DNA from: Prevotella sp.
GTDB lineage: Bacteria; Bacteroidota; Bacteroidia; Bacteroidales; Bacteroidaceae
Direction of reading: 5' to 3'
Assembly (NCBI GenBank): GCA_017940545.1
Contig: JAGAYI010000014.1
Span: 1 to 40,039 of the forward strand
Length of the DNA: 40,039 nucleotides
Part shown: positions 1-40,039 of the stretch, in pieces
Position numbering within the stretch: the first letter of the stretch is position 1
Layout: every line of letters begins with the position of its first letter
Notes under the pieces: generated by a model
What the model was told of the DNA's origin: nothing
Databases searched by the model: none
Seen by the model: the letters and a program-made list of their open reading frames with translations, nothing else
Translations under genes and position numbers: made by a program

Positions 1-10
1 ATTTTTTTAG

Positions 11-18
11 TACATTTG
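11..18 (+). promoter_or_regulatory. Bacteroidetes -7 box upstream of the CRISPR array
   Basis: TACATTTG is an exact match to the Bacteroidetes -7 consensus TAnnTTTG. It points toward the array, with a start expected a few bases downstream (about 22-24). The matching -33 element would lie outside the window. It could drive the array, a tracrRNA-like leader RNA, or both. Confidence 0.5.
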
Positions 19-21
19 CAA

Positions 22-103
22 AAAGAAATCCACATCAAATGCCACTTCTTAGGCAACAGTAGAGCATGTAAGTGCTTGTTATATAGGATAATAATCAACC
101 TAT
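22..103 (+). ncRNA. candidate leader-embedded tracrRNA or CRISPR leader
   Basis: This is the only sequence between the left window edge and the first repeat. Positions 27-48 align with the reverse complement of the CRISPR repeat: an uninterrupted ACATCAAA at 32-39, a two-base bulge, then CCAC at 42-45, with an imperfect ATCC-type match just upstream at 28-31. An RNA starting at the -7 box at 11-18 would begin almost exactly at this anti-repeat, as tracrRNAs often do. Weak hairpins follow: AGCA/TGCT at 63-76 and ATAGG/CCTAT at 83-103. There is no T-run terminator before the array, so the RNA may read into it. An ordinary leader with chance complementarity is the alternative. Confidence 0.4.
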
Positions 104-1571
104 GTTGTGGTTTGATGTAGGAATAGAGACATATACAACGCAACGATGACGGCAAGAATCCCCCTGCATGTTGTGGTTTGATGTAGGAATAGAGACATAT
201 ACAACACAGGACTTCCTCGCAGACTATGTGCGCTGGTTGTGGTTTGATGTAGGAATAGAGACATATACAACAGAGAGGCAATGCCGAACATGGCTTATAC
301 GTTGTGGTTTGATGTAGGAATAGAGACATATACAACTGTAAGTAAGTCAAAGAAAAAAAATCAAGGTTGTGGTTTGATGTAGGAATAGAGACATATACAA
401 CCAGGGGTACGCCGTCAGGAATCCGTACAGAGTTGTGGTTTGATGTAGGAATAGAGACATATACAACAATAGTGCGCGTTTCGGAAGTACCTTCAATGTT
501 GTGGTTTGATGTAGGAATAGAGACATATACAACATTTCCAAGGTTCAAGTTCAGAAACTTTTTGTTGTGGTTTGATGTAGGAATAGAGACATATACAACA
601 CGCACGTCTTCATTAGGAATAAGCGACTGTTGTGGTTTGATGTAGGAATAGAGACATATACAACATTCGTTTAATTAGTGTAATTCGTTGTTACGTTGTG
701 GTTTGATGTAGGAATAGAGACATATACAACAAAAGTTTGAGAACGTCGAGAGCGCACTGGGTTGTGGTTTGATGTAGGAATAGAGACATATACAACACAT
801 TGCCGTATATGTGGAACACACCGCCAGTTGTGGTTTGATGTAGGAATAGAGACATATACAACAGCTGTTACTCTTCCCCACGCTGCTCTATGGTTGTGGT
901 TTGATGTAGGAATAGAGACATATACAACCCTTTTTTACTCTTGTTGTCATAATCTTTGTTGTGGTTTGATGTAGGAATAGAGACATATACAACCCATCAG
1001 TGTCAACATTAGAATTGAACTCAGTTGTGGTTTGATGTAGGAATAGAGACATATACAACATCCATAGAATTCATGGCCAAATAAGGGTTGTTGTGGTTTG
1101 ATGTAGGAATAGAGACATATACAACAATGGTCGGCAGGTTCAGCGCGTCCGCGTTGTTGTGGTTTGATGTAGGAATAGAGACATATACAACCAAGCAAAT
1201 GCGTAACGCCCTGAAAAGATGTTGTGGTTTGATGTAGGAATAGAGACATATACAACTACAGCGTTCATTGCAGCACCAGGCCACAGTTGTGGTTTGATGT
1301 AGGAATAGAGACATATACAACTGTTACGCGTTCTTCGTATGATTTTGCTAAGTTGTGGTTTGATGTAGGAATAGAGACATATACAACATTAAATTGCCAA
1401 CTGTAGAAATAACGGAAGTTGTGGTTTGATGTAGGAATAGAGACATATACAACACTATGACTATGATTAATTTTTCTGAACTTGTTGTGGTTTGATGTAG
1501 GAATAGAGACATATACAACCTTGTATCGGTCTGGCCGATGATATTACCGTTGTGGTTTGATGTAGGACAAC
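104..1571 (+). CRISPR. CRISPR array, 22 full repeats plus a shortened terminal repeat
   Basis: The 36-bp repeat begins GTTGTGGTTTGATG and ends CATATACAAC. I located 22 copies from 104-139 to 1484-1519 and saw no mismatch. The 22 spacers are 29 or 30 bp and all different. The last copy, at 1549-1571, is internally deleted, which marks the right end as the old, leader-distal end. Repeat termini GTTGT/ACAAC are self-complementary and an inner ATGT/ACAT can also pair. Repeat length, spacer length and GTTG...CAAC ends fit Bacteroidetes type II-C and also type VI-B arrays. The anti-repeat-like sequence in the leader and the lack of a T-rich loop favour type II. No cas gene is in the window, so effectors should lie to the left. 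Confidence 0.98.
1549..1571 (+). repeat. terminal CRISPR repeat with a 13-bp internal deletion
   Basis: The copy keeps the first 19 bases of the repeat and the last four (CAAC) but lacks the 13 bases between. It therefore retains the complementary GTTG/CAAC ends. Degenerate terminal repeats usually mark the trailer end of an array. Confidence 0.85.
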
Positions 1572-1589
1572 AAAGGTGCAGAACGACGT

Positions 1590-1952
1590 TCATAACTGTG
1601 TGGATAACTATGTTCATAACTTTATAATTTATCTACAAAACGGGATGTGGGGATGTGAAGAAAGGGATATCCACATGATTATTCTTGAGTTTTACGTAAG
1701 TTTTCCACAAAAAATGATGGGAAAAAGATATAAACTTATTAATTTTGCACCAGAATTGAGAAATGTGGATAAACAGCTTACCTGATTAATAATCAATAAG
1801 TAAACATCAACAATCATGTTGCATAACGTAAAAACCACAAGTGAATAAACAAATACGCAAACAAAACAGCTAAAAGTTTTCAACGTATCAACATCACATC
1901 ATACTACTCATTTCTATTTTTTAAAAAAAAGAAAATAAAAAATAAAGATAAT
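1590..1952. other. candidate replication origin (DnaA-box cluster and AT-rich region)
   Basis: No gene is supported between the array and nadA. Five DnaA-box-like 9-mers fall within 174 bp. Perfect TTATCCACA occurs on the minus strand at 1599-1607 and at 1764-1772. One-mismatch forms on the plus strand are TTATCTACA (1629-1637), ATATCCACA (1667-1675) and TTTTCCACA (1701-1709). To the right, about 1773-1952 is very AT-rich and could serve as an unwinding element. parS sites and mnmG about 27 kb away support an origin-proximal location. Against it, most genes to the right are on the minus strand. DnaA-dependent control of nadA is a lesser alternative. Confidence 0.5.
1740..1747 (+). promoter_or_regulatory. 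possible nadA promoter (-7 box)
   Basis: TAATTTTG matches TAnnTTTG. No good -33 element is visible, and the resulting leader would be about 200 bases and would include the DnaA box at 1764-1772. Confidence 0.3.
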
Positions 1953-2945
1953 ATGAAGTTGAAAGAACAGTGGATGAAGCAGGGTTTTATCAATGAGCCG
2001 GCTGCTGAAGGAACAGACCTGAAGGCGGAAATTCGCCGTATGTGTGAAGAGAAAAATGCCATCGTCCTGGCACATTACTATACGCACGGCGAGATACAGG
2101 ACTGTGCTGACTTCATTGGCGACTCATTAGCCTTGGCTCGTAAGGCTGCAGAGACCGATGCAAAAATCATTGTTATGTGTGGTGTTCACTTCATGGCAGA
2201 GACGTGCAAGATTCTCTCTCCAGAGAAGTTGGTGCTTTGTCCGGACCTGAATGCCGGCTGCTCGTTAGCCGACTCCTGTAAGGCTGAAGACCTGAAGAAA
2301 TACAAGGAAGAGCATCCTGGTTACCAGGTTATCAGCTATGTCAACACCACAGCTGCCGTCAAGGCACTTACTGATGTAGTAGTGACCAGCGGTAATGCCA
2401 AGAAGATTGTTGATACCTTTCCGAAGGATGCTAAGCTCATCTTCGGTCCTGACTATAACTTAGGTTCCTATATCAATAGTATAACAGGTCGTAACATGCT
2501 GCTCTGGCAGGGCGGCTGTCATGTGCATGAGCGTTTTTCAGTACCAGAAATACTAAAGCTCAAAGAGGCTCACCCGAAGGCTTTGGTACTTGCACATCCT
2601 GAATGTAAGGGTCCGGTGTTGGCTGTTGCTGACGTAGTGGGCTCTACAGCCGTTCTTTTGAAGTATGCCACCGAACATCCCGAGAAGGACTACATTGTGG
2701 CTACAGAGGCCGGAATACTGCACGAAATGCAGCGTCAGTGTCCCACCACCCTCTTCTATCCCGTTCCGCCTGAAGTGAGCGAAGGTTCCATTGGCTGTCA
2801 CTGTAATGAGTGTGACTACATGAAGATGAACTCCCTGCTGAAGATTTACAACACGCTGAAATATGAATGGCCGACGGTAGAAGTAGATGAAGCAATAGCC
2901 AAGGAGGCTGTGAAGCCGATAGAGCGGATGTTGGAGCTTTCGTAA
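1953..2945 (+). CDS. nadA: quinolinate synthase A
   Basis: NadA condenses iminoaspartate with dihydroxyacetone phosphate to make quinolinate for NAD synthesis, using an oxygen-sensitive [4Fe-4S] cluster in the cytoplasm. At 330 residues the protein has the usual length. The expected three cluster cysteines can be placed at C103 (AGCSLADSC), C189 (WQGGCHVHE) and C287 (NECDYMKMN). Other family signatures are VLAHYYTHGEIQD near the N-terminus, MCGVHFMAETCKIL, and GPDYNLGSYI. The start follows an A-rich leader without a Shine-Dalgarno site, as is normal in this phylum. No nadB or nadC is adjacent. The gene converges on the CotH-family gene with only five bases between stop codons, and no terminator hairpin is visible there. 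Confidence 0.97.
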   Translation: MKLKEQWMKQGFINEPAAEGTDLKAEIRRMCEEKNAIVLAHYYTHGEIQDCADFIGDSLALARKAAETDAKIIVMCGVHFMAETCKILSPEKLVLCPDLNAGCSLADSCKAEDLKKYKEEHPGYQVISYVNTTAAVKALTDVVVTSGNAKKIVDTFPKDAKLIFGPDYNLGSYINSITGRNMLLWQGGCHVHERFSVPEILKLKEAHPKALVLAHPECKGPVLAVADVVGSTAVLLKYATEHPEKDYIVATEAGILHEMQRQCPTTLFYPVPPEVSEGSIGCHCNECDYMKMNSLLKIYNTLKYEWPTVEVDEAIAKEAVKPIERMLELS

Positions 2946-2950
2946 GTATA

Positions 2951-4363
2951 TTATTTGATTACGTATTTCTTACCATTAATGATATATACACCACCTTCAG
3001 GTTTAGCTACAGGCTGACCTTGAAGATTGTAAATTATAGAATTACAATTATCATGATGTGTCATCATTGGTTTTATATCACTTGTACCATCATCTATGTT
3101 TTGGATAGCTTTGTCAAGTAAGGGGATATGGCCATTAAACCAGGAAATCATTTCTTCTATATCTTCATTGATAGTCTTTGTATTGTAATTCCATGTTTGA
3201 GAATAATATTCTCTTGACGTTTGCAGTGCTTTTCCTTCTTCACTATTAGCAAAATGTGTAACAAAATTGATTAATTCGTCGGGTAAAGAATTCTTTACTT
3301 GTTCCCATTTTTGTTTGTAAGTATTAGTGAATGTATTGTTGCTACTATTGAATAAAGATGGGAAATAAAAGTCATTTGTTCCAAGATGTATTCTTGAAAA
3401 TGATCCTTTTGGCATCTTAAAAATCGTATCAAAATCCCACATATTAGCTAAAGAAAGCGGTGAATTGGGTGTGTCATCATATTTCATGACATAAAGGTTA
3501 GCACCGCCAGAATCCCATGTTCCCATCATATCGTGAGCTAATAACCATGAGGCAAATGATTCAACATCCAAATATTGCTCATAGGTTCCGTCTATGATAC
3601 TTTCTTCTGCCTGATTCATGTAATTTTGTATGTAGGTTACATGTTCTTCAGTTACATCTTCTTCGTCAGGATATTTCCATGTCCATCGATAGTAATTGTA
3701 GGGATTGAAATAGTTAGTTGAGAAGAAAGTATTTTCATTCCACCAATATGGATCTCTTTCAACAATAAAACCGTTTTTACTTACGTTAAGCCTGCAGTCA
3801 GTGTTGCGTTTAACTGATTCAATAAGCAGATAACATCCACGATAATCATTATTTACAAAGACGTTACAGGGTTGACAAGCCGGTGTCCATGGTAACCCTA
3901 TCAGTTCATTCATCTTCAGTCCAATGATTGTCTTCAAAGTTCTAGCATCTTTCAATAATCGCCATTCCTTGTCTTTATATTTATTATCTCCCCGAAACAA
4001 TAAATCTTCTTTGACTTGTAATTTTATTTTGTATGGTTTATTGTCATGGTATGCACTTGTATTTCCGTTAATTTTAATAGTAGCACCACTTATGTTTTTC
4101 TCATAATCGCCACTATCGTATAAGACATCATCTTTATGAATAATCACAATGCGGCAAGGTACTTTTGTAGCATTAGTGATTCCTTCTCCAAAAGAGCCTT
4201 CCGGGTGAGTAACAAAGTCGCAAGTAGGTTCTTCACCATCAACTGTTGTTATGCATACTACTGGCAGTCCGATATGACGTATATTATCCAGACTAAAATC
4301 TACTTGGGCCAATAACTCTAATTGACAAGTAAGAATTGTTAAAAGAATTATGCAATATCTCAT
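2951..4363 (-). CDS. secreted CotH-kinase-family protein with a C-terminal sorting-like tail
   Basis: A 470-residue protein with a signal peptide (about 1-20, ending LELLAQ). CotH features include IKINGNTSAYHDNKPYKIKL (96-115), WRLLKDARTLKTIIGLKMNE (134-153), a GCYLLIESV segment (176-184), and NMWDFDTIF containing the acidic WDFD (309-312). CotH proteins are secreted atypical protein kinases in spore formers; the target here is unknown. The last residues (IYNLQGQPV ... YIINGKKYVIK) match the short tails on many secreted Prevotella proteins and suggest envelope or T9SS export. Its ATG overlaps the porZ stop in an ATGA, so translation is probably coupled. The gene is clearly AT-richer than its neighbours (22 G+C of 60 in one counted line), suggesting recent acquisition. 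Confidence 0.85.
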   Translation of the reverse strand: MRYCIILLTILTCQLELLAQVDFSLDNIRHIGLPVVCITTVDGEEPTCDFVTHPEGSFGEGITNATKVPCRIVIIHKDDVLYDSGDYEKNISGATIKINGNTSAYHDNKPYKIKLQVKEDLLFRGDNKYKDKEWRLLKDARTLKTIIGLKMNELIGLPWTPACQPCNVFVNNDYRGCYLLIESVKRNTDCRLNVSKNGFIVERDPYWWNENTFFSTNYFNPYNYYRWTWKYPDEEDVTEEHVTYIQNYMNQAEESIIDGTYEQYLDVESFASWLLAHDMMGTWDSGGANLYVMKYDDTPNSPLSLANMWDFDTIFKMPKGSFSRIHLGTNDFYFPSLFNSSNNTFTNTYKQKWEQVKNSLPDELINFVTHFANSEEGKALQTSREYYSQTWNYNTKTINEDIEEMISWFNGHIPLLDKAIQNIDDGTSDIKPMMTHHDNCNSIIYNLQGQPVAKPEGGVYIINGKKYVIK

Positions 4364-6375
4364 TTCACAACAGCTATTTTACATACTACACCCTTGTTGC
4401 CTTCGCTGGTGGCCGTGGCTACCATATAGATGCCGGAGGCCACGCGGCTGCCGTCTTTGTCGCGCCCGTTCCAGGTGAAGGTGCCACCGGTACTGCGTCC
4501 TTCAGCCACGAGTTGGCCGTTTGACGAAAGAATCTTCACGTCGGCATCAAGAGAAAGGCCTGTAATGGTGATTAAGCCGTTGTAGTCGGGCGTTACGGGA
4601 TTGGGGTATGCATACACCCCATCGTCGGTCATTTCGGCTGCAGGAGCCGTAGAATTGCTCATGTAGGAGCACAGGCCGTATTCCGTTCCGAAAAACACCT
4701 CACCGGTTTCCTGGTTGATAGCAATAGACTCAATATTATTGCTCAGCAGTGGACTGTTCAGGGTGGTGAAATGCTCTATTTGCGTGTTGTTGTCGGCACT
4801 GATCAGATAGACCCCATTATCGGTCGTTCCAAACCATTTGCGTCCTCCGCCGTCAATGGCCATGCAGTGTGTGTTGACATTGGCTAACAGGTAGTCAGCA
4901 TAGTTCGTACCGTCGTTGCGCGGCACTTTATATTGTATGACACCACGGGAAGGTTCTGCAATTTCCGTCTTGGTCACATAGACCGGTCCTTTATCCGTTG
5001 TCACCCAAATGTTTCCGTTTTTGTCTTCGCAGACGCTGTTCACGCGTACTACACCCATGTTTGTTCCGTCCTGGTTAGAGAAGTTTTCATAACGTTCTAC
5101 TTCTTCCGTCTCAGGGTCGAAGCAGAAGAAAGCGGGATGTTCACTATGAGCATTTACAAACCACATCAGTCCACGACTATCTATCATAGTGCCCTTCATC
5201 ACTCTCATGGAGTGTTCCGGCTTATCTATTAATGCAGCATTCATAAAGCCGCTCCATGTTCCATTGGCATCGCGCTTGATAATTGCTGTGGTAGAGCCGC
5301 TGTTTAAACAATACATATTACCTTTTTGGTCATATACAATTCCGTCGGTACGGACATAGTTGGGCGCCCCGTTACTTGCAGCTGATTCGAAGTAGTCTGT
5401 ATTACCTGCCGTATAGTTTTTCTGGAACTGTCCGTTCATAAATTCTATCACTCCCATACAGGAGGCAACCATCACGTGGCTGTCGTCGAGCGGGTCAATG
5501 GCAATAGCATTGACATCTTCGTATTTCGTAGCAAAGGCAGGTTTGAAGTCGTCTTGATAGATATTCCACTCCTTGTCAGCATTCAGTACTTGAATGGTTC
5601 CCGGTCGGTGGTAGTTGTCAAACTGCCACCAGCCTCCCCCTACGGTATAGAGCAGTCCCTGATGGAACAGCATGTTGAAGAAGTGGTTATACTTCGGTCC
5701 GCCGGGTTTCAGTTCTTTCACCAGTTCCAGGTTCTCGTTGTAGTCCGTGCGGTCTTCGTTGAAGATGGCGGCATCGTAGTCGGTGGTGGTTTTCCAGTTG
5801 TTCGGATTCAGCAGGTTGTCGTCAAGTGCGCCACAGAGCACTTGTCCGTTGCTCTGCCGGGCATAAATGTTTCCGTTGGCAATAGCCACGCGACTGATGT
5901 TCGCATTCAGCTGGTAGCTCTCGCTGATTTCCGACCGTTCCATATCCACCTTGACAATGCCAAAACCACAGGCTAAGTAGGCATATTGTTCGTGGTTGCA
6001 GATGCTGTTCACAGTCTTGTCGGCAGTCATTGACTTCTGGTAGAGGTCGCTCAGGTTCACCACTTCCCCACTCTGCTGCATCAGGTCCATATTCTGGTTT
6101 TGATAGACAATGAGCAGTCGGCCCACCTTTTTGTTCCACTTGATATGGGTGATGTAGGTATCGCTGAGTCCGTTCACCTTGTCGTAGGTGCGTATGCTCT
6201 GGTCGTTCTTGTTGTAGCTGTAGAGTCCGTTGCTGGCCTTGACAAAGAGTTCATCGCCTGCTGCACAGATGTCCTGTACTTCGTGATACGATAAATAGTT
6301 GTGCCAGGTGCCTATCTGTGCCGGGCATATAGCATAGTCGATGATGCAGAATAGAGCGATGATGATTCTTTTCAT
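4360..6375 (-). CDS. porZ: PorZ-like type IX secretion system protein
   Basis: A 671-residue exported protein. A signal peptide ends near CPAQ (residue 20) and is followed by [13 protein letters not shown] and [13 protein letters not shown], the PorZ N-terminal signature. The body is a string of beta-propeller-like blades (for example [19 protein letters not shown] and [15 protein letters not shown]), as in two-component-regulator propellers. The C-terminal domain ([20 protein letters not shown] ... CKIAVVK) is FlgD/CTD-like. In Porphyromonas gingivalis, PorZ is a surface part of the T9SS attachment complex that helps deliver anionic LPS. Four-base ATGA overlaps join it to rdgB upstream and the CotH-family gene downstream. 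It is somewhat shorter than the P. gingivalis protein. A generic propeller protein is the less likely alternative. Confidence 0.85.
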
Positions 6376-7001
6376 GACTGTTTGTTTAAGTATTCTACCA
6401 GTTTTTTGACGGCACGTGCGCGGTGGCTTATCTGGTTCTTTACTTCCACGCCCAACTCGGCAAACGTCTGGTCGTAGCCGTCGGGTTGGAACACAGGGTC
6501 GTAGCCAAAGCCTTTCTCACCGCGTCTTTCCGGGGTGATGATGCCTTCTACAGTACCTTCAAAGAGTTTTATATGAACCACTCCACCCAGCTCGTCGTGG
6601 ATGCTTGGGCTTTCCAAAATCAGCGCAATGGCTGTTTTGAACCGGGCGTGGCGGTTCTGCTGGTCTTTCAGCTGGTGCAGCAGGCATTCCACGTTGGCAT
6701 TGCTGTCGTGGTCTTTGTCAGCGAAACCTGAAATGGCGGCAAAGCGGGCCGTATGTACGCCAGGCTGTCCGCCGAGTGCTTCCACCTCAAGTCCTGTATC
6801 GTCGCTGAAGACGCTGTAGCCGTAGTGGTCGTAAATGTACTGGGCCTTCTGCATGGCATTCTCTTCGAGTGTGTCGCCCGTTTCGGGAATATCTACATGA
6901 CAGCCAATGTCGTTCAGCGACAGTACTTCCATCTTGTCGCCTAAGATGTCGCGAATCTCCGACAGCTTATGTTCGTTGTTGGTTGCAAAAACTATTTTCA
7001 T
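6372..7001 (-). CDS. rdgB: non-canonical purine NTP pyrophosphatase (RdgB/HAM1)
   Basis: Hydrolyses dITP, ITP and XTP to the monophosphates, keeping deaminated purines out of nucleic acids. The 209-residue length is typical. Family motifs are [10 protein letters not shown] (7-16), the substrate and metal segment [16 protein letters not shown] (66-81), [11 protein letters not shown], and [14 protein letters not shown] near the C-terminus. It overlaps yitT upstream and porZ downstream by four bases each, so these should be co-translated in the leuS-yitT-rdgB-porZ operon. Confidence 0.96.
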
Positions 7002-7972
7002 TCGGTTGTTGCTTTTTCTTTTTCCTCTCTCAGCATCTGCGGGCTTTTGCTGCTTTTCACTTTCACCTTCATCTCTTCGAATCCCTCGCCATAGACGCCA
7101 ATGACGCTCGACTGCGAGACAAAGGCGTTGGGGTCAATCATCTTGATGAGTCGGAACATGTTGACGCTTTCGTTTTTCTTTGCCAGAATACAAAGCACCT
7201 TCATTTTGTGGCCGGTGTACCAGCCGTGACCGTCGAGAATGGTTACACCGTGGTTCATCTGCGTGCCTATGGCGTTGGCTATCTCCTGCCATTTCTCTGA
7301 GAATATCATGAACTGTACCGACTGTCTGCGGGCGTTCATCACATAGTCGAGCACGAAGTTTTCCAGTGCCATGACGCAGAAGCCGAACATCACCTTGTGG
7401 GCTCTTTCTATGTAGTCGCCAAACTGCGGGAAGAACATACACGAGCCGATAATCATGAAGTCAACGGTGATGAGCACGGAGCCTAACGACACGTTGTGAT
7501 ACTTGTTGATGCTGGCGGCAATGATGTCGGTGCCGCCCGTAGAGCCGTTGTGCATGAACACCGTGGCCAGGGCGATACCCGTAATGACACAGCCTATGAT
7601 CATCGACATGAACTCCTGTCCCTCACCCAGCAGCTTAATGGGCAGTCCGTTGGCCTGTGTAGGCATGATGGCCTGCGCAAACATCAGCAGGAAGTAGAGT
7701 GCAAAGATGGCATAGATGGTTTTCACCATGAAGCGGAATCCTAACAGCTTCAGCGCCACGATGAGCAGCAGCAGGTTGATGATGATGTAGGTGTTCTCTA
7801 AGTGGAAGCCTGTGGCGTAATAGATAATGGCCGACAGACCGGTGACGCCTCCCGCCACAATCTGATAAGGCATCAGGAAGACGGTGAAGGCCACGGTGTA
7901 CATCATGAGTCCAAGGGTTATAAAGAAATAATCCTTGAACTCATTGAAGATGATTTTATGATCGATAGTCAT
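6998..7972 (-). CDS. YitT family membrane protein (DUF161/DUF2179)
   Basis: A 324-residue integral membrane protein of unknown biochemical role. The N-terminal part, to about residue 215, has five or six hydrophobic segments, for example [20 protein letters not shown] and the glycine-rich [12 protein letters not shown]. The conserved [18 protein letters not shown] falls between helices. The C-terminal part, from about residue 220, is a soluble DUF2179-type domain ([19 protein letters not shown]). It follows leuS by 23 bases and overlaps rdgB by an ATGA, so it is probably transcribed with both. Transport or regulation is suspected for the family but not established. Confidence 0.92.
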
Positions 7973-7995
7973 TTTTATTTATTGCTCGCTGGGTT

Positions 7996-10920
7996 TTAGA
8001 TCACAATATTGACCATGCGTTTCGGCACAATGATGACTTTCTTGACCGGCTTGCCCTCTATGTATTTCTGCGCACGTTCGTCGGTCAGGACGGTCTTCTC
8101 AATGGTCTGGTTGTCGGCATCGGCGGCAAACTCCATGTCGAAGCGTGTCTTGCCGTTGAAGGCTACACCCAGCCGGATACTGTCTTCCACTAAGTACTTC
8201 TCGTCCCACTCGGGCCACTTGGCGTCGCAGACGCTACCCTCGCCGCCCAGCTTCTCCCACAGCTCTTCGGCTATGTGGGGTGCAAAGGGTGCTATGAGCA
8301 CCACAATCTGGCGGAACAGCTGGGCGTTGTGACACTTCAGCTGCGTCAGCTCGTTGACGCAAATCATGAAGGCCGAGATGCTGGTGTTGTACGAGAAGGC
8401 CTCAATGTCCTGACTGACTTTCTTGATGAGCTTGTGTACCGACTTCATCATCTCCTTCGACGGTACGTCGTTGTTGCGCGGGGCGGTCACCAGGTTCCAG
8501 AACTTCTTGAGGAAGCGGTGGCAGCCGTCAATGCCTGCAACGTCCCAGGGCTTCGACTGCTCAATGGGTCCGAGGAACATCTCGTAGAGACGCAGCGTGT
8601 CGGCTCCGTATTTCTCGCAGATGTCGTCGGGGTTCACCACGTTGAACTTCGACTTCGACATCTTCTCTATCTGTTGGTTGACGATGTACTTGCCGTCGGC
8701 ATTGAGCACAAACTCTGCCTCGGCAAACTCCGGTCTCCACTGGCGAATCTTCTCAATGTCGAGTTCCTTGCCGTTCACGGTGCTGATGTCGGTGTAGATG
8801 GGGTCTGCCTCGCAGCCGTTGTAGAAGTAGCGGTACTTCTTGGCCTCGTTGTCGAACTTTACGTCCAAGAGGTCATAGCTGACGAAGGTCGGAGTATTCT
8901 GATTATTCTGATTATTCTGATTACTCTGATTATTCAGATTATTCTGATTATTCAGATTACTCTGATTACTCTGATTCAGCCTAAACACAAAGCTCGACCA
9001 CCCCTGTATCATGCCCTGGTTGATGAGCTTCTTGAACGGCTCGTCCGTGCAGCTGTAGCCAGAGTCGTAGAGGAACTTGTTCCAGAAGCGCGAATAAATC
9101 AGGTGGCCCGTGGCGTGCTCCGTACCACCCACGTAGAGATCGACGTTCTGCCAGTACTCGTCGGCATCCTTCGAGACGAGGGCTTTCGTGTTCTTCGGGT
9201 CCATGTAGCGCAGGTAGTAGGCGCTGGAGCCGGCAAAGCCCGGCATGGTGTTCAGCTCTAAGGGGAACACCGTCTTGTTGTCTATTTCAGAACAATCTAC
9301 CACTTTGTCAAACTTCGTGTCCCAGGCCCAGTGCTTGGCGCGGCCCAAGGGGGGCTCGCCGGTTTCCGTGGGCTGGTATTTGTCTATCTCCGGCAGCTCC
9401 AGCGGCAGACACTCTTTGGGAATCATATAAGGCATGTCGTCCTTGTAATACACAGGGAACGGCTCACCCCAATAGCGCTGACGCGAGAAAATGGCATCAC
9501 GCAGACGATAGTTCACCTTTACACGACCAAGACCCTGCTCTGTCACAAACTTCTTGGTGGCAGCAATGGCCTCCTTGACGGTCAGACCATTGAGTGAGAA
9601 CTTCGCACTTGCAGAGTTACACATGATACCTTCCTTGGCATCATAGCTCTCCTCGCTGACGTCGGCACCCTCGATGAGTGGGATGATGGGCAGACCAAAG
9701 TGCTTGGCAAAGGCATAGTCACGACTGTCGTGAGCAGGCACGGCCATGATGGCACCTGTTCCGTAGCCGGCCAAAACGTACTCGGCAATCCAGATGGGAA
9801 TCTTCTCGTCTGTAAAGGGGTTGATGGCATAGCTTCCAGAGAACACACCCGTCACAGAGTGATCCATCTGACGCTCACGTTCGGTGCGCTTCTTCACGTA
9901 TGCTAAGTATTCGTCAACGGCCTGCTTCTGGTCGGGCGTGGTGAGCTGCTCCACGAGTTCGCTCTCAGGAGCCAGCACCATGAACGTCACGCCGAACATG
10001 GTGTCAGCACGGGTAGTGAAAATGGTAAAGTGCTTGTCAGAGTCGGCCACCTTGAACTCCACCTCCGTACCTTCGCTTCTGCCTATCCAGTTGCGCTGCG
10101 TCTCCTTCAGCGAGTCGGTCCAGTCGATGGTGTCCAGACCGTCAAGCAGACGCTGGGCATAGGCCGACACACGCAGGCACCACTGGCGCATCTTGCGCTG
10201 CTCCACGGGGTAGCCGCCGCGCTCCGACACGCCGTTCACCACTTCGTCGTTGGCCAGCACAGTGCCCAGTCCAGGACACCAGTTAACCATTGTCTCTGCG
10301 AGGTAGGCAATACGGTAGTTCATGAGCACCTCCTGTTTCTTCTTCTCCGAGAAGGCGGCCCATTCGCTGGCAGTAAAGTGCAGCTCCTCGGTGCCCAGGG
10401 CGTTGCAGTTCTCGGTGCCCATCAGTTCGAAGTGCTCAATGAGCTTGATGGTGGGCTGCGCCTTGTGCGACGAGAGGCTGAAGTAGCTCTTGAACATGCG
10501 CTGGAAGGCCCACTGTGTCCACTTGTAGTAGGCAGGGTCGCAGGTGCGGACCTCACGGTCCCAGTCAAACGAGAAGCCTATCTTGTCCAGCTGCGAGCGG
10601 TAGCGGGCAATGTTCTCGTTGGTGGTCTTCTCCGGGTGCTGGCCCGTCTGTATGGCATATTGCTCGGCGGGCAGTCCGTAGGCGTCGTAGCCCATGGGGT
10701 TCAGCACGTTGTAGCCCTTCAGCCGCTTGTAGCGGGCGTAGATGTCGCTGGCAATGTAGCCCAAGGGGTGTCCCACGTGCAATCCTGCTCCTGAGGGGTA
10801 AGGGAACATGTTGAGCACATAGTATTTCTTTTTCTTTTCGTCCTCCACTACGCGATAGGTTCCATTCTCCACCCATCGCTTCTGCCATTTCTGTTCAATG
10901 TCTCTAAAGTTGTATTCCAT
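7996..10920 (-). CDS. leuS: leucyl-tRNA synthetase
   Basis: Class I synthetase that charges tRNA-Leu in the cytoplasm. The 974 residues include the HIGH-type HVGH motif (48-51), the CP1 editing domain with [20 protein letters not shown] and [13 protein letters not shown], and KMSKS at 753-757. The C-terminal region carries the anticodon-binding helices (for example [17 protein letters not shown]). The oddity is an Asn/Gln/Ser-rich tract at about residues 649-675, encoded by a 9-bp tandem repeat, between [11 protein letters not shown] and FVSYDLLDV. Relatives normally have only a few residues there, so it is probably a tolerated loop. The gene lies 22 bases after the endonuclease gene and leads the yitT-rdgB-porZ cluster. 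Confidence 0.97.
8896..8976. repeat. 9-bp tandem repeat inside leuS
   Basis: Nine 9-bp units, reading on the plus strand as variants of ATTATTCTG with ATTACTCTG and ATTATTCAG forms. In the leuS frame they encode a repeating (Q/L)(S/N)N triplet. The unit is a multiple of three, so copy-number change would not shift the frame. Confidence 0.95.
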
Positions 10921-10942
10921 TGTTATGTTGTTATTTGTTTTT

Positions 10943-11947
10943 TTACTTGCTTACTTTCACCACTCTTCCATCCTGCATCCTGACAATATTGATGCCAGGC
11001 TGCAACTCCTGCAACTGGCGGCCGTCAACAGAGAAGATAGCCTCTGGCTCGTTATTGACAGGCTCTGTATTGATGGTGGGAATGCCCGTTGTGGTATAGT
11101 TGTCGTAGCTGAATGCCACATCCTTCAAGTCACCCCAGATGAAGCGCTCCAAACCAGGATAGTCGATAAACGGGTTGCGGTTCTTCTGAATACCATAAAC
11201 GGCATTGTTTCTGTTGATTTCCTTTTCGCTGACTGGGTCGTTTGCTGCCCACTCCATCAGCATCTTCAGCTGCCAGCTGGACAGGCCAGGATAGGTCTTG
11301 CCGTCAAGCGTAGGACGTGACTCTGCATTATTAGTGTACCAGTCAGGTAACTTCTCTTCATAACATGTTACCATGTAGAAGTATGTACGGGCAAAGTCAC
11401 CTTTGTACTCATCATTAGGTTCAAAAACAACACCCTCATAGCCCTCGTAGGTACACTTGCCTAACTTGCTGAAATCGTTCGCTGACTTATATTTTTCGCC
11501 ATTGGTCTCGCCAAAGGGAAAGTTACTACGTTTGTTGTTGACATAACCATCAGTAGGATAAAGATGATGCAGGTCTGTGTACATGGGTTGCGTATTTGTC
11601 TTTCCGCCAAACCAACTGTTGGGGAACGAGTGCTCACGGTTATATACGTCACCTTCCTGTTTGTAATCGCCAGCTTGGTCAGTACCGAAGGTCATTTCGC
11701 GCTTGTTGGAATACATGTCCCAAACCTTACCGTTAGGCTTTGCATCAGTTGTCTGAAAATCTGTCCATAAGTCTCCATACGTTCGCTCCGTACGATTATA
11801 GGTGATTCCACACAGCGCCGTCTTCAGTGCAGTACCTTTTTTGCCGTCAGCATTCTGGTAGTAAGTACCTGAGTTATTGGGCCCTTGGGCATAGGCAGTC
11901 ATGGCTATTGCCATGAAACAAACCACATAAATAGCTCTCTGTTTCAT
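10943..11947 (-). CDS. secreted endonuclease I family nuclease
   Basis: A 334-residue exported nuclease related to E. coli EndA/NucM and likely to degrade extracellular DNA or RNA. The signal peptide covers about 1-20 ([13 protein letters not shown] ... AYA). The catalytic region has [13 protein letters not shown] (NREH at 103-106), [18 protein letters not shown] (125-142), and a late [16 protein letters not shown]. It ends in a short sorting-like tail (IFSVDGRQL ... DGRVVKVSK). I chose the ATG at 11947 over the one at 11953. A GGAG at 11955-11958 sits seven bases from the former and only one from the latter. It has its own promoter and may read into leuS. Confidence 0.93.
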
Positions 11948-11970
11948 AAGCATTCTCCTTTATTTGTTTG

Positions 11971-12002
11971 CAAAGATACGATTAAGTGAGCAGAAAACCA
12001 AA
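11971..12002 (-). promoter_or_regulatory. promoter of the endonuclease I gene
   Basis: On the minus strand TTTG (12002-11999), 20 bases, then TATCTTTG (11978-11971), a full match to the Bacteroidetes promoter. A GGAG follows at 11958-11955. Confidence 0.75.
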
Positions 12003-12142
12003 AGAAAAATATTTTTTTTCTTTTTAGCACTGACAGGAAACCGCCTTCGTTTGTCTAAATAAGCACAAAAAATTAACACTTTATTTTTGCTCCATTTGGA
12101 GAAAAGAAAACGCCCTTTCGGCCCAAAAACATCCCTCCAGTA

Positions 12143-12252
12143 ATGCAAAACAGCGTTACTCGGCATGTGAAATGCCGTTACTCGGTATGTAAGGTGCCGT
12201 TTCATGCCGTGTAAAGTGCCGTTTCACGCCGTGTAAAACGCCACTTTTCGAC
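12143..12252. repeat. degenerate 22-bp tandem repeat, five units
   Basis: Five consecutive 22-bp units start at 12143, 12165, 12187, 12209 and 12231. Units three and four are closest (ATGTAAGGTGCCGTTTCATG and GTGTAAAGTGCCGTTTCACG, each followed by CC). Each contains a GCCGTT-like core with an inverted (G)GC flank, so the array could fold. It lies in the gene-free interval 11948-12562. No coding signal was seen. Confidence 0.8.
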
Positions 12253-12320
12253 CACAAAAACGCCGTTTTCGCAGCTCCGACAAACGTATTTCCCAGCTGT
12301 AAAAAAGCATCGTTCTGACA

Positions 12321-12383
12321 GTCAGCAACTTACGAAAACCATGAAAAACGGGCATATTTGAACCCAAACCCGCAGTTGCTGAC
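12321..12383. repeat. long hairpin or inverted repeat element
   Basis: GTCAGCAACT at 12321-12330 is the exact inverse of AGTTGCTGAC at 12374-12383, with 43 bases between. The loop holds a smaller GGG/CCC pairing. It could be a structured RNA or a small dispersed intergenic element. It is not a terminator: no T-run follows. Confidence 0.7.
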
Positions 12384-12479
12384 CTCCGCGCGATTCTACA
12401 GGCCTTTCTTATTTAGATTTTAACATTTACATACCCTTTACCCCTACCCTATTCTTTTGAAGAATAATTGTGTAAATAT

Positions 12480-12510
12480 TTGGAAGTATCAGAAAAATAA
12501 TTTATCTTTG
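12480..12510 (+). promoter_or_regulatory. promoter of the Ig-like secreted protein gene
   Basis: TTG (12480-12482), 20 bases, TATCTTTG (12503-12510). The expected leader is about 48 bases and very AT-rich. Confidence 0.7.
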
Positions 12511-12562
12511 CACCAAATATTACTTAAACAAAATCATTCTAACAATTTAAAACTTAAAGATT

Positions 12563-13990
12563 ATGAAAAAACTTTTACGCTTTTCTTTATTGGCCCTTAT
12601 CGCACTATGTGGGGGGGGTAATTTGTATGCTGAAGACATCATCTGGCAAGAAGACTTCTCAAGCTATTCTGCTAATGACGTTCCTTCTGGTGGAACGTAT
12701 AGTTATGCTTGCACTGGTACAACCAAAGTTTATGATGATAAACTTGCAGGTGGTACAGCACCAGAATTGTTGGTTGCAAAGTCAAACCAGACTTTTTCAG
12801 CAATAATACCTCTTGGCGGTAAAAGCGGAGAGATTACATTGACGTATAAGGCCAACTATGACAGAATAACGGTTTCCAGTACTACAACAGGTGTCACGCT
12901 TGGAGATAAGAGCGGTTCTGGAACATATAAATATACCATAACAGTCCCAAGTGGAACGGAATCATTGGCGTTGGAGTTTAAAAACACTACCAGTTCTAAT
13001 GTACGTCTTGACGATATCAAGCTCTATCAAGGTGTAGCTAAGCAGCCTGCAGGCTTATCTTGGGGTAAGTCTTCCGCATCAGTTACTTTTGGTAATGGTG
13101 ATGATACTTATAAGTATCTTCCTGTTCTTCAGAATCCCAACAGTCTTTCAATAACTTGTTCCTCTTCAGAGGAAAGTGTTGCTACAGTTACGAATGCAGG
13201 TGAAATAACCATTGTTGGTGCTGGCGAAACAATCCTTAGTGCAGTGTTTGAAGGCAATGATGATTATGAAGCACAAACAGTAACTTGTACAGTGAAGGTT
13301 AACCCAGCTCCTTCTGATACTCCTAATACTATTGCAGAGTTCAAAGCCCTTGCTGCCAATACTGTTGGTGTGCTGAAAATAACAGACGGCGTTGTGCTTG
13401 CAGCAGGTAATAAGTATATCGTGGTAAAGGACGCAACAGGCGTTATCATGATTAATGAAACAAAATCGGAAGGTGCTATCAGCGTAACACAGGGACAGAA
13501 GATTTCTGGAACCATCAACGGAACCAAGACAGCCTTTGGAGGTCTTGATGGAATAAAGTCTATTACAGCGTCAGACATAACCGTTAGCGACGGAACGATT
13601 ACTGCAACACAAATAGGCGTTAGTAACATTGAGGGGCAGGAATATTTAACCGAGCTTTGGCAGTTGCAGGACGTTATAGTAAAGAAAGATGGTAATAATT
13701 ATTACATCTATAATTATACTGGTGCTGCGAAAGTTCTTCAGATTTATGATGAGTTTAAGATTGAAGGTGCTGTAGCAGCAGAAGGAACCTATACGCTTGA
13801 GGGTCTTCGTGGAAAGTATAACGCCACAGAACAGTTCTGGCCTACAAAGGTTACTTTGACCTCTGGCATCCAGAACCAGATAATCGACACAGACGTCAAT
13901 GCTCCGCTGTATAACCTGAAGGGTGAGCGTGTTGATGGCAGCTATCGTGGCGTAGTGATTCAGAACGGCCAGAAGAAGATTCAGAAGTAA
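12563..13990 (+). CDS. secreted Ig-like/adhesin-type protein of unknown function
   Basis: A 475-residue protein with a signal peptide (MKKLLRFSLLALIALCGGG ... YAED). The first domain, to about residue 155, looks like a beta-sandwich ending in VRLDDIKLYQG, as in carbohydrate- or ligand-binding modules. Next is a bacterial Ig-like domain of about 80 residues (SVTFGNGDDTYKYLP ... VTCTVKVNPAP). Then comes an OB-fold-like region (FKALAANTVGVLKITDGVVL ... QGQKISGTINGTKT). The C-terminus (LYNLKGERV ... VVIQNGQKKIQK) is a Prevotella-type tail consistent with surface export. I recognise no enzyme motif. A run of eight G inside the signal peptide (12611-12618) makes reading-frame switching possible. 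The gene ends before a strong hairpin terminator. Confidence 0.85.
   Translation: MKKLLRFSLLALIALCGGGNLYAEDIIWQEDFSSYSANDVPSGGTYSYACTGTTKVYDDKLAGGTAPELLVAKSNQTFSAIIPLGGKSGEITLTYKANYDRITVSSTTTGVTLGDKSGSGTYKYTITVPSGTESLALEFKNTTSSNVRLDDIKLYQGVAKQPAGLSWGKSSASVTFGNGDDTYKYLPVLQNPNSLSITCSSSEESVATVTNAGEITIVGAGETILSAVFEGNDDYEAQTVTCTVKVNPAPSDTPNTIAEFKALAANTVGVLKITDGVVLAAGNKYIVVKDATGVIMINETKSEGAISVTQGQKISGTINGTKTAFGGLDGIKSITASDITVSDGTITATQIGVSNIEGQEYLTELWQLQDVIVKKDGNNYYIYNYTGAAKVLQIYDEFKIEGAVAAEGTYTLEGLRGKYNATEQFWPTKVTLTSGIQNQIIDTDVNAPLYNLKGERVDGSYRGVVIQNGQKKIQK
12611..12618 (+). repeat. G8 homopolymer in a signal-peptide coding region
   Basis: Eight consecutive G encode the glycines after residue C16. 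Loss of one G puts the ribosome in a frame that stops after about 65 further codons, so slippage would switch the surface protein off. Confidence 0.9.
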
Positions 13991-14007
13991 ATCACGAAGT
14001 CCAGCAA

Positions 14008-14026
14008 GCTGAGGCACTGCCTCAGC
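14008..14026. repeat. REP-like palindrome next to the RAYT gene
   Basis: GCTGAGGC, a 3-base loop ACT, then GCCTCAGC: an 8-bp perfect stem. The same palindrome with loop GCT occurs at 14649-14667 inside the adjacent transposase gene. Confidence 0.85.
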
Positions 14027-14038
14027 CCACAGAATAAC

Positions 14039-14066
14039 AAAAAAGGAGCGGCAACGCTCCTTTTTT
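14039..14066. terminator. bidirectional intrinsic terminator
   Basis: AAAAAAGGAGCG, loop GCAA, CGCTCCTTTTTT: a 12-bp perfect stem with A and T tracts on both sides. It can serve both the gene ending at 13990 and the convergent RAYT gene, whose stop codon overlaps it. Confidence 0.92.
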
Positions 14067-15117
14067 ATTCCCCTTGACAAATGGCGGCAGCAAGGGCGTT
14101 CAGGCTCAGGCAACGGCGGCGCATATCCGTGAGTTTCTCGTTCTGCCAAGGGTAGGGGGCCAGCATGAGCAGGCGACCGCCTGCACAGGCTTCAAGGTAA
14201 CGGGGCTGGGGCTTGAAGAACGGCGGAAAGCCCTTCAACAGCAGCACTACGAGAGGTATGCGAGCCTCCATGCAGGCTGTGGCAATCTGCTGCTCGCCCG
14301 GGCTGATGCAGGGGGAGACGATGACGGCTCCTTGTCGGCCCTGTTCGAGGAAGGCCTGTTTCTGCTGTTCTATCTCCCAAGGGTAGAGGTGACGCGAGCA
14401 CTGCACTTGTAGCTTCACGGGGCGGTCGAGCAGGAAGCGGTTGCCCATAGCTGGCATGCTGAGACCTGCGGCGGTAATGTTTGCCAACTGGGTGAAGTAC
14501 TCTGGGTGCTGACGTTTGAGTAGCAGGCGGCGCGGATTGTCATCAAGGTAGGCCTGCCAGCGTTGTAGTTGGCCCTGTCTGAGGAGAATGCGGTCGTTGT
14601 AGCCAGGTTCCCAAAGGGTGCCGACTGGGGGATGCTTCCTTTTTTCTGGCTGAGGCGCTGCCTCAGCGTACGGGGCAGCCTTCCGTCTTGTAGGCAGAGG
14701 CAGCGCCTCAGTTCCTGCTGCCAGTTGTCGTGCTGCCTGACGAGTGCCGGTCTTGAAGCCGTTGATGACATGTCCTAAGTGCCGTTCCATCCGTTCCCTG
14801 ACAAAGAGAATACCGTGGATGTGGTCTGGCATGATGCAGAGCTTCAGCGGCTCTACTTCCGGGTGATGCTTTGGAATATCCAGCCATACGCTCTTGACGG
14901 CTTCGCCTAATGCCGACAGCGCCACGTGCGGCACGTTTTCCCCCTGAGTGGCTTCAGGGTTGCCAGCCAGCCGCCCCAGTAAAGGCTGACGCCCCTGAAT
15001 GGCCAAGGTAATCATGTATATACCTCGGTCAAGATAGTCGTTTTCCTCGCTTCGCCGTTTCATGGATGGCTTCTTCTCTCCCGCCCATGCTTTGTGGCTA
15101 TTGTCTTTTCTTTCCAT
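14065..15117 (-). CDS. REP-associated tyrosine transposase (RAYT, HUH/Y1) with an extra C-terminal domain
   Basis: A 350-residue protein. The N-terminal half is a Y1/IS200-like HUH domain: [14 protein letters not shown] carries HIH at 99-101, and the likely nucleophile is Y173 in GYNDRILLR. Such single-copy domesticated transposases act on REP palindromes. The gene has no flanking IS ends, but REP-like palindromes lie just past its 3' end and within it. The in-gene pair encodes residues of about 136-157, between the two catalytic motifs. Residues of about 200-345 exceed a usual [21 protein letters not shown] and [11 protein letters not shown] ... [10 protein letters not shown] look Rossmann-like and recall the DprA/SLOG class, by eye only. 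The promoter TATCTTTG ends ten bases before the ATG. Confidence 0.85.
14649..14711. repeat. inverted pair of REP-like palindromes inside the RAYT coding sequence
   Basis: GCTGAGGC, loop GCT, GCCTCAGC at 14649-14667. A second copy lies 29 bases away at 14697-14711 in the opposite orientation (GAGGCAGCGCCTCAG), matching 15 bases of the first. The arrangement resembles a BIME-type REP pair and stays in frame. Confidence 0.85.
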
Positions 15118-15120
15118 ATT

Positions 15121-15172
15121 TTGCTTGCAAAGATACGAATTTTTGAAATAAAATGCTTACCTTTGCAAGCAA
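15121..15172. promoter_or_regulatory. symmetrical divergent promoters for RAYT and mutS
   Basis: TTGCTTGCAAAGATA (15121-15135) and TACCTTTGCAAGCAA (15158-15172) are inverted copies, 14 of 15 matching, around a 22-base AT-rich centre. The minus-strand -7 box TATCTTTG (15135-15128) serves RAYT and the plus-strand TACCTTTG (15158-15165) serves mutS. The symmetry may be an operator or simply two matched promoters. Confidence 0.7.
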
Positions 15173-15186
15173 AAAGAGAAAAGACA

Positions 15187-17835
15187 ATGGCAAAGAAGGA
15201 AGGTGAGCTGACCCCCATGATGAAGCAGTTTTTCGACTTCAAGGCGAAGTACCCTGAAGCCCTGCTGCTGTTTCGTTGCGGCGACTTCTACGAGACGTAT
15301 TGTGAAGACGCTGTGACGGCTTCGCGCATTCTGGGTATCACGCTGACTAAGCGTAATAACGGAGCAGGCGCGAAAGGCGACGAAATGGCCGGCTTTCCAC
15401 ACCATGCACTCGACACTTATCTGCCCAAGCTTATCAGGGCTGGTAAGCGCGTTGCCATCTGTGACCAGTTGGAAGATCCCAAGCTGACGAAGAAACTGGT
15501 GAAGCGAGGCATCACGGAGTTGGTGACGCCTGGTGTGGCCATGAGCGACACCGTGCTGAACTACAAGGAGAACAACTTCCTGGCTGCTATCGACTTCGGC
15601 AAAGGGGTGTGTGGCGTCAGTTTCCTCGACATCTCAACAGGTGAGTTCCTTTGTGGTGAAGGTACCTACGACTATATCGAAAAACTGCTGACGAACATAC
15701 AGCCCAAGGAGGTGCTCTACGAAAGGACGCACAAGCAGGACTTTGAACGCCTGTTTGGCACCCGCTACTGTACCTACGAGTTGGACGACTGGGTATTTAC
15801 AGAGCAGACGGCCCGTCAGAAGCTGTTGAAGCACTTTAACGTGAAGACACTCAAGGGCTTTGGTGTGGAGCATCTGAAGAGCGGCGTCATTGCGAGTGGT
15901 GCCATTCTGCAGTATCTGGAGCATACGCTGCATACGCAGATAGGCCACATCGTCAGCCTATCGCGCATAGAAGAAGAGAAATATGTGCGCATGGACAAGT
16001 TCACCGTTCGCTCCCTGGAACTGCTGGGAACGATGCAGGAGGGTGGGGTGTCGCTGCTTGACGTCATTGACCGTACGGTGTCACCTATGGGTGGCCGTCT
16101 ATTGAGGCGTTGGGTGGTCTTCCCACTGAAAGATGAACGGCCCATCAACGAACGTCTGGATATTGTGGATTACTTCTTCCGTGAGCCGGAGTTCCGCCAG
16201 TGTGTTGACGACCAACTACACCAGATAGGTGACTTGGAACGTATCATCTCAAAGGTTGCCGTAGGACGCGTGTCGCCTCGTGAGGTGGTACAGCTGAAAC
16301 GCGCTTTGACAGCCCTGCATCCCATCAAAACGGCCTGCGAACACGCCCAGAACGAAGCGCTCAGACGGGTAGGGGAGCAGCTGAATGCCTGCGAGCCGCT
16401 GCGTGACCGCATAGAGCGTGAGATAGAGAACGATCCGCCACAACTGGTCAACAAGGGAGGTGTTATCCGCAAGGGTGTGAACAGCGAGCTTGACGAGCTG
16501 CGTAACATCGCCTACAGCGGCAAAGACTACCTGCTGAAGATTCAGGAGCGCGAGACTCAGCAGACGGGCATCTCGTCGCTGAAGATAGGCTTCAATAATG
16601 TCTTTGGCTATTATCTGGAAGTGCGTAATACGTATAAGGACTTGGTGCCTCAGGACTGGATTCGCAAGCAGACGCTGGCACAGGCAGAGCGCTACATCAC
16701 GCCCGAACTGAAGGAGTACGAAGAGAAGATATTAGGTGCAGAAGACAAGATACTGAGCTTGGAACAAAGGCTGTTTACGGAATTGGTGGAGTCGATGCAG
16801 GAGTATATTCCGCAGATACAGATTGACGCTAACCTTATAGCTCGTTTGGACTGTCTGCTCTCAGCCGCCAAGACAGCGGAAGAGAACCATTACGTACGCC
16901 CAGTCATCGACTCGACAGACGTCATCGACATCAAGCAGGGACGCCATGCTGTCATAGAACAGCAACTGCCCGTGGGCGAACGTTACGTGCCTAACGATAT
17001 CTATCTGGATAACGAGCGACAGCAGATTGTCATCATCACAGGTCCGAATATGGCCGGTAAATCGGCGCTGTTGCGTCAAACGGCGCTCATTGTACTGTTG
17101 GCGCAGATTGGCAGTTTCGTGCCTGCAGAGCGCGCGAGAATAGGCTTAGTGGATAAGATATTCACAAGGGTAGGGGCTTCAGACAATATTTCGCTGGGCG
17201 AATCAACCTTTATGGTAGAGATGACGGAGGCCTCGAACATCCTGAATAACGTCTCTGACCGTTCGCTGGTATTGTTTGACGAACTGGGACGTGGTACCTC
17301 CACCTATGACGGTATCTCGATTGCCTGGGCCATTGTGGAATACCTGCATGAGAACAGCAGAGGCCGTGCGCGTACGCTCTTTGCGACCCACTATCACGAG
17401 CTGAACGAGATGGAGAAGAACTTCAAGCGCATCAAGAACTATAATGTTTCTGTAAAGGAAGTCGATGGCAAGGTGATCTTCCTCAGAAAGCTGGAGCGGG
17501 GTGGGAGTGAGCACTCGTTCGGTATCCACGTGGCAGAGATAGCCGGTATGCCTAAGAGTATCGTGAAGCGTGCAAACGTCATTCTGAAGCAGTTGGAAGG
17601 AGCTTCCCAAAGCGTTTCGGGTGCGGCCAACACCGGCAAGCCCAAGCGGATAGGACATGAAGCCCCCTCGGGGGCAGTAGGGGGGGCAGGCATGCAGCTG
17701 TCGTTCTTCCAGTTGGACGACCCCGTGCTTTGTCAGGTGCGCGACGAGATATTGGGCATTGACGTGAACAACCTGACGCCCCTTGAGGCGCTGAACAAGC
17801 TTAACGACATTAAAAAAATCGTCTCAGGAAAATGA
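15187..17835 (+). CDS. mutS: DNA mismatch repair protein MutS
   Basis: MutS recognises base mismatches and small loops and recruits MutL. With the start at 15187 ([19 protein letters not shown]) the protein has 882 residues. A longer reading from 15094 would begin upstream of the -7 box at 15158-15165 and is rejected. The mismatch-reading F-x-E is F34-Y35-E36 (RCGDFYETY). The ATPase has Walker A GPNMAGKS (619-626), Walker B and signature [16 protein letters not shown] (D698), and THYHEL. The C-terminus carries [13 protein letters not shown] after an unusual Gly/Ala/Pro-rich insert ([11 protein letters not shown]) encoded by a C5/G5 palindrome plus a G7 run at 17662-17686. The stop codon lies in the terminator stem. 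Confidence 0.97.
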
Positions 17836-17849
17836 GACGATTTTTTTAA
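17810..17849. terminator. intrinsic terminator overlapping the mutS stop codon
   Basis: A 17-base perfect stem: TTAAAAAAATCGTCTCA (17810-17826), loop GGAAAA, and its complement (17833-17849) ending in T7. The mutS TGA is 17833-17835. Its A/T symmetry lets it also stop lgt transcription arriving from the right. Confidence 0.93.
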
Positions 17850-17876
17850 TGTTTATGCCTGACGATTTTGTATTGC

Positions 17877-18707
17877 CTATGCCTTTTTCCACCCCCGCAC
17901 CATGGTCCATATACCAATGATGATGAACGGAATGGAGAGCAGCTGACCCATGTCGAGCGGCATGCCGGCCTCGAAGGCCACCTGAATGTCTTTGGTGTAT
18001 TCTATGAAGAAACGGGCGGTGAAGATATACGTCAGACAAAGTCCGAAGAAGAAGCCCGTGCCCACCTTCTGAGGCATCTTGCGATAGAAATACCAGCCGA
18101 TGAAGAACAGCAGCGCGTAGGCAATGGCCTCGTAGAGCTGTCCCGGATGGCGCGGCATGCTGTCAACACGCTCGAAGATGAACGCCCAGGGCACATCGGT
18201 AATCTTGCCGATAATCTCAGAGTTCATCAGGTTGCCCAAGCGGATGAACGTGGCCGTGGTGGGCGTGGCAATGGCGATGAAGTCGAGCACCTGCCATAGT
18301 GACATCTTGTAGTGCTTGACATACAGCCACAGGGCCAGAATAAGGCCCAGCGTGCCGCCGTGGGAGGCCAAGCCCTCGTAGCCCGTGAACTTCCAACCAC
18401 TGTCGGCCAGGAAGTGGATGGGCAGCAGCATCTCTATAAAGCCTTTCATGCTGGTCAGGTAGGTCTGCGGCTCGTAGAAGATGCAGTGGCCAAGACGGGC
18501 GCCGGCCAGTATGCCCACAAAACAGTAGATGAACAGTGGGTCGAACAGTTCGTCCTTGATTTTCTGCTCCTGATAGAGTCTTTTCACAATGAAATAGGCA
18601 ATAGCCAGCCCAATCATCCAGCACAGCGCGTACCAGCGAATCTCGAACGAACCGAAGCTCAAGGCCGTATGGTTGGGGTTCCAAAGGATGTAATTAAGTA
18701 GTTCCAT
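17877..18707 (-). CDS. lgt: prolipoprotein diacylglyceryl transferase
   Basis: Transfers diacylglycerol from phosphatidylglycerol to the lipobox cysteine of prolipoproteins at the inner membrane, the first lipidation step. The 276 residues contain about seven membrane helices. Family motifs are [12 protein letters not shown] (69-80), HGG (116-118), [13 protein letters not shown] (156-168) with its key Arg and Asn, and RHPGQLYEA (186-194). It lies 47 bases after ychF on the same strand and may be read with it. The lipoprotein at 30920 in this window is a probable client. Confidence 0.97.
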
Positions 18708-18754
18708 TGTTACAGTTTTTATAGAGGCTATAGATTCTATTGAGGCTATAGCTG

Positions 18755-19855
18755 TTAAACATTGAAACGGAAGTGCATGATGTCACCGTCCTGAACGACG
18801 TATTCCTTGCCTTCTACAGCCAGTTTGCCGGCTTCGCGGACAGCAGCCTCGGAACCGTATTGGATATAGTCTTCGTACTTGATGACCTCGGCGCGGATGA
18901 AGCCTTTCTCGAAGTCGGTATGGATGACACCGGCACACTGCGGAGCCTTCCAGCCACGCTTGTAGGTCCAGGCCTTCACCTCCATTTCGCCGGCGGTGAT
19001 GAACGTCTCGAGGTTCAGCAGGGCGTAGGCTTTCTTGATGAGGCGGTTCACGCCGCTCTCCTCCAAGCCTAACTCCTCTAAGAAGAGCTGTTTGTCGTCG
19101 TACGACTCCAGTTCGGCAATGTCTTCTTCCGTCTTCGCGGCAATCACCATGGCCTCGGCACCTTCTTCCTGAGCCAGCGTTTCCACCTTCTTGGTGAAGT
19201 CGTTGCCGCTCTTGGCTTCGGCCTCGCTGACGTTGCAGACGTAGAGCACGGGCTTGGCGGTCAGCAGGAAGAGGTTGCGGGCGCAATCCTGCTCCTCCTT
19301 GCTCTCAAACTCCACGATACGGGCGTTCTTGCCCTGTTCGAGTACTTCCTTATAAGCATGTAACACAGCAACTTCCACCTTCGCGTCCTTGTTGCCGGCG
19401 GCAGCAGCCTTCTCGGTCTTGCTGAGTCGGCTCTCGATGGTTTCCAAGTCCTTCAGCTGCAGTTCGGTGTCGATGATTTCCTTGTCGCGAATGGGGTCTA
19501 TGGTGCCATCGACGTGGGTGATGTTCTCGTCCTCGAAGCAGCGCAGAACGTGGATGATGGCATCCGTCTCACGAATGTTTCCGAGGAACTTGTTGCCTAA
19601 GCCTTCACCCTTTGAGGCACCCTTCACGAGCCCTGCAATATCTACTATTTCGCAGGTGGCAGGCACGATGCGCCCTGGGTGTACGAGCTCGGCCAGACGG
19701 GTCAGTCGCTCGTCAGGTACGGTGATGACACCGACGTTGGGTTCAATAGTACAGAAAGGAAAATTGGCTGCCTGTGCCTTTGCGCTTGACAGACAGTTGA
19801 AAAGTGTCGATTTGCCTACGTTAGGCAGCCCGACAATACCACATTTTAATGCCAT
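18755..19855 (-). CDS. ychF: ribosome-binding ATPase YchF (Obg family)
   Basis: An Obg-family P-loop ATPase that prefers ATP and binds ribosomes, with a role in translation and stress. The 366-residue length is usual. G1 is GLPNVGKS (9-16), the switch II segment is [21 protein letters not shown]4-like is NVSE, and a helical coiled region occupies the middle ([19 protein letters not shown]). The C-terminal TGS domain ends [16 protein letters not shown] full promoter lies upstream, and a 12-bp palindrome, TATAACGTTATA, sits in its short leader at 19863-19874. Confidence 0.97.
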
Positions 19856-19883
19856 TTTTTGTTATAACGTTATATTTTGACGG

Positions 19884-19914
19884 CAAAATTACGCAATTAT
19901 CTGCGGATAACAAA
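19884..19914 (-). promoter_or_regulatory. ychF promoter
   Basis: On the minus strand TTTG (19914-19911), 19 bases, TAATTTTG (19891-19884). The predicted leader, about 25 bases, contains the palindrome TATAACGTTATA. Confidence 0.7.
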
Positions 19915-19921
19915 ATAAATA

Positions 19922-19953
19922 TTTGTTTTTATCAGAAAATATATTTACCTTTG
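19922..19953 (+). promoter_or_regulatory. promoter of the DUF805 gene
   Basis: TTTG (19922-19925), 20 bases, TACCTTTG (19946-19953): a full Bacteroidetes promoter with a leader of about 52 bases. Confidence 0.75.
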
Positions 19954-20008
19954 TCCCGAAATAAAGACTTAACCAACAATTATTGTCTAACATAAAAAGT
20001 TTTTCATT

Positions 20009-20428
20009 ATGCAGTTTTTAGAGTCAATTCAAACATGTGTCGTGAAGAAGTACTGTGACTTCAACGGTCGTGCTTCGCGTTCTGAATTCTGGTGGTACAC
20101 GCTGGGTTATGTAATCTTCAGCTATGCCTGGGCATTTGTTATCGGTTTGATTACTGGAGCGTCGGTGATGGTTGGCGCTGACGGCAGCTTCCAGTTCTCT
20201 GCCGTCCAGCTGCTGTCTTACATTCCTTCCCTCGGCCTCTTGTTACCCACACTGGGCGTTGGTGCCCGTCGTCTGCACGACATTGGCAAGAGTGGCTGGT
20301 GGCAGCTGCTGTACCTGATTTGCTGCGGCGGCCTGGTGCTGCTGTATTTCTTCATGCTGGAAGGTCAGAAGGGCGACAACGAGTACGGCCCCATGCCTGC
20401 TGACGAACCGCACCGCAAGTACGAGTAA
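20009..20428 (+). CDS. DUF805 family inner-membrane protein
   Basis: A 139-residue membrane protein of the DUF805 (YhaH/YhaI) family, function unknown. The N-terminal signature is CDFNGRASRSEFWWYTL (about 16-32). The second family signature, ARRLHDIGKSGWW, precedes the last helix. Four hydrophobic segments can be seen: around 27-50, 63-83, 96-105 and 106-117. It is a single-gene unit with its own promoter and a strong hairpin downstream, shared with convergent polA. Confidence 0.9.
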   Translation: MQFLESIQTCVVKKYCDFNGRASRSEFWWYTLGYVIFSYAWAFVIGLITGASVMVGADGSFQFSAVQLLSYIPSLGLLLPTLGVGARRLHDIGKSGWWQLLYLICCGGLVLLYFFMLEGQKGDNEYGPMPADEPHRKYE

Positions 20429-20458
20429 TCTTTTTTTTTGAACAAGACACCTAAAATG

Positions 20459-20492
20459 AGGAGGCATTTGCACAGACATGCAAATGCCTCCT
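20459..20492. terminator. hairpin between the DUF805 gene and polA
   Basis: AGGAGGCATTTGCA, loop CAGACA, TGCAAATGCCTCCT: a 14-bp perfect stem. The flanking T-run is weak on the plus side (TGCTTTTGG), so termination is likely but not textbook. Confidence 0.75.
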
Positions 20493-20514
20493 TGCTTTTG
20501 GCTTACTTTGTCGT

Positions 20515-23280
20515 TTAGTGAGCTTCTAACCAGTTGCTCCCCCAACCGCTGTCGGCCACGAGTGGGACGTGCATGTGGAAGGCATTTTGCATCTCTTCGA
20601 GAACGATTTTTTCTACCTGTTCTTTTTCTTCGGGATATACCGAGAAGTTCAGTTCGTCGTGTACCTGCAGAATCATCTTCGAACGGATGCCCTCGGCCTT
20701 GAACCTATTATATATACGTATCATGGCCACCTTGATGATGTCGGCGGCGGTGCCCTGAATGGGGGCATTGATGGCGTTGCGCTCGGCAAAGCCACGCACG
20801 GTGCCGTTGCCCGAACGGATGTCAGGCAGGTAGCGGCGTCGGCCGAAGAGGGTAGTGACGTACCCTTTCTCACGGGCCTGTTCCTTGGCCTGCTCCATGT
20901 AGTCGTGAACCTGCGGGAAGGTTTCGAAGAAGCCGTCAATAAGCTGGCGGGCCTCGTCGCGCGAAATCTCCAGTCGCTCTGCCAAGCCGAACATGGTGAT
21001 GCCGTAGATGATGCCGAAGTTGGCGCGTTTTGACTTCGAACGCTCGTCGCGGCTCACTTCGGTGATGTCCTTCTTGTAGATGGTGGCAGCGGTGGCAGCG
21101 TGCAGGTCCTTGCCCTCGCGGAAGACGTTGATCATGTTTTCGTCGCCGCTGAGGTGGGCCATGACGCGCAGTTCAATCTGCGAGTAGTCGGCCGAGAAGA
21201 AGAGGCAACCGGGTTCGGGAATGAATGCCTTGCGAATCTCCTTGCCGTCCTCGCCGCGCACAGGGATGTTCTGCAGGTTGGGGTCGGAAGAAGAAAGTCG
21301 GCCCGTTGCCGTAACCGTCTGATTGAAAGACGTATGTATGTGTCCGGTACGTGGGTTGACGAGCTTGGGAAGTGCATCGACGTATGTGCCCAACAGCTTC
21401 TTCAGGCCTCGGTGATCCAGTATGGCAGCCACTATTTCGTGCTTGCCGCGAAGCGTCTGCAGCACCTCTTCGCTGGTGACGTACTGTCCTGTCTTGGTCT
21501 TCTTGGGTTTCTCCATAATCTTCAGCTTCCCGAAGAGAATGTCGCCCACCTGTTTGGGCGAGGCAATATTGAATGACTCGCCTGCCAGTTCGTAGATGTG
21601 TTGCTCCAGTTCCAGTATGCGCTGGGTGAAGATATCGGATGTTTCCTTCAGTGACTCGGTATCCAGGCAGACACCATTCATCTCCATTTCGGCCAGCACG
21701 GGCATCAACGGCATCTCCAGGTTATAGAATAGTTCTTCGCACCCATACTTCTTCAGTTCCGGTTCCAGCTTGTTCTTTAGCTGCAGGGTGATGTCGGCAT
21801 CCTCGGCAGCATACTCATAGACTTGCTGTGGTGTGAGGTCGCGCATGGAGCGCTGGTTCTTCCCTTTCGGGCCGATGAGCTCATCAATATGGATGGTTTG
21901 GTAGTTGAGATATATCTCCGCCATGTAGTCCATGTTGTGCCGCAGCTCTGGCTGTATGAGGTAGTGTGCTATCATGGTGTCCCACATGGGGCCCTGCAAA
22001 ACGATGCCATAGTTGCGGAGCACCTCGAGGTCGTACTTCAGGTTTTGACCTACCTTCATGATGGACTCATTCTCATAGACGGGACGGAAAATCTCCACCA
22101 CTCGTTGTGCTTCGTCCCGGTTGGCCGGCACTGGGACATAAAAAGCCTGATGTTCCTCGACTGCGAAGCTCAAACCCACCAATTCGGCATTAATGGGGGA
22201 GGTGGAAGTGGTTTCCGTGTCTAGAACGAGAATTTTTCCTGACAAGAATTTTTCGACAATTTTCTTCATTTCCTCCTCATTGTCAATGAGTTGATAGTCG
22301 TGAGGGGTCGTTTTTAGGCTCGAAATTTTTAAATTTTCGGAAGCAACCTGCCCGTCGGTCGGAAATTCTGCAAATAAATCGAGTTGTGCGTTCACGGTTT
22401 TTTGCACCGTTTCAGGTTTTTTAAGGATTCGGTTGGCGAAGCTCTTAAACTCCAGTTCGGAGAAGATTCGGTTGAGTTCTGCCTCGTTGGGTTCAACTTT
22501 CTTCAGTTCGTCGAGGTTGAGTTCTATGGGCACGTCGGTCTTGATGGTTGCCAGGAAGAACGACATGCGGATGTCCTCGACATGCTCTTTGACTTTCTCC
22601 TTCAGTTTACCCTTCACTTCATTGACCCTGCTGATGAGGTCGTTGACGCTGCCGAACTCGTTGATGAGTTTCACGGCGGTTTTTTCGCCGATGCCAGGAC
22701 AGCCGGGGAAGTTGTCGGCTGAGTCGCCCATGAGTGCCAGCAGGTCAATCACCTGGAGTGGGGTAGGGATGCCATACTTTTCGCAAACCTCCTTTGGACC
22801 CATTACCTCGTAGCCGCCGCCATGACGCGGACGATAGATGCTGACACGCTCGCTGACCAGCTGGCCGTAGTCTTTGTCGGGCGTGAGCATGTAGGTCTGT
22901 ACGCCGATGGAATCAGCTTTTTTGGCCAATGTGCCGATGACGTCGTCAGCCTCATATCCATCCACCTGCAGAATGGGAATGTTGTATGCCTTCAGAATGT
23001 CCTTGATGATGGGTATGGCCTTGCGGATGTCCTCAGGAGTTTCTTCGCGTTGCGCTTTATAGGCAGGGAACGCCTCGTTGCGGAAGGTAGGTCCGTGGGG
23101 GTCAAAGGCCACGCCGATGTGTGTGGGTTGCTCTTTGGTGAGCACCTCGTTCAGGGTGTTGACAAACCCCATGATGGCCGATGTATTCAGGCCTTTTGAG
23201 TTGATTCGCGGGTTTTTGATGAATGCGTAGTACGACCTGTAAATCAGGGCGTAGGCATCGAGCAGGAATAGTTTGTCCAT
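20515..23280 (-). CDS. polA: DNA polymerase I
   Basis: Repair and Okazaki-fragment polymerase of 921 residues. The 5'-3' exonuclease domain (about 1-290) has LLDAYALIYRSYYAF, YEADDVIGTLA (109-119), and GDSADNFPGCPGIGEKTA (185-202). The 3'-5' exonuclease domain begins near 348 and keeps the acidic DTE (354-356), GQNLKYDLEVL and YAAEDADITL, so proofreading is probably active. The polymerase domain has FFSADYSQIELR (motif A), RANFGIIYGITMFGLAERL (motif B, O helix) and QVHDELNF (motif C). It starts back to back with the polyprenyl synthase gene. Confidence 0.97.
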   Translation of the reverse strand: MDKLFLLDAYALIYRSYYAFIKNPRINSKGLNTSAIMGFVNTLNEVLTKEQPTHIGVAFDPHGPTFRNEAFPAYKAQREETPEDIRKAIPIIKDILKAYNIPILQVDGYEADDVIGTLAKKADSIGVQTYMLTPDKDYGQLVSERVSIYRPRHGGGYEVMGPKEVCEKYGIPTPLQVIDLLALMGDSADNFPGCPGIGEKTAVKLINEFGSVNDLISRVNEVKGKLKEKVKEHVEDIRMSFFLATIKTDVPIELNLDELKKVEPNEAELNRIFSELEFKSFANRILKKPETVQKTVNAQLDLFAEFPTDGQVASENLKISSLKTTPHDYQLIDNEEEMKKIVEKFLSGKILVLDTETTSTSPINAELVGLSFAVEEHQAFYVPVPANRDEAQRVVEIFRPVYENESIMKVGQNLKYDLEVLRNYGIVLQGPMWDTMIAHYLIQPELRHNMDYMAEIYLNYQTIHIDELIGPKGKNQRSMRDLTPQQVYEYAAEDADITLQLKNKLEPELKKYGCEELFYNLEMPLMPVLAEMEMNGVCLDTESLKETSDIFTQRILELEQHIYELAGESFNIASPKQVGDILFGKLKIMEKPKKTKTGQYVTSEEVLQTLRGKHEIVAAILDHRGLKKLLGTYVDALPKLVNPRTGHIHTSFNQTVTATGRLSSSDPNLQNIPVRGEDGKEIRKAFIPEPGCLFFSADYSQIELRVMAHLSGDENMINVFREGKDLHAATAATIYKKDITEVSRDERSKSKRANFGIIYGITMFGLAERLEISRDEARQLIDGFFETFPQVHDYMEQAKEQAREKGYVTTLFGRRRYLPDIRSGNGTVRGFAERNAINAPIQGTAADIIKVAMIRIYNRFKAEGIRSKMILQVHDELNFSVYPEEKEQVEKIVLEEMQNAFHMHVPLVADSGWGSNWLEAH

Positions 23281-23319
23281 ATTGAATATTGATTTTTGTG
23301 TGTAAAATTACTAAAAAAA

Positions 23320-23351
23320 TTGCCAATATACGAGATAATTCACTAATTTTG
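23320..23351 (+). promoter_or_regulatory. promoter of the polyprenyl synthase gene
   Basis: TTG (23320-23322), 21 bases, TAATTTTG (23344-23351). It excludes the upstream in-frame start at 23289. Confidence 0.65.
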
Positions 23352-23369
23352 TATCAAAATTTGATGATA

Positions 23370-24347
23370 ATGGATTATTTAAAGCTCATACAGCAACCCA
23401 TAGCGAGTGATTTGAACGAGTTTATTGAACTGTTCAACAGCACTTTGATACACACGGACAAGCTGCTCTCGCAGGTTCTTGATCATATCAGGCAGCGTGG
23501 CGGAAAGCGCATGCGACCCATGCTTATTCTGCTGATGGCCAGGAACTTCGGTGGCGTTACAAAGACAACACAACACTCTGCAGTAGGACTGGAGTTGCTG
23601 CACACGGCCTCGCTCGTTCACGACGACGTGGTAGATGAGAGTGGCGAGCGACGCGGGCAGGCCTCGGTAAATGCCTCTTATAATAATAAGGTAGCGGTGC
23701 TGGTGGGCGACTATCTTTTGTCAACGGCTTTGCTGCATGTTTCCTATACGGGAAACGACACGATTATTCAGAACCTGGCCGAGCTGGGACGTACTTTAGC
23801 GCGCGGTGAAATACTGCAGTTGTCGAATATTCAGAATACGGAAATCAGCGAGGCTGTCTATTACGATGTCATCAAGATGAAGACTGCTGCGCTCTTTGAG
23901 TCGTGTGCTGGCATAGGTGCGATGTCGGCAGGTGCTACTGCTGCCGAGGTGGAGAAAGCCAAGCTGTTTGGACAGAATCTGGGCATCATCTTCCAGATTC
24001 GTGACGATATTTTTGACTATTACGAATCGTCGGAGATTGGCAAGCCCACCGGTAATGACATGGCGGAAGGAAAGCTGACGCTGCCCGTTATTTACGCCCT
24101 GAACCAGAACAGGCAGGAGCCGATGCTACAGTTGGCAGACAAGGTCAAGGCAGGCAAGGTGACGGGCGATGAAATCGCCGTTCTTGTGAAGTTTGCCAAG
24201 GAGAATGGAGGCATTGAATATGCGCAGCAGAGAATGAACGACTATCGTCGGCTGTGCATGAATTTCTTGGAAGAAAGTGTGAAAGAAAAGGCAATCAGGG
24301 ATGCCCTGACTGCCTATGTTGATTACGTCATTCAGCGTAAGCTCTGA
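23370..24347 (+). CDS. long-chain all-trans polyprenyl diphosphate synthase
   Basis: Extends allylic diphosphates with isopentenyl diphosphate, probably to make the menaquinone side chain. The 325 residues have the first Asp-rich motif in LLHTASLVHDDVVDESGERR and the second in IFQIRDDIFDYY. The residue five before the first Asp pair is Ala, as in IspB-type octaprenyl synthases; bulky residues there give short products. A long product is therefore inferred, but the exact length cannot be read. I chose the ATG at 23370 (MDYLKLIQQPI). An ATG two codons earlier (23364) is equally possible, while 23289 precedes the promoter. A hairpin separates it from convergent deoC. Confidence 0.92.
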   Translation: MDYLKLIQQPIASDLNEFIELFNSTLIHTDKLLSQVLDHIRQRGGKRMRPMLILLMARNFGGVTKTTQHSAVGLELLHTASLVHDDVVDESGERRGQASVNASYNNKVAVLVGDYLLSTALLHVSYTGNDTIIQNLAELGRTLARGEILQLSNIQNTEISEAVYYDVIKMKTAALFESCAGIGAMSAGATAAEVEKAKLFGQNLGIIFQIRDDIFDYYESSEIGKPTGNDMAEGKLTLPVIYALNQNRQEPMLQLADKVKAGKVTGDEIAVLVKFAKENGGIEYAQQRMNDYRRLCMNFLEESVKEKAIRDALTAYVDYVIQRKL

Positions 24348-24367
24348 CAAGCGGTTTCTGCCGCTTG
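24348..24367. terminator. short hairpin between convergent genes
   Basis: CAAGCGG, loop TTTCTG, CCGCTTG, then ACGTTTTC. A 7-bp stem overlapping the stop-codon region of the synthase gene; a modest terminator for either side. Confidence 0.55.
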
Positions 24368-24378
24368 ACGTTTTCGAT

Positions 24379-25281
24379 TCAGAAGAACTTGACCTCTTCG
24401 CCCGTCACCTCGCTTAGCAGCAGGTTGGCTAAGCGGCTGGTGCCCATGCGGAACCACTGGTTGGTGAGCCATTTCTCGCCGAGCACCTCCTTGACAATGG
24501 TGTACATCGTGATGGCATCCATGACAGAATTAAGTCCGCCGGCAGGCTTGAAGCCAATCTGAATACCTGTTTCTTCGTAGTATTCCTTGATGGCTTGGCA
24601 CATCACGTAGGCTGCTTCAGGAGTGGCAGCCGGTTCCAGTTTTCCCGTAGAAGTCTTGATGTAGTCAGCTCCGGCATACATGGCCAGGATGGATGCTTTT
24701 TTGATGTTGGAAGCGGTCTTCAGGCAACCGGTTTCCAGGATTACTTTCATTTTTTTGTCGCCACAAACAGCCTTCAGCTCCGATATTTCATCGGCAACAG
24801 TTTCATAGTCGCCGCTCAGGAATTTTCCTACTGACTGTACAATGTCAATCTCTGTTGCGCCGTCCTTGATGGCGAGGGCTGTCTCGGCTATCTTTACTTC
24901 TATTAAGGCCTGTGACGAAGGGAATGAACCGCTGACGCAGGCTACCTCGACACCATCGACTTCGAGTGTCTCGCTGACCGTCTTGGCAAAGCACGGATAG
25001 ACGCAGATGGTTGCCACATGGGGCAGGTCGGGGTACTGCTCGTCAAACTGATTTACGCGTTCTGTAAAGGCCATTACGCTTTCCTCAGAGTCGGTGGTCT
25101 TCAGTGTGGTCAATTCTACGCTGCCCATCAGGAATTTCTTCACTTCCAGTGTGTCGTTTTCGGGCACTTTTTCGGCTATGATTTTCCTTACTGCCTCTTT
25201 CACTTCCTGGTCGTTCAGGTCGCAATTGTATTTGGCGAGTGCTGCCTCATACTTGTTGGTTTCTTTCTTTTTTTCCATCAT
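24379..25281 (-). CDS. deoC: deoxyribose-phosphate aldolase
   Basis: Cleaves 2-deoxyribose 5-phosphate to acetaldehyde and glyceraldehyde 3-phosphate in deoxynucleoside salvage. A class I aldolase, 300 residues. The Schiff-base lysine is K209 in DYIKTSTGK, the second catalytic lysine is K245 in IGFKPAGGL, and the proton-relay Asp is D146 in GATEIDIVQSVG. The N-terminal extension of about 40 charged residues is longer than in E. coli DeoC. The next ATG, one codon on (25278), is an alternative start. It follows the MazG-like gene by 71 bases on the same strand. Confidence 0.96.
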   Translation of the reverse strand: MMEKKKETNKYEAALAKYNCDLNDQEVKEAVRKIIAEKVPENDTLEVKKFLMGSVELTTLKTTDSEESVMAFTERVNQFDEQYPDLPHVATICVYPCFAKTVSETLEVDGVEVACVSGSFPSSQALIEVKIAETALAIKDGATEIDIVQSVGKFLSGDYETVADEISELKAVCGDKKMKVILETGCLKTASNIKKASILAMYAGADYIKTSTGKLEPAATPEAAYVMCQAIKEYYEETGIQIGFKPAGGLNSVMDAITMYTIVKEVLGEKWLTNQWFRMGTSRLANLLLSEVTGEEVKFF

Positions 25282-25352
25282 TCTGATTTGTTTTTGTTAT
25301 AGTAATTCAGGTTTCACACATGCTTAACTCCTACAACTTCCCAATTAGTTTA

Positions 25353-25700
25353 TCACGCCATGAGTTTCTCGTTTTCTATGTGGCGCAGCTGGTCGCGTCG
25401 GGTTTTCTTCTCAATGCTTTTCAGCAGTTCGTCCGTTAGGTTCACGCCTGTCTGGTTGGCCAGGCAGAGCAGCACCCACAGCACGTCGGCCATTTCTTCG
25501 CCCATGGCTTCACGACCGTTGTCAGCTCCACGCCTGTCGGTTGCCTTCCACGACTGTTCACCATATCGGCGCGCCATGATTCTTGCCAGTTCGCCCACCT
25601 CCTCTGTCAGTACGGTCATGTTGGTAAGCTCGGAGAAATATCTCACGCCGTATTCCCTAATCCACTTATCTACAAGCTGTTGTGCTTCATCTATCGTCAT
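25353..25700 (-). CDS. MazG-like nucleotide pyrophosphohydrolase
   Basis: A 115-residue all-alpha NTP pyrophosphohydrolase of the MazG/dCTPase superfamily. The metal-binding helices show LTEEVGELARIMARRYGE (about 31-48) with the EExxE pattern and MGEEMADVLWVLLCLANQ with its ExxD. It probably cleans damaged or surplus nucleotides, complementing RdgB elsewhere in the window; the exact substrate is unknown. It lies six bases after dtd and is probably cotranscribed with it, with deoC possibly following. Confidence 0.9.
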   Translation of the reverse strand: MTIDEAQQLVDKWIREYGVRYFSELTNMTVLTEEVGELARIMARRYGEQSWKATDRRGADNGREAMGEEMADVLWVLLCLANQTGVNLTDELLKSIEKKTRRDQLRHIENEKLMA

Positions 25701-25706
25701 AGTTGC

Positions 25707-26171
25707 CTACTCCTTGTTTTTGGTGTCCATACATATGGTTACAGGGCCGTCGTTCAGCAGTTCAACCTTCATTTCGGCACCGAACTCGCCCGTCTTGACA
25801 GGCCTCCCAACCGCCGCCTGCATGTGCTGGCAGAACGCTTCGTAGAGTGGGATGGAGTGCTCGTGACTGCCGGCACGAAACCACGACGGACGGTTGCCTT
25901 TCTTGTAGCTGGCATAGAGCGTGAATTGGCTGACCACCAGCACCTCGCCTCCTGTGTCCACGATGGAGCGGTTCATGACCCCCTCTTCGTCGTCGAAAAC
26001 CCGCAGGTTGGCAATTTTTTTGACCAGCCAGTCAACATCTTCCATGCTGTCCTCGTTGCACACTCCTAAAAGTACAAGAAAACCCCCGCTGATGCTTCTC
26101 GTGTCTTCCTCCGTTTGGCTGTTGCACACTTTCACGCTTGCGTGCCTCACTCTCTGTATTACTGCTCTCAT
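25707..26171 (-). CDS. dtd: D-aminoacyl-tRNA deacylase
   Basis: Hydrolyses D-aminoacyl-tRNAs (and glycine mischarged on tRNA-Ala), protecting translation. The 154 residues contain MRAVIQRVRHASVKV at the start, SQFTLYA (81-87), RAGSHEHSIPLYEAF, and the cis-proline motif GPVT (142-145). I set the start at 26171. A reading from 26216 would cross the -7 box at 26176-26183, and MRAVIQRV is the normal family beginning. The ATG lies only four bases past that box, so the mRNA is probably leaderless. The MazG-like gene follows after six bases. Confidence 0.95.
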   Translation of the reverse strand: MRAVIQRVRHASVKVCNSQTEEDTRSISGGFLVLLGVCNEDSMEDVDWLVKKIANLRVFDDEEGVMNRSIVDTGGEVLVVSQFTLYASYKKGNRPSWFRAGSHEHSIPLYEAFCQHMQAAVGRPVKTGEFGAEMKVELLNDGPVTICMDTKNKE

Positions 26172-26175
26172 GCCG

Positions 26176-26183
26176 CAAAGATA
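26176..26183 (-). promoter_or_regulatory. dtd -7 box
   Basis: TATCTTTG on the minus strand ends four bases before the ATG, implying a leaderless or nearly leaderless transcript. Confidence 0.6.
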
Positions 26184-26260
26184 AGTATTATTTTTGAAAC
26201 CACCAAATTCCGACACTCTAATTCATTGATTTTTCAACACGTCTGCCCTTTAGCAGAGAA

Positions 26261-26326
26261 CTACTTTCGAACTCCCTGAAACCTGCTTTCGTACTGCTCG
26301 AAACGTAATCTCAGTTACCTTGAAAC
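26261..26326. repeat. degenerate 22-bp tandem repeat, three units
   Basis: Units at 26261, 26283 and 26305 each end in GAAAC; the first two share CT-CTTTCG and a CTG/CTC-GAAAC end. They lie between uvrC and dtd. The period equals that of the array at 12143-12252, but the sequence differs. Confidence 0.55.
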
Positions 26327-26386
26327 GTCATGTTTCTTTGTTTGCTGCACAAGATGATAGTTCTGTTCGCTGCTTCTGCTGTACGG

Positions 26387-28213
26387 TCATGGTTGGTGGA
26401 AATGCTGATAGACAATCTTTGCTTTGGCAGCACCCACGATGGCAGCCAGTTCCGTCTCGGTTGCCTGGCGAATCCTACGAACCGTTTTAAGACCGTTTAG
26501 GAGCCCGTCACGCGTTTTTGGTCCTATGCCTTGAATGTCGTCAAGCTCAGAGTGTAACGCGTGCTTAGAACGCTTCTCTCGGTGGAACGTGATGGCATAG
26601 CGGTGTACCTCGTCCTGCAGCTGTGTAAGCACGTGGAAGAGCTCGCTGTCGGTCTTCATGCCTATGACGCGCGCTGGGAAACCGTAAAGCAGCTCGTTGG
26701 TTCGGTGGCGGTCGTCCTTGGCAAGTCCTGCAATGGGTATGTCAAGGTGCAGCTCGTCCTGTACTGCCTGTCGGATGACCTCCATCTGCCCGCGTCCGCC
26801 ATCGGCAACAATGAGGTCGGGCAGGGGCTGACCCTCCTCCATGAGTCGGTGGTAGCGTCTCCATACCACCTCCTTCATCGAGGCATAGTCGTCGGGGCCC
26901 ACCACGGTCTTAATGTTATACTTGCGGTAGTCCCTTTTCGACGGTTTCATGGCCTTGAAAACCACACAGCCTGCTACGGCATCTGTGCCCGAGATGTTTG
27001 AGTTGTCGAAGCACTCAATCTGGTAGGGTAGGGTGGGTAGGTGCAGTAGCTCCTGCAGCTCCTTCATGAGTCGCGTCTGCTTCTGTTCCGGGTTCAGCTT
27101 CTCGGCTTGTTTCAGACGGTCAAACTTGTATTGTTTGCCGTTCATCAGCGACAGCTCGAGAAGTGTCTTCTTGTCGCCTCGCTGAGGTACGGTAATCGTG
27201 ATTCCCTCAAGGTCAACGTCAATTTCTGACGGCAGTATAATCTCCTTCGCGTCACTCTGGAAACGTTCGCGCATTTCGACAATGGCTAGTTGCAGTAGCT
27301 CCTTGTCACGCTCGTCCAGTTTCTTCTTATATTCGAACGTAAACGACTGGTTGACCGAGCCGTTGGCCACGTGTAGGTAGTTGACAAAGGCTGTCCGCTC
27401 GTCGTTGGTAATGGTGAAGACATCCACGTTGTTGATGGTGTGCGACACCACTTCGCTCTTGCTCACAAACGAGTCAACGAGCAAGTATTTCCGTTTCACT
27501 TCCTCGGCCTCTTCAAACTTCAGCTTCTCTGCCAGTTGCTCCATTTCCGCCCTCATGTCTCGCAACAGCTGGCGTGTGTTACCCTTCAGTATTTCGCGTG
27601 CCTGTTCAATGTTTCTTCGGTATTCATCGACCGACTGACGTGCTACGCAGGGCCCCTTGCAGTTCTTGATGTGATACTCTAAGCACAACTGGTATTTGCC
27701 GCCGTCAATACCCTCCTGTGTCATTGGTTGCCGGCAGGTGCGCGGGTGGTACAGTTTATTGATGAGTTCGAGTACAGCCTGCATGCTCCCGATGTGACTG
27801 TAAGGGCCGTAGTACGTACCCCATTTCTTGTTGATGGTTCGCGTCTTGAAGATGCGTGGTAAGAGCTCGTTGGTTATGCAGATGCTTGGGTAGGTCTTGC
27901 CGTCCTTCAGTAGCACATTGTAGCGCGGGTTGTACTTCTTGATGAGCGAATTTTCCAATAGCAGCGCATCCTCTTCGGTATTCACCACCGTGTAGCTGAT
28001 GTCGTGAATTTTTGAGACGAGAACCTTTGTCTTAAACCGATCTACCTCAGTATGGAAGTAAGATGACACACGCGACTTTAGGTTCTTTGCCTTACCTACG
28101 TAGATGATGGTGCCTTCGGCATCATAATATTGATAGCTGCCAGGTTTCTCTGGCAGCCTGCTCACTATTTGTTTTAGCTTCTTCAGCCTTGCTTCGTTCT
28201 CTTCCTTAGTCAT
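26387..28213 (-). CDS. uvrC: UvrABC excinuclease subunit C
   Basis: Makes the two incisions around bulky lesions in nucleotide excision repair. The 608 residues contain the GIY-YIG nuclease (PGSYQYY near 24-30, IIYVGKAKNLKSRVSSYF at 36-53), a UvrB-interacting UVR segment (MRAEMEQLAEKLKFEEAEEV), the RNase H-like C-terminal nuclease (PYQIECFDNSNISGTDAVAG and LIVADGGRGQMEV), and terminal helix-hairpin-helix motifs (DDIQGIGPKTRDGLLNGL). It follows apt with a 46-base gap that contains a parS site ending two bases before the uvrC ATG. Confidence 0.97.
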   Translation of the reverse strand: MTKEENEARLKKLKQIVSRLPEKPGSYQYYDAEGTIIYVGKAKNLKSRVSSYFHTEVDRFKTKVLVSKIHDISYTVVNTEEDALLLENSLIKKYNPRYNVLLKDGKTYPSICITNELLPRIFKTRTINKKWGTYYGPYSHIGSMQAVLELINKLYHPRTCRQPMTQEGIDGGKYQLCLEYHIKNCKGPCVARQSVDEYRRNIEQAREILKGNTRQLLRDMRAEMEQLAEKLKFEEAEEVKRKYLLVDSFVSKSEVVSHTINNVDVFTITNDERTAFVNYLHVANGSVNQSFTFEYKKKLDERDKELLQLAIVEMRERFQSDAKEIILPSEIDVDLEGITITVPQRGDKKTLLELSLMNGKQYKFDRLKQAEKLNPEQKQTRLMKELQELLHLPTLPYQIECFDNSNISGTDAVAGCVVFKAMKPSKRDYRKYNIKTVVGPDDYASMKEVVWRRYHRLMEEGQPLPDLIVADGGRGQMEVIRQAVQDELHLDIPIAGLAKDDRHRTNELLYGFPARVIGMKTDSELFHVLTQLQDEVHRYAITFHREKRSKHALHSELDDIQGIGPKTRDGLLNGLKTVRRIRQATETELAAIVGAAKAKIVYQHFHQP

Positions 28214-28215
28214 AT

Positions 28216-28231
28216 TGTTTCACGTGAAACG
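28216..28231. other. parS (ParB-binding) site 1
   Basis: TGTTTCACGTGAAACG matches the parS consensus TGTTNCACGTGAAACA at 15 of 16 positions, with a perfect 14-base palindrome GTTTCACGTGAAAC. It lies in the gap between apt and uvrC. Confidence 0.85.
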
Positions 28232-28259
28232 CACTCGTCCCTCACTCATCTCGTTTTCT

Positions 28260-28790
28260 TTAAAGTTTCAAGAGGGTGGTAATGTCAACAAGACCATCAA
28301 ACTCGTCACGCCCGTGCAATCCCTCGTCAGTTATCTCCATGATGAAGTTCATGTACACCTTCTTTGGGTAGAAATGGTTGACCAGTTTTAGTGTTGCCAT
28401 GGCCGTGCCGCCCGTTGCCAGCAAGTCGTCATGAATCAGCACCACGTCATTGCTGGTAATGGAGTCAATGTGCATCTCAACGGTGTCAACCCCATATTCT
28501 TTGGCGTACGACTCCTTGATGGTTGTGAAGGGCAGTTTGCCCGGCTTGCGTGCCATTACCATTCCTGCTCCGAGTTTGGCTGCAATAGCAGCACCCATGA
28601 TAAAACCGCGGCTTTCTATTCCAACTACCTTCGTAATGCCTTTGTCTTTATACAGCTCATACATTTCGTTGAGCATGATTTGCATGCACTCGGCATTTTT
28701 ATACAAGGTTGTTACGTCACGAAAGTTAATTCCTTTCTTTGGAAAATCAGGAATACAACGTAAATTCTCCAATAATACTTTGTTGTTCAT
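28260..28790 (-). CDS. apt: adenine phosphoribosyltransferase
   Basis: Salvages adenine to AMP using PRPP. The 176 residues are standard: the family N-terminus IPDFPKKGINFRDVTTL (13-29), ESRGFIMGAAIA (59-70), RKPGKLPF (81-88), and the PRPP-binding loop VLIHDDLLATGGTA (117-130). It lies between mnmG and uvrC on the same strand, and each flanking gap of about 46 bases holds a parS site. The three genes probably form one transcript from the mnmG promoter. Confidence 0.97.
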   Translation of the reverse strand: MNNKVLLENLRCIPDFPKKGINFRDVTTLYKNAECMQIMLNEMYELYKDKGITKVVGIESRGFIMGAAIAAKLGAGMVMARKPGKLPFTTIKESYAKEYGVDTVEMHIDSITSNDVVLIHDDLLATGGTAMATLKLVNHFYPKKVYMNFIMEITDEGLHGRDEFDGLVDITTLLKL

Positions 28791-28819
28791 TAGCTTTTTG
28801 ATATGATGATGTTGTTAAT

Positions 28820-28835
28820 TGTTCCACGTGAAACA
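28820..28835. other. parS (ParB-binding) site 2
   Basis: TGTTCCACGTGAAACA fits the parS consensus TGTTNCACGTGAAACA at every position. It directly follows the mnmG stop codon, 604 bases from site 1. Confidence 0.9.
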
Positions 28836-30761
28836 CTATCTGCCCATCAGCACCAGTAGGACGTTGATGTCGCTGGGTGAAACGCCGGGAATGCGACTGG
28901 CTTGTGCAAGCGTCTCAGGGTCGATGGTGCTTAGTTTCTGGCGAGCTTCGGTAGATAGGCCTTGCATTTCTTCGTAACGGAAATGTCCCTTTATTCTGAT
29001 GTTCTCCAACCTGCGCATCTTGTCAGCCACTATTCGTTCGCGGTCAATATAGCCCTTGTATTTCATCCTGATTTCTGCCGCTTCTGCTATTTCTTCCTTT
29101 CGGTGGTTCGGGCGATTTAGCACTTCTTTTAGTGCTGGCACCATTTCGCTGAGCGTGGCAAGCGACAGTTGTGGGCGACTAACCAGGTCAACGAGTTTAC
29201 AGCCGCGTTCGAGTGGGGTAGTACCTATGTGCTCCAAGCTACCGTTGATGTCTTTTGCCTTCACCGATGTGTTCTTGCAAAATTCCTCGATTTCTTCGAT
29301 GTGCTGTTTTTTCTCCATCCACCAGTCGTAGCGGTCTTGTCGGGCTAATCCCAAGTCGTAGGCCTTCTCGGTCAGTCGTGCGTCAGCATCATCCTGTCTG
29401 AGCAGTATTCGGTATTCCGCCCGTGAGGTAAACATGCGGTAGGGCTCGTCAACGCCTTTTGTCACTAAGTCGTCAATGAGTACGCCGATGTAGGCCTCGT
29501 CGCGTTTCAGTTCAAAAGCGCGGCTTATGCCAGTATCGCTACCTGCTTCGCTGGCCGTGAGTGCAGCGTTGATGCCGGCTATGGTCCCTTGTCCGCCTGC
29601 TTCTTCGTAGCCGGTGGTGCCATTCACCTGTCCAGCCATGAAAAGGCCCTTTATCACCTTCGATTCCAATGTGTGCGTCAGCTGTGTGGGGTCAAAGAAA
29701 TCATATTCTATAGCGTAGCCGGGGCGATACACTTTGGCATCTCTTAACCCGGGAATCTTCCTGAGGGCAGCTATCTGCACGTCCATCGGCAAGCTCGACG
29801 AAAAGCCGTTCAGGTACATTTCGTTGGTTGACTCGCCCTCTGGTTCCAGAAACAGCAGGTGCTGCTCCTTATCGGGGAAGGTCATTAATTTTGTCTCGAT
29901 GCTGGGGCAGTAGCGTGGCCCTATTGACTGTATCTGTCCGTTATAGAGTGGTGAGTCAGCCAGTCCTGAGCGGAGCGTCTGGTGCACCTCCGCGTTCGTG
30001 TAGCACATCCAGCATGGCAGTTGTTGCAGTTGTCTGTGCGCCCCCATATAGCTGAACTGGTGGAAATCGTTTTCTCCGTCCTGGCGTTCCATATCCTCGA
30101 AGTGGACGCTGCGCTTGTCAATTCTGACAGGTGTTCCAGTTTTCATGCGTGCCGAGCGGATGCCGTGCCGGCTGATACTTTCAGTAAAGTGTGGTACGGC
30201 AGGTTCAGCAATACGTCCGCCAGGTAGCATCTTCCGTCCTATGTGCAGCAAGCCGTTCAGGAACGTACCCGCGGTAATGATGACAGCCTTTGCCCTCAGC
30301 TCGCATCCCCAGATGGTGCGAACACCCACCACCTGTTTCCTGTGTTGCTGTGCTGCTGCCCCTGCAGGCACTTCTTCAACCAACAGCTCGTCGGCTTGGT
30401 CTTGCCAGATGTCAAGATGCTCGGTTTCATCAAGCACCCGCCGCCATTCCCAAATAAATTTGCCACGGTCGCATTGTGCCCTGGGGCTCCAGACGGCAGG
30501 GCCCTTTCCTTGGTTCAGCATGCGAAACTGAATGGCCGTAGCGTCAGTCACCAATCCCATTTGTCCGCCTAACGCGTCAATCTCGCGAACTATTTGTCCC
30601 TTGGCGATACCACCAACAGCGGGGTTGCACGACATTTGCGCAATCTTGTTCATGTCCATTGTGACCAGACATGTCTTGGCTCCCATGTTGGCAGCAGCCG
30701 TGGCCGCCTCACAACCGGCGTGGCCGCCACCAATCACCAATACGTCATAATTTTGTATCAT
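28836..30761 (-). CDS. mnmG: tRNA uridine 5-carboxymethylaminomethyl modification enzyme MnmG (GidA)
   Basis: An FAD enzyme that with MnmE installs the cmnm5 group on wobble uridine 34. The 641 residues begin with the dinucleotide fold VLVIGGGHAGCEAA (8-20). Family signatures are SCNPAVGGIAKGQIVREIDA, PGGRIAEPAVPHFTESI, and GQVNGTTGYEEAGGQGTIAG, with the helical C-terminal MnmE/tRNA-binding domain after about 500. The gene name gidA reflects its frequent place near chromosome origins, which fits the adjacent parS sites. Its ATG is six bases past the -7 box. Confidence 0.98.
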   Translation of the reverse strand: MIQNYDVLVIGGGHAGCEAATAAANMGAKTCLVTMDMNKIAQMSCNPAVGGIAKGQIVREIDALGGQMGLVTDATAIQFRMLNQGKGPAVWSPRAQCDRGKFIWEWRRVLDETEHLDIWQDQADELLVEEVPAGAAAQQHRKQVVGVRTIWGCELRAKAVIITAGTFLNGLLHIGRKMLPGGRIAEPAVPHFTESISRHGIRSARMKTGTPVRIDKRSVHFEDMERQDGENDFHQFSYMGAHRQLQQLPCWMCYTNAEVHQTLRSGLADSPLYNGQIQSIGPRYCPSIETKLMTFPDKEQHLLFLEPEGESTNEMYLNGFSSSLPMDVQIAALRKIPGLRDAKVYRPGYAIEYDFFDPTQLTHTLESKVIKGLFMAGQVNGTTGYEEAGGQGTIAGINAALTASEAGSDTGISRAFELKRDEAYIGVLIDDLVTKGVDEPYRMFTSRAEYRILLRQDDADARLTEKAYDLGLARQDRYDWWMEKKQHIEEIEEFCKNTSVKAKDINGSLEHIGTTPLERGCKLVDLVSRPQLSLATLSEMVPALKEVLNRPNHRKEEIAEAAEIRMKYKGYIDRERIVADKMRRLENIRIKGHFRYEEMQGLSTEARQKLSTIDPETLAQASRIPGVSPSDINVLLVLMGR

Positions 30762-30767
30762 ACTGCA

Positions 30768-30775
30768 AAAGTACG
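30768..30775 (-). promoter_or_regulatory. mnmG -7 box
   Basis: TACTTTTG on the minus strand, six bases before the ATG. The leader would be only a few bases. Confidence 0.6.
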
Positions 30776-30890
30776 AAATAAATCAGTTAAATGCAAAATA
30801 TAGTTGGCTAAAAATAACAAATCTTTTAGTCATACGGTCATGTTTTTATTTTTTAACCACCGAATGAGGGATATTCTCAGAATAATTATT

Positions 30891-30898
30891 TACTTTTG
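30891..30898 (+). promoter_or_regulatory. GH3 gene -7 box
   Basis: TACTTTTG fits TAnnTTTG. It overlaps the TTG at 30896, which therefore cannot be the start codon, and leaves a leader of about 18 bases before ATG 30920. Confidence 0.6.
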
Positions 30899-30919
30899 CG
30901 GAAACTAATCTTGTTAAGT

Positions 30920-33298
30920 ATGGTAAAACACATCAGTCATCTTTTGTCCTGTTGCAGGTTGTTGGTAGCATCATGCCTCATGGCCGTGGCAGCAGGGTGT
31001 AATCAGTCAACGAATATGGAACAGCAGGTAAATGAACTTTACGACAAAATGTCGCAGGAAGAGCGCATAGCACAGCTTCGTAGTCTTTACATGGACCTAC
31101 TCTTTGACGAGCAGGGACGGTTAGACACGGAAAAGTGCCGGCAGTACATTCCAAATGGCATAGGCCATTTCTCGCAGTTCGCCATGCAGCAGCCGCGCGA
31201 CCCCAACGAGCTCCGCGACCGCGTGGCAGCCGTACAGGAATGGCTCAGGAACAATACGCCTAACGGCATACCGGCACTGATGCACGAAGAGGTGCTCACA
31301 GGAGTCAACACCGTGGGGGCAACCATCTATCCGCAGCAGATAGGGCAGGCATGCTCCTTCAACACGGAACTGGCAGAGCTGAAGACACGCCAAACCAGTA
31401 CCGGTTTGCGTAAGATGGGTGGCATCCTGGCCCTCTCGCCCATGGTGGACGTGTGCCGCAACCCCTCGTTTAACCGGTTGGAAGAGTCGTATGGCGAGGA
31501 CGCTTATTTGTCAGCTGCCATGGGTGTGGCTTTTGTCCGCGGACTTCAGCAAGGCGACCTGAAGAAAGGTGTGGCTGCCTGCTCGAAACACTACTTAGGT
31601 TATGGCGGCGGCGGCGATGCTGACGAGAAAGAACTGATGGAGGAAATTCTGCTGCCCCACGAGGCCATGATACGGCTGGCTGGCAGCAAGGTGGTCATGC
31701 CTGGCTATCATGCCGTACACGGAACAAAGTGTGTGGCCAACAGCGAGATCCTCGAGGATATATTGCGCAGTTATGTCGGCTTCGACGGTATGGTTGTGAG
31801 CGACTACACGGCTATCAACCAGTTGCCCGACCTGCCCGATGCCGTCCACAAGGCAGCAGCAGCCATCAATGGCGGTAACGATGTTGACTTCCCCACAGGT
31901 TCTGACTATGTACACCTGCAGGAAGCCATTGACCAAGGAATGGTGAAACCCGAAGTGCTGGAGCGTGCCGTGAAGAACGTGCTGCGCCAGAAGTTCCGTG
32001 CGGGACTCTTTGACGAGGATGCCTATTTGTACAGCAAGGAACAAATTGTACTGGACAGCCCTGAAGAGCGCCAGACGGCTTACGACATTGCCACCCAGTC
32101 GGTGGTGCTCTTGCAGAACAACGGCGTGCTGCCCCTGACGAATGTGAAGAGCATTCTGGTCACTGGCCCTAATGCTAACAGCATCTGGGCAATGTGTGGT
32201 GACTATACCTATCCGGCCATGTCCTATTTCTGGAAGAAGATGGAATACACCTCCGACAAGCCGCACATTGTGAAACTCATAGAGGGAATGTCTGACAGGG
32301 CACCGCAAGGACTCAAACTCATGTATTCAAGAGGCTGCGACTGGACAGAGGAGATAGAAACCAAGTTCAGCGAACTGGGCGACGAGCGTGCCTGGGAGTA
32401 CGAAATATTGCACCGCAAGGTTGATGCTGGCGAGAAGGCCGACAAGCAGGAAGCCCTTGCCATGGCTGCACAATGTGATGTCATCGTGGCCGCCATGGGT
32501 GAGAATGTCATGCTCTGCGGTGAGAACCGCGACCGTCAGGGATTGCGTCTGCCGGGCAGACAAGAGGCGTTTGTCGAAGAGCTCATCAAGACCGGTAAGC
32601 CTGTGGTACTGGTCATGTTCGGAGGTCGTGCACAGGTCGTTTCGGGGTTGGCAGAGCGTTGTGCTGCTGTCATTCAGGCATGGTATCCCGGTGAAGAAGG
32701 CGGCCACGCCGTTGCCGACATTCTCTACGGCAAGGTATCGCCATCGGCCAAGTTGTCGGTCAGCTACCCCAAAACGGAAATCAATGAGCCCGTTTGCTAT
32801 AACTATTCTGCAGAGCAGGACACGCGCATCCAGTGGCCCTTCGGCTACGGGTTGACCTACACTACGTTTGACTATGCTCATCTGGCAGTGAAGACATCAG
32901 GAACCGTGCACACCTCAGACAAGTTCGTTGAGCTGACGTTCGAAGTCAGGAATACTGGAAAAGTGGCTGCCGACGAGATTGCCCAGGTTTATCTCTCGCC
33001 GGCAACAGCCAGTCAGCCGCTCCGCCCTCAGCAGCTGCAGGGCTTTGCCCGTGTCCCGCTGCAACCGGGGGAGCAGAAAACCGTGCGGGTGAAGCTGTAT
33101 CTTGAACAGTTCGGCTACTACACCAACGACGGTAAGCGCCAGTGGAACGTTGCCCCGGGACAATACTTGGTGAAGGTGGGCAGTTCCTCGGCCGACATAA
33201 AGCTCCAGCAAACCATCACGTTGGTTGGTGAGCCTGCAAGCAAGCCCATCAGGGAGTATTACCTCTCAGAGAGTACAGTAGAAGAAAACGGTAAGTAG
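30920..33298 (+). CDS. glycoside hydrolase family 3 beta-glycosidase lipoprotein
   Basis: A 792-residue retaining beta-glucosidase/xylosidase of family GH3. A lipoprotein signal ends in the lipobox VAAGC, so it should be anchored to the outer membrane or periplasmic face. The (beta/alpha)8 domain has KH at 223-224 (ACSKHYLGYGGG) and the nucleophile D295 in GMVVSDYTAINQ; the usual SDW is SDY here. The second domain follows, with GENRDRQGLRLPGRQEAFVE likely bearing the acid/base region, and a fibronectin III-like domain closes the protein (VRNTGKVAADEIAQVYLSP). The substrate is not evident; no SusC/D genes are adjacent. The start was set by the promoter at 30891-30898. Confidence 0.93.
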   Translation: MVKHISHLLSCCRLLVASCLMAVAAGCNQSTNMEQQVNELYDKMSQEERIAQLRSLYMDLLFDEQGRLDTEKCRQYIPNGIGHFSQFAMQQPRDPNELRDRVAAVQEWLRNNTPNGIPALMHEEVLTGVNTVGATIYPQQIGQACSFNTELAELKTRQTSTGLRKMGGILALSPMVDVCRNPSFNRLEESYGEDAYLSAAMGVAFVRGLQQGDLKKGVAACSKHYLGYGGGGDADEKELMEEILLPHEAMIRLAGSKVVMPGYHAVHGTKCVANSEILEDILRSYVGFDGMVVSDYTAINQLPDLPDAVHKAAAAINGGNDVDFPTGSDYVHLQEAIDQGMVKPEVLERAVKNVLRQKFRAGLFDEDAYLYSKEQIVLDSPEERQTAYDIATQSVVLLQNNGVLPLTNVKSILVTGPNANSIWAMCGDYTYPAMSYFWKKMEYTSDKPHIVKLIEGMSDRAPQGLKLMYSRGCDWTEEIETKFSELGDERAWEYEILHRKVDAGEKADKQEALAMAAQCDVIVAAMGENVMLCGENRDRQGLRLPGRQEAFVEELIKTGKPVVLVMFGGRAQVVSGLAERCAAVIQAWYPGEEGGHAVADILYGKVSPSAKLSVSYPKTEINEPVCYNYSAEQDTRIQWPFGYGLTYTTFDYAHLAVKTSGTVHTSDKFVELTFEVRNTGKVAADEIAQVYLSPATASQPLRPQQLQGFARVPLQPGEQKTVRVKLYLEQFGYYTNDGKRQWNVAPGQYLVKVGSSSADIKLQQTITLVGEPASKPIREYYLSESTVEENGK

Positions 33299-33323
33299 AT
33301 GGAACTCTGCCTGAGTCATTGTA

Positions 33324-34310
33324 ATGAACTCCTTTGTAAGAATAGAGATGCTGAAGCAGATTTGTGACTTCATAGCCAAATGGATGGGTGCCCTGGTGCT
33401 GTTGGGTGCCGTAGTAGCGGTATTGTTTCCTGCCCCCTTTGCATCAGTGGGTACGTGGGTCATCAATCCGATGCTGGGGTTGATCATGTTTGGCATGGGA
33501 CTTACACTCTCTCCTCAGGACTTTCGCATAGTCTTCAGTCGGCCGAAAGACGTCATCATCGGCTGTCTGGCACAGTTCTCGGTGATGCCGTTCATGGCAT
33601 GGCTTTTGACAAAAGTCTTTGCACTGCCTGACGAGTTGGCCTTAGGTGTCATTCTTGTTGGGTGTTGTCCCGGTGGCACAGCCTCAAATGTTATTACCTA
33701 TTTGGCAAAGGGCGATCTTGCGCTGAGTGTCGGCATGACCGCAAGCAGCACGGTGCTTGCCCCCATACTGACCCCCTTGCTCACTTGGCTGATGGCTGGA
33801 AAATATGTTGATGTTGACACGTTAGGCATGTTGCAAAGCATTGTCTATGTGGTCATTGGTCCCATTGTGGCAGGTTTTCTCATCCAGCACTATCTGCCTC
33901 AGTTTACCAAGAAAGCTGTTGCGTATCTGCCTGCCTTTTCATCGTTGATGATTGCATTGACGGTGTGCGTGGTGATTGGTCACAATGCCTCCCGACTACT
34001 TTCCGGAGGCATGGTGGTTGTGCTGGTGGTGATGCTTCATAATGTTAGCGGACTCTTTCTCGGTTATGGTATTGGCCGTCTGCTTGGCCTTTCCCACGAT
34101 AAGCGCACAGCCATCAGCATCGAGGTGGGTATGCAGAACTCAGGTCTTGCCTCCTCGTTGGCTACCATTCATTTTGCAGCATACCCCATGGCAACGATTC
34201 CCGGCGCCATCTTCAGCGTGTGGCACAACATCAGCGGCGCTTTGGCGGCAAGGATTTACAGTACTGGAAAGCACGAGGCGCGTAGCATTTGCCAGGACGT
34301 AGAGCCTTAA
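33324..34310 (+). CDS. bile acid:sodium symporter family (BASS) transporter
   Basis: A 328-residue inner-membrane protein with about nine to ten helices. Family motifs are FGMGLTLSPQDF (56-67), CCPGGTASNVITYLAKGD (114-131), which contributes to the Na+ and substrate site, and EVGMQNSGLASSLA in the second half. Characterised relatives move bile acids, pyruvate, pantothenate or other organic anions with Na+; the cargo here is unknown. It lies 25 bases after the GH3 gene and may be read with it. MLKQICDF at 33348 is an alternative start. Its stop overlaps that of the convergent yraN gene in TTAA. Confidence 0.93.
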   Translation: MNSFVRIEMLKQICDFIAKWMGALVLLGAVVAVLFPAPFASVGTWVINPMLGLIMFGMGLTLSPQDFRIVFSRPKDVIIGCLAQFSVMPFMAWLLTKVFALPDELALGVILVGCCPGGTASNVITYLAKGDLALSVGMTASSTVLAPILTPLLTWLMAGKYVDVDTLGMLQSIVYVVIGPIVAGFLIQHYLPQFTKKAVAYLPAFSSLMIALTVCVVIGHNASRLLSGGMVVVLVVMLHNVSGLFLGYGIGRLLGLSHDKRTAISIEVGMQNSGLASSLATIHFAAYPMATIPGAIFSVWHNISGALAARIYSTGKHEARSICQDVEP

Positions 34311-34669
34311 TACATTGGAACATCCTCGAAATGCTTGATTACAGGTGTTCCAATGTCTGGGGTTCCTATAACGGAAACCACGTCGAAGCGAATGTCACAA
34401 TCCAGATGCTTGTACTTGACGTAGTGATTGATGGCCGTGCGCAGATGGCGTAGCTTCATGTAGTTCACGGCATCCTCAGGTTCGCCGAACACGTTGTTGC
34501 TCCGTGTCTTGACCTCTACGAACACCACCATGTGACCGTTGGTGGCAATAATGTCAATATCGCGGTGACCTAACTTCCAGTTTCGTTCCTCGATGATGTA
34601 GCCCTTTCTTTGCAAGTAGTCAACAGCCAAGGCTTCACCCCATGCTCCCAAGTCGTTGTGTGTAGCCAT
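34307..34669 (-). CDS. YraN/UPF0102 family nuclease-like protein
   Basis: A 120-residue protein with the restriction-endonuclease-like fold of UPF0102. Motifs are GEALAVDYLQRKGYIIEERN (11-30), GHRDIDIIATNGHMVVFVEVK with the PD-(D/E)xK-like D and ExK, and YDVVSV-like RFDVVSVIG near the end. The role is unproven, but a DNA-processing nuclease is usually assumed. It lies five bases after the Pif1-like helicase gene, in the same operon, which fits DNA metabolism. The stop overlaps the convergent transporter gene by four bases. Confidence 0.93.
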   Translation of the reverse strand: MATHNDLGAWGEALAVDYLQRKGYIIEERNWKLGHRDIDIIATNGHMVVFVEVKTRSNNVFGEPEDAVNYMKLRHLRTAINHYVKYKHLDCDIRFDVVSVIGTPDIGTPVIKHFEDVPMY

Positions 34670-34674
34670 TCTCC

Positions 34675-36828
34675 TTATGCGTGTTTATGAGACAGTATTA
34701 AGTGTATTTCGTCGTAGGTAACATCAGGCGGGCATAGATTCTTGATGGCGGTGGTACCGTTGTCCGTGCCTATTTTCTGAATGACGTTCTCAATGACCTG
34801 TTGATGCTCCTGCGAAACAAGGTCGTTGAAATCTACGCCGCCAGTTTCTACATAGCGTGCCAGGTGGCCGACGATGGTGCCCAAGGTCAGGCCGCGTTCA
34901 TGGGCAATGAGGTCAGGCTTCATCCCCTTCTGGTAGTATTGGTAGCTGATTTCCCAAGTCTTCGGCTTGGGTTCTTGCTTGGCTTTTTGTTTCCGTTTGT
35001 TTTTCTGAGTATTCTCGTTCAGTGCGTCCAGCACCGACATCTGTTTCTCCTTCAGGTAGTGGCTGACGTTAAATCCCTGCTCCTCTATTTTTGTCAGCAG
35101 GTAGCGGCATGCCATCCACGTCTGCTTTTCATCAGGCAGTGCAGTACTCAGTCGGCGGGTCGCCTGCTTGTTGTTCGTCTCTACCTGAGCCGTCAGCTGC
35201 AGCGGCTTTGCCAGAATGTTGTCCAGCGTTTTTGCAAAATAGCCGGCACTACGCTTCACGCGCTCCAGGAATTCCTCCTTGTGCACTTCTTCATACGAGA
35301 GGCTTTGTATTCTTCTTTGCCATTTTTCAGCTACATCAATGACCTGCTGTCGAAGATCCATCAGTGCCCTATCGTGGAGTTGCTTGAGCGAAGAATGGCT
35401 GTGATAGAAAAATTCTGCGAATATACGTACCATCGTTTCCTGCTGGTAGAGCAGCGAGTGGAAGTCGAACAGCTGCAGCAGCAGGAACCGTTCGTATTCC
35501 TGTTTTAATGTGGGGAGCTGCTCTATGCTACGTTGCGCTTCTGTTTCCTGTTGGGCAATGTAGGTGTCAACCCGAGAATCGTTCATAATGGCACGTGCCT
35601 CCAGGGGAGTGGCGAGTACCAGCCCCTCCAGCGTGCGGCAGCGGCTCAGCGCCACATAAACCTGTCCGGGAGCAAACGACTGGTTGGCATCAATGATGGC
35701 GCGGTCGAAGGTCAGGCCCTGACTCTTATGGATGGTGATGGCCCAAGCTAAACGCAGGGGAAACTGCTTGAAGGTGCCTTGTACTTCTGTTTCTATCTCA
35801 CGAGTCTTTTCATTCAGCGTGTAGCGTGCGTTCTCCCATTCCATGGGTTCCACGCTGATGGCCTCGTCATCGCCTTCGCAAAGCACCAGTATCTTGTGTT
35901 GGTCAACGTGTACCACGCGCCCTATGCGTCCGTTATAGTAAAGGTGTTCGCCCGACGGGTCGTTCTTGATGAACATGACCTGTGCTCCCTCCTTGAGTAC
36001 CAATGTTTCAGCAGTAGGGTAGGAGTATTCTGGAAAGGTGCCCTTGATTTCAGCATGAAACTGGAAGGTACGGCCCCGTAGTTTCTGCAGCTCCGTCTCG
36101 TTATAATAGTTTGCCAGCTGGTTGTGGGTGGTCAGTCTGATGTAAGGTTCCTCCGGACTTGGGATAAAGGCGGGCTTGCAGCGTGTGTTCAGTCGCATCA
36201 TCGTTTCTTCTGTGGGATGTCCATTGCGGACCTGGTTCAATATTCCGATGAACGACAGGTCTTGTTGACGATAAACATGCTCCAGCTGGATGGTCACGTA
36301 GTTAATCTGCTGTAGTGCCCTCGAGCCGAAAAAATAAGGCGTGTCGTAGTAGGGTTTCAACATCCGCTCGTCTTCAGCCGTCACCACGGGGGTCAGCTGT
36401 GCCAGGTCGCCTATCATGAGCAGCTGTACGCCGCCAAATGGCTGGTAGTGGTTGCGGAAACGTCGTAGCACGGCGTCAACGGCATCGAGCAGGTCGGCAC
36501 GTACCATCGATATTTCATCGATAATGAGCAGGTCGATGGAGGCAATAATCTTGCGTTTCTCCCGTCCGAAGTCAAACTTGCTTTCTACTTTGGCACCAGG
36601 CACGTAGGGGGAAAACGGCAGTTGGAAGAAAGAGTGTATGGTAACTCCACCGGCGTTAATGGCAGCTACGCCGGTCGGTGCCACCACGATGGGGCGCTTG
36701 CGCGACTTCTCGACGATTGTTTTCAGAAAAGTCGTCTTACCCGTTCCGGCCTTTCCGGTCAGGAAAATGCTTCGTCCGGTATTCTCCACAAAGTCCCACG
36801 CCGTTCGTAGTTCTTGGTTTTGTTCCAT
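34675..36828 (-). CDS. Pif1/RecD-like DNA helicase with a C-terminal helix-turn-helix domain
   Basis: A 717-residue superfamily 1B helicase. Walker A is GKAGTGKTT (25-33), followed by VVAPTGVAAINAGGVTIHSF (48-67), Walker B LLIIDEISMVRADLLDAV (100-117), GDLAQLTPVV, and late motifs WAITIHKSQGLTFDRAIID and VYVALSRCRTLEGL. These match Pif1 helicases, which unwind 5'-3', including G-quadruplexes and forks. After a lysine-rich linker (KKNKRK-type, about 615-630) comes an HTH_40-like domain (LIAHERGLTLGTIVGHLARY). It is six bases downstream of the P-loop/CYTH gene and five upstream of yraN. Confidence 0.92.
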   Translation of the reverse strand: MEQNQELRTAWDFVENTGRSIFLTGKAGTGKTTFLKTIVEKSRKRPIVVAPTGVAAINAGGVTIHSFFQLPFSPYVPGAKVESKFDFGREKRKIIASIDLLIIDEISMVRADLLDAVDAVLRRFRNHYQPFGGVQLLMIGDLAQLTPVVTAEDERMLKPYYDTPYFFGSRALQQINYVTIQLEHVYRQQDLSFIGILNQVRNGHPTEETMMRLNTRCKPAFIPSPEEPYIRLTTHNQLANYYNETELQKLRGRTFQFHAEIKGTFPEYSYPTAETLVLKEGAQVMFIKNDPSGEHLYYNGRIGRVVHVDQHKILVLCEGDDEAISVEPMEWENARYTLNEKTREIETEVQGTFKQFPLRLAWAITIHKSQGLTFDRAIIDANQSFAPGQVYVALSRCRTLEGLVLATPLEARAIMNDSRVDTYIAQQETEAQRSIEQLPTLKQEYERFLLLQLFDFHSLLYQQETMVRIFAEFFYHSHSSLKQLHDRALMDLRQQVIDVAEKWQRRIQSLSYEEVHKEEFLERVKRSAGYFAKTLDNILAKPLQLTAQVETNNKQATRRLSTALPDEKQTWMACRYLLTKIEEQGFNVSHYLKEKQMSVLDALNENTQKNKRKQKAKQEPKPKTWEISYQYYQKGMKPDLIAHERGLTLGTIVGHLARYVETGGVDFNDLVSQEHQQVIENVIQKIGTDNGTTAIKNLCPPDVTYDEIHLILSHKHA

Positions 36829-36834
36829 GTTTCC

Positions 36835-37932
36835 TTAGTTCTTCAGGGCAAGTGTGTAATTATAGTAATCTATGTTGCCTGTAACATCTTTGACCGCACG
36901 AAGGAACGGCGGGAACTTCACGTCCTCGTGACTGCGTATGCCTTTGGTCTCCAGGATGACAAGACCGTCGAGTGCTCCCTGGTAGAAATCGAGCTCAAAG
37001 TATTGCCCTTTCCAAATAAAACTCTTACGTTGCTTACGAATGGCGTGCCGGTAGGGGTCGGCCTGCTGCAGCATGCTTTCGTAGAGGTTATTGCTGATTT
37101 GCCGTTCAGTTACCAGCTCCTCGTTTTGCGACACCCGCATCTTGGTGGTCAGGATGTTGGCCGATTTGCCTGCCCATTCGCGGCGGCGCAGGCGAATCTC
37201 AGATCCCGGGTCGCCCACTAAGTAAGTCTGTGTAATATTGCTCTCAGTGCATTCCGGCAGTTCGTCAGTAATCTCGACAATGTATTTGCGTTCCTCTTCT
37301 ATAGGCTGAGGAACGCCAATGACGTGGGCTATTTCCTTCAGCACCCGGTTTAGCTTGGCGTTGAAGTCGTCATTGTTGTTGATGACGCGCAGGTGGGGGT
37401 GTCCCGTCCATGCCTTAATCACTTTCTTGTCCAGTTCGCGGGCAATGCGCAGACCTTCTTCGTTCATCTGCTCGTAGCGAATGGCATTAGTCGCTGTTGT
37501 GTAATATTGTTCGGCTCCGTCAGCCGCGCTTACCAAGTGCAGCACGGCATCATAGCGGTTACGCAGGGCGTTGGTGTTGGTGCCTGCCTTGGCCGTTATG
37601 TCGTTCCACATTTCAGGCGATATGTAGGCGGAAATGTCCAGCGTTCCGCGGTCACAAACAATCAGCACAGGTTTCTGGCACGTCTCGGCCAGTCGCATAA
37701 ACCAGTCTTCCAGACCCAGCTGAGTCTCTAAAATAGCCCGTTCGCCTTCATAATAAAGGTCTTTGTTGGGGGTCAGGTAGCTCCATCCGCCCAAGCTGTA
37801 CAAAGTAGGTACTTCGGGAATGGTGAAAACCTTGTATCCACGGTTCGAAAAATACTCTGTAATTCTTACTAACGCCGTTGTTTTTCCGGCGCAGGGGCCT
37901 CCTGTGAGCACAATACGTTTGATTTCTTTCAT
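36835..37932 (-). CDS. P-loop NTPase (AAA_28) fused to a CYTH-like domain
   Basis: A 365-residue two-domain protein. The N-terminal AAA_28-type domain has Walker A GGPCAGKTT (11-19) and Walker B VLIVCDRG (D94). From about residue 210 a CYTH (triphosphate tunnel) domain begins with the ExExK motif EEERK (212-216). It continues with alternating basic and acidic strands (EIRLRRREW, TERQIS, RKQRKSFIW, FELDFYQ, LVILETKG), as expected for binding triphosphate-containing substrates. Function is unknown; nucleotide, polyphosphate or RNA 5'-triphosphate chemistry are possibilities. It is the first gene of the operon with the Pif1-like helicase and yraN. Confidence 0.9.
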   Translation of the reverse strand: MKEIKRIVLTGGPCAGKTTALVRITEYFSNRGYKVFTIPEVPTLYSLGGWSYLTPNKDLYYEGERAILETQLGLEDWFMRLAETCQKPVLIVCDRGTLDISAYISPEMWNDITAKAGTNTNALRNRYDAVLHLVSAADGAEQYYTTATNAIRYEQMNEEGLRIARELDKKVIKAWTGHPHLRVINNNDDFNAKLNRVLKEIAHVIGVPQPIEEERKYIVEITDELPECTESNITQTYLVGDPGSEIRLRRREWAGKSANILTTKMRVSQNEELVTERQISNNLYESMLQQADPYRHAIRKQRKSFIWKGQYFELDFYQGALDGLVILETKGIRSHEDVKFPPFLRAVKDVTGNIDYYNYTLALKN

Positions 37933-37956
37933 TGTCGGTCAATTCGTTACACCCTG

Positions 37957-37964
37957 CAAAAGTA
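37957..37964 (-). promoter_or_regulatory. -7 box of the P-loop/CYTH - helicase - yraN operon
   Basis: TACTTTTG on the minus strand, 24 bases before the ATG. No convincing -33 element at the right distance. Confidence 0.55.
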
Positions 37965-38047
37965 CGAAAAGTTTTCCAATCTTCCGCCTTTCTGACATTT
38001 GAATTTGTATAAATAATCGGTTTTCTAACGAATTTCTTATGAAAACG

Positions 38048-38079
38048 TTTGCGGATGTCACAATTTTATAGTACTTTTG
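38048..38079 (+). promoter_or_regulatory. promoter of the fumarate reductase operon
   Basis: TTTG (38048-38051), 20 bases, TACTTTTG (38072-38079). It leaves an AT-rich leader of about 115 bases with a small TGCC-GAGA-GGCA hairpin near 38135-38150. Confidence 0.75.
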
Positions 38080-38198
38080 TAGCCTAAAACACGCGTGAGC
38101 GTACTTATTATTGGGTATTTATTTTGTTGCCGAGAGGCAGGAATTCATACTACGAAAAATCATTATTAATAATTTAAATATTTAAATTTCAATCAATT

Positions 38199-38903
38199 AT
38201 GTGGTTATTTAATTCATCAATCGGTAGAAAGGTTGTGATGTCTGTTACCGGATTGGCGCTGATTTTGTTCCTTACATTCCATTGCTGTATGAACATTGTC
38301 GCGTTATTCTCTGGTGAGGCTTACAACATGATTTGCGAACTGCTGGGTGCCAACTGGTATGCCGTCGTAGCTACGATGGGGTTGGCTGTCTTGGCGCTCA
38401 TTCACATTGTCTATGCCTTTATCTTGACGGCACAAAACCGGAAGGCCCGTGGCGACAATCGCTACGACATTGCCACTACGGTAAATGCGGGCAAGGTAGA
38501 GTGGGCATCCAAGAACATGCTCGTGCTGGGTATCATCATCCTGCTCGGTCTCATTCTGCACCTGTACAACTTCTGGTACAACATGATGTTTGCCGAGTTG
38601 TTCCCCTCCATCCACTACGACCCGGCTCCAGCCGACGGCTTCGGCAAGATTGTCAACACCTTCGGCAATCCTCTCTTCGTCGTGCTCTACGTCATCTGGC
38701 TTGTAGCCATCTGGTTCCATCTGACGCACGGCTTCTGGTCAGCATTCCAGACTCTCGGTGCCAGCGGCAAGGTGTGGCTTAACCGTTGGAAAATCATTGG
38801 TTTCATCTACACCACGTTGCTCATGCTGGGCTTCCTCGTTGTAGTACTGGCATTTGCCTTCGGTTGCGCCCCTAGTCTCTGCTGTGGCGCTACATGCGCT
38901 TAA
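38199..38903 (+). CDS. frdC: succinate dehydrogenase/fumarate reductase cytochrome b subunit
   Basis: The diheme membrane anchor that passes electrons from menaquinol to the flavoprotein, used for anaerobic fumarate respiration in this group. The 234 residues have five hydrophobic helices, as in the Bacteroides/Wolinella type b558 subunit. Candidate heme-ligand histidines are in FLTFHCCMNIV, LALIHIVYAF, LILHLYNFW and IWFHLTHGFW. The C-terminus is unusual in carrying four cysteines in its last 13 residues (GCAPSLCCGATCA). frdA follows after 40 bases. Confidence 0.95.
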   Translation: MWLFNSSIGRKVVMSVTGLALILFLTFHCCMNIVALFSGEAYNMICELLGANWYAVVATMGLAVLALIHIVYAFILTAQNRKARGDNRYDIATTVNAGKVEWASKNMLVLGIIILLGLILHLYNFWYNMMFAELFPSIHYDPAPADGFGKIVNTFGNPLFVVLYVIWLVAIWFHLTHGFWSAFQTLGASGKVWLNRWKIIGFIYTTLLMLGFLVVVLAFAFGCAPSLCCGATCA

Positions 38904-38943
38904 AATCGTAAATCGAAAAATCTGTAAATAGAAAATTAAGATT

Positions 38944-40039
38944 ATGTCAAAAGTATTAGATTCAAAGATTCCTGCAGGACCAGTACCTGAGAAATGGAAG
39001 GAATATAAGGCTCATCAGCGTCTTGTCAACCCGAAGAACAAGCTGAAGCTCGACGTCATCGTCGTTGGTACCGGTTTGGCCGGTGCTTCGGCTGCTGCTT
39101 CGCTTGGCGAGATGGGTTTCAACGTCATTAACCTGTGCATTCAGGACTCTCCCCGTCGCGCTCACTCTATCGCTGCCCAGGGTGGTATCAACGCTGCCAA
39201 GTGCTATCAGAACGATGGTGACTCTGTCTATCGTCTGTTCTATGACACCGTGAAGGGTGGCGACTATCGTGCCCGCGAGGCTAACGTCTATCGTCTGGCA
39301 GAGGTCAGCAATAATATCATCGACCAGTGCGTGGCTCAGGGTGTTCCCTTTGCCCGTGAGTATGGCGGCATGCTGGCTAACCGTTCGTTCGGTGGTGCTC
39401 AGGTAAGTCGCACGTTCTATGCCAAGGGTCAGACGGGTCAGCAGCTCCTTCTGGGTGCCTATAGTTCACTGTCTTGCCAGGTCAATGCCGGCAAGGTCAA
39501 GCTTTATACCCGTTACGAGATGGAGGATGTAGTCATCGTCGATGGCCGCGCCCGTGGTATCATTGCCAAGAACCTCGTAACAGGACAGCTGGAGCGCTTC
39601 TCAGCCAATGCTGTTGTCATCGCAACTGGTGGTTACGGTAATACCTATTTCCTCTCCACCAACGCCATGGGTTGTAACTGCACCGCTGCCGTCCAGTGCT
39701 ATCGCAAGGGTGCATACTTTGCAAATCCCTCTTACGTTCAGATTCACCCCACGTGTATCCCCGTTCATGGCGACAAGCAGTCAAAGCTGACGCTGATGTC
39801 TGAGTCGCTGCGTAACGACGGACGTATCTGGGTTCCTAAGAAGATTGAGGATGCCAAGGCTCTGCAGGCAGGTACCAAGCAGGGTTGGGAGATTCCCGAG
39901 GAAGACCGCGACTACTATCTGGAGCGCCGCTATCCTGCATTCGGTAACCTTGTTCCTCGTGACGTTGCTTCGCGTGCCGCCAAGGAGCGTTGCGACAAGG
40001 GCTTCGGCGTGAACAACACCGGTCTTGCTGTGTTCCTCG
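38944..40039 (+). CDS. frdA: fumarate reductase/succinate dehydrogenase flavoprotein subunit (partial)
   Basis: The first 365 residues are present; the gene runs off the window's right edge. The FAD-binding motif is [12 protein letters not shown] (40-51). The histidine for covalent FAD attachment is H74 in [14 protein letters not shown]. Further signatures are [37 protein letters not shown] and [10 protein letters not shown], with active-site residues expected in the last. Its ATG lies 40 bases after frdC, in the usual C-A-(B) gene order of Bacteroidetes. Confidence 0.96.

Follow-up and report, generated by a model that had tools for sequence, protein, structure and literature searches.

Judged from its sequence and from comparison with related genomes, the pair of palindromes flanking apt in the window (the whole stretch of DNA analysed, 40,039 nucleotides) can be assigned with high confidence to a ParABS system as its chromosomal centromere (parS), which would lie beside mnmG by very old linkage. 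It is very probably a known kind of element, origin-proximal and in an unusually well-kept place; the result of greatest interest is the phylum-wide tie between parS and mnmG. This reading is favored because of the sequence and rarity of the sites, the presence of ParA-like and ParB genes, the conservation of the pair, and its nearness to DnaA boxes and, in relatives, to a switch in GC skew (Table 1).

Table 1. Location and identification of the features considered in the window
Feature	Positions	Strand	Description	Sequence or match
Putative parS site 1	28216-28231		between apt and uvrC	TGTTTCACGTGAAACG; 15/16 to TGTTYCACGTGRAACA
Putative parS site 2	28820-28835		between mnmG and apt	TGTTCCACGTGAAACA; 16/16 to TGTTYCACGTGRAACA
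mnmG (gidA)	28836-30761	minus	tRNA uridine-5-carboxymethylaminomethyl synthesis enzyme	TIGR00136, 770.6 bits
apt	28260-28790	minus	adenine phosphoribosyltransferase, flanked by both sites	NF002636, 194.2 bits (cut-off 125)
uvrC	26387-28213	minus	excinuclease ABC subunit C, downstream of site 1	TIGR00194, 511.3 bits
apt/uvrC intergenic gap	28214-28259		46 bp	
mnmG/apt intergenic gap	28791-28835		45 bp	
Candidate oriC	1599-1772		AT-rich non-coding, upstream of nadA	five DnaA boxes in 174 bp
nadA	1953-2945	plus	adjoins candidate oriC	Pfam NadA, 393 bits

A near-perfect parS pair, agreeing with the consensus at 15 and 16 of 16 positions, had been proposed by the first-pass annotation, and both 16-mers were found where it placed them. 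As it also described, one site ends two bases from a start codon, since the ATG of uvrC follows 2 bp beyond the end of site 1; site 2 directly adjoins the stop codon of mnmG and lies 29 bp from the start codon of apt. The successive 46-bp gaps of that description hold for the apt/uvrC interval, the mnmG/apt interval being 45 bp long. Based on their shared strand and the short gaps between them, we infer that mnmG, apt, and uvrC form one operon. The parS consensus is quoted as TGTTTCACGTGAAACA, with two mismatches allowed, in the excerpt of PMC10197239, and each of the two real sites differs from it by just one mismatch. Allowing up to three mismatches to TGTTTCACGTGAAACA, two matches were observed in the window against 0.20 expected, a number reached by one of 100 shuffles. 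Copies of the 16-mer were few and not scattered across the genome, in agreement with the proposed parS pair: at up to two mismatches, the two window sites, both at mnmG-apt-uvrC, were the sole matches in the source genome. This genome is available as a draft (2.2 Mb, 65 contigs, 70.5% completeness), and its missing part could contain further sites.

The same genome encodes a ParB (198.6 bits to TIGR00180) with a ParA-like frame directly upstream of parB, the latter recognized on visual inspection by the motif KGGVGKTTT, and ParB was above the cut-off in all 14 genomes searched. The ParB of this genome aligns with solved Spo0J/ParB chains and, at the positions separating ParB from Noc, has R and G (GKSR and GHAR, compared to GKGQ and RHAR in Noc); according to the excerpt of PMC7383237, which provided the reference, R173 and G201 occur in all extant ParB orthologs and are replaced by Q and R in Noc. 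By these residues, the protein is predicted to have parS-type specificity. The usual, not universal, partner loaded at ParB-parS is the SMC condensin. The SMC model TIGR02168 gave nothing above its cut-off in the source genome (70.5% complete), and the top-ranked PF02463 (SMC_N) matches that were listed for 13 near-complete relatives all fall within frames no longer than 757 aa, the highest-scoring ones being RecN- or RecF-sized (names assigned from length). No full-length SMC was found among the matches listed in the 14 ParB-bearing genomes, which comprise the source genome and 13 genus relatives. This absence among the listed matches fits the condensin result of PMC10197239, whose excerpt describes no known condensin in B. 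caecimuris and M. intestinale, yet the chromosome arms of B. caecimuris align.

Within the genus, 120 of 150 genomes, including the source genome, carried at least one match with up to one mismatch to TGTTYCACGTGRAACA, and exactly two matches were present in 88 of them. Among the good-quality genomes the proportion with a match was 66/68, while 30 of the 150 genomes had no match at this threshold, two of these being of good quality. Three genus genomes had four to seven matches instead of two (G111, G049, and G074), and G009 and G026, each 99% complete, had zero. When 30 genus loci (L003-L032) were cut around one match each, mnmG and apt adjoined parS in 28, the exceptions being one locus without mnmG, apt, and uvrC (L003) and another with uvrC only (L028).

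The analysis of Bacteroidales was anchored on mnmG, with sites scanned at up to two mismatches in 80 loci plus the window (81 in total). By script, parS was located behind mnmG in 73 of the 81 loci, window included, and eight were scored as lacking it, one of which (L066) does have a site, its stop codon having been misplaced. Considering the 68 loci with apt, one parS on each side of this gene was observed in 36 (36/81 of the whole set) and a site before uvrC in 39. Prevotella-like loci commonly have the apt-flanking pair, which is shared by some loci labelled Bacteroidaceae or Bacteroidales (L083, L086, and L091, for example), and loci named Bacteroides or Parabacteroides have the mnmG-side site only. 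The first-pass annotation had pointed to conservation of the palindromes in relatives when genes shift, and this was borne out, with both sites kept beside mnmG even without apt: L067 and L073, in which apt was not detected, still have both between mnmG and uvrC, 82-83 bp apart. Six Parabacteroides loci without apt have kept the single site behind mnmG. Besides, three loci (L047, L058, and L021) showed an identical central change in both sites, CACATG (CATGTG on the other strand) replacing CACGTG, as if the sites were changing together, perhaps with ParB.

Across the order and the phylum, mnmG was found within 1.5 kb in 51 of the 58 loci cut around parS (25/29 in the order and 26/29 in the phylum). 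These loci had been chosen by their parS, and the linkage test was therefore repeated starting from mnmG, a gene present in all 60 phylum genomes. With the source genome excluded and up to one mismatch allowed, 52 of the 59 phylum genomes had parS in the sequence flanking mnmG (1.5 kb at most), this being on both sides in 22, downstream only in 16, upstream only in 14, and on neither side in seven; in 50 of the 59 it lay no more than about 150 bp from an end of the mnmG match. As a control, 50 palindromes scrambled without a change in composition were run in the phylum scan, and none of them matched any locus. The linkage was particularly regular in family f73, where both ends of mnmG had a site no more than about 20 bp away in 12 of 13 members. 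Five of the seven genomes without an mnmG-side site had matches elsewhere, and the scan of the whole genome gave no parS match in G242 and G262. By comparison with the 26 of 29 phylum loci that have mnmG within 1.5 kb of parS, neither apt nor uvrC occurred within this distance in any of the 29. Thus, across the phylum parS accompanies mnmG, whereas apt and uvrC do not.

Very old linkage, around which the genes differ between lineages, is the most likely explanation for the position next to mnmG. Two factors would have preserved this linkage, namely the need for a centromere to remain close to oriC and a parS-mnmG interval of only tens of bp. No report of the parS-mnmG link was found in the literature searched, and an earlier report, for example in a classic parS survey, is possible. 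It could also be proposed that the link is functional and not frozen, with ParB loading tuned by RNA polymerase as it traverses mnmG or by the operon's state, or with ParB dampening the operon post-replication. Such a function would agree with the tightness of the link in those 52 genomes, whichever side of mnmG is occupied, and with the fact that apt and uvrC are not neighbours outside the order sample; however, the short interval makes breakpoints rare, so that selection on the pairing is not needed, and the seven genomes without the link, five of them with matches elsewhere, argue against it. We regard a functional link as unlikely. Slightly less credence is given to the broader proposition that transcription of the mnmG operon and ParB loading mutually control each other phylum-wide, in cells without canonical SMC, which, if true, would mean that origin segregation is coordinated with a tRNA-modification/repair operon after each replication round.

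The first-pass annotation had suggested that the spreading of ParB could affect transcription of these genes, and such an effect on mnmG, apt, and uvrC could go either way: the excerpt of PMC7022226 describes parS-adjacent genes that are unaffected in B. subtilis and, in P. aeruginosa, repression of the genes behind a pair of intergenic parS sites. The P. aeruginosa case lends some plausibility to the idea that the palindromes are not mainly a centromere and serve as regulatory operators, mRNA leader elements, or RNA hairpins of apt and uvrC, as does the spacing between the sites and the start codons that follow them, for which counting began at base 1 of each site in mRNA orientation. This distance was 49-50 bp for the apt start in 21 of 56 sites, the same 21 varying from 0 to 234 bp in their distance from the mnmG stop, and 53-57 bp for the uvrC start in 13 of 36 sites; the leaders of L033-L112 showed that spacing to the preceding stop varies widely where the start-codon distance is fixed. 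Neither spacing is found in the window (45 bp for apt and 18 bp for uvrC), and the absence of apt and uvrC from the parS surroundings of all 29 phylum loci, against the frequent presence of mnmG, argues against a leader function. The spacing hints at a relation between parS and the leaders, and shared ancestry of the leaders could also fix it. Altogether, we consider a mainly regulatory role improbable, to the same degree as the mutual control mentioned above.

The RNA hairpin version of this idea was rejected, given that base pairing of position 5 with position 12 is not conserved: when the sites are read in mRNA orientation, C5-A12, which cannot pair, outnumbers the wobble T5-G12 both behind mnmG (33 against 9 of 78 sites) and before uvrC (11 against 6 of 40 sites). 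Likewise, inspection of the leaders by eye revealed no constant promoter-like element between parS and the starts of apt or uvrC that would indicate promoter overlap. Several uvrC leaders among L033-L112 contain a short inverted repeat between parS and uvrC, for example CCTTTATATAAAGG in L037, whose arms seem by eye to differ together between loci; this repeat was not seen in the 2-bp gap between site 1 and uvrC of the window. Finally, chance, whose sole argument is that random sequence can produce short palindromes, retains practically no probability, being ruled out by the two sites observed against the expectation of 0.20 in the window (up to three mismatches), by their being the sole matches in the genome, and by a placement conserved in many genomes across the genus, order, and phylum.

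The centromere reading also draws on the position of the pair relative to the putative replication origin. The candidate oriC, 27 kb from the parS pair, includes two exact TTATCCACA boxes and three with one mismatch, and its DnaA-box cluster score of 7, compared to a best score of 4 in 60 control 20-kb pieces, was reached by none of 100 window shuffles and none of 1000 local shuffles. DnaA-box-like words in the window numbered 14 against 8.35 expected, a total that is not striking, as three of 100 shuffles reached 14; the striking feature is the clustering of the boxes and not their total in the window. Directly beside the candidate oriC, a CRISPR-like array was recognized by eye (102-1567), with about 22 copies of a 36-bp repeat that starts with GTTGTGG and ends with ACAAC, the last copy being truncated; the window starts within the array-side flank, which leaves no cas genes visible there.

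The gene nadA was found in 12 of the 14 genomes. In all six genomes with nadA within about 75 kb of parS, a DnaA-box cluster with a score of 7 to 10 was present upstream of nadA, the nadA-parS distances being 27 kb in the window, about 31 kb in G061, 33 kb in G024, about 47 kb in G137, 67 kb in G045, and about 74 kb in G042. Upstream of nadA in the remaining six genomes (G084, G075, G132, G010, G124, and G146) no DnaA-box cluster was observed, and one cluster that nadA does not adjoin lies 31 kb from parS in G010. Overall, the distance from cluster to parS was 27-74 kb in seven genomes, namely the window and six relatives at 31-74 kb, and the 80-120 kb examined around parS contained no DnaA-box cluster in G016, G084, G132, G146, and G075.

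Additionally, two of the three single-contig relatives (G024 and G045) had GC3 skew that changed sign at the parS region, with mostly negative values along one flank and positive values along the other. A switch near parS together with a reverse switch at a distance of about half the chromosome fitted 20 of 20 skew samples in G024 and 17 of 20 in G045, the switch lying within about 100 kb of parS in both genomes and the DnaA-box cluster in the same stretch, at a resolution of 10-kb bins that were too noisy to pin the switch. The finer 10-kb bins around parS were noisy in the window and in all three relatives, G016 displayed no clear GC3-skew pattern, and plain GC skew across the window did not locate the origin. 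The origin-proximal domain put forward in the first-pass annotation is consistent with two inferred markers, the DnaA-box cluster 27 kb away and the GC-skew flip in two of three single-contig relatives, and the location of the parS pair in the origin region is thus supported at the level of sequence. Drawing on established knowledge of ParABS systems, ParB dimers would bind each parS site, load as CTP clamps, and slide over the flanking mnmG-apt-uvrC DNA, and ParA would move the ParB-parS complex so that newly copied origin regions separate.

The chromosomal parS sites of B. subtilis, Caulobacter, and P. aeruginosa share with those described here the same 16-bp palindrome, the small number of origin-clustered copies, and the presence of ParA-like and ParB genes. 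In contrast to those systems, the three single-contig relatives have parB 0.4-1.1 Mb and dnaA 0.7-1.2 Mb from parS (assuming circular chromosomes), the sites are inside the mnmG-apt-uvrC operon, and no full-length SMC is among the listed matches. A closer parallel within the same phylum (Bacteroidetes) is offered by the parS clusters of B. caecimuris and Muribaculum intestinale, where, according to the excerpt of PMC10197239, parS and GC skew place the origin, the origin is not always at dnaA, and known condensin was not found. The origin domain of B. caecimuris was seen by Hi-C in that study, whereas ours is predicted from sequence, and mnmG, apt, and uvrC, which are present beside our sites, are not mentioned with the parS clusters in the excerpt. 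The same excerpt leaves open the mechanism by which Bacteroides chromosome arms align without known condensins (PMC10197239).

Taken together, these observations allow the centromere and origin to be approached from sequence in a group of major importance in the gut and rumen, in which the origin is not marked by dnaA. In fragmented metagenome assemblies, contigs from the origin could be recognized by a parS linked to mnmG. Moreover, parS and mnmG have long stayed linked, parB lies elsewhere, and the listed matches include no full-length SMC, a combination that makes the role of ParB-parS in these bacteria directly testable. In Firmicutes and Proteobacteria, the origin cluster has the order mnmG(gidA)-rsmG(gidB)-parA-parB. 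The arrangement described here shares with that cluster an mnmG near the origin and parS, and differs from it in that parS stays with mnmG, whereas parB is elsewhere.
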